NCBI RefSeq assembly: GCF_026151205.1
Contig: NC_087077.1
Coordinates: 18,026,475 to 18,090,474, forward strand
Source: Bolinopsis microptera
Lineage: Eukaryota; Ctenophora; Tentaculata; Lobata; Bolinopsidae
Reading direction: 5' to 3'
DNA: 64,000 nt
Positions 1 through 64,000 of the stretch are shown here, in pieces. How positions within the stretch are numbered: the stretch's first letter is position 1; every line of letters begins with the position of its first letter. A program made the translations under genes and the position numbers. The notes under the pieces are model-generated. The model was not told where the DNA came from and did no database searches. It was given only the letters and a program-made list of their open reading frames with translations.

Positions 1-864
1 TTGTTTTGTTGTTTTATTTGTGTTTTTTTGTTCATTCTGTAAACAATTGGTGTGTAAAATTGTAGATAATTATAAAATGAATGACATTCAAATAATTCAT
101 ATAACTGTTATGCCATTTCTTGGTGTTAAATTCGCGATATGATCGATTATAAATTATCATTGTGACTATAGTTAGATATAATATTATGAACTATTATGGC
201 TAGATAATATAATTATACACAGTAAGACAGTACACACCCCTTATAAGCTTTTAGTCAGCCATAAATAATAAGCTTCTAAGGTTACAACATAATAATACAA
301 CAAAAATAGACCGTGTAGATTGCAGTAGAGGTCTAGTATAGCTGTTATAGTCTGCGGTCTTCCAGTCCAGCACATTCCAGCAACCACATATTATTATCTC
401 AGCCACATATTTCGCAAATAATATCCAAACCTCAACCTCCAGGATATTAAGGTTTCCGTGTGTCCTCAGTTGTTAATCCACTGTGTAACCACGATAGCAA
501 TTATCCTACGTCTGGTATATCTAGCTAGTCACGTGGTGTAGAATTAAGTAAGTAAATGTTTGCCGTCATCTGGCAGTTAAACTGTAGGTTTGGGTCCACT
601 CCAAACATTTTAAACTCTGTAATTTACTACCTCTGTAGCAATTAAATGTGAGTGGTGGAATGGTGATGTACAATGTTTCATACAATAGATAAGTGTTTGC
701 TCAATTGGCCTTAATTACCTACCACTCTACATTAACTCAATAGCAAAAACGTAGTAACATTATACCGTAATATTATCTTAATAACATTACTAATAACATT
801 ACTAATATTACTAATATCCTAACTAATTAAACTCATTATCTAATTAACTCATCCCTCTTCTCAG
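1..864. other. AT-rich non-coding sequence, probably intron or 5' flank
   Basis: No coding stretch or transposon end recognised. Around 775-840 there is a short imperfect run of ACTAAT/AATTA words. The last 25 bases are pyrimidine-rich and end in TCAG at 861-864, forming the acceptor of the next feature. Confidence 0.5.
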
Positions 865-1023
865 AGTGTAGCAGGCAGTAGACGAGTATCGTTTGCAGAT
901 CGAATATACGACATATCATCCAGCGTGGCTACTACGTCCGAGAAAAGGAGATTGTCCTGCATTGACCTGAAAAACTCAGATAACGGGAGTAGCAGATATA
1001 ATCTGTTTCAAGAAAATAATGGG
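865..1023 (+). CDS. candidate internal host exon, 53 codons, phase 0 at both ends
   Basis: The stretch is preceded by a pyrimidine-rich acceptor (CCCTCTTCTCAG, 853-864) and followed by a consensus donor GTAAGT at 1024. Only one frame is open: the two others hit TAG within the first 15 bases. The 53 residues are hydrophilic and Ser/Arg-rich, with two RRxS motifs (RRVSF and RRLSC) matching the protein kinase A consensus. No globular domain is recognised. It is probably part of an intrinsically disordered regulatory N-terminus of the host gene whose other candidate exons lie further right. Its donor phase (0) differs from the phase 2 shared by the later first-exon candidates, so it may belong to a longer isoform or to another gene. 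Function unknown. Confidence 0.62.
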
Positions 1024-2614
1024 GTAAGTAAAATATAAACTACAATAACTAACTAGATAAACATTATGTTTTCGACCCTCGCACAGCTCTTTCTTCTTTA
1101 TGATTTTGGAATAAGCTAGGTCAATTAAATAAGATTTTATTAGAATTTTGTTGTTTCGACCGACTGTATTTCTAAAATTCTAGCTCATAAGCTCATAGGA
1201 AGAATATAAGGTTAACATTTTCTTTTAGAACATACCCAAAAGTCACACCGGTTCGAGACTCGGCAAAATTTTGTTCGTCCAGGTTATTTGATAGTAATGT
1301 ATAATAAGTATATAATATAAGTAATGTATAATAAGTATATAATAACCAATATATGACCGACACACAATACAATACACGACGTGCATTATGCACATCATGG
1401 TGCACGTGCGATATGCGTGATGCACGTGTACTATTCACAAGATCCTAAATCCAAACCACAGAAATCGTTTGAAGTGGTCAGAGAGTCCTTCAAGATTCTG
1501 CAACAGCTCTCACACTAATTAATTGAACCACCAAAGTTTAATCTTCCCCTTACATGCAGGAACCCCGGATGGAGGAGGTACCGGTTGAAACTGTAGTAAT
1601 TACATACTTTGTAGTCTTATGTGTATATTGTTGTGTTGGTTCATCCTCCTGTTGTTCTCTTGTTGATACTGCTTGTTACTATGACGTGTAAATTAGGGGA
1701 TGTATTATTTAGGGGATTGCTGTTTAAAATGTACATTATGCAGTGTGAAATATAGCGTACATTTAATTATAAGACAGTGCACATAGTGTATTTAACAGTG
1801 TATAATACGAGACATGGTATGCTGCGTATACTTGGAAACTATCCAGAGTTAAGATACCGAACAACAACAACTGTATGTTGAGCGCTGGTAGGAATGTTTA
1901 CATTACAATAATGCTATGTTACATCCAGCTGTAGGTCTAACGATAATAACAGCACCCGTCCGTTTTAACAAGTACCACTTACCACTTGCACCACAATTAA
2001 CTCCATACCCCCTGGTAATGTTATCACTAATTAACAGGTGCGTGTCAGGCCTGCTGACCAAGCCCTGGTACTAATGTAATGTTACCTTGGTCAAGGTTAA
2101 AATATAAGGTAATAAGGTAATGGTAGTGTCACAGTTAGTTGCGCACAGAGGGGGTGGGAGGGTCATGTTAAAATGTTAGGTAATGTTAAAGTCACTGTAC
2201 AGTTGTTTTAACAATCTGCCAACTCCTCAAATACTGATGTATTATATTGTGATAATCTATTGGTGGTGGTATTTCATGGAAAAGCAGTTATGTTAATTAA
2301 TATATCGATAGAAACGTGAGTGGTTATAATATTAATTAAATCAGGTATATTAATTAATACTTTGTAAGGAACTTGAGTGGTCAGTTCAATAACAGAATCC
2401 TCCTAATGATACCGAGAGTAGGTTTAATCATCCGACCAGGAAGTCCGTCCTAACTGGTGACGCTTACAAAGCGGCTGCTAACGGTTATTTAACGGCTATT
2501 TAACGGCTATTTCTTTATGCCTCACGAGCCTGTATTCCCAAGGGACTAGTTCCTGCAATCATCTTGGATAAGCCGCTACCTTTCCCTAGCACGGAGTTAC
2601 CCGAAATCAGTTGA
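1024..2614. other. AT-rich non-coding sequence, probably intron
   Basis: No coding stretch can be supported. Contains a short duplicated TATAATAAGTATATAATA block at 1300-1345. Nothing else recognised. Confidence 0.45.
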
Positions 2615-2770
2615 GGTTCAAAGTAGACCCTGGTTCAAAGTAGACCCTGGTTCAAAGTAGACCCTGGTTCAAAGTAGACCCTGGTTCAAAGTAGACCCTG
2701 GTTCAAAGTAGACCCTGGTTCAAAGTAGACCCTGGTTCAAAGTAGACCCTGGTTCAAAGTAGACCCTGGT
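2615..2770. repeat. 17-bp minisatellite, about 9 copies
   Basis: The unit GGTTCAAAGTAGACCCT is repeated head to tail about 9.2 times with no visible substitution between copies. Such homogeneity suggests recent expansion or ongoing homogenisation. No coding or promoter role is apparent. Confidence 0.97.
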
Positions 2771-5263
2771 CCCTGACACTCTGGTGGCATTTAAAATAAC
2801 ACTCCTTCAGAGGCTCCAGCACTCATTCATAGGTTACTGGTTAAGTTCTCCAAGTTTAAACGGATAAGTGTAAACAAAGATTCTTCCTCCTCACTTCTCA
2901 TGTGCTGTAAAGATAGGGTATGTCGTATGAGGGATCACAATATTATCTTAATTATGATGGGGTACGAAATTTTTGGTTGATCCATTGGTACTCAACAACA
3001 GCTATGATGACATAGTATCTTGCTGTCCTGCATTGTCAAAGTTTTTCATAAGGGTACAAAGTTTCATGATCTATTATAATATTTAATTGTGACTATAAGA
3101 TCCCAGCCATTGTTTCTGACGTCATTGCATTGTTTGCTGAAGACTGCAGAGTTGATAAGATCAACCGTCTCCCAGTTCACTAGAAAAACTAAATCTACTT
3201 AAAACTCATGGCACGATTCCACAGAATGATCAAGTTGGAATGCCTGGGAAGTTTTGGCTTGGTACTTTAAACATTTTATAATGTTAAGTTCAGGATTTAA
3301 ACGAGTTAAAAACTTTGTCAGTTTACAGTTCTACTAATGATCAGAAAATGTTCACAACATTTAAAGCTGTGTTATGTATGGGTATATTATGGGCGACAAT
3401 GGCCAACACGTCCTCATTGTCTTTCCGCCCTCACACAACTTTGAATTTAGTTGCGAGGTTATGTTTATAATAATATGTTTATGATATATATAATATGGTT
3501 TGATTTGGATAGTATGAAAGAACACAGCTACTTTTTTACCAATTCATTTCAAATTCAACCTATTGTCTTTAAAAGCTAGAGAGAGACCTTTTAACTATTG
3601 TAACAATTTCAAGAACTTCCATCCACCACTATATTTAACATTAACTAATTTAATCTTTTCGTTTGGTCATTAGACGTCACCGTCAATTGTTTGTGATGTC
3701 TTCAAATTTATGTGCCGACCAACATTAATTATACCGCTGATTGTGAAACACATTATAATTAACGATCCACCCCGATTGGATTGAATCCTCTTTATTCTTT
3801 GGTTGAACCACGTAACCATGGTAACAGCATGTCCACGTACAAGCCCTTTGTTTTCAAATTTTATATCGAAATCTAAGGTCGACCATGCGATGCCTTCGCA
3901 ATCCAATCAAAGCGATATGATTGTCTTTTTGTTTTTTGTCGCAGGTCTGAGATATCAGAGGATTAGGTTACTGGTGAGGCGTTTGATTGGTTAAAAAAGT
4001 TCGGGACCTGTCGTGCTTCTAGCTTGATGGTGGACTACATTTTGCTCTAGACATCTTGAAATGTGTTGACGTTTATCATAGTCAGATAGTTGTTGTTTGT
4101 TGGTCATATCCCTTTTCAATTCAACATAACATTATTTCGTCACCAGGACTAGGAACCGACCAGATCAGCTTTTTTTTCAGCAGAACCGGGCCGAATTTCA
4201 ATTTTCGAATCGATACCGGTTGTTTTGAGCATATCTTTCTTCCTTTAAAGCGGATTGCACCGTATTTTCTTTGTGTTAGACCTTCAACACATTCCGAAGA
4301 AACATATTTCATTACTAACAGGATCTGGGCGTGGTTACTCCGTATAGTAAAGCCGTGGTAAGGTTGTACATCAGTGCTTTTCATTTACAACTGAAACGAA
4401 ACCTACATGATATTTAGCAGGTAGCTAGGATTTGGACTATAATATGTAGCTGCTACAATGTACCTAACTAGGCTGCTCTGTACCATTAGATACCATTAAA
4501 AGTGTATACTATATTGAACTAAGGCTCTGTACCAGTATGTAGTCTGACCAGTAAGCCAGTAAGGGGCTACTGGTATTGACCTACACCAGATCGTCTTTTG
4601 TATCATTATCATATAGCTTTATTTTATTTCCATTACAAAGGGGGCCAATTATCCAGACCTTATTACAATAAAGACTTCATTACATTACTAAGAGTTGTAA
4701 CTTGCAGGGTCATGCTAACAATAGAAATTACTGTCGAACACACAGCCCATGAAATTTAATGTGGCACACGGAAATCTTCAATCAATGAACTTTGATTGTG
4801 ATTAGGTCTACACTCTACAATATATTGAATGGGGGAAAACTACCGATAGTAGCTTTATCGGATAGTTCAAATCAGTCGATGAAGAAATTGACGCAATGTT
4901 AATTAATGAATTCAACCTCTTTACCCAATTCTTGGCAGTATGTATGTCTGAAATGATGTGTAGAATTTCTATTCTCGTAGCCATTGTTTGATTTTGCTGT
5001 TTTTATCAATTAATAGAAACACAACAGCCGAGAACAATAAGGAGTGTTGACTATTACATACTGTTTTGCATACTGTAAATATAAATGTTAATAATGTGAA
5101 TGTTAAAACTTAAAAGTGTAAATTGTTCTAAGAATTATAAATAATTCAAATCATCAATCATTACTATAAATATAGGAAACTTTATAACGAGGGAAAATCA
5201 AAGTATATCAGCGATAACGCTGCTAATGAAGCACTTGATTCCGTTGAAACGTGGATACTATTT
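2771..5263. other. non-coding sequence, no supported gene
   Basis: Short open frames at 3670-4384 on both strands overlap each other and lack splice or domain support. A single TGACGTCA word occurs near 3118. Nothing further recognised. Confidence 0.4.
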
Positions 5264-5586
5264 CACCACTAGTTCTACACCACTAGTTCTACACCACTAG
5301 TTCTACACCACTAGTTCTACACCACTAGTTCTACACCACTAGTTCTACACCACTAGTTCTACACCACTAGTTCTACACCACTAGTTCTACACCACTAGTT
5401 CTACACCACTAGTTCTACACCACTAGTTCTACACCACTAGTTCTACACCACTAGTTCTACACCACTAGTTCTACACCACTAGTTCTACACCACTGGTTCT
5501 ACACCACTAGTTCTACACCACTAGTTCTACACCACTAGTTCTACACCACTAGTTCTACACCACTAGTTCTACACCACTAGTTCTAC
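5264..5586. repeat. 14-bp minisatellite, left block, about 23 copies
   Basis: The unit CACCACTAGTTCTA is repeated about 23 times and is nearly perfect; one copy near 5491 reads CTGG instead of CTAG. The same unit resumes at 16716 on the other side of the LINE. The two blocks are best read as one array split by the LINE insertion. Each unit contains ACTAGT, a 6-bp palindrome. Confidence 0.97.
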
Positions 5587-5794
5587 CTCATAAAGGTAAA
5601 GGTGAAATTTACTTAATTACTGTAGATAAGTCACGGTACTTTCTACACACAGGACTGAAAGTCTTCGTTAGAAGTATCTGACTAGGTCACGTTATTATTA
5701 TCATATTTTGTATTAATAGTAAGTCTATACTCTCTTAAATATATCATAATATAACTATAATACTAACGAATATAATACATTATCTCATAGTTCT

Positions 5795-6976
5795 ATGAAC
5801 GAATCTCAGCGTTGCAACAAATGTTATACACGTATTCCTAAAGCACGTTCGTTCCTAATTTGCAGTCACTGCGACAAAATAAAACATATGAAATGCATGA
5901 AGTTATCTAAGTCTGAGGCAAAAATAATTGTAGATTCTGGCTCTGCCTGGATATGTTATGACTGTATTTCCAGCGCCTTACCAGTAAATGCATGCCCCTC
6001 GGCAAAGCCACCGAGACAAGGGCCCGTCATAGGTCCTAAATTTAAAGTTCAATGCACATGCTGTAATGGCTGGATTTACTCCCCCGCCAACCTGAAAACC
6101 TGCCACTGGTGCGAATCTAAAGTACATACCAAATGTCACTCCGACTTATTAGGATGCAGAAATTGCTGTGAAAATATGATCCCGGGATACTATGTACATT
6201 GCTATCAGCTATACTCATTACATACACATACTCACACCGGCGTAATCCACAATCCCTACGATCGCTATCAGTTGATTAACGAAATAGGAAATACAATTGA
6301 CCAAGATCAGGAACTCGAATATTGGAATGAGATTTCTGATATTTTAGTTAGCTGCAATTACATGGAGCCGACAAATGTAAGTTCGTCAGGACCATGTGAT
6401 CTTAAGATATTTACCTTAAACATACGGGGACTTCTTAAAAACGTAGACAAATTAAGAGAAGATATATTCACGTACTCGAAGTATGATGTCCTTTGTTTTA
6501 ACGAGACTAATCTCTTGCAGGATAAGCTTCCTAATGGTATTAATGACCTAGTGCTTGAGGGATTTTATGAACCACTGTTACGAGATCCAATACGTAGTTC
6601 TGGTCGTGGTGGGGGTTTAGCAATTTATATCAATACGCGCGTATGCGAGTCTGAAAATATTGAAAAATTCTTTCCCCAAAACTTTGATGTGACAGACAAG
6701 AGTGGTGAATTCATGTTGGTAAAACTCCATAACTGCAAAGGCTTTAACAAAACAAAGATAATCGTCAATATATATCGGTCACCAGCATCAAAAAATCCTG
6801 ATAATTTTAACAAACTCATTGACTCCCTATTACACGGCATGGAAAGGCACTCGAGAAAACATACTATATTAGTCGGTGATTTCAATGTAGATCTTACACA
6901 TTATGAAGGCCTCCCCCAGCCTCGGATCTTAGGATTAGATTTGCAAAAATTCCTGAGACACAGGTGCAAAAGTTAA
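5795..6976 (+). CDS. LINE polyprotein, N-terminal part: PHD-like zinc fingers and start of endonuclease
   Basis: The frame opens at ATG 5795. Residues 7-57 form a C4HC3 PHD-like finger (C7, C10, C23, C26, H31, C34, C54, C57). A second Cys/His cluster follows at roughly residues 86-125. From about residue 205 an exonuclease/endonuclease/phosphatase domain begins, with the motifs LNIRGL, FNETN, GGGLAIYIN, IYRSP and GDFNVD (6875-6892). Such endonucleases nick target DNA to prime reverse transcription. LINE sequence ends at 6906; the last 23 codons up to the stop at 6974-6976 come from the foldback element, so the protein is truncated within the endonuclease. The other half is at 13555-16102. No internal stop or frameshift is seen before the insertion, which suggests the LINE copy was young when it was hit. 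Confidence 0.92.
   Translation: MNESQRCNKCYTRIPKARSFLICSHCDKIKHMKCMKLSKSEAKIIVDSGSAWICYDCISSALPVNACPSAKPPRQGPVIGPKFKVQCTCCNGWIYSPANLKTCHWCESKVHTKCHSDLLGCRNCCENMIPGYYVHCYQLYSLHTHTHTGVIHNPYDRYQLINEIGNTIDQDQELEYWNEISDILVSCNYMEPTNVSSSGPCDLKIFTLNIRGLLKNVDKLREDIFTYSKYDVLCFNETNLLQDKLPNGINDLVLEGFYEPLLRDPIRSSGRGGGLAIYINTRVCESENIEKFFPQNFDVTDKSGEFMLVKLHNCKGFNKTKIIVNIYRSPASKNPDNFNKLIDSLLHGMERHSRKHTILVGDFNVDLTHYEGLPQPRILGLDLQKFLRHRCKS
6901..6906. other. target-site duplication TTATGA, left copy
   Basis: TTATGA directly precedes the left end of the foldback element (AGGCCTCCCCCAGCC) and recurs directly after its right end at 13549-13554. The 6,648-bp insert-plus-duplication is a multiple of three and the LINE frame continues across it. 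Confidence 0.9.
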
Positions 6977-7335
6977 GACAGCAGAATAATCCTAAGACAG
7001 CAGAATAATCCTAAGACAAAATTTAAGAAATCCTGAGACAGCGAAAAATCCTGAGACAAAATTTAAGAAATCCCGAGACAGCGAAAAAACCTGAGACAAA
7101 ATTTAAGAAATCCCGAGACAGCGAAAAAACCTGAGACAAAATTTAAGAAATCCCGAGACAGCGAAAAAACCTAAGACAAAATTTAAGAATCCTGAGACGC
7201 GCGAAAAAACCTGAGACAAAATTTAAGAAATCCCGAGACAGCGAAAAATCCTGAGACAAAATTTAAGAAAACCTGAGACAGCGAAAAATCCTGAGACAAA
7301 ATTTAAGAAAACCTGAGACAGCGAAAAATTTTTAG
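6958..7335. repeat. about 40-bp tandem array in left foldback arm
   Basis: Roughly nine units built around AATTTAAGAAATCC, CGAGACAGCG and AAAAAACCTGAGAC, with substitutions between units. It is the inverse of the array at 13079-13500 in the right arm. Confidence 0.93.
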
Positions 7336-7571
7336 ATACAATTTATACAATAGCCACAAGAATATACATGGATATTACATCTTTTAATTTCTTGCAAAGA
7401 ATATAATAAATACAATATAACTAGGTATAGTAGGAATGTCAATAAGTCAATAGAATTTGTCTGAAACCTCTATGTGCCTGCTAATGAAGTGAGTATCCTA
7501 GATCATATCTTTACAGGTAGGACTGTATAATGGGGGCCCGACGTTATAGTTTTTTAGCGGACATCATCTCA

Positions 7572-7590
7572 CCCCCCCCCCCCCCCCCCC
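7572..7590. repeat. poly-C run in left foldback arm
   Basis: About 18-19 C in a row. The mirror position in the right arm (about 12837-12847) has a shorter G run, so run length differs between the two arms. Confidence 0.9.
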
Positions 7591-7599
7591 TTACCCCTT

Positions 7600-8570
7600 C
7601 TTACCCCCAGTTCCATAGCGGATATTATGCCAAATTATTGGACGGAGATCGTCAACTAATATTTCTTCGGATGTTTCTCCGGTTTGCAGTTCCATAACCT
7701 TATCCGGAGACCATCTACGGTAATTTTGTTGATTCTCACAGAGCAAAGTGCAAAGAAACTGCCGCAAACTGCTACAATCTCCGAGAAATATACTTATTGA
7801 GTTATTGACTAGCTTGCTAAAATTCATCGTCAAATTACCGCTGCTCGAGTTACCTAGCCAGGCCCATTTCAGTTTTGAGTACTAGAGTCGGTTATCTAGT
7901 CAAAGCCTAGCTTTTTTGTAACTTGCAAGTGCTTTTGCGGATTGTCGTGGATTTCGGCAAATAGTCGTGGATTTCGGCGATATTTTCAGATTATTCTTCA
8001 ATGTCCTCAAACCTGAGCACTGGGACTACTTAAGTTTTTGCTACTATCTGAATTATTTGCTCAAGCTACTGGCTCGCTAGGTTCAAAGGTTTATTTCCTA
8101 TTTATCATGAAAAAAAAATTGTGCTGGGTAAAAGTTTACATGGTGTTCACGCAGGTTTGAACTCCCGACCTCGCGCAGAGCTAGCCGATCGCCTAGCCGC
8201 CAAGCTACTCGGGTGATGTACTCATGAAATTTTTGATGTAATTATATATTTACCCCTTTTTACCCCCAGTTCCATAGCGGATATTATGCCAAATTATTGG
8301 ACGGAGATCGTCAACTAATATTTCTTCGGATATTTCTCCGGTTTGCAGTTCCATAACCTTAGTCCTTATCCGGAGACCATCTACGGTAATTTTGTTGATT
8401 CTCACAGAGCAAAGTGCAAACAAATTGCCACAAACTGCTACAATCTCCGAGAAATTCCCGGAGAGCTTCATCTGCGTATAATACAGTAGACGGAGCCGGA
8501 GAATCATCACCGTAGAAATGGACCTCCGTCTAATAATTTGGCATAATATCCGCTATGGAACTGGGGGGTT
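7600..8570. repeat. repeated short-inverted-repeat sequence within left arm
   Basis: The block beginning CAGTTCCATAGCGGATATTA at about 7607 recurs in direct orientation at about 8270, and its inverse ends the stretch at about 8566 (TAATATCCGCTATGGAACTG). The right arm has matching copies near 12150-12180 and 12800-12830. These are probably copies of a MITE-like repeat that became part of the arm. Small open frames here (for example 7591-7833 and 8250-8510 minus) are repeat sequence rather than genes. Confidence 0.75.
8140..8225 (-). repeat. tRNA-derived SINE-like head, left foldback arm
   Basis: Inverse copy of the tRNA-like block at 12232-12336. On the minus strand an A-box-like TAGCTTGGCGG (8198-8208) is followed by a B-box-like GAGTTCAAACC (8154-8164). 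The A box has G where the right-arm copy keeps the conserved A. Confidence 0.65.
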
Positions 8571-9030
8571 AATCTGATTAAAAGCTACAAAAAATTCCAG
8601 AAATGAGATGGCTGGTTAACACCTACCTTTGGAAAGCTCTGATGAACCTGCCTGTGGAGAAATAAACGCACTTAACTTCACCTCAATTGAGCAATAACTA
8701 TTTATCGCTTATTACTTCATTTATTTTGGATGTACAGTGTGCTTCGTAACTAATTTATTATTACAAAGTTTACTTTCTAATAAGCTAAAACGACAACTAA
8801 TCTTTCGTTTTACTCCCTACTGTACAGGTTTACTCGTCAATCCAGGTATATGAGAATGTGTGAGAATGGTCTTGAAACTCTGAAAAGAGGGAAGCAGTTT
8901 TGGGGACGGGGAGATTGAAGCAGGTGGCCCCCTGGCTTACAATTGACCCCCCATGCAATTACACTGAGTCAATTGATCTCAGTATAATAACATGGGGGTT
9001 AATTGTCGGGGGTCAATTGTCGTACTAAGC
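8571..9030. other. foldback loop, unassigned sequence with an imperfect hairpin
   Basis: No coding stretch is supported. Around 8940-9012 CAATTGACCCCCCATG and its near-inverse CATGGGGGTTAATTG form an imperfect hairpin of about 15 bp arms. Confidence 0.5.
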
Positions 9031-9036
9031 CCTAGG

Positions 9037-9247
9037 CTTGCGTCAAGGCGTAACAGATTTGCTGGGCACTGCATGAGAGCTTCTGACCAAGTTATCTCCT
9101 CTATCCTCCCCTGGCGACTTACCCAGTCCGGCCGTGGAACTGTGGAAGGAGACCACTCACCTTCCTGGACGTAGTAGCTCGTGACACTGGGCTCCAGTTG
9201 GACGACCTTCGAACTGTTATGTGCGATCAAGACGTGTGGAGGCAGAC
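9037..9247 (+). pseudogene. decayed C-terminal tail of a LINE reverse transcriptase
   Basis: One frame reads RNRFAGHCMRASDQVISSIL and, after a frame change near 9150, another reads DVVARDTGLQLDDLRTVMCD followed by DVWR. This matches the FAGH...DTGL..DL...M.DR..WR tail found after the thumb of many animal LINE polyproteins. Both parts are in order and of the expected spacing, but the frame is broken and the catalytic domain is missing, so only the 3' coding end remains. It belongs to a different LINE family from the one at 5.6-16.7 kb. It lies directly before the TCC tract; 5'-truncated LINEs often end in simple repeats, so the tract may have grown from that LINE's tail. Confidence 0.72.
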
Positions 9248-11885
9248 AGTCCTCCTCCTCCTCTTCCTTTGTCCTCATCCTCCTCCTTCCTCCTCCCTCC
9301 TCCTCAGTCCTCCTCAGTCCTCCTCCTCCTCCTTTTTCTCCTCCTCCTTATATCCTCCTGCTCCTTCTCAGTCCTCCTCCTCCTCCTCAGTCCTCCTCCT
9401 CCTCATCATCATCAGTCCTCCTCCTGATCCTCCTCCTTATCAGTCCTCCTCTTGATCCTCCTCTTAGTCCTCCTCCTCCTCTTTCCTCAGTCTTCCTCCT
9501 CTTCAGTCCTCCTCCTCATCCTCCTCCTCCTCCTCTTCCTCATAATCGTCCTCTTCAGTCTTCATCGTCCTCCTCGTCCTCATCAGTCCTCGTCCTCCTC
9601 ATCCTCCTCCTCCTCCTCCTCAGTCCTCCTCCTCAGTCCTCCTCAGTCCTCAGTCCTCCTCCTCCTGATCCTCCTGATCCTCCTCCTCCTCCTCCTCCTC
9701 CAGATCCTCCTCCTCCTCCTCCTCCTCAGTCCTCTTCCTCAGTCCTTCTCCTTATTCTCCTCCTCCTCCTCATCATCAGTCCTCCTCCTCCTCCTTCAAG
9801 TAGGGCGGACCAAAACGGACAAAAAATGGAAATAACATTTAGATGCTTCCTCCTCCCTCAGTCCTCCTCCTCCTCATCCTCCGCCTTCCTCCTCATCAGT
9901 CCTCCTCCTCAGTCCTCCTCCTCCTCCTCTTCCTCATAATCGTCCTCTTCAGTCTTCATCGTCCTCCTCGGCCTCATCAGTCCTCGTCCTCCTCATCCTC
10001 CTCCTCCTCCTCCTCAGTCCTCCTCCTCAGTCCTCCTCAGTCCTCAGTCCTCCTCCTCCTGATCCTCCTGATCCTCCTCCTCCTCCTCCTCCTCCAGATC
10101 CTCCTCCTCCTCCTCCTCCTCAGTCCTCTTCCTCAGTCCTTCTCCTTATTCTCCTCCTCCTCCTCATCATCAGTCCTCCTCCTCCTCCTTCAAGTAGGGC
10201 GGACCAAAACGGACAAAAAATGGAAATAACATTTAGATGCTTCTTCCTCCTCCTCCCTCTCCACCTCCTCCTTTTCTTCCTCCTCCTCCTTCTCCTCTTC
10301 AGTCCTCCTCCTCCTCCTCTTCCTGAGTCCTCCTCCTCCTTCTCCTTGCTCCTCCTCAGTCCTCCTCCTCAGTCTTCCTCAGTCCTCAGTCCTCCTCCTC
10401 CTGATCCTCCTCCTCCTCCTCCTGATCCTCCTCCTCCTCCTCCTCCTCAGTCCTCCTCCTCAGTCCTCATCCTTATTCTCCTCCTCCTCCTCATCATCAG
10501 TCCTCCTCCTTCAAGTAGGGCGGACCAAAACGGACAAAAAATGGAAATAACATTTAGATGCTTCCTCCTCCTCCCTCTACTCCTCCACCTCCTCAGTCCT
10601 CCGCAGTCCTCTTCCTCCTCCTCCTCCTTCCTCCTCACCAGTCCTCCTTCTCAGTCCTCCTCGACCTCAGTCCTCGTCCTCCTCATCCTCATCCTCAGTC
10701 CTTATCCTCCTCGTCCTCCTCGGTCCTCCTCAGTCCTCCTCCTCCTCCTCGTACATCTCATCAGTCCTCCTCCTAGCCTCCTCCTCATCAGTCCTCCTCA
10801 TCAGTCCTCCTCCTCAGTCCTCTTTAGTTCACTCAGTCCTCCTCCTCCCCTTCCTCACAGTCCTCCTCCTCAGTCCTCCTCCTCCTCGTCCTCAGTCCTC
10901 GTCCTCCTCATCCTCCTCCTCCTCAGTCCTCCTCCTCCTCAGTCCTCCTCCTCCTCCTGATCCTCCTCCTCCTCCTTCTCCTCCTCCTCCTCAGTCCTCC
11001 TCAGTTCACTCAGTCCTCCTCCTCCCTTTCCTCTCAGTCCTCCTCAACAGTCCCCCTTCTCAGTCCTCCTCCTCGTCCTCCTCGTCCTCAGTCCTTGTCC
11101 TCATCATCCTCCTCCTCGTCCTCAGTCGTCCTCAGTCCTCCTCGTCCTCAGTCCTCGTCCTCCTCAGTCCTCCTCAGTCCTCCTCCTCCTCCTCCTCCTC
11201 CTCAGTCCTCCTCCTCAGTCCTCCTCAGTCCTCCTCAGTTCACTCAGTCCTCCTCCTAGCCTCCTCCTCATCAGTCCTCCTCCTCAGTCCTCCTCCTCTT
11301 CCTCGTCCTCAGTCCTCGTCCTCCTCATCCTCCTCCTCCTCAGTCCTCCTCAGTCCTCCTCAGTTCACTCAGTCCTCCTCCTCTTCCCCTTCCTCTCAGT
11401 CCTCCTCAACAGTCCTCCTTCTCAGTCCTCCTCCTCGTCCTCAGTCCTCCTCGTCCTCCTCGTCCTCAGTCCTTGTCCTCCTCATCCTCGTCCTCGTCCT
11501 CCTCCTCCTCAGTCCTCCTCAGTCCTCCTCGTCCTCCTCAGTCCTCCTCCTCCTTCTCAGTCTTTCTCCTCCTCCTCCGCAGTCCTCTTCAGTCATCCTC
11601 CTTCTCTTCTTACATCTCATCAGTCCTCCTCCTCCTCCTCATCAGTCCTCCTCCTCATCATAATCAGTCCTCCTCCTCCTCCTTCAAGTAGGGCGGACAA
11701 TAACGGACAAAAATGGAAATAACATTTAGATGCTTATTCCTCCTCCTCCCTCTCCACCTCCTCCTTTTCCTCCTCCTCCTCCTCCTCCTCCTCTTCAGTC
11801 CTCCTCCTCCTCCTCCTCCTCCTCTTCCTGAGTCCTCCTCCTCCTCCTCCTTGCTCTTCATCAGTCATCCTCACCAGTGCTCCTC
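9248..11885. repeat. 2.6-kb TCC/GGA low-complexity tract with higher-order repeats
   Basis: Almost pure pyrimidine on the + strand, built of TCC, TCCTCAG and TCATCC words. A non-repetitive marker (AAGTAGGGCGGACCAAAACG) with its AACATTTAGATGCTT flank occurs near 9797, 10190, 10515 and 11683, dividing the tract into larger repeats. The first two repeats (about 9440-9845 and 9846-10240) are near identical. All Ser/Pro/Leu-rich open frames here are by-products of the repeat. The purine strand is GGA-rich and could form quadruplex or triplex structures. Confidence 0.95.
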
Positions 11886-12054
11886 CTCCTGTTGTAAAAT
11901 AAGTATTACACGAAATTTTGAAAGGATTGCAAAAAACCTGGTCATTAATGTCAGTATTATAGAATTTTGCTGAAATATACATATACATTAATGCACATTA
12001 ATGCCCATTTATGCCCATCTATGCCCATTAATGCACATTAATGACCGTTGTATC
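11886..12054. other. foldback loop, right edge
   Basis: AT-rich stretch with about six repeats of a TGCCCAT(T/C)(T/A)A-like word at 11985-12045, then a CCCCCC run before the right arm begins. No gene. Confidence 0.6.
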
Positions 12055-12231
12055 CCCCCCGTAGATGGTCTCCGGATAAGGACTAAGGTTATGGAACTGC
12101 AAACCGGAGAAATATCCGAAGAAATATTAGTTGACGATCTCCGTCCAATAATTTGGCATAATATCCGCTATGGAACTGGGGGTAAAAAGGGGTAAATATA
12201 TAATAACATCAAAAATTTCATGAGTACATCA

Positions 12232-12336
12232 TCCGAGTAGCTTAGCGGCTAGGCGATCGGCTAGCTCTGCGCGAGGTCGGGAGTTCAAACCTGCGTGAAC
12301 ACCGTGTAAACTTTTACCCAGCACAATTTTTTTTTT
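12232..12336 (+). repeat. tRNA-derived SINE-like head with Pol III A and B boxes, right foldback arm
   Basis: A box TAGCTTAGCGG (12238-12248) fits TRGYNNANNNG, and B box GAGTTCAAACC (12281-12291) fits GWTCRANNC. They are 43 bp apart, and a run of ten T (12327-12336) follows as a possible Pol III terminator. A cloverleaf is not intact, so this is a tRNA-derived promoter rather than a tRNA gene. The inverse copy is in the left arm. Confidence 0.68.
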
Positions 12337-13078
12337 CATGATAAATAGGAAATAAACCTTTGAACCTAGCGAGCCAGTAGCTCGAGCAAATAATTCAGAT
12401 AGTAGCAAAAACTTAAGTAGTCCCAGTGCTCAGGTTTGAGGACATTGAAGAATAATCTGAAAATATCGCCGAAATCCACGACTATTTGCCGAAATCCACG
12501 ACAATCCGCAAAAGCACTTGCAAGTTACAAAAAAGCTAGGCTTTGACTAGATAACCGACTCCAGTACTCAAAACTGAAATGGGTCTGGCTAGGTAACTCG
12601 AGCAGCGGTAATTTGACGATGAATTTTAGCAAGCTAGTCAATAAATAGATTTCTCGGAGATTGTAGCAGTTTGCGGCAGTTTCTTAGCACTTTGCTCTGT
12701 GAGAATCAACAAAATTACCGTAGATGGTTTCCGGATAAGGTTATGGAACTGCAAACCGGAGAAATATCCGAAGAAATATTAGTTGACGATCTCCGTCCAA
12801 TAATTTGGCATAATATCCGCTATGGAACTGGGGGTAAGGGGGGGGGGATGATGTCCGCTATAACATCGGGCCCCCATTATACAGTCCTACCTGTAAAGAT
12901 ATGATCTGGGATACTCACTTCATTAGCAGGCACATAAAGATTTCAAACAAATTCTATTGACTTATTGACATTCCTACTATACCTTAACCTAGTAATATTG
13001 TATTTATTATATTCTTTGCAAGAAATTAAAAGATGTAATATCCATGTATATTTTTGTTGTTATTGTATAAATTGTATC

Positions 13079-13500
13079 TAAAGATTTTTCGCTGTCTTAG
13101 GTTTTCTTAAATTTTGTCTCAGGATTTTTCGCTGTCTCAGGTTTTCTTAAATTTTGTCTCAGGATTATTCGCTGTCTCGGGATTTCTTAAATTTTGTCTC
13201 AGGTTTTTTCGCGCGTCTCAGGATTCTTAAATTTTGTCTTAGGTTTTTTCGCTGTCTCGGGATTTCTTAAATTTTGTCTCAGGATTTTTCGCTGTCTCAG
13301 GATTTCTTAAATTTTGTCTTAGGATTTTTCGCTGTCTTGGGTTTCCTTAAATTTTGTCTCAGGATTTTCCGCTGTCTTAGGTTTCCTTAAATTTTGTCTT
13401 AAGAATTTTCGCTGTCTTAGCTTATTTTGACATCTCAGGTTCGCTTAAATTTTGTCTCAGCTTTTTTTGCTGTCTTAGCTTTTCTTAAGCAGTTTGTCTT
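13079..13500. repeat. about 40-bp tandem array in right foldback arm
   Basis: About ten units built on TTCGCTGTCTCAGG and TTAAATTTTGTCTCAGG, inverse to the left-arm array at 6958-7335. It extends almost to the element end. Confidence 0.93.
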
Positions 13501-13548
13501 AGGAATTTTTGCAAATCCAATCCTAAGATCCGAGGCTGGGGGAGGCCT

Positions 13549-13554
13549 TTATGA
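13549..13554. other. target-site duplication TTATGA, right copy
   Basis: Second copy of the hexamer at 6901-6906, immediately after the inverted-repeat end. The LINE frame resumes here. Confidence 0.9.
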
Positions 13555-16102
13555 TACTGACAAACATTGTCAAAATTTGATTGAAACTATGACTAAATAC
13601 GGTTTCTTTCAGCTAGTCTCACGTCCCACACGTATCACTGATCACAGTGCCACTCTTATAGATCATGTTTACAGCAATAACGTACAACACACACACAGCT
13701 GCAATGTTCTTACTGTTGACCTGTCTGATCATCTAGCCACTCTTGTTACTATCTCACTTGGGCAATACAGCCACATTGCAGGGAGTAGAAACAAACGACA
13801 CAGAGTCGACCATGGAATGAATATTGAAAAACGTATGTTTAACGAGTCGAACAACCTTAAATTTATAGAATTAATTGGATCCGAAATGTGGGAGGAAGTC
13901 ACACGTGAAAATTGTGCTGATGAACAATATAACAAATTTATTGAAATATACGGTCAGCATTATGATGAGGCATACCCAGTGAAAACCAATCATGTGCGCC
14001 GCAAATTTGAAAGGCAGGACCCCAAACCTTTTATGCTACCCTGGCTTGAAATTGCCTGTGCTCGTAAAAACAAATTATTCCATGCCAAAATAGTGGACCC
14101 AACGGAGGAAAACTACAAGGCTTACAAAAAGCATAAGGCATTCTGCGACAAGCACGTCAATAAGGCAAAAGACAAATACTACAAAACACAATTTGATAAG
14201 TATAAAGATTGTTCAAAGAAACAATGGCAGCTGATCAACACTCTACTTGGCAGAAGATCTAAATCTCATAACAAAATTAAACTCCAAAACGCCGACGGAA
14301 ATATCATAAATAGTGACAGTGATGTAGCTGAGCACTTTAACTCTTACTTCTCCAACATTGCCACAAAAATCAAAGATGCGATCAGCGCGCGTACTGTATT
14401 CGATCCAGGGGGTTTTAAACATTACCTTAGCAGCCCAGCTTCGCAGTCTATGTTCGTAAGACCAACTACCGAAAGTGAAGTTGAACAAATTATTAGCAAG
14501 CTTAAGAATAAATCCACTCAAGACACTAAAATTGAACCCCTAAAAATTGTAAAAGACTGCCCCTCCTTCTGTAAAGTCTTGTCCATAATCATTAACACAT
14601 CATTTAGTCAAGGTATCTTCCCATCATCTCTCAAAATAGCTAAAGTTATACCAATTCACAAAGGAGGCAGCAAATCCGACGCCACTAACTATCGACCCAT
14701 ATCTTTGCTGTGCACCTTTTCCAAATTGTATGAAAAACTTATGCATAATAGAGTAATGGACTTCCTTGACAAGAAAGGCTCGCTCTTTGAAGGGCAATAT
14801 GGCTTCCGGCCAGGCCGATCCTGTGAGCATGCTCTTTTGGATGCTCAACACACGATTCTGAATTCCCTTGCCAAAAAGGAAGTTGCTCTATTACTCCAAG
14901 TCGACTTTAGTAAAGCTTTTGACGTTTTGTCTCATGATGTATTGATTGACAAACTCCAGCACTATGGAATCCGTGGGCAAGCTTTGCAATGGTTTCAATC
15001 CTACCTGAGCACACGTCAGCAATACGTATGTTTGAATGGTATTAAATCAGCTCTTAAACCTATTACATACGGAGTTCCACAGGGCAGTATTATGGGACCT
15101 TTGTTATTCCTAATCTACATCAATGATATGCCAAATATCAACAGTATGATAAAGTTTATACTCTACGCTGATGATGCGAACATCATAATAAAAGGCAAAA
15201 ATGCAAACGATGTTATACAAAAATTCAACCAATTCTCCCACGAGTTTGTACGCTGGGTTGACTGTAATGGACTTGCACTTAATCTAAAAAAGACCTGCTA
15301 TATGCTTTTCGGTGTTAGAAATACTGATAATACTCCAAATATTCATATTGCAGACACACAATTAGAACGTAAAAGGGAAGCACGGTTCCTTGGCGTTATA
15401 ATGGATGATAAACTAACATGGTCTAAGCATATAGCAGCTGTTAGATCAAAAATGATGCGGTATGTAGGAATTATGTATAAAATAAAACGTTACCTATCGA
15501 TTCAAATAAGGCTACAGATATATCAAAGTTTTGTTCAATCGCATTTAAACTTCTGTTCAATTGTATGGGGGTTTGCAGCAAAAAATCACATTGAATCACT
15601 CTTCTCACGACAAAAACAGGGTATCAGGGCAGTAATGCCAGGTCACATTAATTACTTTTACAAAGACGGTCGACTGCCAGAACACACAAAACAATTTTTC
15701 AATAACAATGGTATACTCACGGTGCACAGTGTTATTGTAAAAAACACACTAATTCTCATGCACCGAATCAAACATTTCCGCAGCTCAGTCCCTCAACAAA
15801 TCTGTATGACTATCCCAGAAAATGCACCCACTGCAAACTCAGATCACGTGACTGCAGCATCCTGGTTAGCCGAGTACAACACCACACATTTCAGATCTTC
15901 GATGTTCTTCAAAGGACCTTTACTCTCAATTTATGCTGTAAATGCAAATGTAAGCACCCTACCCACACTTTTTTCCATAAACCTTTTTAAATCGGCTACA
16001 AAACGCATGCTCTTGAACCTGCAGAGTGAAAATGATGATGACACGTGGCCCAGTTTCTTATTACATAATATTCCAGGTCTAAGAAGGTCACAACGTGTTT
16101 GA
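13555..16102 (+). CDS. LINE polyprotein, C-terminal part: end of endonuclease and reverse transcriptase
   Basis: This continues the endonuclease broken at 6906: the metal-site region with SATLIDHVY and SDHLATL follows at once. A basic, lysine-rich linker leads to a reverse transcriptase with DFSKAFD (14903-14923), PQGSIMGP (15077-15100) and the catalytic YADD (15164-15175), then the thumb motif FLGVIMDDKLTW. The two catalytic aspartates of YADD and the first aspartate of DFSKAFD are present. No internal stop is found down to TGA at 16100-16102. The open frame itself extends upstream to 13427, but those 42 codons are foldback sequence. After the insertion this half has lost its own start, so the element should be unable to make a full enzyme. 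Confidence 0.93.
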
Positions 16103-16715
16103 AAGTTACTGGACACAACGGTCATTATATCAGTTTAGTGAATTAGTTAATTAGTTAATTAGTAAATCAGTTATTAGTCATATGGTTATTATTAAGTACT
16201 ATATATTATATGATATTACAAAAATAAACTATGAATATATATTTGCACACAAAAAAACCAGAACAAACTGATCACAGACTAGCAGCAACTAATATTAATG
16301 GATTAGCCACACATCCTAAATTCCAGGTCCATATTTACACTGCCACATTCCCCACTATCACTATTTTCCTATCAGCACAAACCGTAATTAATTGATTTCA
16401 ACAATCACAAACACTACATATCCAACTAATGGCATAACATAGCAATATCTACGATATCCTAAATCAGTCCCTAACAAACTTAGCGCGAGTCTGAAAGGCT
16501 GTTGGAAGCACAGAGTGCTCCATATTTTGTTTTTATCAATAAACCTTTTTTTTTCATTTTCTTTTTTTTAATAAATTTATTAACTGCGTGCAAATTTGTG
16601 TTTCAGATTTGATCTATTTATGATATATATTTATGATTATGTAATAAAGTTATTAATATTATATTCGTAAACATTGGCTGGCTTACAAACCAGTCCCCAA
16701 ACAAACAACAAAAAA
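16103..16715 (+). other. LINE 3' untranslated region
   Basis: AT-rich with tandem TTAGTTAATTAG near 16140. AATAAA words occur at 16222, 16539 and 16570. The last bases are A/C-rich and abut the 14-bp array. Confidence 0.7.
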
Positions 16716-17066
16716 CACCACTAGTTCTACACCACTAGTTCTACACCACTAGTTCTACACCACTAGTTCTACACCACTAGTTCTACACCACTAGTTCTAC
16801 ACCACTAGTTCTACACCACTAGTTCTACACCACTAGTTCTACACCACTAGTTCTACACCACTAGTTCTACACCACTAGTTCTACACCACTAGTTCTACAC
16901 CACTAGTTCTACACCACTAGTTCTACACCACTAGTTCTACACCACTAGTTCTACACCACTAGTTCTACACCACTAGTTCTACACCACTAGTTCTACAGTC
17001 TACACCACTAGTTCTACAGTCTACACCACTAGTTCTACAGTCTACACCACTAGTTCTACACCACTA
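16716..17066. repeat. 14-bp minisatellite, right block, about 25 copies
   Basis: Same unit as 5264-5586. Near the right edge (16990-17050) three units carry an added CAGTCTA, giving a 22-bp variant, and the array then decays into unique sequence. Confidence 0.97.
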
Positions 17067-20000
17067 CTCGGTTCATGTATTATATTTAGCCTGGTACAGC
17101 GCACGGAGAGCCACTCTAACAGGACTCCTTACTGATTCAGCAGCTGGGAATTTGTAATGTCTCTGTCATCGGTTCTTTTAATTGTTTGGATCATCTGGAA
17201 GACAATGCACCTGCCTCTCCAGTCTCATTATACAGTTGTTTTTTTCGAAAATTGTATTTATCGTTTCAAGATATCATTCACAAGTTGTCCTGATCAAGAG
17301 CAGCTAGTCCCTCTGCTGTTTTTTTGTGGACTCTGATAGTGTAGATCTAAAGATGTTCTGATAGTTTCTTCAATTATTGCTGTTATCTGTGACTGAGTAA
17401 TAGAGTCTTCGACCTTAACAAATAATAACCAAGCAGCAATATCATCATTTAGGTTTAGTGTCTCGACCAATAATATAATGATACTAAATCGTCTTACCTT
17501 CATATCCATTAAGAGTATAATTACTAGTATATTAATTAATTAAATAAACTAGGAACCAGGAGTGAAGTGTTAGATAAGAGCAAGTCAGACTACTCACTTA
17601 GTCAAATCTGCCACTGTTTTTTAATAATTTTGTCGTAATTTGCTTCTGCAACCACTAAGCCTATTAGACTGTCGTTTAGTCAGCACTCAGCAATTATCCT
17701 GAAGTATATTTGTACAATGTACATGTGCTATTCCAGCATTTCCGTCCTATAGTAAAACATGTAGCTTCGCCCTTTTCTGCAATGTATGTTTTGTAATGTA
17801 TGCTTTGTAATGTATGTTTTATAATGTATGTTTTGTAATGTATGTTTTGTTATGTATTTTTGTTATGTATGTTTTGTTATGTATGTTTTGAGTTAATTTC
17901 AGTGTTCCGTGTACCTTGATACGTCTGTTGTGAACCAATGTTGCCACAATTACTACCTTTGTGTGAGTTTTAAATTCAGTGAGCGTCATTTATTTAAGTC
18001 GTTAATTCCGACATTATTTGATATTTTAACTAATCCTGTCCTGAATATTGTGCATAGCGAATATCTGAATTATCTAACCACATTTGCAATATGTTATCAG
18101 CAGGTCTGAAGACTTAAGAAATTCATAAATTCTAGAAAATTTATAAATTTGCTAGAATTTATAAATTTGTCAGGCAAATTACGTATAATATGTACATAAC
18201 CAATAATAATGATATTCCTCACTTCTTTTGTTACTCTCGAATAAAAGCCAGAGATAAGGGTTTAGTGCTACATATCAACATGCAGTAATAGTTATACAAC
18301 GTAATATTGATTACAGACTAGAGCTTATCTACATTACCGTGTACGTACACACGCGTAGATTGTAATTTACTGTTTAGTACAGTTTATTGAACAGAACTGT
18401 AGCAACCGCTGCGGTAATACACTGCGGTCTACTTCGCGGTTACGTGGTACATTACACTACATAATACAGGCCTGTCGTGACGTAACTAATAAGCTAATTG
18501 GTAAATGGTGCTGAACAAGTCTGGTGTGACGTTGCTATTAGTAATTAGCTAATTGGTAAACAGTGCTGTACAGTGTACACACAAAAAGCACGTGTTGGAC
18601 TCTGTCTATGATAAGTGGTGAGTTGACTGTACACATGTGTGTGTGTAATAGAAATGGGTCATGTATAATTTCAGTAGTTTGAGGGATCACCATAATATTG
18701 GGTTCCTGGGATCAGTGGTACAAGTCAGAAGGAGATCTGGGGACTGGGTAGTGGGGAGTTGGGAGTGAGGATGTGCCAGCTCCAAAAGCTCAGCATAATT
18801 GTGCGTCAAAATTTCCGACTTTAGCGTTATCCTGCTTCTATTGCCATTTTTACTGCTTTTATCTGTCGAGAACGCGATTATAACTCACCGTTCCACTATG
18901 TCATACTCCAATGAAAAAGTTGATATTTTAATGTCAAATACCTGCAGCGATCTATTAACTTTTACTATTATCTAACTATTATCTCATTCTATACCCGGTT
19001 AAAGACACCATTTAAAAATTCTATATTAAATAACTTAGTGAAAAAGTAGACTACTTAACATGACTACGTCACTTGTAGTTATTCGTCATTGTTCAAAACA
19101 TTAAACAGTAAACAAATGTACAAAATAAAGACATAATAGCATAAGAAGTATTTAGTAACGCATAATATTTTCCATGTGATTGAAATTTCTCGCAGAGCTC
19201 ATTTTATTTAAGTATTAATGAACTTCAAAGTTTTGTTGTGAGGACAGGAAGTTGAAGAAATGCCAGTTATCGTATTATTATAACGGTCTCCCCAATTCTA
19301 GTGAGAGTGTTCACAACCACTCAGCTGAATACCATTCATATCTGATATGAGGTGATGATGGGTTGATAATTCAATAACAGTTATTTGACCGGCTGTGACT
19401 GAGCACCTTGAATTACATAACAATATAACCGTAGTGTCACACTGCAGATTCATACTCCTCCAATACTCCTCCAATACTCCTCCGATACTCCTTACACTTC
19501 TCCAACATACTCCCTAGTACCCATACCCCTCGTACAACCTTTTCTTCCTGAACTAAATTAATTACAAGTTAATCAGTCCACTGTGAAGGTCCCAGGTAGT
19601 CCTGACCCGTTTTTATTCGCCACACTCCAATGCTCGGTTATTTAGTTATATTTAGCCCACTGTTTGCAGCCACCCGGTTAAATTCGTCTCCTGATTTGGG
19701 AAAATGAAATCTAGAAGGATGAGGTCCCTGTGAATATGACTGGTGGTCTTATCTTGGGCTCTCTGATCGATGAGGGTTATCAATTTTGTCCTTTGTAACT
19801 TCTGACATCCTGATATCTCTTATCGATAGACAATCCAGAGCTAAAACTTCAAAGGCACAGCCGAAACGTATAAATTCTTAGATCCAAATCTGCTTAGAAC
19901 CTAATTCTCGAACCATAATCCTAGAGGGAGAGAGAGAGAGAGCTTGGTAACCTAACCCAGCATTTATTCTGTGTTCCCACTCTGGTGCTCATTATCCTAC

Positions 20001-20133
20001 TGGAGAAGGTGAAAATTCCTAACCATTGACGTCACTAATGGCTGGGTCCTACGTCAGGTGACTTTGCAAAGTATTGTGTTCTCTATCTAGCATTTAATTA
20101 GCACTGAGCCAACTCTGACTCTCCCCTCCACAG
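17067..20133. other. non-coding sequence with a short TGTATGTTTTG tandem run
   Basis: At about 17780-17890 an imperfect 13-14-bp repeat of AATGTATGTTTTG is seen. At 18110-18175 AAATTTATAAATT words form an inverted run. At 19440-19490 there are four TACTCCTCC(A/G)A units. No gene supported. Confidence 0.5.
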
Positions 20134-20178
20134 GGCACCACGTCAGTGAAGCAGCGGGGAATCATTTCACCGGGCTGG
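20134..20178 (+). CDS. weak candidate exon, 45 bases
   Basis: A strong acceptor (CTCTCCCCTCCACAG) ends at 20133. Two frames stay open across the block, and the donor GTGTAC at 20179 is poor. One frame would begin with one base completing a phase-2 codon and end in phase 2, compatible with the candidate first exons. Evidence is limited to the acceptor and open frames. Confidence 0.22.
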
Positions 20179-21269
20179 GTGTACAATATAGTAGTAGCTC
20201 CTAAATCTACCAAATTTATTAATATTATGAACGCGTAGCAAAAAGTTGTGTAAAAATAGATTTTGAGATAGTCTTCAATTAGAACTAGAGCTGGTGTGGG
20301 GGTAGCACGTGTAATGTGTATTAATTATTTGGGTTAACATCTGTATGCCTGTTAACGTGACTTATAGCTACAAGAAGAGCAGCTACAAAAAGAGAACCAA
20401 CTAGCTTCGTTTTGAGCATTTCTAGGCGATTTTGCATTTTGGGAAATAAATGAGAAAAATTGGCGTGGCCTTCCCCCGTCAGTGGTTGTCGCTCAGAGAC
20501 CACAACCCTTCAAGAGCTCAGGGTGAACCCCCTCTTCCGTAAACGAACAACTAAAGAGCGAAAATATCCGAAAAAACTGAAATCATAATGATATTTTGAA
20601 AATCGTGATAATCACAACGAGGCCCCAAAAAACCGGCTCTTAAGAGAGAGAGAGAAACAGAGCCGCTCACCATCTGCTCGCCTTCTGCACCTCAATCTAG
20701 ATCCATTACAAAATTAAGCTCACTAGTTTTCTCTCCGGAGGGCGTGATTGCATGTTTCAAAATGATAGAAATATAAGCGACTAGATCGTGACCCGGTGGT
20801 TGGTTGACCACCTACGCGGGTGGTGGTGGTGATGAGAAAATAATTTCGTGATTACTGAGTTAGTGAGGGCAGAACTTTAGGAGGTAGTATTATGTTGGGC
20901 AGCTGAGAGACGTGGTGAGGCCTCAGTGCGTGCCGGGTGTTGACCGGGTATACAACTATAAAATGGGTAATTGAACGGTAGGAACGTTATGGTAGGGCAC
21001 CCTTGTTTTGACGGGGGTCACGTGATTGCTTTGTGTTGTACCACGTGATTTGTTTCTATCAATCAGTGAGGCTTGTACACTTGTAGCGTAATTGTTGCAG
21101 AATTATTGTCTACTCTATTGTTAAGAATTGAAGCAAGATGCTTGAAGAAAAGGCTGAGTTATTCTGACGTACTTGCTATTCATCATCTAGTGTCTTGTTA
21201 ACCAGGGTAGTGCCTAATTTGTGGGTACTGGAATTATATTTGCAGTTCAGAAACTTTGATTTGTTACAA

Positions 21270-21295
21270 ATGAAGTGTTCAGGAAGTACATTTAC
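21270..21295 (+). CDS. weak candidate first exon, 8 codons, phase 2 donor
   Basis: ATG at 21270 opens MKCSGSTF and then two bases before a consensus donor GTAAGT at 21296. The phase is the same as for six stronger candidates downstream. No close in-frame stop is found upstream, and the coding part is too short to judge composition, so it could be chance. Confidence 0.3.
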
Positions 21296-21450
21296 GTAAG
21301 TATAATGTACCGGATCAGCTCTAGTGAGCTCTTTTCAGTCGGACTGGATTTCAATTGTCTATCCGGAACTTTTTTAGCTTTCTTTCTTAGTACTTTAGTA
21401 CTGGATTGCACTTTCCCAGTAAAAAATTTCATATGAACATGTTGTAGATC

Positions 21451-21754
21451 TTTCTACCCTCCCTTTCTGCCTCTCTTTCTCCTTTTCTTTCTCTCTCTTT
21501 CTCCCTCTCCCTCCCTTTATCCCCTCTCTTTTTCCCTCTTTCTCTCTCTTTCTCCATTCGTCCCTCTATTTCTCCCCTGCCTTCTCCCTCTCTTTCTTCC
21601 CTCTCTTTCTTCCTCTATCTCTTCTTCCCTCTCTTTCTTCCCTCTATTTCTCCCTCTCCCTCCCGTTCTTCCCTCTCTTTCTTCCCTCTATTTCTCTACC
21701 TCTCTCCACTATATTTCTCTCTCCCCTCCCTTTCTCCCCTCCTTTTCTTCCAGC
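21451..21754. repeat. polypyrimidine (CTTT/CCCT) tract
   Basis: About 300 bases of nearly pure C/T with imperfect TCCCTCTCTTTCT units. The open frame on the minus strand over it is repeat-derived. Confidence 0.93.
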
Positions 21755-24105
21755 TACTAAATAGTCGGATTTAGACCACTTGCACACACTTCCCAACTCC
21801 TCATCAGCTACGTAGACTAAAGTCACCTCCTGAGAAATACCTCTCTGACGTATCCAGTACTGTAGGCTACTATTTGTAAAGTGCACATTATAATATGACT
21901 TTGCTACTAGACTTCAGATTTTGATGAACCGCATTGCATCTGGCCTTTGACGTCATTTTCGAGTCTTATGATTTGTGTAGAGCGTAGATGAAGGAGGGGT
22001 TATCTTTATAGTAGTTCGTCACTCAGACAGTACGGAAGTAATTGGGCCTCTGTATTTCAAATTCTATTCTAAAACCCAGAAACAAAAGGGCCTTAAACAA
22101 AAATATTTTTTGAGAATCGAATTGTTTACCAATGTCCACTGAAAAGTTGGGTGAGGCTGTGATGATATCATTAACGCAGAAAATATAGCTGTTTTGCTAG
22201 GAGCTAGGAATGGTGACTGAAAAAAAATGAAAGCATGTAGTGACAAGGTGGATCTAGGGTTGGGTAGCTACGTCATTATAACTACTTAATCTTTGTGCCT
22301 GACCACGTGTTATAAGAACTGGATATGATCTTGGCGCCACATGCGCGACCCAGTTCCCCTCCCAGATTTGATACTACTCAAATATACAGCAAATTGAAAT
22401 AGGAGCGCAGAGTTTACTATGGCATTTTCTGGTATTTTCAGGTCCTTTCTGTTGGTACCGGTCTGGTGTATTTGTACGGGCTTCTGAGGGATTTTAGTTC
22501 TGTCATTAATCATAAGTTGATCTTGTGTTCAGTCGTATCTTCGCACAGGAGCTTTTAAACGGTCAATAGACTTTGTTCAATCCCAGTGAAAAGGAGAGGT
22601 TGCGAGTCATTTCTCCATATTTTAATTAGAATTGGGGGTATTATCACTTAAATCTTTCACTCTAAACTTTTAAATGTTTTATATTCCTTGGTCTTTGTGT
22701 TGTTGTAATCTGAGATTGACGGTTCTTGATTCCAATTTGGTGTAAAAAAAGAAATTTTTTCCGCTGATGTTGTTGTTCCAAATAATTTAATCAGATTCTC
22801 AACATAAATCTGTCTAGAATAAAGATTAAAATTTCCCTCTTAAATTGGTCGCTCTCTAGTCTGCTAAAATCTCAACTTATTGTTAAAGGGAGAGAGGCTT
22901 GCCCTGGACTGTTCAGTGTAGAGTGTAGTTACTAAGTTATTAATGATAATTGCGATACGAGGCCGAAGTGGTTATTGTGCAATTAATCTTGGGATTTTTC
23001 TTTAAATAGAATTTGATTATCAATTTAATGTCATTTGGGTCAATGGCCCCCATTAACTTGGATCGGTGCATAAGTGAGTTCCCACTTTCCACTAATTTGA
23101 TTAATCTCAACCTTATACAATAAAACCATATTGGCTGATACAAATGTGATTTAATTAGTTAACGTGATAACTAGGGAAAGTGAATTTATGCCAGCTTTTT
23201 TTCTTTTTTTAAATTTCTTTTTTAAATTTTTGACTACTCGCCACTTAGGTCCAGGATCGTTATAATATACAACGCTAGACTTCTAGGCAAAGTGTTTGGT
23301 TGTGGGACACACTCAACTAAGTAAGGTTGAGAGACCACAAATCTCCCTAAAGAGATATCAACAGAGTGCGAGCCACTGCCTGACTAACCTGAGAATAGAG
23401 TTTGCCCGACTCTATGAGATAAAAGTAAGGGTGAAGACAAAAGTAAAGTCATAATAAAACTTCAACGCAAAAGAAATAGTAGATGGATTAATGTAGTGGA
23501 ACACCAATCAGAATTTGGATGTGTTATTGTAATGAATTTATAAAGTGTTATCTTATATTGATGCCTTTTCGCTGAGATGATAATTGGTTTTTACCTTTCG
23601 CACGAAACTATATACTAAAATTAGACTTAGATATTATAACTATCCATTAGGTTAATGGACTAACCACTCCGCTTATTATAGCTTATCCTTTTAATGAACG
23701 ATTGAATAAGCGATATATATAATATTTACTATTTGGCTTGTATTCAAGTGATCGCTCTCTTCACAATAATTTGAATAGTTTGAATATCCTCATATCCGGT
23801 CCTAAACCCTCGTTTCTTCCCCATACCGAGATGAGATGCTCTGAAAGCTGCACGGTCATCTCATTGTCAGTTTTAACTAATAATGTCAAGTAATTAACCT
23901 TAATTGTTGTTATTTTGTTCTTAATTTGTCCTTGCGGTCGAACCGTTTCGTTGATAGTTTGATATTCTATAATACAATCTATATAAGTATATAGCAATTA
24001 TCGCTTACTTATCATGAACATTGCCTATTTTTTAAAACTATTTCTGTATTATACTGGTAGCAGCTGTTGTTATCAACTGTTACAGAACTCATATCTTGTA
24101 AATGT
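21755..24105. other. non-coding sequence, no supported gene
   Basis: Scattered short frames without splice or domain support. Nothing else recognised. Confidence 0.4.
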
Positions 24106-24478
24106 CATTAGTCCTGAGTCTGCTCACCCCCCCCCCCCCCTCCATTAGTCCTGAGTCTGCTCACCCCCCCCCCCTCCCATTAGTCCTGAGTCTGCTCACC
24201 CCCCCCCCCTCCCATTAGTCCTGAGTCTGCTCACCCCCCCCCCTCCCATTAGTCCTGAGTCTGCTCACCCCCCCCCCCCTCCCATTAGTCCTGAGTCTGC
24301 TCACCCCCCCCCTCCCATTAGTCCTGAGTCTGCTCACCCTGAGTCTGCTCACCCCCCCCCCTCCCATTAGTCCTGAGTCTGCTCACCCCCCCCCCCCTCC
24401 CATTAGTCCTGAGTCTGCTCACCCCCCCCCTCCCATTAGTCCTGAGTCTGCTCACCCCCCCCCCCCCCCCCACCCCCC
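24106..24478. repeat. minisatellite with variable poly-C tracts, about 10 units
   Basis: The unit CATTAGTCCTGAGTCTGCTCA is followed by a run of 8 to 17 C and TCC. Unit length varies (about 30-38 bp) almost only through the C run. One unit (about 24335-24350) is truncated to the CCTGAGTCTGCTCA part. The last unit has the longest C stretch. Confidence 0.96.
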
Positions 24479-24999
24479 TCCTGACTGCTCCGCTGCACCG
24501 AGCCTAATGCCCTAATCGGTCATTATTTACAAGTAAAGGGAGGGGACAATTTTAACGCTGACATGATGTTTTTATCATGTTCTTGAAAAGATTCTTTACG
24601 TTCTTTCAAGTTCTTTTCAGTCCATTTAAGTGCATTGTTTCATTCGATCATCAGATTTATTTGTATGACTTTGTTAATATGCTTATATAATATGCGAGCA
24701 TTGCAATCTCTCAACCTGACCCCGAATGAATACTGGTAATAAGAACTGCAGCAGTGCTGGAGGTTCATTGTCAAGTACTTATTAGTAGGTTTGGTGAATG
24801 AGCCAATAACGAAAAGACTAGACTCTGATTAAAAATACAATAACGTGCATATTATATCTGATGAAACACCAGACTGTCACTCTGAAATAAAACGGTCTAG
24901 TACCAGAGTTAGTGAGACACATTGTGTTCTATTCCCCGGTATTCTCTACTTCTTGATAATCACGTGCCTGGTCTTCATTCTTTAAGAATATGCTCGGGT

Positions 25000-25034
25000 T
25001 ATATAAAACATTGTATCCCCGACTGGGGGGATAC
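25000..25034 (+). promoter_or_regulatory. TATA-like box followed by a GTATCCCC hairpin
   Basis: TATATAAAA at 25000-25008 is followed at 25013-25034 by GTATCCCC and its exact inverse GGGGATAC around a 6-base loop. It lies about 335 bp before a short ATG frame with a GTGAGT donor. A promoter role is inferred from sequence alone. Confidence 0.3.
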
Positions 25035-25342
25035 TTCTGCTTTCATCTTGCCTCGTCTCAGTGCATGTCCGTATCATCCGTAGCCTTGCTATCTTGAAAT
25101 TTTCCTATTTGTATTTCGTGGTATGATAATTATTCCTCTGGTGTTTAGAATCCACATTGTCCGTCTTTTCAGAGAGAAACATCAATCTTGTCTTGTAAGC
25201 TTAGCTTGTTTCTTATAGCCGCTTATTGATAAATTATTTATCGCGGACGATCAATTAACATAATCGTCTATAGAAGGATCCTTTTTATGATACCTATGAT
25301 ATATGCTGGTCAAGAAATAGTGGAGTCTGTTCAAGAATCAAG

Positions 25343-25390
25343 ATGAAGTTCAACATTAACTTATTGGGCAAGTTATGCGAGGCTACCAAG
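25343..25390 (+). CDS. weak candidate first exon, 16 codons, phase 0 donor
   Basis: ATG 25343 opens MKFNINLLGKLCEATK directly before the donor GTGAGT (AAG|GTGAGT). It ends in phase 0, unlike the phase-2 group, so if real it joins a different exon. Several ATGs precede it between here and the TATA-like box. Confidence 0.27.
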
Positions 25391-28142
25391 GTGAGTACAA
25401 ATATGAGTTAGAGCAAAATATGAGAATTATTTATAAAATATGTAAATCATTCGTTGAACGACGTTTTATCAGGGGCTTAAAACCAATAGATACGCTAGGT
25501 ATAGGTAGGCTAGTACCTATACATACCTATATAGTATATACCTATATAGTAGTACTGAAACATACGCAGCACGCTGGGTTGTATTCCGCGGAATATCGGG
25601 GGACCGACCTTTTCAGGCAATATGTCGTTTCTACCAAGTCAATAGGCACTGTATTATTAGTATTGCAATCAAATTAGTGCTTGGTGACGATAGTGGTGCG
25701 GTGAGAAAATCATGCAATTAATTAAAAAATTTCCACCGGAGCAGTCCAAAAAAACTAGTCGTCGTTCAGTGACTGTTCATAGAAATGGAATCAGAAATTT
25801 TATGAAAATCCCGCAGCTCAAGTACTGAAATAGATACAATCGGCCGCTTGAATTTTCTGAACTGTGGGAATATTTTACAATAAAAATACAACTTTATTCA
25901 ATCACTAGTGTTAGTATGATATTTCCTAGCGAACTTTCTTTATAAATAAGAAGAGCTTCAGTGTGACTGTATAGCAGGAGGAAAAGGTAAAGTTGCTTAT
26001 CTCAGGTTGCAATGTAGATAAGCAGACCACACTACATTACAAACACTCACTGTAAAACATTATATTAGATCAAGTATTCTTGCAGCTAGCTATTCTCAAC
26101 TCTCAAATATGAACTTGTGGGTCGACCAGACAATTAAAACATTTATCAGGAGTCACATTCCAAAAGATAAGCTGCTGATAAATTTTATCAGCTTTTGGAA
26201 TGTGACTGCTCTAATATCACGTGACAATAAATGAACCAGTCGCAGTTTCCCTACATCCGTCATCACTGTTAAAATATTCACACTGGCAAAAGATAGCACC
26301 TTACAATTTGTTATAGATGTGTCTAGAGCCCTGTGAATGAATCTACTCTCTACAACTTTGTGGACTGCGAATTAACTAAGGTAAAGTTTATTTTCTCACG
26401 GGATATAAAACGATAGATCCATCACATACAATATACATTGATACATCCATGCATGATTCATAGTCGCTAGTGTAAAATTTTACTGCGTCTTGTATAGAAT
26501 CAAAGACGGGAAAAGTCTTGTTTTAAGCTAGACTCTTAACTAATGAGCAATTTAGCTTAAAGTTATGTATTCATTGGTGATCAGAATGCAGACATCATTA
26601 AGTCCTTAGACCACTTTATGTAACAATGATTCATAACGTAACAATTATTCGTAGCGTAATATTGCCATTGATTAATATCTTAACAATGATTCGTCCCCGG
26701 GCTGAAATGTTTGCGGAGATATGGTTCTGAAACAAGTTGAAATGTATTACCAAGTCACGTGATCATCCCAGGATCTATAGTTCAGACTATTGCTTAATAC
26801 TTGAATATATCATGTTAGTGAGATGGTAAACTATTGTTGGATATTTGCCAGGACCGCTACTTCTACCACGGTTATATGGTTTGTACTGCAGATGGCGCAC
26901 ACCAAGGAATTAATTACTCCTGTGTAGTGTAATATTAGAACCTGGTAACTTGCAACCTGGTAACCTGCAACCTGGTACCCCCTCCCCTGATGTAGCAAGC
27001 ATCGGTTTGCCTGCTATAGCTAATGTAGCAAGAATTGTAGCTCCCTCTACTTGAAAAAAGATCAGGGAGTTGTTTGTACCATCTGTCTACCTAGGGCGAG
27101 GTTTATATGTTAATTTTACAGTACTCTTATTGTAAGAGGACTTGGTCGAGCAGAACGGGTGTTTGAGTGTGCAAGTCATCCGTTTAATGTGAGCTTTAGA
27201 GCGGTGAGCTTGATGTCTGTCCATGAATGGACGTTCTTTTAAACTAAAACCGCTTTAAAAAATTTTTGGAAGAAAATGTTTAACTTTAACTTCGTAAGAA
27301 AATTTTAAACCTTAAATTATCGTAACAATGGTGATAAAATATTTACACCCTGACCTTTATCTCTTTACGGTTGAACGACAAATGCCTTACATACCATGGC
27401 AGTGTGTTGGGGTTGGTGTTAATTACTATGTTGAACTAAAATGTTGCTCAGCTGGTGTAAACTTTACTATATAATATATACTAGCTGACCTTTGAGATAA
27501 TACACAAACGTCAACAGCTTCTATTTGGATTGACTGAGCCTATGATAACTCTTCAAAACAAGGAAATTCCGCTGAACTTACTGCACAATATTCTTGGCAC
27601 CTCCCCAATAAGGTCCTCCTTCTTGTTATTATATAAAAGATAATAACAATTTTTGGCTTCCTTACCACACTCTCTATTCCAGTCTGGACTACTAGTCTGA
27701 GAGTTAATACACAGCAGCTGCTGTTAACCCTGCTTACACTGCCGTCTATACTTTGCGTTATAATCACCAATCTAATAATGACAATCAGCATATCTCACTT
27801 CACACTTGGCAAATCTCTCTTTAAAAATGAAAATCTTTTCAAAATTATGCATACAATTAACTAGAACATTTGGCGCAAAACTAAAATCACAATATGATGA
27901 CTGGATTCACGATTAAAGGTCAAATTTTATCATAAATTTCAATTATAATAAGAACTTTTTAAAATTAGTAGTCTAGAATCACAGACAAATCAGTTGGTTA
28001 ATGAAAAATCATAATTTAGTGTTTGATAAAAAAGTCTTCCCTCACCATTGAGGCTACGATATGTGAAGTCTTACGTTTGATAACAATGAACTGCAGACGA
28101 TAGCATTTCCAAGCACCGTTTCTTAATGCATTTCAACTTCAA
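25391..28142. other. non-coding sequence with a long hairpin at 26.15 kb
   Basis: Apart from the hairpin listed separately, no gene or transposon end is supported. TAACAATGATTC-like words repeat at 26620-26695. Confidence 0.4.
26151..26207. repeat. 57-bp hairpin
   Basis: AGTCACATTCCAAAAG pairs exactly with its inverse at 26192-26207; the intervening bases contain a second complementary pair (GCTGATAAA/TTTATCAGC). Small palindromic MITE remnant or structured element. Confidence 0.85.
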
Positions 28143-30135
28143 GACTAACTACTGAAGCAGCTTATGTAGAGTATGTGGTGGTTTAAACATGTTACACTTG
28201 CAGTCATAACTCATGTCCTATTTTCCACCTTCATTAACATCATTGCGCAAATAATGAATGTCCATGAATGTTGATACATTGAGTAAGTATTAATAATGCC
28301 TTCCTAGCTGAAGTACTGTTACCAACCTTGTAGAAAGTGACGTTTTACCTACTATTTGTTATATAGTACAGTATGAAGAATGTGTATTACGGATTACTCA
28401 CACGTCGGACACACAGAGATGTCCAATATTGTTGAGTGACTAGATGACAGATTGATAACCATTCCTTGTAAGGACGTTTACAAGAAGCGTTTCATTTATT
28501 TGTGCGCTTGCATCCATTTGCTAGGCCTGATTCTTCAAATGATGGCGATCAGGCATTGAGTTTCGCTTTTCGAACTGTCGATGTAATGAACAGATGGTTT
28601 AAAGCTTCATCTTTTCTTCTCAAGTATTCTGCCTTCCATTACCGGTTTAAAACACAGTGTTCGATCATCTTTATCCTTCATCAGTCCTTCATGTGTTGCT
28701 GAAATTAGAATCTGAACGTAGGTGATGAAAAAGCCGGGTGACCATAAGTCGAGAAATTGTCATTCTAGTTTCCATATACCAATACCAACACGATGACGTT
28801 TCCTTGGCTAGTTGGGACTTTGTTATGATATTAGCATTTTATATAATAACTCACTGCCAAACAATTTATACCTACGAAGGAGGTGTCACTTTGGCTTGGT
28901 CAGGTTGAGGAGTTAGCTGAAATTGTTATCACTGTTGGAGATTATGATGACGGCATTACACGATTAAGATCATTTTTATCATCAAGTGACCTTCAAATTA
29001 TTATTTTAAGTTACTTTTCTAAAAATCTTAGCAGAACTCAAGATTCAAGTACAAAATCATTTGATTTAAAAAGTCATGATTTGGGGGAGTGGCCGTTTCT
29101 GAAAGAGAGGAGGGGTCTCCCTGACCAATGTATGGCTCACGTAATATGTGAAGGATCTCTAACGTAGATAAATCATTGATGAATCGTTTGGGCAGACGAA
29201 TAAATCTATTTCCCAAGGCAACCGATATTCTGTGAATGGGCTCCATTTCAAGCATATCAGACTATCAGTACTAATAGAGTTATGTAGAGGTATGTTGGTG
29301 GTTATAAAACATGTGGTATGCACTGTGCAGCAATAATAGCATCATGTCTGAATTTAGCACACCTTCATTAACATTACATTGACGTCAAATAATGAATGTC
29401 ATATAATATGCTTATACTATTTGAGTAATAATTGCAGAAATAATGCTCTTCCCAGGCTGAAGTAGCCCTGTTACCAACCGGTTGTAGAGTGGAACTAATT
29501 ATTATAGCCTACTATTTGGTTATATAAGGTACATGTATATGGAAGAAATGTGATGAATTACTGATTACTCAACCGGTCAGGACATCAAAAGATCCGCGGT
29601 CCTCCAAATTATTGCTATCAGAAGTGGACAAGTTTTTAAGAGTCTGACTATTAGGGATAGACAGCATTCCATTGTCATAGATGGTTTACTCTAAAGAAGC
29701 GGTATAATGAGACTATTGGATAATTTGTTTGCAGTTTGCAAATACCAAATTATGCTTAAGGCCTGGAAGTCCATATATTAGTATGGCGATCAGAGAATTG
29801 AGAATCGTCTGTTTTGAAACGTGATAGTAATGATATTGACGATGGGATGGTTCAGTAAGCTCAGTTGCTATGGGGTGGGGCTTGTCTGCAAGGTATTCTG
29901 GGACCCTTCCATTACCTGGTTCTTAGGAGAAACCAGGCAGCTCTCCGACTCATCTTTACCTGTCAAACTCATGTTCCCTTGCAGTGTGTCTGCATGAATA
30001 GAAATCTGAACGAAGTTGATAAAATGCCCGGGGTTAGACCATTAAGTGATAAAATTTTATATTTCCATTCTGTGACGCATTTCCAGTATGGACTAAGTAG
30101 CCAAACGTCCGATTGACGTTTCCTGGCTCAGTTTG
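28143..30135. repeat. diverged direct duplication, about 28143-28830 and 29262-30135
   Basis: Matching landmarks occur in the same order: a GTAGAG.TATG.TGGTGGTT start, CACCTTCATTAACAT, AATAATGAATGTC, CTGAAGTA..CTGTTACCAACC, ATTACTCA.ACGTC-like, CTTCCATTACC.GGTT, GAATAGAAATCTGAACG-like and a GACGTTTCCTGGCT end. The copies have many indels. Open frames in the two copies do not correspond, so I see no conserved coding. The copies may be an old transposon or an old segmental duplication. Confidence 0.7.
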
Positions 30136-30369
30136 GTGAACATTTTTTAATTGTTAAAACTTTTAATTGTTCCCTTGATTCTTTCATGAAGCTGTCCGGG
30201 TGGCAATCTCATTCATCATGCTGGGCGACAAATCTACAGATCATTGTTTTTGTTAAAAAGTGAAATTGTTTTTCATTATTTTACGGACTTGCCAGAATGT
30301 TTACGTACGGCGCAGAGACAATTTTCAGTATCAAGCAATTTTGTCATCGTTTACCTTGATATCTTAAAG

Positions 30370-30396
30370 CCGCGTGCGCGCATCGCGCGCTCGCGG
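30370..30396. repeat. CpG-rich hairpin
   Basis: CCGCG and GCGCGC pair with GCGCGC and CGCGG around an ATC loop with one T-T mismatch. Very GC-rich against an AT-rich background. Confidence 0.85.
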
Positions 30397-30714
30397 TTTT
30401 AATTCTACATACCATGTGCCTCATTTACTCATCGATTCCTCGGCCTGCATCTCACACCATGCAGTAAATCTGACAGTACAGTTGACTGACAATACAACAC
30501 AAATTTACTATTCAAAATAATTACAGCTCAAAAAAATTGACAATTTAATAAAATTAACGATACAGCCCAACAAACATTTTGTAAATGCTTCCAGAATCCA
30601 GTCCCAGTTTTAACTCCCAAGTTTAAATTTCGATAATTTTAAAATGATTAAGTGTTATGTTTCGCGATCTTCTAAATAAGGAGAAGAAATTCCATTAATA
30701 TATTTAATTTTCAG

Positions 30715-30830
30715 TTGCGCAGAAGAGGTAAGATGGGGAGGAGTGAGAGTGATCCTGGACATGATTCGTGGATACAGGACAAGTACAAGTTACCTCCCCT
30801 TATAAACGTCACTCCCTGCGCTGAGAACGA
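30715..30830 (+). CDS. candidate first or internal exon, phase 2 donor
   Basis: Acceptor-like TTTAATTTTCAG ends at 30714 and a consensus donor GTAAGT starts at 30831. The open frame has 38 codons and two spare bases. An in-frame TAA lies about 45 bases upstream of the acceptor. An in-frame ATG at 30736 would give a start MGRSESDPGHDSW, so this may be a first exon that begins upstream or an internal one. The peptide is charged then Pro/Leu-rich (KLPPLINVTPC). No domain is recognised. The donor phase equals that of the candidates at 38.8, 45.5, 51.4, 53.5 and 63.8 kb. Confidence 0.6.
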
Positions 30831-33800
30831 GTAAGTCGGTTGTTGCCCACACCGGGGATTTGTGTACGTTTGTTTGTTTGTTACTGTGTTTATTGGTAGT
30901 GTGGGGTGGGTCGTGGTTAGGTGCCTTGTCAATGATTTGCTAACTATGTATTTTAAAAATAAAACCATGTATCTTGCTTCAATTATAATAAGCAGTCAAA
31001 TAATGGTTTAAATTTGGTTGTCAGGTTAACAGAAACCTTCTGGATAAGTTGAGGTGTGAGATTTATAAAATTTAGGTATTAACAGTGTGATACTGATGTG
31101 AGAGGTAGTTTACCAAGCTCATAAAACGTTAATTTTGAGAGTAAATTCTATCATATTTTGAGTATTTCAGTATTTGGTGAAATTGCGAATATTTACTTAC
31201 CTTATTATACCATATTCTCTGTAATTTCAATTTGTTTGTCTGTTATGTTACTGTTGATTAAATATCTATCCAATCAAGAATTTAGAAGGCAAGGGTGGGG
31301 AGTAATCCTCACGGTCTGCACTCTCCCGTATCATCCTGGATTCTTCTTGACGTATTCTTGCAAAAGGTTTACCGTTTATGTCTTATAATCACTCATTAGC
31401 TACTCCAATCTCGTAACATTCAAACTTAAGAGTTCTATAATATACAACATTTTTTTACTTGCTTTTCTTGATTTCTCCGTTTTATTGTTAGCTGACAACA
31501 CGGATTAACAAATTAAGTCAGCACTTCAGACTTGCTTAATTAGTTAATTGAAAGTATTTACGAATGAGGTGTTTTTTGCGCCGTATCTTTCAGATTTTAT
31601 TATTAAGTTCGGACGTAAGGTACACGGTTTTCCTGGAATCACACACTACACGGATGTTGTAGTAACAATGAAACAAAAAGTACAATTTGTTCTTATTTTA
31701 TTCCGACCACTTTGTGCGGACATCATCTCAACTAGTGAAGAGGAAATGCATTGACCTCATGGAGTGTTCAGTGTTGACATCTATCACTATGTGTACATGT
31801 ACTCGACTCCGTGCTTTCTTTATGTATTGTTAGACTGCAGTAACGATCGTCCCTTTGTGCTGACAATTTGGAGCGGTCTTATTTTCACTCAAATTTTGGA
31901 AACACACCTTTCACGACCATCCACGACTTTTCTCAATGCCAGGGTAATAGTTGTCTTGCACCTTGCTCGCATCACATCTACTTGGACGGCTGGTGCCAGG
32001 TGCATACTTGTTACGATACCATAAATGGTATAGTATAATTAAATACAAGAAATATGGTCCATGACAGCTTCTGATTTGGATAATTCACGCTGTCCAAGAG
32101 TCCCAAAATGAGAGGGCCTGTTGAATATTTATCAGCATCTAAACATACAAAGCAACTGGTTTAATTACGGTATTACGTCTATGTCCTATGAGAGTCTTTG
32201 AAGCTTCTAGTCTAACATTACAACTGTGTTGAGGTAAGTGGTAGAATGTTATGGAAGAGTATAACCCACACCTTGATTCCGGAGGAGGGATATTAATTTG
32301 GCACCTCCAGGGTCTCACAGTCTGAGACCCTGTGCTGTTGTGTCACAAATCGTTGATCCTGCCATGATGCTACTCAGCAGTAGATAATTCATTAGTTTAA
32401 TATGATATTGACAAATGAAGTGGGTGATGTAAGCAATGCGAATTATATTATAATACTGTTAGAGGTAACTGCAGTCTTCCACTGGATCGATTAACCCGTT
32501 TTATTGCAACCCTTGTTCAACCGATTGATGACTTGGCTTGTTACACCCGTGCAATCAGTTAGTCATTTATTCCCTTTGAGTTGTAGTTTATAGCAATTAC
32601 AAGTATCGGAGCATGTGCCATAATTGGTGTACAGTGGCCGAAGTTCCCTGTAGTTATTATAATACAGCCTGTAAGTAATACTGCAATACTGTTTATTATC
32701 TTTATCAGCGTTCTACATTTGAGTTGGGTCTACATCCTCTGTACAGCTGGTAGATATTAAATGGCTGATTGACGTGGTGCATTTCATTCCGCCCTGTCAC
32801 TGATAAACCACCTGGCAGCCACCCTGTATCACCATCACATGCACTTTAAATAGAATATCGTATCAAACACCACCACCCCTTGCTCTGTCGTACCTTCTCA
32901 TCACTTATCTGGTGCCTTCATGCACATCGCTGGATTGCACCACCGACAAGTGGCGTTTTTATTTGCTCATTTAGGAGTTTAGCGTTTTCTGCTTGATACA
33001 TCTGTTTTTATTTGCTGTGGATTTGGCAACAGCTCAAAAGAACAACAATCTAGAACACCATCAACAGTGTTCAACACTAAGCTTTACTGAAACTTTTCCC
33101 GGATGACCCCCGACAGTGTTTCCATCGGCCATCCAGTCCCAATTAATTAGAATACAAATATTGGTTGATTTGTCATATTATATGGCTGTTAGAATATATT
33201 TTCCTATACAAATAGCTTACCTAGATTTACTGCGAAGGTCTTCTGGCCAGTAGTTTTGGCTTACCTCCTGGAAGGTAGAAACATTCATCAGCAAAATCAT
33301 AATCAGTAAGAATGATAGTCATCGGTCTGAACCGTTGTACGACTTAACCCTGTCAATAAAGAAAATCAGATCAGATTATAAGACATAATAAGTCAAGGTG
33401 ACCTCAACCTGTGGGTGTCGGCACTATTTTTCATGCTTTTTCTTAACTCCATGAATGAGGTGTAACTGGTTCCACGTATTTTTGAATAGTTAGAATCGTT
33501 TACTATTGAATATTCAGCAATCAGCTCGTAAACAAATATCCACTCAGTCCGTTTAGACCTAGTATCATTGTAATAATACTCGCTCCAAACTCAGAAACTA
33601 GGTGAATGGAGCCAACTTAAGCAGTTCAAAATTGGATTGGTTCACCCGTCTCAATTTCCAATGTACGATTAGGCTGAAGTCTGTATGAAACGATCCCACA
33701 TCGTCATTAATAACGCCATATCATGATGTTTACTAACGTTTTTAGCTACCTCCATAGTAACTCCATAGTAACAATATAACCATAGTAACTCGGCCAATGT

Positions 33801-34325
33801 TCGCCGACTTTCTCAGTTCACAAAACATCTCACCTGCACGCGTCCAATATTCATTTGCTTGATGCATTTATATTTCTGCGAAAGAAATGATTTCGAGGTA
33901 AAAATTTGAAGGAAGTCTGGACTGTGGGTGGAATAGTTGGATAGTTAGTTACTTGATCAGCGTGGTGGTTTTAATCCGTTTCCGCTGAACGAGTAGTGAC
34001 CGTTAAAATCCGCGTTTATTATTCTCGCTGACTCTCGGAACGGTCAATCATCAAGCTATTTCATCATCGAGTTGTTTTTTTCTTCTTCAGAAGTCTGTAA
34101 TACCTTTTAAATTTTCCCAACAAAATTAAGATATTATCTCGATTCGCGATGGTCTGAGCCTTTTATAATATGGCCACTGCATAATATGACCCCGAGCACA
34201 GAAATAGTTGTGACAAATTAGTCCCCAGAAAATATTCATAATGCCGTAACTATTGCAAAATATTGCAATAATTTCCCTGTAAAGTCGACAGTAATGTCCC
34301 AAATAAAGTGCTGCCGCGTATATAT
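30831..34325. other. non-coding sequence, probably intron
   Basis: A 9-bp hairpin AGGGTCTCA/TGAGACCCT occurs at about 32308-32331. Open frames at 31158-32024 lack splice or domain support. Nothing else recognised. Confidence 0.4.
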
Positions 34326-34327
34326 TA

Positions 34328-35393
34328 CCTTACTCGGGAATATTATAGCGGGTTAATTTATGACTGGGAAAATTAATGACCGGGAAAAATATGGCGGACT
34401 TTCCCAAAACCCGCCAAATTATCCCGGTCATGTATTTACCGGTGGCCGACCTTTCAAGTTTTTTTTCAGAGGTCAACAAATTTTCAACCGAAATTTCTGT
34501 TTTTGTTACTTGTTAAAGAAGTTATTTCAATTTACAGTTATTGATATTACTCAGAAATAGAAAAAAAGACACGTCTATTTAAAGGAAAATAAATCTAAGC
34601 AATAATAAGTCAAATTTTCATTAAAGCGTATTCTCATTCTCATTATCGCTAATGTCCCCGCCATTATCATTATTGATATCCCCCTGAGCTGCTGGCCGTC
34701 AAATTCGAAGTTGTATTGTTGTCTTAACAAGACTTTCATTTTGTCCGCTAATGGGGCTACCCGCTACTGCTCTGAAGGTCAGCCGGAGCTTAATTTCCTG
34801 CCCACCGCTTGGTATTGGGGAACGTCTTGGTTTTGCATCTTCAACTGCTCCAGTAATCAATCCACCGTGGACCATGAAATAGTGGCACAGTTTACTCACT
34901 TCTAGCGGGATGTGGCCACAAGTTACTTTAACGGGAAAAACTCCCTCTTTCTTTAGTCTACACACTGCACACGAGAAGCGATCAATCTTTAGAGACATTA
35001 TTATTATAATATATATTATATATTATTATTATATTCTTTTTCTTCTATAACATATAAATTGTTTTCTTCTCTACGATTCACTGATTCATGGGCAAGAGAA
35101 GTGAGAATCACGGTCCACCCTGAAATCTGATTTCTATAACCAAATTGTGATTTTTATAACGAAATTATGGTAGCAACCGCCAATAAAGTTACAGCCCTCC
35201 ATCCACTGCTTCAAAAGTTTTCTCTAGCACATATGAGACTTCAGGTAAAATATGATGATCACCACCCCCTTGGAACCCCATAATCTGAGTCGGCGGGTTT
35301 TTTTATGACTGGTAAAATTTTTGACCGGGAAAAATATGGCGGAAACTTCCAAAACCCACCACTTTATCCCGGTTATAATATTCCCGAGTAAGG
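34328..35393. mobile_element. 1,066-bp TIR DNA-transposon derivative with TA flanks
   Basis: The ends CCTTACTCGGGAATATTATA (34328) and its inverse TATAATATTCCCGAGTAAGG (35374-35393) are each flanked by TA (34326-34327, 35394-35395), the target duplication of Tc1/mariner-like elements. Subterminal regions share (A/T)ACCGGGA-type and ATATGGCGG words. No transposase is present. Both ends are nearly identical to those of the 4.49-kb element at 59147-63634, which lies in the opposite orientation. Confidence 0.88.
34699..34998 (-). CDS. short open frame inside the TIR element, unknown function
   Basis: A 99-codon frame from ATG 34998 on the minus strand. It begins MSLKIDRFSCAVC and contains CGHIPLEVSK, a GG-x-I-x-x-x-V stretch and GGQEIKLRLTF, which look like ordered protein rather than random translation. 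From memory, similar GHxP..xSK...GG patterns recur in uncharacterised proteins of cnidarian and other invertebrate repeats; I cannot name a family. The larger relative at 59.1-63.6 kb lacks this segment, so it may be a remnant of the autonomous parent or captured sequence. It could also be non-coding now. Confidence 0.4.
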   Translation of the reverse strand: MSLKIDRFSCAVCRLKKEGVFPVKVTCGHIPLEVSKLCHYFMVHGGLITGAVEDAKPRRSPIPSGGQEIKLRLTFRAVAGSPISGQNESLVKTTIQLRI

Positions 35394-35395
35394 TA

Positions 35396-38252
35396 CATCA
35401 CGATTCCGAGGGTCGAGAGTTTATGTTTTACAGTAATTACGTTGGGGTCTATCTCCAGTGGGCCTGGGACACTTCTGGTAGAGATTTGATGTGTTTGCTC
35501 TCCGTAACACGGGAATTTTTTTTGCTAAATTCCAAAATGTTCAAATGCACGCTTCACTTCACCGTTTTAATTCTAATAGTTGTCATTTGTACATACTTCT
35601 ATTACTATAAAATATGCGCATAATTGGAAAGGTGCCAAGTTCAGCCACCCGACGCATCTGAAGCCTGATTACAAGGCAGCTGGCAGAGGGCCAGTAACGG
35701 GAATGTAGCCTGCCAAAATACCTGGTTATCCTCAGAAGTAGGCCCGGAGTCTGAGCTATTTGAATAAGTTGGTTACCTGTCCATAGCTCTGTCTCACTAT
35801 GCATACGGTTATTGTTAGTTTATATTCGCTTTTGATTATTATAATCAATGTATTACTTAACTATGTTGTTATAATGTTAAACTCACTAATAACGGTTGAC
35901 CTGGTGTAGCCGTTATATCATTTCATAACCACGCTGGTGGCCATAAAGTTAGTCCTTGTGTTTTGACTGTGTTTTGTAGATATATAATATGGATAAACTA
36001 TACCTGCATGAGCCAGAGAAAGGGCCCGTAGCAGGGTAAATTAATCAGGATGGCCCGGTACCCAAAATCCTGATTAACTAGTTTTGTGGATAGTGATGAT
36101 ATACAAAATCAGAATCCAGGGATAATGACTCTCCGTGGACAATGGACATGGCGAATATTAGCAAAGTGGTTTTGACCTTTCTGATTACTTGTTTCGAACA
36201 GATAGTTTGCTGATGAGAACCTAATCTTTGCCCACCCCCGTTTATGGTAGTACATCAGACCACTGCTGACTGCTTGCAATGGTTCAGACGTCACTACGGG
36301 GTAGCCTATACCTCATTAGTGATTATACCACACAACGAACTGAATTTCCAAACTTGCAATTCTGGAACATCGTTTGCATTGTTCAATTGGCTATCTGGAG
36401 GTATTTTGTCTAAGGTTATCTCAGATACCCTTATATTCCAATTGAACTTGTCTGCTGGTATTTCGTCTCTTTGATCATCATCCATTTGTTTGTACAATGC
36501 AGATTGTGCTGACAATTCAATCTACAATGCCAGAACAATATCCGGCTTGTGACTTTTAGTTTCCTATCCTGTTTAGTGACGGACCTAAGTCGGTACACGC
36601 TTCGTAGTGAATAGAGCGATCAAGGCTCCATTGTAGAACTTGTTTAGAGAATGGTCTTCTGCAGTAACTGGAAACTGGTGAGGGGTGATCTTAGGGTAGC
36701 GGGTAAATTGTCTTTGTTTTGTTCAGGTGACAGGATTAATTTGTTTTGACTGGTCTTAGCTGCTTTGAGATTTCATTGGTAGTTGCTTCAAGCTGGTAGG
36801 TAAATTGCAGAATTGTGCTAAAACAGAGTGGTGTTTTCTCTGGAACATTACCTTACCAGCTTTAAATTTACTTAAAATCCTCCCAATTTCCACTGCCCAG
36901 TGTTTCTTCTGAAATATTGAAATGTGACAAGCGTATTACGTAAAAGTGTGGTTATATGATTATGACATTACCGACTGAGTATTGTACTTAATATAATGGT
37001 TTTCAGTTAAAGATTTGCGTCTCGATCATTGATTTTGTGCTCCATTTTCTCAATTTCCTAGGAAAACACCATATTAGTCTGGGACCTCTGTTACCCCATT
37101 TTAACTTTCTTTACTCTCAACTCCCGAATATAATTTTGTTGCTACGTGAGTCAGGTCAGTAGGCCAGATATCAAGAGTATAGGACACAAGAGTATAGGAT
37201 CAAGAGTATAGGACACTAGTATAGGGCGTAGCACAAAATCTGCTGCTGAGTTGGCTGAGAATTGAGATATTTAAGGAAAATCTCTCAATTTTTGGTTCGT
37301 TTAAATCTGGGTGATTATTTGTCAAATCACTATGTTTTGTTTCAAATTTACACGTGAGTAGATCCACTGATCCAATGCTTCGAGCTAAGCTTTACCTCAA
37401 CCAGACTGTTGAAAACATCAAAAAACCCTTTTGTCTGGATGTTAAAGTGATTCATGTGATTCGCCCTCGTGTCCACCCTTTTAAGAAAGTACCGCCCTTT
37501 TGTCCTACGCCCTCGTGCCCTCTGCTATTGTGTCTACCGCCCTCGTGTCCGATTCCCATTCATTCCAATCGCTGAATTTATACCAATAGCAGGGTAAGCA
37601 CAGGGGTTCAATTCTCTATCTTTTAGTGGACACCTTGACCACAGCACCTACAAAGAAGAAAAAGACAATAAATGAGAAGCTAAGATGATGTAACCATATC
37701 CTGAAGGGCCTTGATGGCGAGTTCCCCGTTGACACTTATGATTTCTCCATTATCTTGAACGTCATTGATATATGTATGAGTCAAAATAAACTGGATCCAT
37801 GTTCTTGGCTCTTTGCCAAGGTCCATCCAGTCAGTGTTATCAGTGAACAGTACGTTCATGGTGGCTTGTAATCTGTCAGCTAATGTTAAATACCCGTTTA
37901 TGTGAATTTATCTTATTGTAACACAATTAAAGGAGTCGAAGCATGACGTCCCCAGACCAACAACATAACAAAGTTTCATTCATGAGCATTACAAGCAGGT
38001 TAGCAGGGGGTTCCTGCTTTGTTGTGGCAAACAAACCCGTTGCTAACTCCCCATAAACCCAGGATTGAACAAAGGCCATTATGCCATTAGAAAAAGGCGG
38101 CTATTAACCTCGGTTAGAGGGTCGGTAAGACCTTGAGAGAGCTGGATCTTTGGTTATTTCTAGAACACACTGTACGATCTAGTTGAGCTAGGCACAGTGA
38201 TTTCTTGGCGTGTTATTTTTGATATAACTCCAACTTATTTCTGCCTCCACAG
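35396..38252. other. non-coding sequence, probably intron
   Basis: A short tandem of CAAGAGTATAGGA(C) occurs at 37170-37225. A GCCCTCGTGTCC-like word recurs at 37460-37550. No gene supported. Confidence 0.4.
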
Positions 38253-38307
38253 CAGTGCCCAGAATGGTCTTTCCAACGAGGAGGGTACTTTGACTCCTTC
38301 TGCTAGT
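38253..38307 (+). CDS. candidate small internal exon, 55 bases
   Basis: A strong acceptor (TTATTTCTGCCTCCACAG) ends at 38252. The first base would complete a phase-2 codon, matching the donor phase of the 30.8-kb exon. The frame then reads SAQNGLSNEEGTLTPSAS and stays open for 16 more codons after the proposed donor GTAACA (38308). The donor is weak; if it is not used the exon would run to TAG near 38363 as a terminal exon. Composition is Ser/Thr/Glu-rich and protein-like. Confidence 0.4.
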
Positions 38308-38752
38308 GTAACAGACATAGTGGTCAAAAGCACAGTAGTTCCCGATTTAAAGTCACAATAGTTCCTGTTTCAGGGCACAAAAGTGCTAGCTTCCCATGTA
38401 AGGGCAGGTGATCACTGGATCAGACGACTCAATAGTTCCCATTTTTAGAATTATCGAATCGGAGCCAAAATTTGATCGTACTAAAAAAGCAATACAAGAG
38501 CTACCGTCGCATTCGTTATAATATTTTGAAAGTTGTTGCACCTCGATATTACATAAAAAGCTTAATTTTCCAAGGATTTGAGTCAAGCCGAATATCCGGC
38601 CGGAACCGGATTCAGCCGGATATCCGGTCGGTTCCTAGTCACTAGTCAGGTACACTGATTTTTACTTATTACATTTACATGAGTTGAAATCCAAATTTGA
38701 TGATTTTCACCTCAACTAGCAACCCAACTAAAATACTATCGACGGTAAAAGA

Positions 38753-38841
38753 ATGTTAGAGAAACGTAACGTTATTGATGTTCGGCGGAGGTCGGGCCAA
38801 CGCAGGAAGACTCATCCCCGTCTACAACCAGCGTACCAGCT
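38753..38841 (+). CDS. candidate alternative first exon, 29 codons, phase 2 donor
   Basis: ATG 38753 is preceded in frame by TAA at 38729, and the frame ends two bases into a codon at a consensus donor GTGAGT (38842). The peptide is very basic (RRRSGQRRKTHPR). No domain is recognised; the stretch resembles a short isoform-specific N-terminus. It shares its donor phase with five other candidates in the window. The transcription start cannot be read. Confidence 0.6.
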
Positions 38842-39150
38842 GTGAGTAATCTTATTCGTCATTTAACCAGCAATTAGCAATAATACGATATCATTACTTA
38901 TATATATTTTATTAAAGAATTAAGATGTTCGGTTCAATAATTGAGAGATGATACTTCTTTACTTGTTCTGTAATTTAACCCAGTTTTATTTTCTGGTTTA
39001 ACCAAATAAAAATAAGTGCGTTAGTGCAGGATGATATTAAACGATAATCTCTTACATTTTACAGTTTCGTTCAGTTTTGAAGCGTGGTTTTGAAACCAAT
39101 CATCCATTTTTTGAGAAATTTTGAATATAATTTGAACATTTGAAGAGGTC

Positions 39151-39158
39151 ATTGAAAT
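39151..39158. other. 8-bp target-site duplication ATTGAAAT, left
   Basis: Repeated exactly at 39667-39674 across the hAT-type element. Confidence 0.9.
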
Positions 39159-39666
39159 CAAGGTTGTTAAATACGTATTAGGAGGGAATACGTATTGGAA
39201 TACGAATACGTATTAATCCTCGAAAATTGACGTATTACGACGTATTCTTTATTCAAAAAATTCAAAAATTCAAATATGTTGAGGGGACTGAGCTTTAGAA
39301 AATGGTCTTAAACTTTGATAATTGCGAGATCGTTTTAGGAAACGAAATCAGAAATCATTAAATATGTATTAATATGTAATTGATAATTTCGCAAAAATGT
39401 TAGCTTATTATCCATGAAATTTGATTACAAATTTAAGTTATCATGTATAACTGCACTCCTTTAATGCATGATCAATGATGAGGGTGGCGCGCAGCTGTAA
39501 TGTTTAATTTTGACAAATCAGCGTATTACGGCGTATTATGGCGTATTCGTGGACGTATTTAACAATCCATGGAAATTACCGTATTCCGGCGTATTACGAC
39601 GTATTCTTTATTAGAACCGAATACGTCGTATTCTTTCACGAAAATTTGACGTATTTAACAACCTTG
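39159..39666. mobile_element. 508-bp hAT-type MITE
   Basis: Terminal inverted repeats start CAAGGTTGTTAAATACGT and end in the exact inverse. Flanking 8-bp duplications (ATTGAAAT) are the hAT signature. Both subterminal regions are packed with (G/A)CGTATTACG and CGTATTC words in both orientations, typical of transposase-binding repeats. No transposase is present, so movement would depend on an autonomous relative elsewhere. Confidence 0.92.
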
Positions 39667-39674
39667 ATTGAAAT

Positions 39675-40046
39675 TGAGTTCATTGAGAGGCCGTTACGCT
39701 CGTTCCGTCTCGTTATTTAACTCTCAAGTCTCGAACGGTTTTCCGTTAATTTCATCATTCAGCTAAATGTAAAAAATCCAAGCGAAATTTGTGGTAGTGA
39801 AGAATGAATTCACGCCCATCCAAATGGTTAGGTAAAGGTAACTCAGTAAGTGTAGTAATTATGTAACTCAGTAAGTGCAGCGACATGAAACTATTTAATT
39901 GTTTGACTTTCCCCTCGTAATTAGGATATGTTTCAGCGAAGACGTCATGCAATATTTTGGTAACTTTTAATTGAAGATTTCTCGGCAACCTGTTGACCGA
40001 TTGATTTCTGGGAAAATGACTTCTCAATCGTAGCCCTATCTATTAC
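39675..40046. other. non-coding spacer
   Basis: A direct repeat GTAACTCAGTAAGTG(T/C)AG occurs at about 39837 and 39863. No gene. Confidence 0.4.
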
Positions 40047-40338
40047 AAAAGTAAATTCCCTTAATTGACCAAAACAACATTATCTCTCCAGTTACCTGGA
40101 GGGACCCGAAAGTAAACTCCCTTAATTTATCAGAACAATATTATCTCTCCAGGTACCTGGAGGGACCCGAAAGTAAACTCCCTTATACATGTTATATGTT
40201 ATAATTAATCAGAACAATATTATCTCTCCAGGTACCTGGAGGTACCCGAAAGTAAACTCCCTTATACATGTAATATGTTATAATTAATCAGAACAATATT
40301 ATCTCTCCAGTCTCCCTGGAGGTGCCCGAAAGTCAATC
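40047..40338. repeat. 4-unit minisatellite centred on a CCAGGTACCTGG palindrome
   Basis: Four units of about 60-90 bp run from AAAGTAAACTCCCTTA to ATTATCTCTCCAGG and ACCTGGAGG.ACCCG. Units 3 and 4 carry an added TACATGT(T/A)ATATGTTATAA segment. The centre CTCCAGGTACCTGGAG is a 16-bp perfect palindrome, best preserved in the middle units. Confidence 0.9.
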
Positions 40339-41501
40339 CTGCAGAACTAAATTATCCGACCACGTGACCCCCTGAAATTACTTCAAATTATCGCGTTCAG
40401 CAGTATACAGTGGAACGTACAGTGGAATGTGTGATTTCATACTTCTGTTCTGTGTGACTGCTGCTTATTTCATCCTTCGTGTCACACGCACTCACAATAT
40501 TCTTCTGCCTTGAGAGTTTCTTAATGATATTTACGATTTAAATTATCTTAGAAATATTGCTTTTGACAGAGCAAATCGCAGAATACAAGCCTTATGATTC
40601 TGATTTTTTAGAGAAAGATTAATAGATAGCAGCGTTGTGTTTACACTATCTGTTATTTAGAACTTAAGTATACGAGAGTTTTCTGAAAATAGAAACCAGA
40701 TTGCACCGGGGGAAATATGAAATGCCCTCTGATGTGTCCCCTAATGTCACATGATATGCCATGAAGTTGAGACCGGTGTGAATCGCGGCTGGATTATCCA
40801 GAAGTACCGCCGGCGAATTCATAACTGCTATTTCACGGTCGTTGAGTCATATTGAATTAATTACCAAGGTTTCCAGGGCAACCGTTATTTACATCATCAT
40901 AGTTGTACCTGATTTTATTTCATCACCCAAATTGAATAACAAACTTTTAATCGATTGCTGCAATTTATTGTAATTATTGCCAACATTCACCGCATCTTTA
41001 TCTGGAATGGCCAGTTTTAGTTTAGTTTTCCTTGTACTAATCTGTTAACAGGTGTGAACACTTGACTACATCTCCAAGAATGGCCTGCGTCTTACAGTGG
41101 AATATTTTTGCGAATATTTGTAATATTTTTGTGGACATATTTGCGGAGTAATACGGTATTTTTCGACATAAAATGTTCAATAATTGCCTTATTTCTTCAT
41201 TTCAAAGTCAGAGAAGATCAAAAAAATTTGTAGCTGTTTCTGTTAACTGTTGTTTAAGTTGCTATGTTGAAGCTTGTGTTTATAATTACTATAGTGGATC
41301 ACGAAAAGGGAGAATCATTCTTTTTATAGTTTATTATACGGTATTTGGGCTATGTTTAGAGTTTTGTGACTGGCTTCCCTTTCTCTGACATCTTTACTGT
41401 CGATGTAAAACAACGCATTACTCAGCATGATTACAATTCCCCCTAGCTTTAGTTATTCCCTACTTACACTATATCCAACGAGTATAATTATTGCTTTTTA
41501 G
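40339..41501. other. non-coding sequence
   Basis: No gene or repeat recognised apart from scattered AT-rich words. Confidence 0.4.
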
Positions 41502-41589
41502 ATGGTATCTCAAGATGATCCACTTATGGAATCTCGACGTTTAGTTTCGGCTTCTGACGGCTATCAACAGGAGTATCACCTAAATAAAT
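41502..41589 (+). CDS. weak candidate exon, 29 codons
   Basis: Acceptor ATTATTGCTTTTTAG ends at 41501. Only one of three frames is open, reading MVSQDDPLMESRRLVSASDG and on, and a weak donor GTAACA starts at 41590 in phase 1. Composition is polar and contains a further SRRLVS motif. The phase does not fit the phase-2 group. Confidence 0.3.
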
Positions 41590-42952
41590 GTAACATATTT
41601 ATAGTTAAGATTTATAGTTAAGTGTTGTAATTAGTTTAAAATCAATACTTTCCAGACACCACCAATCTAACCCTGGGCTGCTCAATTCGGCCGGATTTCC
41701 TGTCATCTTGTCATTACTCTCTCGATCCTATTGTGTGTTGTTTCTTTGCTAGCAACTATTGTACTATTAACCTCGCCGCCGTGCTAGTCACCGAATTAAG
41801 ATAATATCATGATAAGGAAATATATCCTATTCAGTATTTAGACGACTGCCGAGCACCTTGATGCTTTTTATCTACTTCTTGACATTATTGTTTGTACGAG
41901 TTGGCCAGGAATATCTTTAAATCCTCTACAATTTGGCAACAACCCAATTTCCACCTCATCTGATCAGATCTCATATTGAGTACGGTAACCTGATATCCTT
42001 AGAACGATGGTATACATGTATACACTATATACCATCATCTGGTTTGGGAACGCAATTCCAAATTGTTGAGATGATTTGACCAGTACCACAAGGCTCTCGA
42101 GCTCCGGTTCAAATTAAATGAGAATAAATCGCTGTCAACCATGTTTAGTAGTTGCTGGTGTGTTCGTCTTAGTTTTAGAGCAACGAGTGAACTCATGTCA
42201 TGTGAAGATTTCTGATTAGTTTGTGACTTTTAAAATGTCTGGTGAAACAGCATAATCCTGATCTAGAATCGTATTATAGTGCACATGAGTTACCCATCAT
42301 TGCTGTGCGTTATTGATGCGTATCCCTGTTGTATCTTTGCTGTGACACAGTGTTACTGCTGTATCCATGGACCCTGTTGTGACACTAATTGTGACACTAA
42401 TTGTGACACTGCTTTGTTATTGCTGTGTGTCACTGCTGTTGTGTCACTTCCTCCCACGAGGAAAGTTGTTTGCCTCCCACGAAATGTTGAAGGATCTCCC
42501 CTCCTGCCTCCATAATGAATTAAACATGATTTGATTGCGCTTCATCCACTCATTATGAACGGGGGAGTCTCGAGAGAAATGTTTCTCTCTTTGAGCCTCG
42601 CCGATCTCATGCTGTTAACAATTTTTGAAGTTTTCCGGTCTTAAGCAATGTATGCTTTTTAGTTTAAGTATCATGACGGATTATCCAAACTTGTGTCCTA
42701 TCTATCTGTGAACTTTAGTGCTCAGCATGACATAACAGAGAAGGGCTGTTTGGAGTGTTTACTTACTACATTGCCACTAAACTTTTAAGTCATCTTGATT
42801 GTCATCCTCATTTTACAGGGGTAGTCTCGTCGCTCTTTTCATGCCTCTCAGTTGTTAGCTGTTTCATTACTTCAATAACAACCACCAAGTATTGGCATTG
42901 TTAGGCACACTGGTTGTTGGGTTCTGTCTAATAACTCCGTCATTGTTTGTGG
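41590..42952. other. non-coding sequence
   Basis: Three TGTGACACTAAT(T)-like words occur at 42372-42405. No gene supported. Confidence 0.4.
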
Positions 42953-42988
42953 TGACGTCACCGCAATGACGTCACCGCAATGACGTCA
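42953..42988. promoter_or_regulatory. three perfect cAMP-response-element palindromes in tandem
   Basis: TGACGTCA at 42953-42960, 42967-42974 and 42981-42988, exactly 14 bp apart as a TGACGTCACCGCAA repeat. This octamer is the binding site of CREB/ATF bZIP factors. The cluster is 2.4 kb upstream of the candidate exon at 45.35 kb. Function is inferred; a tandem duplication of one site is also possible. Confidence 0.6.
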
Positions 42989-45353
42989 TCGCACGATTTG
43001 GCACACGCTCACAGGGGACACGTGTCAAGAAACCACCCTACCGTGACTGCTCCAGTTTAAAAGAGAGTCAGAAATTTGTTTTACCTTGTCAAGTTCTCAG
43101 CGGCTTCTTAATACACAATGAAGCCACAGCTGTTACATAAATTATTTCACCCAGCTTTATAAATGTTAAACTAAAATGTACCGTCCAGTCTAGATCACGG
43201 GATTATGGAGCACTTTTAGTTGCGCCCTCCTTTAAGTAAAACATCTGTTGTACTGAGCCCCTCCATCTACAGCAGCTGTATCTAATATCTATATATATAG
43301 TATACACGATAAGTTATTAACATTATCACTTTATTATATAATGGTAACTATTTAGCTCACTTTTTGGGAGGCTTGTTGAGGTTAAGTTCAATGTCACACT
43401 CTCTCTCGATTGTTCGAGTTTTATTAATGTTAAGTTATGAAAGTGCCCCGTGCTACTATGAGTTCCATGCGACTAAGCTACTTTCCGTTGTGTGAATTCA
43501 AGTATGTAACGTTTTTAACACGTTTAAGTGCTGGTTTGGTCAGTCCACAGCTGTTGTGAAATACAGGTGTGGTCAATCTCTACGTGACGTCATAGTCTGG
43601 ACTATGAAGTCACGTGGTTATTATAATCACGTGACTCATTTGAATTTTCTGAGCTCTCGCTTTTGGGGCTATTGTACACTAATCAATACGTCTGTGAAAT
43701 TGCATATTTTGTTGTGGAATAATCAAATCTTTAGGATTAGCTTACCTGGTATTCTCCGAGCTCATGCTGAGTACATTTATTCATTCTACGCAGTTATTTC
43801 TCAATTAGTATGGGACTTGATATGTTATCATTGCGCATGTTACCAATATCTAATTCTCATCTTGGTATATGCTCAGTTTGTTGCCTCACAATTTTCTGTT
43901 TTTAATTGTTTCACCAATTTTCTGGTGTGTATTTTTATTGTCAATTTCATCACATGGAGCTCTTGAATGGTTTTGAAGTTTAAGATCATTATACCTTTAT
44001 GGTGCAGTATGATACCAATTAGCATACAATTATGCAATTACATCCGATTGTTTGAGGGCTGTCCTACATCCGTGCCTTTTTCACTATATTTCCGTGATTT
44101 CCGCACGTGCAAAATCCACCATTCTCTCTGTCTAGACTCTGGTCCGCATCTTTGATGTACATAATTAAAAAGTGTGTTTGTTTAAAATAACCCGGTGGGA
44201 CATCAATGCCCGCAATCATCAACATCAGAAATACATTGCCTTTATAGTGGTGTAACGCTGCATACAACGCTGCAAGAATTTCTGTAAAACTAGCCCGACT
44301 TTATTTTTGGGGTGACATTTGAGAACAGTCATGACGATTGTAAGTACAATTTGCACGTTCACTCATCTCAACTCAAGATTTGGCCATCGAGAATAGCTGC
44401 ACACTGCAAAGTCTGCAATTCTGCAAGTTAAAGTTGTGACCTTTTGAAAATAGTGACGCCTGTCTTCTTCCTATTCATATTCGCTCGCTCTTTTAAACTC
44501 TATTTAATCATTTGAATAAGCCTTAAGAACTTTTCTATGATTGTGACTGTAAGGGGGTCCAGTCTTTACAGCGGTAGATTTGTCGGCGCAAATAATTAGG
44601 GCTACACTTAGCTACTTAGGTTTGGGTATGATCAGTTTCTCTCAATCTAAACCTTACCCTTATTTTTTTGCCCCGACAAATGTCCCTCATCCCGGACCCA
44701 CTTTACCCACTTTACGCACAACCTGGATATTTTCTCAGCTGAATTAAAACTACCTGCACTGTTCTGCATGCTTGGAACCCCAAGCAGTTGAGGGTGGGGC
44801 TGCTGAGCTTTTCTTATCTAGATTTACTAAAAGCGTTCTATTTCTTAATTCATCAAAGTGGTGCAAGCGTAACAATATAGAGCTGTTCGGCCGAGTTCGG
44901 GCATCAACTGTGACAATTTATAGTCTACGGACTTGTTTCTATCTGCAAAGTGCCTACCTCAGCTCCATTTAAACACCTTAGAAGTTAAATGTAGGCATAA
45001 TTTAAACATAAAGTTGCATTCACAATAACTTTAGACCTTTCGTCACCATCGTAAAGTGGTTAGTGGTGATATTTGGGCAACGGATTCGGCGATGTTGATC
45101 AAACTTATTCGTGCACAGTGCACTTCTGCAAATATTTGTATGTCATTAAACTGTTAAACGTTGTCTAAACAAACACATTATTTTGTATTACATTGTTTGT
45201 CGTTGTCACTTTCTCTGATCTGCCACTTTCTCTGACAGACCCGCTCTTAATGTTTTAATCTCCAGAGTTCTAATCACTCTCTCTGGCTCAACTTTACTGA
45301 AATTCACATTCAAATTTTATCATACCATCTTTTTACCTAAATCGCTAATCCAG
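42989..45353. other. non-coding sequence with two E-box/CRE palindromes
   Basis: At about 43582-43637 an imperfect 34-bp palindrome (ACGTGACGTCATAGTC / GACTATGAAGTCACGT) is followed by GTCACGTGGTTATTATAATCACGTGAC-like symmetry. The ATG-started frame at 43556-43966 is hydrophobic and overlaps these; it has no splice or family support. Confidence 0.4.
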
Positions 45354-45552
45354 CTGCCCACCTTAAAGCAAAAAGAAACAAAAGAACGCTGCCCTCGTTT
45401 ACCAGTTCACCGAGTGTGGTAAGCAGTGGTGGTGGGATGTCAGTGTTTGACGAGGTAGAGTTGTTAGGTGACCACTGTTTCAACTCTGCAACCCCCACTC
45501 CTGATGATGTCTTCTATCAGCACGCTGACCCCCTCAATACTTGTCACTTCAC
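45354..45552 (+). CDS. candidate exon, probably alternative first exon, phase 2 donor
   Basis: Acceptor-like TCGCTAATCCAG ends at 45353 and a consensus donor GTGAGT starts at 45553. One frame is open throughout: a basic Ser-rich part, then an in-frame ATG at 45437 opening MSVFDEVELLGDHCFNSATP and an acidic, aromatic stretch. From that ATG there are 38 codons plus two bases. If the ATG is the start, the upstream part is leader; otherwise this is an internal exon of 199 bases. No domain is recognised. Three CRE palindromes lie 2.4 kb upstream. Confidence 0.6.
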
Positions 45553-46334
45553 GTGAGTATATTATCTTTCAGCCAGACTTTTCAGGGTCTTATTAGGGAC
45601 TTTTCAGGGTCTTACTACTTAGGGACTCGTAAATTTCAGGGTCTTAATTTGAAAAGACGGTGCTATAATGATTGATTTAATACTGCGGGTTAGCCATCAT
45701 AGTGCATCTAAAATAAGTGATTAGATGTTGATGTAAGTTATAGAGTAAAACTATTAACGGCTTTATATTATATTTCTGACGACACCACCGGGTTACCTCC
45801 GAGAGTCGCGCAGTTGGATGCCCATCATTAAACCAAGCGGTAGTGGCTAAATGTTTCTGCACCAGGCCGGTCATGCAGCTGTCTTAGGCAGCTCAGACAT
45901 TAATTAATTATAATATCATTAAATTACATTATATATATTATATATTATATTATGTAGGAAACCGTCCAGGATAGTTATATAGTTTGCCGTGCAGCGAAGC
46001 CACGCGCGAAGAAAGTCTAGTACATGGTAATCGTTGCTATGGTGATCGTTGGTAATCGTTGCTATGATGATCGTTGCAGGCGTTCGAGACGTATTTGTTC
46101 TTACTACTACTACTAGCAATTTACTAAGATTGATAAACTAATTTATATTTATATAAATTAGATTTATAAATCTTTAATTCTAGACCTGAGGATATTAAAG
46201 TTGCTTTTTTGATCTTTGAAACTACAGGGTCATAAATGGTTATATACACTAAATTAAAGTTCAATAACGTCGACTGCTGCAGTGCGTAGTGCGTTTTATA
46301 ACATTATTACCATATTCTAAATTCTTGAGAAATG

Positions 46335-47124
46335 TTTTATAATTGTGATCAAATGTTAAAGTTCGATTGCAAAATTAATTCGTTGGTTCTCGCGTTTTAT
46401 CCACAGTGAACTCGTCTGTGGTATTTCACAAAAATAATTCATTCGCAAAAATAGGGATGTAAATGAAACATATCTACGTATCTTATTAGCTTATTGAATT
46501 ATTGATAATATTGGATTATGATATCGGTTTATGATCATTTCGCTTTACCTTGTGTCAACAGCTTTTTTATTTGTCTAATACATTTTTTCGTATTGAATCT
46601 CCGTTATCTTTATTCTTGTAGTTTTTTTTGCGCTGCTGACATCACATGTTATGTTAGTTGTCAATTACTACACCGCATAACACACCGCTAAGTTGATATT
46701 GTTTGTTTTTTCATAATTCAAGTGTTACACTGTTAATTATATTTATAATATATATATTTTTATTCAGCCACAACTGTCAGTAAAACAACGCCTTGACTTC
46801 AAATGTCGGTAAAATGTACCTTTACAGTCATCCTCAATAAATGTATTTAATTGTAGTTGTGAAAATAGTTTAAAACTATTTAGTTATAAAATATATATTG
46901 CTTTCATCAATATATATATATTAATAAAATGATGCAAAGAACTATTTCGAAGATCTAATCAACACCGACTTTTAATGTGTAGGAGTACAGCAACAAAATA
47001 TATATATGTATATCCATAGTCACATTGTTTCGTCCTATTAGGACTCATCAGTATGGCTCAAATCATCAGGGTTGGTTTTGCCGATGGCGGGTATCGACCC
47101 AGCAACCTTGCGATTACTGGCTCG
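46335..47124. repeat. segment A, first copy, of a partial tandem duplication
   Basis: About 97% or more identical by eye to 48759-49528 over nearly 0.8 kb; the main difference is a roughly 20-bp loss in a TA-rich run near 46900. It ends inside the retrozyme-like element at GGCTCG. Contents are AT-rich non-coding sequence plus the minus-strand ribozyme at 47014-47056. Confidence 0.92.
47014..47056 (-). ncRNA. hammerhead ribozyme, cleavage triplet lost (copy 1)
   Basis: On the minus strand: stem I CCAUA/UAUGG, core CUGAUGA, stem II GUCC/GGAC with UAAUA loop, then GAAA. Where the active copy has GUC at the cleavage site this copy has GAC, so the A15.1-U16.1 pair is gone, and one stem III pair is also changed. 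It is expected to be inactive or very weak. Confidence 0.82.
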
Positions 47125-47295
47125 GCGCCACACCACTGGGCCGCCAAGCCCTTAATGATGAGGGAGTTACAGAGGTACCTCACTGCTCTACAAACTCATT
47201 ACAAGTTAGGAGCTTTGCATTTAAGCTGAGCGGTAGATCTATTCATTCCCTAGAGTGCTCAAGCTTAGAAAAATAGGCGAGCATATTTATCCATA
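47014..47295 (-). mobile_element. retrozyme-like SINE monomer (277 bp) bounded by hammerhead ribozymes
   Basis: Between the cleavage positions of the ribozymes at 47.3 and 47.0 kb lies one 277-bp unit. On the minus strand it holds an A-box-like GGCCCAGTGG (47133-47142) and a B-box-like GGGTCGATACC (47090-47100, one mismatch to GGTTCRANNCC), so Pol III transcription is plausible. A second, 5'-truncated unit continues to about 47395, where it meets a TA repeat. The layout (tandem units, one type I hammerhead each, no coding) is that of animal retrozymes and of the schistosome Sm-alpha SINE. No target duplication is resolved. Confidence 0.8.
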
Positions 47296-47333
47296 GACAC
47301 AGTGTTTCGTCCTATTAGGACTCATCAGTATGG
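47291..47333 (-). ncRNA. hammerhead ribozyme, type I, apparently intact (copy 2)
   Basis: Minus strand, 5' to 3': stem I CCAUA (47333-47329), core CUGAUGA (47328-47322), stem II GUCC-UAAUA-GGAC (47321-47309), GAA (47308-47306), stem III ACAC-U-GUGU (47305-47297), C17 (47296), then stem I UAUGG (47295-47291). The cleavage triplet is GUC and the cut falls between 47296 and 47295. All conserved core positions are present. The short stem III is typical of retrotransposon hammerheads, which often work best as dimers. Confidence 0.9.
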
Positions 47334-47395
47334 CTCAAATCATCAGGGTTGGTTTTGCCGATGGCGGGTATCGATCCAGCAACCTGCTTATATAT

Positions 47396-48324
47396 ATATA
47401 TATAATTCAAACCTGCCCAAGCTAGATAGCCATGGCTTGGGGGTACTGTTAATTATGATCAGTACAGTTTATTTTCCCGCATGATAGGGATATCAACATC
47501 AATATTAGTAGAGGAACAATACCATCACTTGGTTTGTTTAGGGTTCGGGATTCAGTCGGCCACCAGATTGATGGGACTGTCTTAGTCTCGTATATTCGTC
47601 AGAAGTACGTGGTGTCTTCACTCTTCTACAGTACTTCTCTCCATACAGCACTCAGAAGTAACTTTACAACTCTTTCACTCACCTCTAATAACTTTGTCCT
47701 TCCGCATTCCTCCGCCCTTTTTACTCATGGTCTAATTTTCCAGCTCAGAGAGCACTACACCTTTCTATTTTTTTCCTCGCTATAGCTGCTAATCAGTTAT
47801 AGGCTGTGGCCAGGCTTTGTTGTTATTGTTGTTATTATTGTTGTAGCACCCACTCTACTACAATATAGCTACGCACGAAGGAGGCGACTATTTCTAATGG
47901 GGTCCCGCCCGTTTCTCTGGTGTCGAACTTGAGTGCTAACCTCACTGTGTCGTCAGAGAGTTCTCAGAGTACAAGGACCGGGTCAGGGAGGTGCCTTTTT
48001 TGTAGAAATACTCACACCCACGCACACCCATGGTCACGTTTTGATTTACAGGGGTCTCGGGCGAAATGAATGAAATTAGCACTTGCTTGGAATGCGTCCG
48101 TTTTCAATCTACCCACTCTCTCAGCGGCGTGTCTTTACGCCATGCTCCACAGCACATCTTTTAAACTAAAATATCGGCCCAGGCCTCTGCTGTGCCTAGG
48201 CCTCTGCTTCAACTATAAGTTTTATCTGTCCACAGTATGAAATTTATTGGCTTGGCAGGTTTACTGGTTAAGTGACAAGAAATGTCGGGATAGATGCTGT
48301 CATTGACTGGCTGACGAGTTAAAT
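47396..48324. other. segment C remainder, unique non-coding sequence
   Basis: Lies between the retrozyme and segment B and is absent from the second A-B copy. Contains a TTGTTATT run at 47818-47845. No gene supported. Confidence 0.5.
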
Positions 48325-48764
48325 ATACCAAGTTAAATTAATCACGTTTAGATGGCTGAATGACGGTCAGTTTGATACTCCTGACACAGTAACAGTAAAC
48401 AGAGCTATCTCCGTCAGAAGGTTATCAAAATATAATACAAATATTATCTCCGCACCTTATTATAAACCAGCATTGCTAAAAATCCTAAAATTCCCTGTGT
48501 TCTTAGTCTTCAAAATGGGACACTTATAAGGCATAGACATTAGACATGTCACTTAAAAATCTAAATTTGTCAGTGAACCCGGTATGACAGATTAATCAGT
48601 CTGTTGCACATTATGTCACTAAAAATTCATTCCCAGTATTCCTTGTAGGATTCTTGTGTCAACTTTTGATTTTAGCCCCTCTCTCAAATTGTTGCTTTTG
48701 CTACACGTTAATATTCCTGCTTATTTTATTTATTAATTACTATATATAGTCTTGCTTTTTTATA
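48325..48764. repeat. segment B, first copy
   Basis: Near-identical to 49529-49968. Small frames in it are repeat sequence. Confidence 0.92.
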
Positions 48765-49968
48765 ATTGTGATCAAATGTTAAAGTTCGATTGCAAAATTA
48801 ATTCGTTGGTTCTCGCGTTTTATCCACAGTGAACTCGTCTGTGGTATTTCACAAAAATAATTCATTCGCAAAAATAGGGATGTAAATGAAACATATCTAC
48901 GTATCTTATTAGCTTATTGAATTATTGATAATATTGGATTATGATATCGGTTTATGATCATTTCGCTTTACCTTGTGTCAACAGCTTTTGTATTTGTCTA
49001 ATACATTTTTTCGTATTGAATCTCCGTTATCTTTATTCTTGTAGTTTTTTTTGCGCTGCTGACATCACATGTTATGTTAGTTGTCAATTACTACACCGCA
49101 TAACACACCGCTAAGTTGATATTGTTTGTTTTTTCATAATTCAAGTGTTACACTGTTAATTATATTTATAATATATATATTTTTATTCAGCCACAACTGT
49201 CAGTAAAACAACGCCTTGACTTCAAATGTCGGTAAAATGTACCTTTACAGTCATCCTCAATAAATGTATTTAATTGTAGTTGTGAAAATAGTTTAAAACT
49301 ATTTAGTTATAAAATATATATATATTAATAAAATGATGCAAAGAACTATTTCGAAGATCTAATCAACACCGACTTTTAATGTGTAGGAGTACAGCAACAA
49401 AATATATATATGTATATCCATAGTCACATTGTTTCGTCCTATTAGGACTCATCAGTATGGCTCAAATCATCAGGGTTGGTTTTGCCGATGGCGGGTATCG
49501 ACCCAGCAACCTTGCGATTACTGGCTCGATACCAAGTTAAATTAATCACGTTTAGATGGCTGAATGACGGTCAGTTTGATACTCCTGACACAGTAACAGT
49601 AAACAGAGCTATCTCCGTCAGAAGGTTATCAAAATACAATACAAATATTATCTCCGCACCTTATTATAAACCAGCATTGCTAAAAATCCTAAAATTCCCT
49701 GTGTTCTTAGTCTTCAAAATGGGACACTTATAAGGCATAGACATTAGACATGTCACTTAAAAATCTAAATTTGTCAGTGAACCCGGTATGACAGATTAAT
49801 CAGTCTGTTGCACATTATGTCTCTAAAAATTCATTCCCAGTATTCCTTGTAGGATTCTTGTGTCAACTTTTGATTTTAGCCCCTCTCTCAAATTGTTGCT
49901 TTTGCTACACGTTAATATTCCTGCTTATTTCATTTATTAATTACTATATATAGTCTTGCTTTTTTATA
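48759..49968. repeat. second A-B copy, lacking the 1.2-kb middle
   Basis: 48759-49528 repeats segment A and 49529-49968 repeats segment B, joined directly at GGCTCG|ATACCAAG. The first copy has 1.2 kb (47125-48324) between them. Simplest reading: a 2.42-kb tandem duplication followed by a deletion in the second copy. Confidence 0.88.
49418..49460 (-). ncRNA. hammerhead ribozyme, cleavage triplet lost (copy 3)
   Basis: Identical to the 47014-47056 copy, including GAC at the cleavage triplet; it arose with the segmental duplication. The retrozyme unit here is cut off at 49528, after the B box and before the A box. Confidence 0.82.
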
Positions 49969-51332
49969 GTCTTGCTTTCAAAATAAAAGTCCGTTTTGAG
50001 ACAATGAAAAAATTCAAACCATCCAGCTGAAGCTGTAGAACACTCCATTTCCTTGTAAGAACCCTCTGTTTCGCGCCCTCCGTAACGCGGATATAGCCAG
50101 GTATACATACAGTGACTTCAGATTCGAACCGATAACCAGTTGTTTGCAATTCTGTGTAGCGACCATGGCACCTGAACATGGTCACATTAAATTTATTAAT
50201 GCTTTTCATACAAAGTTACAACAAAGTCTTCATGTTATGCATCCTGGGTTTGGACAGACCCGCTTAAAATAATGCATTGTGTAGCCCGTAAACGTATTGC
50301 TCCCATTAATGCAGGAAGATTACATCATAATAGAATATCTTGATAGCATCTGCATTGTGATATCTTGGTATTGCATCATATCTGCATTGTGCTCTTAAAG
50401 TAATGCGACCTCGTGAGACGTTTTAACAAAACTTAACCTGGGACGGTCCTACACAGCTGACGCCTACCGTCAAATATAATAAAGATATTGTCCAATGAAA
50501 ATCCATTAGTTGGCTATAAAGCCAGCTACTTGCGCGACTGTAATTCCTAGCACAGTGTTTTGCGTAGTACGTGCAACGATGTACTGCCTGCTTGTTTACC
50601 ATTACAATGTTTATAATCATGTATTGCCTGGCTGAGAACCCATATCGTGGTAAGAATAAGTGGAGGTTGATATATCAGCCAGCTGAAATACGTAGCCTCG
50701 TGACGCTATTCAGTATTCCTCCTACTTCTCCATAATGCAGTGCTAACCTACCCTGCTCTAGCCTCGTTGTATTTACCTTACTCTTAGCAATGTTATTGTT
50801 AACCATGCGGGTTTATAAAGCGATGCTGAGCAGTTAGCACATAATATCACAATCACATCGGGCAATGTACTCTTGGGGAGGCACATTTTACGTGTAAATT
50901 CCTTATCCTGCATTATTCCATCAATCAACATGAAAAGTAGCAGTGGTCTCTAATCTTGTAATAGGAGTTGCTACTTTCCTTCGTGGTACTCGTTACTAAC
51001 TACTATTACTAACTAACTGCTGTTATTGCCGGTCATCATGACCGCTTTGTTTTGATAATGTTATGCTTCGTCTCTGTGATATAGTTTTGTTTTCGGTATT
51101 TTGAGTTTATTAGAATTGGAAGTACCTATACTATTATACGATGAAATAATTTTGTCAGATCGTAATAAACAAATATTTGGGATTCCTAAATATTAGCAAT
51201 AGAGCAGAGAAAGTTTAATATATGTTGTAATCGTAGTATACTTCTGCTATCAATTGTAACTTGAGTGCTGTTGACAACAAAGTACTTTTTACCAAAAAGG
51301 AAACTTCCAGCAAAAGACACTGATAGTGGAGG
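49969..51332. other. non-coding sequence
   Basis: No supported gene. A short ATG frame MYCLAENPYR before GTAAGA at about 50640 ends in phase 1 and is not counted. Confidence 0.4.
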
Positions 51333-51388
51333 ATGGATGAGCTCTCACTGCTGGGAGGTAGTCTGTACCGGCTCAAACTGAGATATGG
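51333..51388 (+). CDS. candidate alternative first exon, 18 codons, phase 2 donor
   Basis: ATG 51333 has an in-frame TAG three codons upstream (51324), so translation would start here. The frame MDELSLLGGSLYRLKLRY runs two bases further to a consensus donor GTAAGT at 51389. Short, amphipathic, no domain. Same donor phase as the other first-exon candidates. Confidence 0.58.
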
Positions 51389-53421
51389 GTAAGTGGTGTG
51401 CGGTGGCGTTACAATTCGGCACCTTATTATGCACAAGTCTAGACTAGTAACAAGGCACACTGTCAGTGTATCCACACAGATTCTAGACTTTTCTCCCTCT
51501 TAAGTCTTATCTTATCTTTTAGGAAACTCTCCTACAGTACCCCATGTTCACAAACAATCTGTCAGTTTTACTATAATTCACTTACCCCGATTACGGATTA
51601 CATGTATAGAATATTCTAGTATTTATTCGTATAACCAAATTATTTGTAAAACTTTTGATTTGTAACTATGTTTGTTCATAACTATTTTGTTGCTCACAGT
51701 TCACGTTGATTGATAAGAGTCGGGATACAAAATAATCACGCATATTGTGCGTGATTGTTTAATCGAAAGTATCGCTTTGATTATATCCTGGCAATTTGAT
51801 TTAATTTATATTAATTCATAATATTATTGTTATATCATGTTTCACAAGTTATACCAATGACCGACTATAAATAGATATTTTGAATAGACTAGATACGGTT
51901 TAGTACAATCTCACTAGATTACAATAGAAGTCGAATTATAAATTATACCAATGACCTACTATAGATGAGGTTTTAAATAGAAGCGGTTTAATAAAATCTT
52001 ACTTCCGCTACATCGCAATTGCAGTCGAATTGAACGATTGATGTTGTTTATTCTTTTCTCCATGACGTATATTTTTTCGAATATTTGACATCAGTTCAGT
52101 CTTGAGTCTTTACTTATAAGTGTGACCTTGAACTCGATGAATTATTTGTTCTTCGGAATAACATTTCTCTCGAGGAATTTGCCAATTCGAGAAGACGCTA
52201 ATTTTCGGAGACTAATAACCGCCAATATGTTCGTGGGAAATGGAAACTTTCAGTAGGGCTATAACTGGCATTTGCAATCACGTGTAACAGCTCCACTCTA
52301 ATCGTCTTATCAGCCCGTGATTCAGGTCTTCCAACCCCCTCTTCGTTACTTATCGATCAAAAATTCATTATTCTTTAATCAAGAATTCATTTTCAAAATT
52401 AACAAGGGGTTTGGTTACATCCTCTAAATTTTATTGGACAGTGAATGATAATTTGGCGATCAAAAGGATGCTACATAAGGAATCAGAAATAAATTCCAAC
52501 GATTGTGAAACGAAATTAAGATTCCATTGATCCACTAAACTCTAGAATATTTGGTTGGCACGGTACCTTTTATTGTTTTGTTAGCCAGGTTTAGTTCCGG
52601 TTTGTTTGTTATCCAAATATGTGACGTTTCAACTTTCACTCCTTGTCACACATTCTTGGCGTACTGATGACGTCACTTGATTAAATTTCGGGCAAACATT
52701 TTACTTATTGAATTTGACAGCAAATTCTGACAAGTCATAGTAAATGCTTTATCTTTAGTAAATGCTTTATCTTTGCGATAAGATTTGTTCTACCTATTTT
52801 GTCCAATTCTACTTTTTTGCCCTGACGTCAGTACTCAACTTTTATTGCTTCAATATTCCGCAATTGGTGCTATCAAAATCGATTATCGTTATCAGCTATC
52901 ATATCTTGACATTACAGAGTGGCAATGATTTTCTTTACCAGCGCTTACATCTAGTATTCTTTGTGCCTATCATGTTTTTTAGCAAATACCAGGTGAATTA
53001 TACACGCCTGCCTTTTACAAATCCCATTTGTTTGAAGTGCTTGCATATATAGAATCGGAACTGCTCATTTATTTTCATACAGAGGAACGTAAAAATTTAA
53101 CTTCTATAAGGTTTGATTACATAATATCGCCTGGTTAAACAAACAGCTGAGGAATTCACTAGATTTTCTGAACACATAATTCAGAAATTAATACATAATT
53201 CGCAGTTCTTTCCTTGTTTTATGGGCAATTTTCCAAATTGGACGCTCACTAAATGACCACGATAATTATGTCCTGCCAGTATTCAATGTGATGAGGCTCA
53301 TCATTTTTCATTTTTGCTGATAATTTTGCCGTGTTTGAGATATTTCTTCAGCGCCATCAGTTTTTGTCGCTTACCAGATATTTATTTTGATCGTTCTCTT
53401 CAACTCCGACCTTATCTCAAG
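51389..53421. other. non-coding sequence, probably intron
   Basis: A small direct repeat TAGTAAATGCTTTATCTT occurs at about 52739 and 52757. TGACGTCA occurs near 52668. No gene supported. Confidence 0.4.
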
Positions 53422-53567
53422 ATTACCACAAATAAAGCACGTGATCTACTCGAGCCCTCTGAAGTTGCCATGAAGTACGGGGTGAGGCAACGTGTCATGA
53501 TGCAGCGGAGATCTTCTGATCAGACGGATTATTGCTCCATGAACTATAGGAGGTTCAACAATGCGGG
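53422..53567 (+). CDS. candidate exon, 48 codons, phase 2 donor
   Basis: Acceptor-like CCTTATCTCAAG ends at 53421 and a donor GTAAGA starts at 53568. The frame reads ITTNKARDLLEPSEVAMKYG and on, with an in-frame ATG at 53470 that alone would give 32 codons. The second half is basic and contains QRRSSDQTD, a kinase-like Ser site. The frame is also open upstream to about 53314, so the true 5' edge is uncertain. No domain recognised. Confidence 0.58.
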
Positions 53568-56500
53568 GTAAGACAGCTTTGTACATGCAAATTATTAATA
53601 TTAACAATTTATTAACTTATTATTAATATTAACTATAAATAAAATTCAAATCATACGATTGGCACAATGATCATAAATTCAAGATAATTTGTTCTCCTAA
53701 TTTTAGAAATATCTACTCAATTTGTAATTTGTTTACTGTTTACTTACTACTTATTCAGATATTACACTTACTACTTAGTTATTTTGTCGGAAAGTTTTTC
53801 TTTCATTTGACAACACCAGACGCATATTCATTTCTTTAGTTTTACTTCAGACTCTGACACTATCAGAGTCTGAAGTAAAAACTTATCCGGGATTATAGGT
53901 CAAGCTAAATGATGGTTTCAATATCTTGTTTGCAGTGATTTACCACCTTATCATGATCATGGTTACCAATCCAAATGCTACGATTGTTAGAAATCATATA
54001 GTAGCTCCAGATTTAATTATGTGTATTAATCTTGGCAATATATTCATCTTTACTTTACTTTACATCATTATATTGAACTGAATTTTGCGGATAATAACTA
54101 ATTAGTTACCTTTAGTAACTAGCTACAGTTACTATAGTCCATAACAACATTTCAACAAGGTGATCAGTGTCCTCTCTCAGTCTTGTTAACATTCTGTGTC
54201 GATCTATAATCTGCTGAGGAAATAAAACTTGTTAAATCAATTAAATGTCCTCCGCAAGTAGTTGTGAAATCAATAAATCTTTGTTCCTAACCTATCGCAA
54301 ATACCTTTGATTCAGTCAGGGCTATTTTGTGACAAGTCAACCCTATAATATCGGGTTAATTCGAGTATTCAGGTCTCACATGAAGCAGAGTAAGTGTGTA
54401 ACGACAATATTACACACATCTCACATACACAATATCGGTGAGGGTCACAGTATTCTATCACTGCACTACTTTTCTTTGTTGATCACCAATGACTCTGCAG
54501 ACGTTTCCTAATGTGTTTTGATTGTTTCACTCCCCTTGTTCATTATATTACTTCGTTAAACCTTTGTTTGTACCCGTTTGTTGAAACGGTTATATGATAA
54601 TTGTTTTGTACATAAATGGAGTTGTGCAATGTGCATACAATGACCATTGCCTAATACCTTGATAAGATTATATATTATCTCCTGAGTGCAGTTGACTCAG
54701 TTATAAATCTAGCCTAATCTAACTTTTTCCGGAACTTTTATGAATTTTCTGGGCATAATCTTTGATGCACCTCGTTATCGCCACAAAATGCATTTGTTTC
54801 TTCTTAACATTTTCCCGAGTTAGTTTTTTAATTGTGTTATCACCCACCGAGTCTGACCTTTCTTGTGAGAATTAATTACAATTGCCCTCTTCTCTCATTC
54901 CCGTGTGCTGTCCCAACATTCTTCTAGGCTTGTTCCAAGGTATCATGTCACTCCACTGTTATCCCTACATGAAATATCTACACGACTCAACTCCCGATTT
55001 AAGATCATATGTCCCTTGTGCCGCGGCTGCAGGAGCATCAGAGTTACAACAATTGTTTTTCTTGGGCCTGTGCCAAACATGGTGACTCAACGCGGTGTGT
55101 GTATGCCTCACTATCAGTTGTGTAGTATCACCGTTGTAGAGCGATGGCGAAATTGCGTTTCTTCATTTGTGTTGTAGCAGAAGTTTGTGAACACAGAAGA
55201 CGCAACCCACTTTTTGTTTGATTGGAGACGTCGCATTATCTGAATTTAATTGTGGTGAGAAACTGGTAGCGCAGAGATACAGATATGATCACATTTGAAT
55301 GGTTTCACCAAATACTATTCTTTATGTCACACACTAAAATAGTATGATTAGTAGCAATAGTATAGTGACTACTAAGAATGTCAGGACCAGATGACTGATG
55401 AAGCACAGTAACATTGTAGTAACCATGGTAACAAGACCTTGTAACCATGGTAATGGCGTAATGAGGTCCCGTAAAGTGTCCTAATGACATTATTTGTCTT
55501 AGTGTGGTCTTAAGTTTATGTTTAGGACTCTTGGCTTCCAAACAGCTCCTTTATTTCATGTGGTTCGAGACCAGTGACGTTAACAGCAGTTTAAGGATCA
55601 CTTTTGTAATTAGCTACTATCTTTTGAACAGTTGGTGCTTTATCACAAATTTGGAGCATTTGTCTGTCTAATTTTGGTAAAGGGTACTACTGTGTCATTA
55701 TTGTTTGAAAGAAACAACAGTTTATGAGCTTATCGTTATGCTATTCAGAAATAGGTAAATGAGTCTCAAGATCTTGAAAATGGTTCTCATTACGTAACCA
55801 TGCGTCCCAAAATTGTTTGGTTTTGGACAACGACGTGTAATTTGTAGTATATTAAGGTCCTGAAATATTTAACCCTGTACCAATAACCATACTGCAGCTA
55901 AACTCTTATTTTTTCTCTGGTTGGTTTTACATCGCATCATGTGGCTGTAGTCATCGAACAAATACGAGTAATAGTATGTCAATCCTATAAAATTGCACAT
56001 TTTGTAAAATTGTTAACTATACATGGAATAATTTGAAACCTTGAAACACCGCGGCTGTTATTGGTATTTTAGAATTACTATGCGATTCTCCACACACACA
56101 GTCACTGTACTTCTGTGTCGTGTGCCAAAGTATGCAGAAAACTTAGTCGACCTCTTTTTTCTCTTTCAGGAATCTAGAACAGAACTTGTACATTTTTTAA
56201 ATACCCGTTTTCCATGTGCTGCGGTATTTTTCTCTTTCTACTTCATGGTCGATTTATATAAATTAGTGTTCAAAGGAAATTGTCTTCTGTTGAACGACAG
56301 ACAACATTGTGAAGTAAGCCGATTGTTGAAAAATTAGTGAACTTAATTCCAAGAGAAAACCTACAAACGAAAAATTGTAGAGAATTTGTTGAGCTTGTCA
56401 AGTACTGTTGGTGTAAATTGTTGTTTCTCGCAGGCAAAACACTTTTAATTATCCTGTTACTACTAACACAAATACTGATACCACTTTTGTCTCCTACATT

Positions 56501-59144
56501 AATATTGCGGTTTCCGCCTCTAGAACGTATTGGTACAGTGAAGCTACTTCTCGCGTTTTCGTTGCGTGTTGGCATTCATCAGAAGGTTGTGTGCATCTCT
56601 GATTTTTCTAATGTAGTTTCTAATTGTCACATAGTTCGCCTTATAAGGCTCAGTGATGTTTGGGATTGTTAGTGACTTTATCTTCTCTTCTTAATGTGCG
56701 TCTTCAAGGTTACTTCAGATACAGTATGATCGTTAATCAGTCTCGATTAATCAGTTTCCACACCAAAGATGAAGGTAGTTGGTATAATTATGAACCTATT
56801 GGCTTGTATGCATATAATAATATGAGCTACAATCAAATTTGTACGGTGGTCCATTTCTATTGATTCTCCAGAATCAAAAAATTAAAATACGATCGAGATC
56901 AGACGTACTAGTAGCAATGAAGGACAGCGTTCTCTCGTTTTGTTTTGTTCACTTGGCTTGCAACAAAAGCTTTCATTGGAGTGTCACGTGCCAATCAGCA
57001 TCGACTTAACAATCTGATCACTGGATCACTCAAGTGGCGTTGAGAAAGCTGGCCTCGTAACATTGTTGCTTGTATGATGACGGAGATAGACTGATAGTTC
57101 TGTTGGCGTCGTGGTAAGCATCGGTCTGTGTTATCACTTATCTCTGCCTCGAAAATGGGATCCTCGAGCCTTTCTGCAGTTGAGATAACAGTTTTTAAGC
57201 AAAAATCGCCCGCCTGCTCCGACAACCTCTTTCTGAGAAAGAGTCTTTCTCTAAATCCGTTATATATATATATAAGATAAGGTTTATGACGTTATAATTG
57301 GTATTCCTTTCGTGACGTGATTCTCCGTGGACGGCATTAAAGGCTCTTATAGACGGTTATACAGTTATACAGGCTAGACGGTAAAAGTGAAATACTGTGC
57401 AGCAGTTGAGCAGTCATCACCTACCGTCCATAAAGGAGAAATGTTAACTTTCTGTGGAAGTCATCCCAGTTTATCATTCCTTGCTTTGTGTTTCCTACAA
57501 TCCTATGTTTCTCACGTGTTACTTATCCTAACAAAGCAGATATTCCAATCAAATCAACAGTTGGTTAATAGTAAGGTGTCAGGTATTTGCGGTAGAGCCT
57601 ACCCGTTAGTCATTAATTCCTGGTGTTCTAACTTCCACTTTGCAATAGTCATTAGCTCTCTGGGCTGGGGTGGTAATTAGAAATCGTGTTTTTTTGTGTG
57701 ACAGTATTAGACCTAGTGACCTACGTCACTTTTGATAAATCTGATTGGTTGTTCAATGTTTTATCAATCAAATCAAGAAGAACCCTGGCATAGCCATAGG
57801 TGTTCAAGCTGTGCGCTAAAGATGACGACATTTCCTTTCTATGAGAGCTCTGTAGCGTGGATAAATAGACACCTTATCCACGGTTGAGAGCTGTGTGCTT
57901 ATTTGAAGAAGGAAGCTGACAGTTTCCTCTAACGATCCAGATTACGTCTGTAGAGCTCACAACAGATGGTAAATCACAATAATCCTACAAAGGGCCCCCT
58001 CGTGCTCCATTGTGATGTTTACTGGACACCTGGTCCCCTGCAGATACTAGTCTCTTTTCTGAGTTGTAACTTGTTGTATTATGCTATAACAACTACTGTG
58101 TTACTCTAGGAGACTCTTCACATCTGACCTTTGTGCTTTTATTACTAGTTTTCTCTCCGGTTGTTTGATGTTTCTTTTAAAAGTGCAATTTGTTAATTGT
58201 TTACTTTTTAAAGTAAATGCAATTTGTTGATTGTTTACTTTTAAAAGTAAATGCAATCTGTGGTGTCACATCTGATAGGTTTCTGAATTACTGAGAGAGT
58301 AGTGACGGCCACGGTAAAAGCCTAAAAACCAGGCCTTACAATGTGACTAAATGACGTTGAAAGTTCATTATATCGTTCTTTGCATAGTTGTTGATATGGC
58401 TCACTGATTCCCAACTCAGTTACAATGTTGTTGAGTTGTTGTAGTCCATAAAAACATCATGTCACTGTCAGAGCCTTGCAGATTCAGATTATTACCAGTC
58501 GTGTAACTCCCCTGTATCAAACTGTTTTCTGGTGTTGGTCTCAGGAACGATCAAACACAGTTGGGGGGAGGTGACGTTACTACTCCTCTGTATTAAGTTA
58601 GAGAAACTTGCACTATTGTCGCACCTCCAAGTTCGCGGCCCTTCCACCGTCAGTCCTCAGTTAGTATTGACCCTACTGTGGATATCAATTAAACATGCCT
58701 TGTTCCTCTTATAATAACATATGACATAAACTGTGGGGGAGGCACACGGCAACAATTATCAGCCCAAATTATGCCTCTTCTCATTGTTACCGTGGCAGTT
58801 TGTTGATGGCAGGGCATTTAATATTCATGATGAACTCATCACTCACTCTACCCGGGGTCGGTGAGGTACAGCAGGATGCGTGGGGGTCAGGTTGTTTCTC
58901 CTTGGTAAACATTACTTACAGCAATTTAGTTTACGCTACACGGCACAGTGAGCTCATTGTCCTAAGTAGTAAAGTAGTCCCCTCCTGCTCTAGAGTTGAT
59001 ATGTAAGAGCAGGTTTAATGAGCTAGTTGTGTTTGTCTATTGAATCTTATCTTGCTGTTAGTACCTCTTTTTCTGGTACCTGGTGAATCGTTGTTTATTT
59101 ACACTATCTATATCCGCTTGATATTTCGTATGTTTGATATTGTA
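53568..59144. other. non-coding sequence, probably intron
   Basis: Holds the hairpin at 53840-53880 and a duplicated AAGTAAATGCAAT(T/C)TG with TTTACTTTTAAAAGTAAA palindromes at 58195-58260. Open frames such as 56041-56672 are hydrophobic and unsupported by splice sites or domains. Confidence 0.35.
53840..53880. repeat. perfect 18-bp hairpin, 5-base loop
   Basis: TTTTACTTCAGACTCTGA pairs without mismatch with TCAGAGTCTGAAGTAAAA. Could fold in RNA or mark a tiny palindromic element. Confidence 0.92.
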
Positions 59145-59410
59145 TACCTTACTCGGGATTATTATAACCGGGATAAAGTGGTGGGTTTTGGAAGATTCCG
59201 CCATATTTTTCCCGGTCAAAAATTTTACCAGTCATGAAAAAACCCGCCGACTCAGATTATGGGGTTCCAAGGGGGTGGTGATCATCATATTTTACCTGAA
59301 GTCTCATATGTGCTAGAGAAGACTTTTGAAGCAGTGGATGGAGGGCTGTAACTTTATTGGCGGTTGCTACCATAATTTCGTTATAAAAATCACAATTTGG
59401 TTATAGAAAT

Positions 59411-59738
59411 TTGACCAAAACCCATAATCATGGGTAGAGTGTACCGCTGCCAGTGTCTCTCTTTTCCAAACAAAAGGAAATGATATTAATTTGAATAACC
59501 GTCCGAAAATGCAAATTGATACCGAGAATGAAATCGGTCGCTCGCTTTTTCCATTCGATCACGGCTAACGAATTGTAATATAAAGCTTATTGATTGGAAA
59601 AAGCGAGCGACCGATTTCATTCTCGGTATCAATTTGCATTTTCGGACGGTTATTCAAATTAATATCATTTCCTTTTGTTTGGAAAAGAGAGACACTGGCA
59701 GCGGTACACTCTACCCATGATTATGGGTTTTGGTCAAA
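59411..59738. repeat. long palindrome 1, arms about 143 bp
   Basis: 59411-59553 is nearly the exact inverse of 59595-59738, with a 41-base loop. Arms begin TTGACCAAAACCCATAATCA and contain CGAGAATGAAATCGGTCG. Probably a small foldback or MITE nested in the larger element. Confidence 0.94.
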
Positions 59739-60741
59739 TATCATCTCTTTTTGATTATAATGTCAGGATAATTTACAAAGCCGAAATGTAAACTCATAAC
59801 TTCATTAATATTTATATTAATAATTAGGAGGTAATTTCATCGATTTCGAAATTTTACCTGACTGAATATGGCACTTTTTACTCATTCAAGTTGGCATTAA
59901 ATTCATATATAATGCCATTTAAATATCGTGGGAAAGCAGAATTTATTCGAAATCACGAATGAGCAAAATTCTCACCTTTCGCACGTGCAAACTTTGAGCG
60001 GACGTTGCGTGCGGATACAATATCTAATCACCGTAAATTTTTGCGTAGCAGTATTTTATATATAGTTTAATAAGCATGCAAAGTTTCAGAAGATTTCATA
60101 TAGAACTTGGATCACAACGGGACTCCAAAGTTGATAAAAATGGTGAAAACAGCAATTTTCAGTAATTTTAGCAATTTTCTATCAAATTGGGCGTGTCCCC
60201 ACGTGTGCAACTTTTTGATTTTCAACTTTAAAACTAGCCTATAACACAATTTAGACCTTTAAAAAGCAAAATTGAGCTCCACAACCCAAGGGATGGCCCA
60301 ACACCAGAGAATACTAATTCACAACTTTTGTGTTTTTATAAAATTATTCTTCAAAAAAGCACTTACTTCAATAGCGAATATCTTTATGAAGGAGCAAAGT
60401 AAGAAACTTTTTCGGTAGATTTTCAGAATGCTTGAACAATTATATAAGGTGAAAATGTTCTCAGATTTTGAATAAAATTACTCCTTAATGGTTTAAAATC
60501 GATTTGAAAAGTTGTTACTTTGTCAAAAATCAAGTTTTAAAAACACTTAATTTGATGACGTCATCAAGTGATGATGATGAAAATAAATTATTTTTTGATA
60601 TAATGTAAACTAAAGTATTAACAATTATCTTTAAAACCTGTGGTTCGAAATGACTGTATCTTTTATACTTTTGAATCTACGGACACTTAAATGTAGGCTA
60701 CAATTGACTGCAAAAGCGTCTATATATATATAATATATATA
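59739..60741. repeat. direct repeat unit, first copy
   Basis: Aligns by eye with 61236-62253 through matching blocks (TCATCTCTTTTTGATTATAA, AAATCACGAATGAGCAAAAT, GGGCGTGTCCCCACGTGTGC). No conserved open frame between the copies. Confidence 0.88.
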
Positions 60742-61235
60742 TTTGACCAAAACCCATAATCATGGGTAGAGTGGACCGCTGCCAGTGTCTCTCTTTCCCA
60801 AACAAAAGGAAATGATATTAATTTGATTGACCGTTCTCAAATGCAAAATGATACCGAGAATGAAATCGGTCGCTCGCTTTTCCCATTCATTCACGGCTTT
60901 CGAATTGTAATAAGTTTCGATTGATTACATCAATCAGATGCTGTAAAAATCTCTTTGGGTTGCGTTCGGGTCGATACCTAGTATTTCGGGATAAGGGTGG
61001 TAGTTACTACTGCTGAAGTTTATTGAATCTTTATTGCCGAGTACAGCTGCCTTTGGGTAGTTTTTCTTAGTCTATTACAATTGTAAATGAATGGGAAAAG
61101 CGAGCGACCGATTTCATTCTCGGTATCATTTTGCATTTGAGAACGGTCAATCAAATTAATATCATTTCCTTTTGTTTGGGAAAGAGAGACACTGGCAGCG
61201 GTCCACTCTACCCATGATTATGGGTTTTGGTCAAA
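60742..61235. repeat. long palindrome 2, arms about 150 bp
   Basis: 60742-60890 is inverse to about 61083-61235 with a loop of roughly 190 bases. Arms are diverged from palindrome 1 (for example GTGGACC for GTGTACC) but each arm matches its partner, so changes in one arm have been copied to the other. Confidence 0.92.
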
Positions 61236-62253
61236 TATCATCTATTTTTGATTATAATGTCAGGGTACTTTATAAAGTCGAAATATAAACTGATATCTTC
61301 ATTAATAAGGAGGAAGTTTCAACGATTTCGAAATTTTTCCTTAAAAAACATTTCCTTGTGTTTAGGTAAGCATATCGGTCGATCACTGACTGAATATGCC
61401 ACTTAATACTCATTCAAGTTGGCATTAAATTCATATATAATGACATTAAACTGTCGTGGCAAAGCAGAATTTGTTGGAAATCACGAATGAGCAAAATTCT
61501 CACCTTTCGCGCGTGCAAACTTTGAGCGGACGTTGCGTGCGCATCCAAATTTGAATCGCCGTAAATTTTTGCATGTAATTGTTTTATATATAGTTTGATA
61601 AGCATGCAAAGTTTCAAAGTATTTCAAGAAGAATTGTAATCACAACGGCACTCTAAAGTTGACAGAAAATGACGAAAACAGCAATTTTCAGTGATTTTAG
61701 CGATTTTCTATCAATTTGGGCGTGTCCCCACGTGTGCAACTTTTCGATTTTCAACTTTAAAACTAGCCTAATACACAATTTATACCTATAGGAAGCAGAA
61801 CTGAGCTCCACAACTCAAGGCATGGCCCAACACCAGAGAATACTAAATCGCAAAATTGACGTTTTTATAAAATAATTCTTCAAAAAAGCACAAACTTCAA
61901 TGACGAATATCTTTATGAAGGAGCAAGCTAGAAAAACTTTCCGGTAGATTTTCAGAATGCTTGAACAATTATCTAAGATAAAAATTTCCTCAGATTTTGA
62001 ATACAATTACTTTTTAATGGTGTAAAATCATTTTTAAAAGTTATTACTTTGTCAAAAATCAAGTTTTAAAAACGGTTAACTTGATGACGTCATCAAAGGG
62101 TGTTCATGACGTCAAATAATTTGTTTATACAATGTAAACTAAAGTGTAAACAATTATTTTCAAGACCTGTGGTCGGAAATGGCTGTATCTTTTATACTTT
62201 TCAATCTATGGACAATTAAATACAGGCTACAATTGACTGGCAAAGCGTCTATC
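61236..62253. repeat. direct repeat unit, second copy
   Basis: Second copy of 59739-60741, with an extra segment near 61345-61390. The pair palindrome-plus-tail is therefore a tandem duplication of about 1.35-1.5 kb. Confidence 0.88.
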
Positions 62254-62638
62254 CCTGAATATATGTATATGTATATGTATGTATGTATGTATCACGACAA
62301 TCTGTCGTAAAACAGGGGTTCTAGAAAACCCACTTCCCGATGTTCCTGAAACCTGAAACTTTTTTTGCAGTCGATTTGGTCAACGTCTAGACGCCCTGAA
62401 AAATTTCAGATCTCGAACTCAATTTTAACATGGTTTTTAAAGCACCTGAATATGGCGATTTTGGGTTTTTTACCGAATTTCGTATAACAGTGCTGGCGAG
62501 TATTTTATGCAAATTTCTTAAAAATCTCAACATAACTATTTTTTATTCCTGTCATCTTTGACATCAAATTAGAATGTTTTGAACTAAAATAAATCTGCTG
62601 AACGACTTCCGATGAGTCTTAATGTCTGAAAAACTCCT

Positions 62639-62696
62639 GCCGGAGGCGGCGGCCTTCGGCCGCCGCCTCCGGCCGGAGTGCACGCTTCGCGTGCAC
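62639..62696. repeat. two adjacent GC-rich perfect hairpins
   Basis: 62639-62673: 16-bp stem GCCGGAGGCGGCGGCC with TTC loop (a CUUCGG-type turn). 62678-62696: 8-bp stem GTGCACGC with TTC loop. Nearly 80% G+C in surroundings of about 30-35%. Confidence 0.95.
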
Positions 62697-62698
62697 CA

Positions 62699-62757
62699 AA
62701 GAGGGTATAATAGTAAAGGGGGTATAATAGTAAAGGGGGTATAATAGTAAATGGGGT
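62699..62757. repeat. 18-bp tandem, 3 copies
   Basis: GGGTATAATAGTAAAGG occurs three times directly after the GC hairpins; the third ends TAAATGG. Confidence 0.93.
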
Positions 62758-63691
62758 ACATAGTATACCCACAATAAATGCAACGGTCGTGCTTGCCAGC
62801 ACTGTGATATACTTCACGACAATCTGTTGTAAAACAGGGGTTCCAGAAAACCCACTTCCCAATACTCCTGAAACATGAAATTTTTTTTACAGTCGATTTG
62901 GACAAGGTCTAGACGCCCTGCAAAGTTTCAGATCTCTAACTCAATTTTAACATGGTTTTTAAGGCACCTGAATGTGGCGATTTTGGGTTTTTTACCTAAT
63001 TTCGTATAACATGCTGGTGCGTATTTTGCTCAAATTTCTTAAAAACCTCCACATAACTATTTCTTATTCCTGTCATCTTTAACATTGAATTAGAATGTTT
63101 TGAACTTAAATATAACTGCTGAACTACTTTCGATGAGTCTTAATGCCTGGAAAACAATAAAGGGGATATACTAGTATAGGGGGTAAATAGTATTGTGAAT
63201 ATAAGGGCGACGGTAATGCTTGCCAGCATTGTGATCAGATTTCAGGGTGGACCGTGATTCTCACTTCACTTGCCCATGAATCAGTGAATCGAAGAGAAGA
63301 GAGAGGACATTAGCGATAATGAGAATGAGAATACGCTTTAATGAAGATTTGACTTATTATTGCTATAGATTTATTTTCCTTTAAATAGACGTGTCTTTTT
63401 TTCTATTTCTGAGTAATATCAGTAACTGTAAATTGAAATAACTTCTTTAACAAGTAACAAAAACAGAAATTTCGGTTGAAAATTTGTTGATCTCTGAAAA
63501 AAACTTGAAAGGTCGGCCACCGGTAAATACATGACCGGGATAATTTGGCGGGTTTTGGGAAAGTCCGCCATATTTTTCCCGGTCATTAATTTTCCCAGTC
63601 ATAAATTAACCCGCTATAATATTCCCGAGTAAGGTAGTCGATTTATTGAACTTTTTTAACAACAAGGTTATTCCATTTTAAGTTTTAACAC

Positions 63692-63822
63692 ATGGTAAAA
63701 GAACGGTATATTATGCTCGCCTCCGTTGAAACACAAGGAAATATTTTGCTTGACCCCCTGAACAAGGACCCGCTCTGTGCTATGGATATAGTTCTGTATT
63801 CCATCAACGGAGACCCAAAAAG
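63692..63822 (+). CDS. candidate alternative first exon, 43 codons, phase 2 donor
   Basis: ATG 63692 is preceded in frame, two codons upstream, by TAA (63686-63688). The frame runs 43 codons plus two bases to a donor GTATTA at 63823. The peptide includes GNILLDPLNKDPLCAMDIVL and looks like genuine ordered protein. A second ATG lies at 63713. The exon starts 57 bp after the end of the TIR element, so its leader and core promoter may lie in transposon sequence. The donor is weaker than in the other candidates. No family recognised. Confidence 0.6.
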
Positions 63823-64000
63823 GTATTAATGATTGTGTACTAATAACTTTGTACTTTCAATAAGTAAATTTTATGTAAATGTTATTTAACGAGTAAATTT
63901 ATAATAAATTAGCCATCTTCAAGTCATTGTCTGCAGCTGGGTTATTCGACCACGTTACGTTTAGACCATATTTGATATATATTTTGAACTAAAATATTAT
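63823..64000. other. AT-rich sequence, start of the downstream intron
   Basis: Nothing recognised to the window edge; the inferred common exon must lie further right. Confidence 0.4.

What the first reader, a model, noticed from the sequence alone, without database searches (positions are those of the whole stretch)
47014..47395. SINE-like retrozyme with an intact hammerhead ribozyme and tRNA-type promoter boxes
Minus-strand sequence contains all conserved hammerhead parts twice, 277 bp apart, enclosing one monomer with A- and B-box-like motifs. Animal retrozymes and the schistosome Sm-alpha SINE are the known analogues. Transcription across the unit followed by self-cleavage would release a 277-nt RNA that could circularise. 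The coupling of a Pol III-type head and a type I ribozyme in this genome looks undescribed to me.
Basis: partly seen in the sequence, partly recalled or inferred. Interest (0 to 1): 0.9.

Follow-up and report, generated by a model that had tools for sequence, protein, structure and literature searches.

The report
Self-cutting mobile RNA element, comb jelly
A small mobile DNA repeat, almost certainly in a comb-jelly genome, encodes an RNA that cuts itself and carries a likely built-in start signal; its insertion marks suggest that a known kind of retrotransposon copies it into TA repeats, so the kind is known but its way of moving becomes testable.

Summary
Minus strand 47335-47289 holds a type I hammerhead ribozyme (HHR) above Rfam's cut-off (35.9 bits); a truncated and a full 277-bp unit lie in tandem. 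The second HHR (47058-47012) is broken at U16.1 (22.2 bits, cut-off 34), so this copy should not release a 277-nt RNA. The genome fits the ctenophore Bolinopsis microptera by assembly figures. It holds 83 HHR sites within 3 mismatches, in arrays of 1-7 units. Copies have ragged 5' ends, a 3' end 7 nt past the ribozyme cut (43 of 49 arrays), TA-rich flanks and, in 10 of 43, target duplications of 10-14 nt: reverse transcription at a nicked target from an uncut or circular template. An A/B-box pair exists, but no tRNA fold was found. An intact Penelope-like element ends in the same TA targets and is the best candidate mobiliser; a LINE is not excluded. I file it as a new member of the metazoan non-LTR retrozymes. 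HHR SINEs with tRNA heads are known from schistosomes.

The parts
47296..47385 (-). 5'-truncated upstream unit, unit positions 188-277 (B box kept, A box missing)
   Evidence: blastn of the monomer
47289..47335 (-). HHR1, type I hammerhead, intact; cut expected between 47296 and 47295
   Evidence: Rfam RF00163, 35.9 bits
47019..47295 (-). full 277-nt unit, cut site to cut site
   Evidence: 93.9% identical to the consensus of 25 units
47269..47273 (-). TTTTT run, possible Pol III stop; absent from the consensus, and 2 of 25 full units have any run of 4 or more T
47133..47143 (-). A-box-like motif, 1 mismatch
47090..47100 (-). B-box-like motif, 1 mismatch
47012..47058 (-). HHR2, broken (U16.1 to A); its last 7 nt, TATGGAT at 47018-47012, are the usual 3' end of the element
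   Evidence: 22.2 bits, below the cut-off; 3' ends
47386..47406 (.). TA-rich 5' flank (target)
46927..47010 (+). 3' end of a Penelope-like element, opposite orientation, joined tail to tail with the retrozyme through TA repeats (79% identical)
   Evidence: blastn
49416..49528 (-). second fragment (unit positions 172-277 plus TATGGAT), same broken HHR; lies in a local duplication

Best explanation
It is a broken copy of a small non-autonomous retroelement: a metazoan non-LTR retrozyme of about 277 nt with a SINE-like head. Proposed cycle: (1) in arrays of two or more units Pol III starts some 11-18 nt upstream of the A box and reads through units, whose consensus has no T4 stop (inferred). (2) Each hammerhead cuts and frees 277-nt monomers (inferred from intact ribozymes). 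(3) A host RNA ligase closes them into circles (inferred from other animals, PMC7229834). (4) The GIY-YIG nuclease of a Penelope-like element nicks a TA repeat and its reverse transcriptase starts at an inner site of the RNA, 7 nt past the cut, running part of a turn, one turn or several. Shown: fixed 3' end, ragged 5' ends, whole-unit periodicity, TA-rich targets, target duplications. Inferred: the enzyme, the polymerase, the circle. Since copies cross the cut site, the template was continuous there: a circle or an uncut multimer, not the cut linear monomer.
For: HHR at Rfam level; 69 HHR matches (74 of 35411 candidates scored) and 83 pattern sites, 60 exact, none for the reversed control. 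Nine loci carry two or more exact ribozymes in one array. 55 arrays of 1-7 units; 43 of 49 arrays end in TATGG[AG]T right after the cut site. TA-rich flanks: 36 of 55 (5') and 39 of 55 (3') above the 95th percentile of random 30-mers. Target duplications of 10 nt or more, not pure TA: 10 of 43; permuted pairs 2.7 +/- 1.5, none of 500 reach 10. HHR diverges less than the rest. Circular consensus folds at -89.7 kcal/mol against -66.6 +/- 4.9 in 200 shuffles. Box pair, 0 of 5000 shuffles; L037 and L029 have GGTTCGATTCC, L049 and L028 TGGCTCAGTGG. PLE: 1013-codon open frame with GIY-YIG; 99.3% identical second copy, truncated-plus-full tandem; 8 of 9 PLE 3' ends run into TA repeats, 1 into the next tandem copy; a PLE tail beside the retrozyme in L102 and not in its duplicates L100, L105.
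Against: No tRNA fold. The head is the most variable part, 8.1% against 2.95%; boxes vary 7.8 and 7.5% against 3.5% in the body. 5' ends at the expected Pol III start are only weakly enriched (5 of 49, P 0.03 against a jittered null) and another stretch is enriched as well (8 of 49, P 0.01). No HHR found in the PLE. PLE near the arrays, 10 of 110 flank segments against 1 of 40 random ones, is not clearly more than random. The minimum-energy folds do not show the native ribozyme; forcing it in the circle costs 3 kcal/mol. 6 of 49 arrays lack the usual 3' end. No RNA data.
Confidence: 0.55

Rival explanations
1. Same retrozyme, but transcribed by Pol II read-through from neighbouring promoters; the boxes are a relic and inactive.
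For: No tRNA fold; the head is the most variable part; the window's upstream unit has no A box.
Against: The box pair is far better than shuffles; the A-box consensus has no mismatch, and within the head the boxes vary less (7.8 and 7.5%) than the stretch between them (11.1%).
Confidence: 0.4
2. Same retrozyme, moved by a LINE as ordinary SINEs are.
For: SINE-like head and 10-14-nt target duplications; LINE-type RT and endonuclease frames lie in the window. PMC4918200 reports 15-bp duplications around Nematostella repeats, likened to LINE insertions (passages).
Against: TA-repeat targets shared with a PLE; truncated-plus-full tandem arrays as in the PLE. LINE 3' ends were not examined, so the test is incomplete.
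Confidence: 0.25
3. The template is an uncut multimeric transcript, never a circle; the ribozyme limits or trims the RNA and is not needed for the copying.
For: Copies cross the cut site, which an uncut multimer explains as well. For an Anolis PLE, HHR mutants did not affect insertion in vitro (PMC11167929, part 2 read).
Against: The HHR diverges less than the rest; other animal retrozymes accumulate as circles (PMC7229834).
Confidence: 0.35
4. A tandem satellite spread by unequal exchange and segmental duplication, with no current or recent retrotransposition.
For: Several loci share flanks (L009/L010, L035/L036, L037/L039, L012/L023, pairs in L033 and L041; window pair; L100/L102/L105). Units are more alike within arrays, 0.969, than between, 0.930.
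Against: 49 arrays after removing such pairs, with ragged 5' ends and one 3' end in 43; target duplications beyond permutation.
Confidence: 0.05

Closest known systems
Metazoan non-LTR retrozymes (Cervera and de la Pena 2020, PMC7229834)
   Same: Type I HHR in tandem repeats of some hundred bp, no LTR, target duplications longer than 4 bp, stable fold of the monomer
   Different: Here an A/B-box pair (the paper's main text has no mention of Pol III or SINE), a 3' end defined to the base beside the HHR, TA-repeat targets, a ctenophore host, and a small family
Sm-alpha and Sj-alpha SINE-like elements of schistosomes
   Same: tRNA-related head together with an active-type HHR in a SINE-like repeat (passages)
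   Different: Schistosome copies are scored as tRNA-Gln genes or pseudogenes, this head is not recognised as tRNA; HHR copy numbers >38,000 and >5,000 there, 83 sites here. I compared no schistosome sequence directly
Penelope-like elements (Poseidon of Anolis, PMC11167929)
   Same: AT-rich targets, start of reverse transcription inside the RNA beyond the HHR cut, truncated-plus-full tandem arrays
   Different: The retrozyme codes for no protein; the PLE family of this genome that shares its targets has no HHR found by Rfam

Membership tests
Metazoan non-LTR retrozyme | canonical type I HHR | tested here: met
   Rfam 35.9 bits; 83 sites in the genome. Loop-loop contacts not tested
Metazoan non-LTR retrozyme | tandem units of about 150-450 bp, dimers to multimers | tested here: met
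   277-bp units, arrays of 1-7; many arrays are single truncated units
Metazoan non-LTR retrozyme | low GC, below 50% (text) or 45% (figure legend) | tested here: inconclusive
   consensus 46.2%: meets the first figure, not the second
Metazoan non-LTR retrozyme | target duplications longer than 4 bp | tested here: met
   10 of 43 arrays with 10-14 nt, none of 500 permutations
Metazoan non-LTR retrozyme | no LTR, PBS or PPT | not tested
   none seen on reading the units, but no PBS or PPT search was run
Metazoan non-LTR retrozyme | self-cleavage and circular RNA in the animal | not testable with these tools
   no RNA data or bench
tRNA-derived SINE | internal A and B boxes at tRNA-like distance | tested here: met
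   consensus 0 and 1 mismatch, 43 nt start to start
tRNA-derived SINE | head recognisable as tRNA | tested here: not met
   no tRNA match by Rfam at E up to 5 (9 loci) or 10 (5 loci), none by ARAGORN (11 loci)
tRNA-derived SINE | insertion by target-primed reverse transcription: fixed 3' end, ragged 5' end, target duplication | tested here: met
tRNA-derived SINE | 3' end shared with a LINE of the genome | not tested
   LINE 3' ends were not collected
Penelope-like element as mobiliser | intact RT plus GIY-YIG frame in the same genome | tested here: met
   L059 and L060, 1013 codons; Pfam hits GIY-YIG only, the RT part is named from recalled motifs
Penelope-like element as mobiliser | same target as the retrozyme | tested here: met
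   TA repeats at 8 of 9 PLE 3' ends (8 of these copies are the best-matching ones of the search, not a random sample)
Penelope-like element as mobiliser | HHR in its own repeat, as in many PLEs | tested here: not met
   none at E up to 5 in L059 and L060

The most novel reading that the evidence does not exclude
An animal retrozyme with a Pol III promoter whose ribozyme-made circle is the template of a Penelope-like reverse transcriptase. The start of reverse transcription sits at the open end of the ribozyme's helix I, so that a copy, however short, keeps the 3' part of a whole ribozyme. It would be the first such element described from ctenophores and would name the mobiliser of animal retrozymes from genomic evidence.
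Probability: 0.35. Interest if true: 0.75.

Novelty: new member of a known kind. Interest (0 to 1): 0.5.

Why it matters
Which enzyme moves animal retrozymes is open: PMC7229834 names PLEs only as a strong candidate, from shared ribozymes, tandem copies and co-existence. Here the insertion ends say more: the template crosses the cut site, reverse transcription starts at a fixed place beside the ribozyme, and the TA targets are shared with a PLE family whose copies are nearly identical. The family is small, so retrozyme and PLE can be tested together in vitro. [quoted passage not shown]

Tried and rejected
Species: COX1 gave no match. A glutamate-receptor frame against PDB gave distant animal receptors, nothing decisive. 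The assembly figures gave the answer, except that the scaffold number differs (346 in the paper, 232 held).

HHR in the PLE: none by Rfam in L059, L060 and L057, nothing convincing by a loose core pattern. PLEs with an N-terminal GIY-YIG (L057, L061) were considered; the places near their frames' beginnings that I read (L057, L058, L061) show no clear TA repeat, and I did not collect their 3' ends.

A head-only SINE elsewhere: none seen; the 40 matches listed lie in retrozyme arrays (40 of 61 candidates scored).

Covariation in the head hairpin: 1 of 15 pairs with a double change, not enough to claim selection on the fold.

A contig of the viral collection with the same 26-nt ribozyme core (L097) shares nothing else with the consensus unit or the PLE: treated as chance or convergence.

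L100, L102, L105 looked like a chimeric new element; they share both flanks and are duplicates of one insertion.

Limits of my own counts. The full units were cut out by a ribozyme-like pattern at both ends, which favours conserved ribozymes (92 blast matches) gives the same direction, 1.5% in the HHR against 3.5% in positions 9-139, but most loci were found through the HHR or the monomer. The later loci were picked by a pattern that includes TATGGAT, so only what follows it is a fresh test, and three of them are one insertion. Six arrays sharing flanks were dropped before the counts of 49 and 43; the window pair and the two halves of L007 were left in. Two of the ten target duplications (L023, L028) lie 24 and 28 nt from the element's 5' end.

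Full report
The observation. Rfam finds one RNA in the 64-kb window at gathering level, a type I hammerhead on the minus strand at 47335-47289. The 103-nt repeat with 277-bp spacing is there. The second copy, 47058-47012, scores 22.2 bits and has lost the U of the cleavage triplet, so the statement that all conserved parts occur twice fails in one decisive base. The upstream unit begins at unit position 188, after the A box. The full unit has a TTTTT run at unit position 23. A transcript from this locus's only complete box pair would meet only the broken ribozyme. A second fragment at 49528-49416 has the same broken ribozyme and lies in a local duplication, 46335-47124 against 48758-49528, 97.5% identical over 790 bp.

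The genome. The held genome has 264.65 Mb in 232 contigs; the largest is 26,206,493 bases and the N50, computed from the thirteen large contigs and the total, is 20,825,282. Table 1 of PMC11797021 (passages seen) gives for Bolinopsis microptera 265 Mb, 13 chromosomes, largest 26.2 Mb, N50 20.8 Mb, 346 scaffolds. I take the host to be this ctenophore; it is an inference from assembly figures. COX1 and a glutamate receptor did not help.

The family. The Rfam model gives 69 matches with 74 of 35411 candidates scored, a lower bound. The window monomer gives 76 blast matches. A 38-nt ribozyme pattern gives 83 sites within 3 mismatches, 60 of them exact, none for the reversed control; nine loci hold two or more exact sites in one array. 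I fetched 48 regions, which with the window hold 55 arrays of 1-7 units, and later looked at 11 more loci (one already inside L062, ten). A majority consensus of 25 full units from 14 loci is 277 nt long, GC 46.2%.

Insertion anatomy. The 3' end is nearly always the same: GTGTC, the cut, TATGGAT, then mostly TA-rich DNA. Of 49 arrays, after dropping six that share flanks with another, 43 have TATGG[AG]T there. Of the 11 later loci 10 have TATGGAT, but the search pattern contained it. The 5' ends scatter from position 1 to 252. The share of TA/AT steps in the adjoining 30 bases exceeds the 95th percentile of 30-mers from 20 random regions in 36 of 55 5' flanks and 39 of 55 3' flanks, and in 6 and 8 of the 11 later loci. 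Right after TATGGAT, 10 of 43 arrays repeat 10 nt or more of their 5' flank in a form that is not pure TA, such as 14 nt in L008 and L006 and 13 nt in L016 and L040; permuted pairs give 2.7 +/- 1.5, and none of 500 permutations reaches 10. Two of the ten (L023, L028) lie more than 20 nt from the element. L085 shows an unfilled TA stretch in a host repeat that L040 has filled.

The template. A cut linear monomer ends at the cut site, so copies made from its end would lack TATGGAT. They have it, so the template was continuous across the cut: a circle, or an uncut multimer. Arrays begin anywhere in the unit and end at one place, as expected if reverse transcription starts at one inner site and runs for part of a turn or several turns. 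The genome alone does not separate circle from multimer.

Ribozyme, fold, promoter. In full units the ribozyme diverges 0.8% from consensus against 2.95% in the rest, lower in 12 loci and higher in 1 of 14; the units were chosen by a ribozyme-like pattern, which favours this. In 92 blast matches it is 1.5% against 3.5% in the body. The consensus circle folds at -89.7 kcal/mol against -66.6 +/- 4.9 in 200 dinucleotide shuffles; the minimum-energy fold is not the native ribozyme, which costs 3 kcal/mol more. The consensus has TGGCCCAGTGG (0 mismatches to TGGCNNAGTGG) and 43 nt on GGATCGATACC (1 mismatch to GGTTCGANNCC); both patterns are recalled. No other pair with up to 3 mismatches exists in the window, and 0 of 5000 shuffles reach the consensus score. 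L037 and L029 have GGTTCGATTCC, L049 and L028 TGGCTCAGTGG. Against this: no tRNA match by Rfam or ARAGORN; the head is the most variable part, 8.1%, with CpG sites at 13%; the 5' ends at 135-142, where a Pol III start is expected from recalled tRNA gene anatomy, number 5 of 49 (P 0.03 against a jittered null), and 172-181 is enriched too, 8 of 49, P 0.01. I had seen the 5' ends before choosing these stretches.

The likely mobiliser. GIY-YIG gives 147 matches, with 150 of 525 candidates scored. L059 has an open frame of 1013 codons with GIY-YIG near its C-terminus; L060 has a copy 99.3% identical over 3505 bp, preceded by a truncated one, the same truncated-plus-full arrangement as in the retrozyme. 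Pfam does not hit the RT part at E 0.01; I call it a PLE from recalled motifs. In 9 copies the 3' end is CCATGAAATATATATA, running into TA repeats in 8 and into the next tandem copy in 1. PLE sequence lies within 700 bp of 10 of 55 arrays, that is in 10 of 110 flank segments against 1 of 40 random segments, which is not clearly more than random. What stands out is the joint: in 8 of the 10 it begins within about 75 bp of the retrozyme's 3' end, though the window pair and L035/L036 are duplicates and L032 and L033 share both break points, so the independent cases are about five. In L102, compared with its duplicates L100 and L105, a PLE tail sits in the TA stretch beside the retrozyme. No HHR was found in this PLE. 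PMC11167929 (main text parts 1 and 2 of 4 read) reports that an Anolis PLE prefers AT-rich DNA and starts reverse transcription inside its RNA, beyond the HHR cut; this fits the ends seen here. It also found that HHR mutants did not affect insertion in vitro, which leaves the uncut multimer open. A LINE was not excluded.

Known or new. PMC7229834 (parts 1-4 of 6 read) describes metazoan non-LTR retrozymes in cnidarians, molluscs, amphibians and other phyla; its main text does not mention polymerase III or SINE. HHRs in tRNA-related SINE-like elements are known from schistosomes (passages). No held paper has both 'ctenophore' and 'hammerhead ribozyme'; with looser terms six papers came up, of which only PMC10886601 has both words, in unrelated places. 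Supplements could not be read and most subscription papers are not held, so absence from print is not shown. I file it as a new member of the retrozymes. It works like a SINE; it is not filed as a tRNA-derived SINE, since the tRNA fold was tested and not found.

Noticed in passing
window 46335-47124 and 48758-49528: Local duplication, 97.5% identical, carrying the broken ribozyme and a reversed PLE tail.
   Followed up: partly
window 5750-6976 and 13421-16102: LINE-type frames: PHD finger plus endonuclease, and endonuclease plus reverse transcriptase (RVT_1 122.6 bits).
   Followed up: partly
window 9178-11722: Overlapping open frames of Ser/Pro/Leu-rich low-complexity repeats; probably not genes.
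   Followed up: no
L057 and L061: Open frames with GIY-YIG near the N-terminus, as recalled for permuted Penelope-like elements; a second PLE kind in this genome.
   Followed up: partly
L007, 1107-4079: About 3-kb insert with inverted terminal repeats inside a retrozyme array, probably a DNA transposon.
   Followed up: no
L032 and L033: Retrozyme arrays starting at the same unit position (199) and joined through TA repeats to PLE sequence at the same PLE position, while the PLE parts differ in age (90.6 and 98.8% to L059): a moved composite or repeated use of one break point.
   Followed up: no
L097, 7214-7239: Contig of the viral collection with 26 identical nt of the ribozyme core and nothing else in common.
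   Followed up: partly
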